Assembly: GCF_001557235.1 (NCBI RefSeq)
Contig: NZ_LSJI01000063.1
Span: 1-8,006 of the forward strand
DNA length: 8,006 bases
Origin: Phenylobacterium sp. CCH9-H3
Lineage (GTDB): Bacteria; Pseudomonadota; Alphaproteobacteria; Caulobacterales; Caulobacteraceae
Reading direction: 5' to 3'
The number at the start of each line of letters is the position of its first letter. Positions within the stretch are counted from its first letter, which is position 1. A program made the position numbers and the translations under genes. Below the pieces are notes generated by a model. It was not told the origin of the DNA. It did no database searches and worked only from the letters and a program-made list of their open reading frames with translations. Positions 1-8,006 of the stretch are shown here, in pieces.

Positions 1-1
1 C

Positions 2-64
2 CGCAAGGCTCCGCCGGTCCACGCGCCCTGGCCGCTCGCCCCGGCCCTAGGGTGGTTCCGCTAA
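2..64 (+). CDS. C-terminal tail of a gene entering from the left edge
   Basis: Only the last 20 codons and a TAA stop (62-64) are inside the window, so the product cannot be named. The frame is favoured because 18 of its 20 third codon positions are G or C, with lower GC at positions one and two, the pattern of a real gene in a GC-rich genome. The tail is proline- and tryptophan-rich and ends in Trp-Phe-Arg. It could still be chance, because such a short open stretch is weak evidence. Confidence 0.35.
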   Translation, partial: RKAPPVHAPWPLAPALGWFR

Positions 65-94
65 GGCGCGGACTTTCCGAAGTTCTCTGGGGGG

Positions 95-286
95 CTAACC
101 GATGTTCCCGTTGGCGCCGCTCTGGAAGCTCTGTCCGAGCGCATCGGCAACCTTCTGGATATCGTCGGCAGGATTGGATTTGCAGTCTTGGTCAAGGAAC
201 CGACGCAAGTCCTGCAACGGCTCGGGAGCGGACGTTACTCGTAGAGCGTGGCGGCCGCGATCACGTCCGCCGCGTGGCGCCAGGGG
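95..286 (-). pseudogene. Coding-like remnant without a convincing start
   Basis: This minus-strand frame is open from 286 to a TAG at 95-97. From about 232 to 98 it looks protein-like: GC at codon positions 1/2/3 is about 64/42/73 percent, and the peptide is amphipathic (LQDLRRFLDQD, then DDIQKVADALGQ). No ATG or GTG lies in the frame; the nearest candidate is a TTG at 217 with no visible ribosome site, which would give 40 aa. It begins where the DUF7660-type gene ends. It may be a decayed gene, a small downstream partner, or chance. The plus-strand reading of the same triplets is also open (65-244), but its GC is higher at position one than three, so I prefer the minus strand. Product not recognised. 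Confidence 0.25.
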
Positions 287-540
287 TTAGTGTGAGCCGG
301 ATGGGGCCAATCGGTGGCCCACGCCTGCATCGCCTCCAGGAAAGCCGGCAAGTCCGCGTTCTCCCACTCCGCGCCGTCTGCCAACTGCCGTCTCAGTTCG
401 CCGAGATAGGCCACGAAGGAGTCTCGGTCGTTGACGTCGTCATGAGCCGTATATGAAGCGTAGCGGCGCAACCTGAACGTCCGCAACGGTTGGGTTGCGG
501 ACCTTTGCCGTCCCGGCCAGTCTCTACCTATGCACCTCAT
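235..540 (-). CDS. DUF7660 family protein (hypothetical)
   Basis: This is a small soluble protein, 101 aa from the only in-frame ATG (540). The conserved part runs from about residue 34: Asp-Arg-Asp-Ser-Phe (38-42) opening a helix, Trp-Glu-Asn (59-61), a helix FLEAMQAWA (67-75), then Asn-Pro-Trp (85-87) and a C-terminal Leu-Tyr-Glu. This order (DRxSF, WEN, FLEA..AW, NPW, YE) fits the DUF7660 family of unknown function, recalled from family knowledge and not searched. Third-position GC is high, supporting this strand. The start is doubtful. The ATG would overlap the divergent lipoprotein start by 11 nt and encode an N-terminus made partly from an inverted repeat. A TTG at 471 would give 78 aa and avoid both problems. 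No signal peptide or membrane segment is visible. Confidence 0.7.
   Translation of the reverse strand: MRCIGRDWPGRQRSATQPLRTFRLRRYASYTAHDDVNDRDSFVAYLGELRRQLADGAEWENADLPAFLEAMQAWATDWPHPAHTNPWRHAADVIAAATLYE
479..502. repeat. Perfect 9-bp inverted repeat (GTCCGCAAC / GTTGCGGAC)
   Basis: The arms are 479-487 and 494-502 with a 6-nt loop. It lies between the conserved part of the DUF7660-type gene and the lipoprotein ATG at 530. It could be an operator or a transcript hairpin for the lipoprotein. The left arm plus two bases (GTCCGCAACGG) recurs exactly at 973-983, just after the lipoprotein stop, so it may instead belong to a dispersed repeat family. Confidence 0.6.
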
Positions 541-970
541 TCTTCGCGCCCTGGCCGTTGGACTGATGGGGCTCGCCCTATCCTCGTGTCAGAGAGGTCT
601 CAGGATCGAGGTTACCGGATCGACGGTCGCGCCGGACTTCCGCCTACATCGAAGCTTTCTCTTTGATCCCCCACCGGGGATAGACTCGCTGGTCTTGGTT
701 GAGGTTGTGAATGGGAGCAGTCGAACGGTCTGGGCGATCGCCCGCGACCCAAGCTGCGCGCCAATGCAAGAGTTTCGACTTGGTCGAGTCCCTGATGGCT
801 GGCGTGAGCTGACTGCGCCACTCCCGCTCCGCGCCGGCGTGACCTACGTTCTGACCGCTTCGGGCTGCGGGTTTTATGGAGGAAAGACCTTCAAGGTGCT
901 GAGGGGACGTTTCGTTGCGCGCGACGGCAACGGGGAGGCGCCGATTAGGGCGATACAGGCCGCGGCATGA
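530..970 (+). CDS. Putative lipoprotein of unknown function
   Basis: The product is 146 aa. A basic start (Arg6) is followed by a hydrophobic stretch (residues 7-17) and a lipobox Leu-Ser-Ser-Cys at 17-20, so signal peptidase II cleavage before Cys20 and lipid anchoring are expected. The mature part of about 127 aa looks beta-rich, with alternating stretches such as SLVLVEVVNGSSRTVWAI near residues 63-80. It has two further cysteines, Cys86 and Cys113, that could form a disulfide in the periplasm. I recognise no domain. The ATG at 530 is the sensible start because it gives a complete signal peptide; the next Met (13) would remove its charged part. No strong ribosome site is visible. The gene stands alone, divergent from the DUF7660-type gene and convergent with the RTX pair, and is flanked on both sides by GTCCGCAACGG repeats. 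Confidence 0.75.
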   Translation: MHLILRALAVGLMGLALSSCQRGLRIEVTGSTVAPDFRLHRSFLFDPPPGIDSLVLVEVVNGSSRTVWAIARDPSCAPMQEFRLGRVPDGWRELTAPLPLRAGVTYVLTASGCGFYGGKTFKVLRGRFVARDGNGEAPIRAIQAAA

Positions 971-972
971 GA

Positions 973-1114
973 GTCCGCAACGGGTCGCACCAGGTCAGCG
1001 GCCCAGGGCCGTGAAACGGACACCCTGCGATTTTTCGAATAGCGGACGCCATGGATGGCCGTCGAGGGTGGAACCCAGTCGTTGAAGCCGAAGCGTGAAG
1101 CGGACATTCGCAAC
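973..1114. repeat. Degenerate GCGGAC / TCCGCAAC repeat spacer
   Basis: The 180 bp between the convergent lipoprotein and RTX genes contains no supported gene. It holds a series of related words: GTCCGCAACGG (973-983), AAACGGACACC (1014-1024), AGCGGACGCC (1041-1050) and GAAGCGGACATTCGCAAC (1097-1114). These look like mosaic pieces of one palindromic intergenic family. Similar GCGGACATT-type spacers are familiar to me from Caulobacter and Sphingomonas relatives, which is memory, not a search. I see no clear intrinsic terminator for either flanking gene. Confidence 0.5.
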
Positions 1115-1150
1115 GCTGGCGGTCGGCGGGCCTCGGCGATGGCGGCCGCC

Positions 1151-2773
1151 CTAGACGAAGTTGTCGATCGAGATGTCGGCGAGGGCGCGGCCGACCAGGA
1201 TGAGCGGCTCGGCGGCGAAGCCGCTGATGTTGAACGAGGAGAACAGCACCACGTCGGCGCCCACCTGGACGGCCACGACGGCGTTGGCGCCGAGGTATTC
1301 GTTCTGGCTGAACGCGGTCGCGAGGTCGGGGGCGGTTCGCTCGCTGTATTGCATCGCGGCGCGCGAGATGCGTTCGACCTCGATCCGGTCGCTGGTGGTC
1401 CAGTCGAGAACCCGGTCGATCTGGCCCGCGAGCCGTTGCGAGGCGAAGCTTTCGAATTCGAATGTGTCGGAGCCGCTGCCGCCGATCATGACGTCCACGC
1501 CGCCGCGGGGGCTGATCCGGTCGTCGCCCGCGCCGCCGTCCAGCGTGTCGGAGCCCTGGCCGGCAAGACCGTCATTGCCGTTCTCGCCCCGCACGAGGCT
1601 GCGGCTGCCGGACTGCGTCAGGATGAAATCGTCGCCGTCGCCGCCGTTGGCGGTGACCGCGCCCGTGCCCAGCTGCAGGTTGTCGGCCCCGGCGCCGCCC
1701 TCGACCAGCTTATCCCCGGCCCGGTCGGCATAGATGGTGTCGTTTCCAGCGCCCCCGCGGATGGTCTCGCTGCTGTCGGAGAAGGTGATGATGTGGTCGT
1801 CGCCGTCGCCGCCGTCGATCGTATGCCGCCCCTGCTCGGCCTGGATGATATCGTTCCCCGCATCTCCGGCCAGCAGGACGTTGGAGGCGCTGGTCGAGAG
1901 GCTGTCGTCGCCGTCGCCGCCGTGCATCTCGTCGCCGGTCCCGGCGATGAGGGTGTCGCGCCCGGCGTCGCCGAAGCCCAGGTCGTTCGCCTGGCCCCCG
2001 CCTGCGATGAAGTCGTCGCCGTCGTCGCCGTGGATCAGGGACAGGCCGAATGTGGCCTGGGACAGCACGCGGTCGTTTCCGGCGCCCGCCGAAATGAGCG
2101 TGGAGACGTTCGCCGAGTCAGCGGTCGTGATGGTGTCGGCCCCGTCCTCGCCGAACACGTCGCCGCCGCCTCGCACCGTGATGACGTCGTCGCCGAGGTT
2201 GCCGTTCAGGAAATCGCTGGCGCCGGCGTCGCCGTCGATCGTGTCGGCGCCCTGGCCGCCCAGCAGCGTGTCCCGCCCGGAGCCCCCCAGCACGACATCG
2301 TCGCCCTTGTTGCCCTGGGCGAAGTTGGCGCCCGCGCCGGTCAAGATCCGATCGTTGTCCTGGCCGCCGTAGATGGTGTCGGCGCCGGCCCCGCCGGAAA
2401 GGGTGTCGGTCCCCATGTTGCCCTGGAGCAGATCATCGCCGCCGCCGGTGTCGATGGAGTCGTCGCCGGCGCCGGCATAGGCCGCGTCGTGCGTCGTGCT
2501 GTCCGCCGTCAAGGCGAGCGTGTTGGCCTGGCCGTCTCCGATGAAGAGGCGCGAGCCGTCGGCCAGCGTCAGCCTGCCGCCGAGGCTCACGGCGGCCAGC
2601 GCAGGGCCGAAGACCACCGACCGTTCGCCGATGACGAGCGTGATGGTGGCGCTGTCGGCGGCATAGAGGACGGTCGCGAGACGGGCCGGGCCACCGGCCA
2701 GCGTCAGGGAGTCGCTCGCCGCGATCGCCAGCGCCTGCTCCGCCGTGATCGTCTCGAATGCGTAGGTCGCCAC
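1151..2773 (-). CDS. RTX-type calcium-binding secreted protein, long paralogue
   Basis: This 540-aa acidic, glycine- and aspartate-rich protein of the haemolysin-type calcium-binding (RTX) class is inferred to be exported by a type I system and to fold outside the cell on binding calcium. Residues 1-82 form a non-repeat N-terminal domain (ATYAFETI, VVFG, DGSRLFIGDG). Residues about 100-436 carry many GGxGxDxhx-like nonapeptides (h, hydrophobic), e.g. GGAGADTIYGGQ near 127-138. Residues 437-540 form a C-terminal domain with DWTTSDRI (457-464) and the end LVGRALADISIDNFV, the likely uncleaved secretion signal. There is no N-terminal signal peptide. The start is a GTG at 2773, chosen because GGGGG sits 5 nt upstream and the N-terminus aligns with the neighbouring paralogue. 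It is the second gene of the tandem pair, 112 bp after the first. No ABC exporter, membrane fusion protein or enzymatic domain is visible; its role (S-layer-like, adhesin, matrix) is unknown. Confidence 0.92.
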   Translation of the reverse strand: MATYAFETITAEQALAIAASDSLTLAGGPARLATVLYAADSATITLVIGERSVVFGPALAAVSLGGRLTLADGSRLFIGDGQANTLALTADSTTHDAAYAGAGDDSIDTGGGDDLLQGNMGTDTLSGGAGADTIYGGQDNDRILTGAGANFAQGNKGDDVVLGGSGRDTLLGGQGADTIDGDAGASDFLNGNLGDDVITVRGGGDVFGEDGADTITTADSANVSTLISAGAGNDRVLSQATFGLSLIHGDDGDDFIAGGGQANDLGFGDAGRDTLIAGTGDEMHGGDGDDSLSTSASNVLLAGDAGNDIIQAEQGRHTIDGGDGDDHIITFSDSSETIRGGAGNDTIYADRAGDKLVEGGAGADNLQLGTGAVTANGGDGDDFILTQSGSRSLVRGENGNDGLAGQGSDTLDGGAGDDRISPRGGVDVMIGGSGSDTFEFESFASQRLAGQIDRVLDWTTSDRIEVERISRAAMQYSERTAPDLATAFSQNEYLGANAVVAVQVGADVVLFSSFNISGFAAEPLILVGRALADISIDNFV

Positions 2774-2811
2774 GATATCCCCCGAGAAGCGCGCCTGCGC
2801 CGCACGCTGGG

Positions 2812-2843
2812 GGACGCTGACAAAACAAACTCTACCGTAACGC
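2812..2843 (-). promoter_or_regulatory. Conserved upstream block of the long RTX gene
   Basis: Read on the minus strand, this 32-nt block matches the block upstream of the other RTX gene at 24 of 32 positions without gaps. Its core, GTAGAGTTTGTT (2835 to 2824), ends 51 nt before the GTG. The 112-bp gap between the two genes has no other gene. Because the match lies outside the coding sequence, it suggests a promoter or regulator site kept in both copies. I cannot assign clear -35 and -10 boxes. Confidence 0.45.
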
Positions 2844-2885
2844 TACCGCGAGCCGCGCCTCGTGGCCAGCCGCGGGCGCGCGGGT

Positions 2886-4172
2886 TCAGACGAAGTTGTC
2901 GGCCGAGATGTCGGCGAGCGAGCGGCCGACCAGGACGGTGATGCTGTGGATCGTGGCGCCCGCGCTGGCGTCGGCGAAGACGACCACGTCCTGGCCCACC
3001 TGGATTGCCATGGCCTCGGTCTGGCCAACGCCGATCTCCGCCTGGGCCGTGGAGAGCGCCGTGGCGAAGTCGGCCGCCGTCCCCTCGGCAAACGCGGTAC
3101 CGATGTCGGTGCGGAGTTGAATGCGGTCGGCGGACGTCCAGTCGCCGATGCGATCGGCGGCCACAAGGGTGAGCGAGGCGGTGGCGCCGTCCTGAATGAA
3201 CGTGTCGGCGCCGCTGCCGCCGTTCAGGCTGTCGGCGCCCGTCCCGCCCCGGATGCGATCGTCGGCGTCGCTCGCCTGAACGGTGTCGTCGCCGGCGCCG
3301 CCGTCGATGGTGGCGCCGTACAGGACAGGGCTGCCGAGGTTGCGGATGATGTGGATCACGTCGGCGCCGTCGCCCCCGTCAAGCTGGCTGCGCATGTCGG
3401 TATGGGCCCTGAGCGTGTCGTTTCCGCCGTCGCCCGAGGCGACGTGCAGGCCCGAGCCGGTCGTACCGATCTGAATGGTGTCGTCGCCATCGCCGCCCCT
3501 GGCGGTCGTATCGCCGTCGCCGGAGGTGGAGATGATGTCGTTCCCGCCCTCGCCGAACAGTTGGCCGCCGCCCGTCAACTGATCGTCGCCCAGATTGCCG
3601 TTGATGAAGTCCTGGCCGGCCGTTCCGTAGATCAGGTCGTTCCCCTGGCCGCCCAGGACGGTGTCGGCGCCGTCGCCGCCCTGGAGTGTGTCGTTCCCCT
3701 TGTTGCCCTGGATGAACTGGCTCGCGCTGACCGCGCCCCCGATGGCGGCGATGTTGTCGGCGCCCTGGCCGCCGTAGACCGTGTTGGGGCTCTGGGTGCG
3801 GATGACGATGCGGTCGTCGCCCTGGTTTCCCTGCACGAACCACGCGCCGGGGCTGCTCGTCAGGGTGTCCGCGCCGTCGCCACCGTACATCGCGCCAGTG
3901 GACGGAAGCACGCCCTCGTCGCGGCTGTCCGGCCCTGAGCCGCCCACGAAGAGCCGGGAGCCGTCGGGAAAGGTCAGCCGACTGAGGGTGGCGGGGAAAT
4001 AGGAGCCGAACACCACCGTCCGCTCGCCCATGGTGACCGAGAACGTGCCGTCCGGATTGTAGAGGACGGTGGTGGTCTTGGCCGAGCTGCCGGCCGGCGT
4101 GATCAGGCTGTCGACGCTGCCGAAAGCCAGCGCCTCGGCCGCGCCGATGGTCTCGAACGCATAGGTGGCCAT
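2886..4172 (-). CDS. RTX-type calcium-binding secreted protein, short paralogue
   Basis: This 428-aa product is a paralogue of the 540-aa RTX protein downstream. The shared N-terminal domain spans about residues 1-78 (ATYAFETI, GERTVVFG, DGSRLFVG). The repeat core (about 96-323) alternates GGxGxDxhx nonapeptides with segments FVQGNQGDD (112-120), FIQGNKGND (153-161) and FINGNLGDD (189-197). The C-terminal domain has DWTSADRI (344-351) and ends LVGRSLADISADNFV. No signal peptide is present; calcium-dependent folding after type I export is inferred from the class. The ATG at 4172 is chosen over a further in-frame start at 4223, because GGGGG lies 5 nt upstream and the protein then begins exactly like its paralogue. 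The upstream 17 residues are not homologous. It is first of the tandem pair and divergent from the VTT-domain gene. Confidence 0.92.
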   Translation of the reverse strand: MATYAFETIGAAEALAFGSVDSLITPAGSSAKTTTVLYNPDGTFSVTMGERTVVFGSYFPATLSRLTFPDGSRLFVGGSGPDSRDEGVLPSTGAMYGGDGADTLTSSPGAWFVQGNQGDDRIVIRTQSPNTVYGGQGADNIAAIGGAVSASQFIQGNKGNDTLQGGDGADTVLGGQGNDLIYGTAGQDFINGNLGDDQLTGGGQLFGEGGNDIISTSGDGDTTARGGDGDDTIQIGTTGSGLHVASGDGGNDTLRAHTDMRSQLDGGDGADVIHIIRNLGSPVLYGATIDGGAGDDTVQASDADDRIRGGTGADSLNGGSGADTFIQDGATASLTLVAADRIGDWTSADRIQLRTDIGTAFAEGTAADFATALSTAQAEIGVGQTEAMAIQVGQDVVVFADASAGATIHSITVLVGRSLADISADNFV

Positions 4173-4206
4173 CTTGTCCCCCTTGGACCGCGCGGCCACA
4201 AGCGAA

Positions 4207-4238
4207 GGACGCGCACCGAACAACCTCTACTTTAGCGC
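4207..4238 (-). promoter_or_regulatory. Conserved upstream block of the short RTX gene
   Basis: This is the counterpart of the block upstream of the long RTX gene, with the core GTAGAGGTTGTT (4230 to 4219) ending 47 nt before the ATG. The preceding GCGCTAAAG resembles an alphaproteobacterial -10 (GCTANAWC-like), but no good -35 is seen at proper spacing, so the promoter reading is tentative. It lies in the 133-bp divergent gap with the VTT-domain gene. Confidence 0.45.
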
Positions 4239-4305
4239 GGCCGCGTCGGACCGCCAGCCCCGCCGCCTTGACCCCGCGGCGCGAACACGCGACCCCTCGG
4301 GCCGG

Positions 4306-5016
4306 ATGCGCCGGCTTTTCGACTTCCTCTCCAACATGGACGCCCAGGCGTGGCGGACGCTGCTGGTGTCGTTCGTGCTGTTCGGCGGGGTGGGGGTGGT
4401 GTTCTTCTTCGGCGCCCAGCTGCTGGGGGTCGACAGCGAGCGGACGCTGGAGGGCTGGCTGGGGGCCGCAAGGGGGCCGTGGTCGCTGCCGGTGGCGGTG
4501 GCGGCGTTCGCGGCCCTGGCCTTCGTGGGCACGCCGCAGATCGTGCTGATCGCCGCGGCGGTGGTGGCCTTCGGGCCGCAGACGGGGGCGGCCTACAGCT
4601 GGATCGGGACCATGGTCTCGGCGCTGGTGGGCTTCTATCTGGGCCGGGCGGCGGGGGCGCGGACGCTGGCGCGGTTTTCCGGCGAGGGCGTGCAGCGGTT
4701 CATGCGGCTGGTGGGGGAGAACGGCTTCCTGGCCAGCCTGATCGTGCGGCTGGTGCCGTCGGCGCCGTTCATCGTGGTCAACATGGCGGCGGGCGTGACG
4801 CCGATGCGGGCGCTGCATTTCGTCGCCGGGACCGGCGTCGGGATCGTGCCGAAGATCGTGCTGACGGCCTATGCCGGCGCCTCGATCGTGGAGATCATGC
4901 GGGGGGAGATCGCCGGCAACTGGCTGACGATCGCCGCCGTCGCGGTCCTGTGGCTGGCCATCGGATGGTTCGCGCGGCGCTGGCTGCGCCGTCGGGGAAA
5001 GGGCGAGGAATGCTGA
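4306..5016 (+). CDS. VTT-domain (TVP38/TMEM64-like, DedA-related) membrane protein
   Basis: This is a 236-aa inner-membrane protein. Hydrophobic segments lie at about residues 18-40, 60-90, 95-113, 141-162, 170-192 and 205-223, followed by a strongly basic cytoplasmic tail (RRWLRRRGKG). The VTT (SNARE-associated/DedA) domain covers about 70-195. Its landmarks are GTPQIVL (75-81), the FYLGRAAG segment (110-117), and the re-entrant motif RLVPSAPFIVVNMAAG (148-163), whose Arg and Pro residues are family hallmarks. Members of this superfamily have been linked to lipid flipping and membrane homeostasis, but the substrate here is unknown. The start is taken at ATG 4306; an upstream GTG frame (4165) adds 47 polar residues that overlap the RTX start. 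Its last codons overlap the GST start, suggesting translational coupling. Confidence 0.9.
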   Translation: MRRLFDFLSNMDAQAWRTLLVSFVLFGGVGVVFFFGAQLLGVDSERTLEGWLGAARGPWSLPVAVAAFAALAFVGTPQIVLIAAAVVAFGPQTGAAYSWIGTMVSALVGFYLGRAAGARTLARFSGEGVQRFMRLVGENGFLASLIVRLVPSAPFIVVNMAAGVTPMRALHFVAGTGVGIVPKIVLTAYAGASIVEIMRGEIAGNWLTIAAVAVLWLAIGWFARRWLRRRGKGEEC

Positions 5017-5627
5017 AGCTCTTCTATTCGCCGGGCTCGTGCTCGCTGGCCTCGCACATCGCGCTGGAGGAGGCGGGGGCGGCCTACGAGGCCGTCAAGG
5101 TGGACCTGCGCCGGTCGGAGCAGCGCAGGCCGGAATATCTGGCGCTCAATCCGAAGGGGCGGGTCCCGGCGCTCGTCACCGACAAGGGCGTGCTCACCGA
5201 GACCGTGGCGATCCTGGCCTATGTGGCCCAGACACATCCCCAGAAGGCGTTGCTGCCGACCGACCCCTGGGACCTGGCCCAGGCGCAGGCGTTCAACAGC
5301 TACCTGGCCTCCACGGTCCACGTGGCCCACGCGCACCGTTTCCGCGGCTCCCGCTGGGCGGACGAGGAGAGCTCGTTCGAGGACATGCGCCGCAAGGTCC
5401 CGCAGGCCATGGCGGAGGCCTTCGCGCTGATCGAGCGCGAGATGCTGCGAGGTCCGTGGGTGCTGGGCGAGCGGTTCAGCGTCTGCGACGGCTACCTGTT
5501 CACGCTGGCCGACTGGCTGGAGGGCGACGGGGTCGACCTGGCCCAGCTTCCGCGGGTCCACGCCCATCGCGAGCGGGTGCGGGCGCGGCCGGCGGTCAGC
5601 AAGGTTCTTGCCGAAGAGGCGGCTTAA
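5010..5627 (+). CDS. Glutathione S-transferase, beta-class-like
   Basis: This is a complete 205-aa soluble GST. The thioredoxin-fold N-terminal domain (1-80) begins MLKLFYSPGSCSLASH, with Cys11 matching the beta-class catalytic cysteine seen in E. coli GstA. NPKGRVPAL (47-55) supplies the cis-proline and backbone glutathione contacts, and Glu64-Thr65 (ETVAI) replaces the usual Glu-Ser gamma-glutamyl contact. The helical domain (about 88-200) includes the N-capping box Ser157-Val-Cys-Asp160 followed by GYLFTLADW. It probably conjugates glutathione to electrophiles or reduces disulfides; the true substrate is unknown. The ATG at 5010 has GGCGAGG just upstream, within the end of the VTT gene, and the two genes overlap by 7 nt, so they form an operon. 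Confidence 0.95.
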   Translation: MLKLFYSPGSCSLASHIALEEAGAAYEAVKVDLRRSEQRRPEYLALNPKGRVPALVTDKGVLTETVAILAYVAQTHPQKALLPTDPWDLAQAQAFNSYLASTVHVAHAHRFRGSRWADEESSFEDMRRKVPQAMAEAFALIEREMLRGPWVLGERFSVCDGYLFTLADWLEGDGVDLAQLPRVHAHRERVRARPAVSKVLAEEAA

Positions 5628-5665
5628 GGCCGCGCGGCGCGCAAGTTGCTTGCGGCGAAGCGGCC
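5628..5665 (+). terminator. Candidate stem-loop terminator after the GST gene
   Basis: Directly after the GST stop, GGCCGC (5628-5633) pairs with GCGGCC (5660-5665). Inside it CGCAAG (5640-5645) pairs with CTTGCG (5649-5654). Only ATTT follows, so it is a weak intrinsic terminator at best; it might alternatively lie in the leuA promoter region. Confidence 0.35.
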
Positions 5666-5685
5666 ATTTCGGTACAGACCCCGCC

Positions 5686-5754
5686 ATGCGCACGCGGACG
5701 GGCAGCCTGCTTCTTCTCTCGCTGGGGCTTAGCCGCCCCTGGGCGCCTCTCTAG
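5686..5754 (+). CDS. Leucine-rich leader peptide of leuA (leuL-type)
   Basis: This is a 22-codon ORF (ATG 5686 to TAG 5752) in the leuA 5' region, 78 nt before the leuA start. It contains SLLLLSLGL: four consecutive Leu codons (CTG CTT CTT CTC, 5707-5718), two more at 5722-5724 and 5728-5730, and a seventh as the last sense codon. In the classic leu attenuator of enterobacteria, a leader peptide with four consecutive Leu codons senses charged tRNA-Leu by ribosome stalling, and this arrangement is the same. Three of the seven Leu codons are CTT, which is essentially absent from leuA itself, where CTG and CTC are used, so stalling on scarce tRNA would be favoured. No Shine-Dalgarno sequence is visible before the ATG; alphaproteobacterial leaders can begin directly at their AUG. 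The peptide probably has no function of its own. Confidence 0.75.
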   Translation: MRTRTGSLLLLSLGLSRPWAPL

Positions 5755-5832
5755 GCACGCGCTTTTTCGCGGCCGGGCGACCAGGGGTTTCATCCTCCGT
5801 CCCCAGAACGAAACACCGCGAAGAGACCGAAC
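5724..5832 (+). promoter_or_regulatory. Putative leucine attenuator before leuA
   Basis: This leader RNA can fold in mutually exclusive ways. Fold A pairs GGGGC (5724-5728) with GCCCC (5735-5739). Fold B pairs GCGC (5743-5746) with GCGC (5759-5762) directly before T5 (5763-5767), like a short intrinsic terminator. Fold C pairs 5736-5748 with 5775-5787, about 12 pairs with one mismatch, including CCCCTGG with CCAGGGG, and excludes A and B. A ribosome stalled on the Leu run would cover the left arm of A and favour C, allowing readthrough. The exact terminator is uncertain, because C is also followed by a short TTT. The leuA ribosome site (AAGAGA, 5821-5826) is partly complementary to TCTCT (5748-5752), so translational control is an alternative. 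Confidence 0.55.
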
Positions 5833-7413
5833 ATGACCAACCCCACACCCGCGAACGCCGATACGTCGGGCCGCGACCGCATCATCGTTTTCGACACCAC
5901 CATGCGCGACGGCGAGCAGTCGCCCGGCGCCTCCATGTCGCATGACGAGAAGCTGGAGCTGGCCAAGATCCTCGAAGACATGAAGGTCGACGTGATCGAG
6001 GCCGGCTTCCCGATCGCCTCGAACGGCGACTTCGAGGCCGTCCGCGCCATCTCCGAGATCGTGACCGAGAGCGTGGTCTGTGGCCTGGCCCGGGCCGGCA
6101 TGGCCGACATCGAGCGCTGCGCCGAGGCGATCCGCAAGGCCAAGCGCGGCCGGATCCACACCTTCCTGTCCACCAGCCCCAGCCACCGCGACCACATCCT
6201 GCACGCCAGCCAGGAAGACATCCTGGAGATGATCACCAAGTCGGTGACCCACGCGCGCAACCTCTGCGGGGACGTGGAGTGGTCGGCCCAGGACGCCACG
6301 CGCACCGAGCAGGACTTCCTGCGCCGCTGCGTGGACGCGGCCATCAAGGCGGGCGCCACGACGATCAACCTGCCGGACACGGTGGGCTACAGCTATCCCA
6401 GCGAATATGCGGAGATGTTCCGCGACATCATCCAGAACGTGGAGAACGCCGACCGGGCGATCTTCTCCACCCACTGCCACAACGACCTGGGGCTGGCGGT
6501 GGCCAACAGCCTGGCCGGCGTCCAGGGCGGCGCGCGGCAGGTCGAGGTGGCGGTCAACGGCATCGGCGAGCGGGCCGGCAACGCGGCGCTGGAAGAGATC
6601 GTCATGGCCCTGCGGGTCCGCGGCGACACGCTGCCCTACTTCACCGGCATCGAGACCCAGCACATCACCCGGGCCAGCCGCTACGTCTCGGCGATCACCG
6701 GCTTCCCGGTGCAGTTCAACAAGGCCATCGTCGGCAAGAACGCCTTCGCCCACGAGAGCGGCATCCACCAGGACGGGATGCTGAAGGACCGCGGCACCTA
6801 CGAGATCATGCAGCCCGAGGACGTGGGGCAGGGCTCCTCGAACCTGGTGATGGGCAAGCACTCGGGCCGCCACGCCTTCCGCGAGAAGCTGAAGGACCTG
6901 GGCTATGAGCTGGGCCAGAACGCGCTGAACGAGGCGTTCCAGCGGTTCAAGGACCTGGCCGACAAGAAGAAGCACGTCTTCGACGACGACATCATCGCCC
7001 TGGTGGACGACGCCCTGGCGAGCAGCGCCGACAAGGTCCAGGTGAAGCACCTGCGGGTGATCGCCGGCACCGAGGGGCCGCAGGAGGCCTTCCTGACGGT
7101 GACCATCGACGGGGTCGAGAAGAGCGCCAACGCCACCGGCGACGGCCCGGTGGACGCGGTGTTCAACGCCATCCACGCGGTGGTGCCGCACGACGCGATC
7201 CTGCGCCTCTTCCAGGTGCACGCGGTGACCGAGGGCACGGACGCCCAGGCCCAGGTCTCGGTTCGGCTGGAGGACGACGGCCGCATCGCCACGGGTTCGG
7301 CCGCGGACACGGACACCCTGACCGCCTCGGCCAAGGCCTATGTGAACGCGCTCAACAACCTCTTCGCCCGCAAGGAGAAGAGCGCGCCGGGCAAGGTCGC
7401 CAGCGGGTTCTGA
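5833..7413 (+). CDS. leuA: 2-isopropylmalate synthase
   Basis: LeuA condenses acetyl-CoA with 2-oxoisovalerate to 2-isopropylmalate, the committed step of leucine synthesis in the cytoplasm. The 526 aa are typical of the long form. The TIM-barrel HMGL-like domain starts with [13 protein letters not shown] (20-32), holding the metal-binding Asp21 and the catalytic Arg25. His214 and His216 in THCHND are metal ligands, and [14 protein letters not shown] follows at 242-255. The [10 protein letters not shown] segment and GKHSGRHAF (341-349) lie in the linker subdomains. From about residue 400 comes the C-terminal leucine-binding allosteric domain (LRVIAGTEG, then [12 protein letters not shown] near 436-447), so feedback inhibition by leucine is expected. 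The ATG at 5833 has AAGAGA 6 nt upstream. The gene is apparently single, preceded by the leucine leader; no other leu genes are in the window. Confidence 0.97.
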
Positions 7414-7427
7414 AGCTCCGAGACCCT

Positions 7428-7554
7428 CGTCATGGCCGGGCTCGTCCCGGCCATCCAGAAACACCTGATCGTCGCGACGTCGCGCGGACCGAGCGTCCGC
7501 ATGGGTCCCGGCTCGGCCTCCGCGGCTTCGCCGCTCCGTTGGCCGGGATGACGG
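7428..7554. repeat. Palindromic REP-like intergenic element after leuA
   Basis: The leuA-to-transporter gap (7414-7564) is almost filled by nested palindromes bounded by CGTCAT (7428-7433) and ATGACG (7548-7553). Inside are ATGGCCGGG / CCCGGCCAT (7432-7440 / 7446-7454), GCGGAC / GTCCGC (7484-7489 / 7495-7500), GCGGC / GCCGC (7522-7526 / 7530-7534) and CCCGGC / GCCGGG (7507-7512 / 7542-7547), the last followed by ATGACGGATTTTA. The element resembles widespread alphaproteobacterial intergenic repeats that give spurious peptides like FLDGRDEPGHDE. It may also end leuA transcription. Confidence 0.7.
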
Positions 7555-7564
7555 ATTTTACGGA

Positions 7565-8006
7565 ATGCTCTGGATCTTCCTGACCCTGGCGGCGGCGCCG
7601 CTGCAGGTGGCGCGCAACGCCATGCAGCGGGGGCTCGTCGAGGAGGCGGGGCCGTGGGGCGCGACGCTGGTGCGCTTCCTGTTCGGCCTGCCGTTCTCCA
7701 TCGGCATCTTCGCCCTGGCCTACGCCCTGACCCCGACGGCCTCGCCGCACTGGACCTCGACGTTCTGGCTGGGGGCGATCAGCGGGGCCATCGCCCAGGT
7801 CGCCGCCACGGCGGCGCTGCTGATGGCCATGAGCCGGTCGGGGTTCGCCGTGGCCACCATGCTGCAGCAGTCGTCGCTGCCGTTCGCGGCGCTGCTGGGC
7901 TGGCTGCTGCTGGGGGACGACCTGAGCGCCGCCGTGTGGACGGGCGTGGCCGTGGCGACCGTGGGGCTGGTGGTGCTGTCCTGGCCGCGGGCGGGGCAGG
8001 GGCGGG
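7565..8006 (+). CDS. EamA/DMT-superfamily transporter, partial (right edge)
   Basis: The first 147 codons of an integral membrane protein are present, continuing past the window. Hydrophobic segments lie near residues 2-16, 33-57, 67-90, 93-116 and 122-140, in the order of the first EamA repeat of drug/metabolite transporters. Typical features are the short first helix with ARNAMQRGL, VRFLFGLPF (36-44), and the repeat end QQSSLPFAALLGWLLLGDD (101-119), which corresponds to the usual Pro..lG..lLgE segment with Asp in place of the usual Glu. These proteins export or import small metabolites; the substrate cannot be told. The ATG at 7565 lies 11 nt past the palindromic element and has only a weak ACGGA site, so it may depend on a promoter within the repeat or on readthrough from leuA. 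Confidence 0.87.
   Translation, partial: MLWIFLTLAAAPLQVARNAMQRGLVEEAGPWGATLVRFLFGLPFSIGIFALAYALTPTASPHWTSTFWLGAISGAIAQVAATAALLMAMSRSGFAVATMLQQSSLPFAALLGWLLLGDDLSAAVWTGVAVATVGLVVLSWPRAGQGR

Follow-up and report, generated by a model that had tools for sequence, protein, structure and literature searches.

A short leucine-rich open reading frame and a conserved, predicted RNA hairpin precede leuA in a Phenylobacterium genome, and together they likely act as a ribosome-sensing leucine attenuator, in which stalling on Leu codons would switch the fold of the downstream mRNA and turn enzyme output up or down. The DNA analysed, called the window below, is an 8,006-nt stretch from Phenylobacterium sp. 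CCH9-H3. In sequence comparisons across the class, the reading frame, its Leu codons and the pairing of the two hairpin strands, A and B, are conserved and tied to leuA. We place high confidence in the leucine-sensing half of this model and moderate confidence in its predicted translational output in Caulobacterales. The features are collected in Table 1.

Table 1. Coordinates of the leader, the RNA element and their surroundings in the window
Feature	Position	Strand	Basis
Promoter-like boxes CTTGCGG (5649-5655) and GGTACA (5671-5676)	5649..5676	+	Fixed spacing before leader ATG
Leucine leader ORF, MRTRTGSLLLLSLGLSRPWAPL then stop	5686..5754	+	Sequence; conservation in related leuA loci
Run of four Leu codons CTG CTT CTT CTC, presumed stalling site	5707..5718	+	Sequence; leader CTT bias
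Possible strand 1, CTGGGG; can pair with A in Caulobacteraceae, not general	5722..5727	+	By eye
Whole RNA element by model R2	5725..5787	+	57.5 bits; window belongs to the R2 training set
Near-invariant CTTA, the in-frame Leu codon CTT plus A	5728..5731	+	Alignment A3
Strand A (2) of conserved hairpin; overlaps leader Pro-Trp-Ala-Pro codons	5736..5747	+	Covariation
Strand C, TTTTTCGCGG, complementary to CCGCGAAGAGA at the leuA ribosome-binding region	5763..5772	+	Sequence complementarity
Strand B (3) of conserved hairpin, GGGCGACCAGGGG	5775..5787	+	Covariation
Strand D (4), CCGCGAAGAGA, leuA ribosome-binding region, predicted to be masked by C	5816..5826	+	Duplex and swap tests
leuA, 2-isopropylmalate synthase, 526 aa	5833..7413	+	NCBIfam TIGR00973

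The first-pass annotation of the window had proposed a leucine leader peptide of 22 codons, seven of them Leu and four of these in a run, lying 78 nt before leuA, and the sequence bears out each particular: the ORF runs from ATG 5686 to TAG 5752-5754 with 22 sense codons, seven for Leu, and 78 nt separate its stop from the leuA ATG at 5833. Three of its Leu codons are CTT, which had been described as rare in leuA. This also holds, the window's own leuA using 28 CTG, five CTC and no CTT, and CTT amounting to 1.2% of leuA Leu codons over 80 loci. None of 20000 dinucleotide shuffles of 5628-5832 contained an ORF of 12-45 aa that begins with ATG and has four Leu codons in a row. The LeuA of the window scores 675.8 bits against NCBIfam TIGR00973 (cut-off 598.7). 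A GST-like gene lies upstream of the leader and leuA and the next gene downstream encodes an EamA-type transporter, with no further leu gene, in agreement with the single leuA that had been claimed. The genome had been guessed to be Caulobacterales, and it is indeed a Phenylobacterium relative: the closest record, a Phenylobacterium sp. MAG (L071), encodes an identical LeuA with somewhat different leader DNA. Elsewhere in the window, two adjacent minus-strand proteins (1151-2773 and 2886-4223) carry RTX calcium-binding nonapeptide repeats (PF00353) and are unrelated to the leader.

We collected 80 leuA loci by protein similarity, 78 of them with at least 170 nt of upstream DNA. In 77 of the 78, an ORF that opens with ATG and holds four or more Leu codons runs in frame through the CTTA core in the same place, the sole miss being L067. 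Loss of the leader in relatives had been set beforehand as a result that would count against it; at sequence level the ATG, the Leu codons and the stop are all kept, and the proposal of a leucine leader peptide before leuA is supported. The C, T and A of the CTTA core are invariant in alignment A3 and its third base is kept in at least 90%, in loci partly picked by the CTTA motif. Within the order, 200 genomes gave 174 LeuA matches; of 80 upstream regions picked from these, 58 have a leader by the same strict criteria, and five more (L131, L158, L159, L164, L165) have variant leaders by eye. Some genomes of the first 80 loci recur in this order sample, and the non-redundant loci number 73 of 136. 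Leu runs are short in some leaders, such as that of Caulobacter vibrioides, MTVTRDLLSLRLISPWAL.

Several loci depart from the common arrangement. A 2-nt loss in Phenylobacterium sp. J367 (L009) shifts the leader frame, and the ORF runs on into the leuA start, so that this locus offers a natural experiment in losing the leader stop. In one Caulobacterales group (L121-L123, L125-L127, L129) the leader frame, counted from the nearest ATG, stays open over 54 to 63 codons and its N-terminal part is conserved (...DFAS.LRVGQEIAAAQYDLAQRAG...LLISPWARKSR); this may be either an extended leader or a small protein that ends in a leader-like tail. By eye, leuA seems to follow an ilvH-like gene in L132, L136 and L140, where a different short ORF, Leu-rich in L140, overlaps or abuts the leuA start.

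The promoter-like boxes stand at a fixed distance from the leader ATG: among 45 Caulobacteraceae-like representatives, (C/G)TTGC is found at -38..-36 of the ATG in 43 and xxTANA at -16..-14 in 23. A scan with the sigma-70 consensus found no site. A leuA transcript starting beyond 5754 had been the other result set to count against the leader; the boxes lie before the leader ATG, and a transcript starting from them would include it. Since the second box ends about 9 nt before the ATG, we predict that the leader is probably translated from the mRNA 5' end, the transcript starting at the ATG or a few nt before it and the leader thus being leaderless or nearly so.

On comparative evidence, a co-varying and conserved RNA hairpin, absent from the first-pass annotation, is also part of the element. 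In alignment A3 (38 sequences), 97.9% of A:B cells are paired against 92.0% after shuffling, and A:B covariation is 0.322 against 0.191, a value matched by none of 500 shuffles and by no slide, with kinship ignored in both comparisons. Cells changed on both sides of the helix number 18 in A3, compared with 3.4 when shuffled, and every slide is far worse. Across 78 Caulobacterales, position 5 is U-A, C-G, A-U or U-G in 100% (88% with permuted partners) and position 8 is paired in 90% (59% permuted); positions 9 to 11 pair no better than permuted partners. A tree-simulated covariation scan of 89 Caulobacteraceae-like sequences returned zero pairs at E<0.5, and co-substitution counts among Caulobacteraceae-like loci are weak. 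The tree-aware tests are without a significant pair because strands A, B and C hardly vary in these loci.

Such a core, nearly invariant in Caulobacteraceae-like loci beyond the needs of pairing, would suit a hairpin that serves as the binding site of a trans-acting regulator or sRNA, with leader translation merely gating it. We consider this very improbable, as changes in the strand bases compensate one another across the class, and the invariance can be explained by strands that each have more than one pairing partner. A further reading takes the conserved end of the leader (LSRP-stop or LSRPWA) as a nascent peptide that arrests the ribosome through its amino-acid sequence, and L-x-x-P residues do recur class-wide, often right before the stop. 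However, amino-acid variation (S/T/I/M, then R/G/S/C/N) falls at positions where the RNA also varies, and positions with a constant helix keep their residues. Trp is replaced by Arg with a compensating change in B in L056, L119, L120, L134, L135 and L166, Pro is replaced by Leu, with CCTCTGAGCG opposite CGCTCAGAGG, in L230, L234, L244 and L258, and a wobble pair is kept at the same Pro to Leu site in L231 and L237-L240. Residues thus track the RNA helix, which argues for selection on the RNA and not on the peptide, and leaves arrest with hardly any likelihood.

We used covariance models to follow the element through the class. Model R1 (29 sequences, E<=0.01) matched 22 of 240 evenly drawn Alphaproteobacteria, all 22 directly upstream of a LeuA homologue. 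Model R2 was built from 38 sequences, with class loci found by R1 added, and was applied in the class at E<=0.001. This single model finds the element in about a quarter of Alphaproteobacteria drawn in the same way (63/240, one match per genome), and when all 63 were checked, 62 lay directly upstream of leuA, the exception being L295. That specificity for leuA makes the model usable as an annotation rule for an overlooked small ORF. Named carriers by R2 are Methylobacterium bullatum (E=3e-9) and Phaeobacter inhibens (E=4e-5), and the leader is unlisted as a CDS in the annotated plasmid records of Paracoccus ferrooxidans and Phaeobacter inhibens (PLSDB tables being incomplete). As judged by these matches, the leader is found through the class and is not peculiar to the Phenylobacterium genome, so its spread had been understated. 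An impression of a narrow element would have come from a search with the exact 15-base core, which matched 9 of 385 class genomes, only the query's own resembling a leuA leader by eye; the covariance model showed otherwise.

In 349 Pseudomonadota, R2 gave 62 matches at E<=0.01, of which 55 precede LeuA (30/30 and 25/32), the class and phylum draws sharing some genomes. The seven phylum matches without leuA are L243 (E 3e-5) and L249 and L251-L255 (E 0.0016 to 0.01). From 69 loci outside the Caulobacterales sample, 60 were kept, some of which may themselves belong to Caulobacterales, the orders of the class and phylum genomes not being given. Eight of those dropped have LeuA with the element pattern unmatched (L214, L220, L233, L241, L242, L245, L247, L257), and L243 was dropped with leuA not within reach. 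At L257:720-990, in Paracoccus ferrooxidans, a look-alike leader ending RGLLLLTLR-stop can be seen by eye, which R2 missed; its stop codon lies in a possible hairpin strand, CTGAGCGG with CCGCTCAG, and the CCCC/GGGG part is absent. At ten loci outside the Caulobacterales sample (L194, L201, L206, L209, L225, L226, L229, L232, L236, L246), LeuA is only about 25% identical to the common bacterial, or first, kind. This second kind is TIGR00970 in the two tested, so that leader and hairpin precede both TIGR00973 and TIGR00970 enzymes, and at six of the 25 phylum loci LeuA is weak against the first kind and 67-77% identical to the second. An element placed before two distant kinds of LeuA hints that a regulatory leader can outlast its enzyme.

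The reading frame was examined in 58 loci outside the Caulobacterales sample (56 found via RNA models, two plasmid loci via LeuA) and in 40 further model matches. Over the 12 codons that precede CTT, the frame of this codon is free of stops in 58/58 and 40/40 (98/98, 96 of them model-found), compared with 43/58 and 52/58, and 29/40 and 32/40, for the other two frames. The CTT frame holds 4.22 Leu per 12 codons in the 58 loci and 3.73 in the 40, the other frames at most 1.12; a small part of this result is built in, since CTTA and the codon preceding it are included in the models. In 53 of the 58 loci the ORF stops four codons past CTT, and the stop codon lies inside strand A in 55 of the 60 loci kept outside the Caulobacterales sample. 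Leader Leu codons in the 73 non-redundant Caulobacterales comprise CTT 130, CTG 119, CTC 57, TTG 21, CTA 18 and TTA 6, so that CTT makes up 37% of them against 1.2% of 2786 Leu codons in leuA (80 loci). The 12 codons before CTT in the 58 other loci contain CTT 102, CTC 71, CTG 53, CTA 14, TTG 4 and TTA 1. This bias towards CTT, and elsewhere towards CTT and CTC, suggests that the sensor reads the charging of the tRNA-Leu with anticodon GAG, which we take to be the reader of CTT/CTC-type Leu codons.

In the attenuator that we propose, scarcity of charged Leu-tRNA would halt the ribosome on the four-Leu run, leaving strand A free to pair with B. With Leu-tRNA plentiful, the ribosome would reach the stop codon and cover A, and the 3' side of the element (C and B) would be freed to pair with the sequence between the hairpin and leuA. 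The predicted partner in Caulobacterales is the leuA ribosome-binding region, so the off state would there block translation initiation.

Support for this partner comes from complementarity and from exchanges between species. By eye, C in Caulobacteraceae, CTTCGCGG, stands opposite D, CCGCGAAG, at the leuA ribosome-binding region, with matched changes in L055 (GTCGCGG/CCGCGAC) and L072 (CGTCG/CGACG) and with the match absent in some loci, for example L013 and L066. The duplex energy of strand 3 with the spacer is better than that of shuffles at p<0.05 in 15 of 73 loci (Fisher 2e-14, kinship ignored), these being 13 of 46 Caulobacteraceae-like and 2 of 27 others. When strand 3 was swapped among species, its pairing with its own leuA -34..-1 was better by 1.3-1.4 kcal/mol, again with kinship ignored (p=0.0002 for n=44 Caulobacteraceae-like and p=0.0072 for n=22 other Caulobacterales, 66 of the 73 representatives being used). 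A first run over 71 loci and the same region had given p=0.0004 and 0.015. Swap controls on leuA codons, on the stretch upstream of the leader ATG and on the reversed region gave p from 0.17 to 0.94. Co-adaptation to the ribosome-binding site was absent in 52 loci outside the Caulobacterales sample (p=0.69), and the stretch right after B in the same loci gave p=0.06. The window's own strand 3 fits its own region no better than those of others (residual 0.0).

We then modelled the fold of the mRNA in two ribosome states: stalled, with the run's first Leu codon in the A site and the ribosome covering 12 nt, or with the stop codon in the A site. In the stalled state strand A is free in 131/131 loci, and 7 or more of the 10 A:B pairs form in 43 of 71 Caulobacterales and 46 of 60 others. 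In the stop state B pairs downstream with more than 2 pairs above the stalled state in 55/71 and 35/60, and the reverse is never seen. If the last Leu codon is taken as the stall site, strand 3 is predicted to pair less with the leuA region in 60 of 72 loci and more in 7. Averaged modelled accessibility of leuA -20..-1 in the stop and stalled states was 0.56 vs 0.56 in Caulobacterales and 0.58 vs 0.54 elsewhere, with no rise upon stalling, and an earlier calculation over leuA -16..-3 gave no gain over controls (mean change 0.03 between stop and stall, 0.05 shuffled). Pairing of strand 3 with leuA in the stop state was 9.9 against 9.0 for shuffled spacers (p=0.08). Shuffled spacers thus come close to the real ones in pairing, and part of the predicted switch follows from composition.

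The first-pass annotation had likened the element to enterobacterial leuL, where the ribosome on the leader decides whether an antiterminator or a Rho-independent terminator forms ahead of leuA. Of this comparison, the short ORF just before leuA with its successive Leu codons stands; the mechanism is unsupported, for a U-tract terminator is absent. The logic of Leu codons is shared and that of exclusive hairpins would be, strands 1, 2 and 3 can be drawn by eye in Caulobacteraceae, and the Caulobacter ilvBN leader offers a precedent, being described as a case of leuL-type transcription attenuation (PMC4117421). However, the 9 nt that follow B contain 5 or more T in just 3/73 Caulobacterales and 1/60 others, an 8-nt stretch with 6 or more T is present somewhere between B and leuA in 4/60 loci outside the Caulobacterales sample, and a scan of window 5550-5900 found no terminator-like site. 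A terminator role for the A:B hairpin was itself rejected for want of U. We judge leuL-type attenuation distinctly unlikely here.

The same absence of an intrinsic terminator would agree with Rho-dependent attenuation, in which the mRNA between hairpin and leuA loads Rho after leader translation and the stalled ribosome or the A:B helix hinders loading. The Caulobacterales spacer is C-rich and G-poor (C 0.37, G 0.19), which counts in favour of this reading, but elsewhere the spacer has C 0.30 and G 0.27, its C below that of leuA's own first codons (0.34), and C-richness is also explained by pairing with the G-rich strand 3. We regard Rho-dependent control as unlikely, and prefer, for Caulobacterales, attenuation that probably acts through the leuA ribosome-binding region. 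More tentatively, and with somewhat more doubt than belief, we suggest that the element may be an unnamed class-wide switch, in which an often leaderless leader senses the charging of one tRNA-Leu isoacceptor, controls leuA through masking of the ribosome-binding site and not through a terminator, and has been kept where a distant LeuA type replaced the enzyme.

As a candidate new RNA family, the element offers a testable case of amino-acid attenuation that lacks a terminator. An Rfam search of the window returned nothing at the element and one sub-threshold chance match elsewhere. In seven related loci, Rfam 15 gave a tRNA and four sub-threshold matches, none of them a leucine leader; one of these, at 21.8 bits to an unrelated family, overlaps the element on the minus strand of L228. 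The literature searched gave no description of a leuA leader in Alphaproteobacteria, an earlier mention being possible in supplements, in subscription papers or in the 2004 work of Vitreschak et al., which reportedly deals with attenuators in proteobacteria.

Control of leucine synthesis by a leader peptide is textbook knowledge in enterobacteria. The leuL leader shares with the present element a run of Leu codons in a short ORF before leuA and hairpins that would be mutually exclusive. The Alphaproteobacterial element differs in having no intrinsic terminator, so that the enterobacterial mechanism is not supported, and in being followed by a single leuA; its co-varying hairpin holds the leader 3' end or stop codon inside the 5' strand, and the loci searched gave no Rfam family there. 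The erm leaders and the Bacillus rtpA leader are translational attenuators, in which a stalled leader ribosome frees a downstream ribosome-binding site, as it would here. Our leader, however, would respond to the charging of Leu-tRNA, and support for masking of the leuA site is confined to Caulobacterales.

The actinobacterial LEU element likewise has a Leu-codon ORF before leuA, no obvious terminator and a base stem involving the leuA Shine-Dalgarno box (Seliverstov et al. 2005, PMC1262725). In that element the Shine-Dalgarno box has the Leu codons as its pairing partner, a pseudoknot was proposed and the authors favoured a protein-binding site (PMC1262725), whereas here the conserved helix and the predicted masking strand are both downstream of the Leu run. 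The cysS motif uORFC-8-2 of Rhodobacterales is, like this element, an Alphaproteobacterial uORF with regulatory codons and conserved RNA structure; it precedes cysS and is described with an intrinsic terminator, and the main text of its source is without the word leuA (PMC8632094), whereas the present element precedes leuA and has no intrinsic terminator. Finally, the trpL of Sinorhizobium meliloti is a leaderless leader that forms a tryptophan attenuator before trpE (PMC10117765). The leader described here would resemble it in lying at the extreme 5' end of its mRNA, as we predict, and differs from it in being a leucine leader before leuA.
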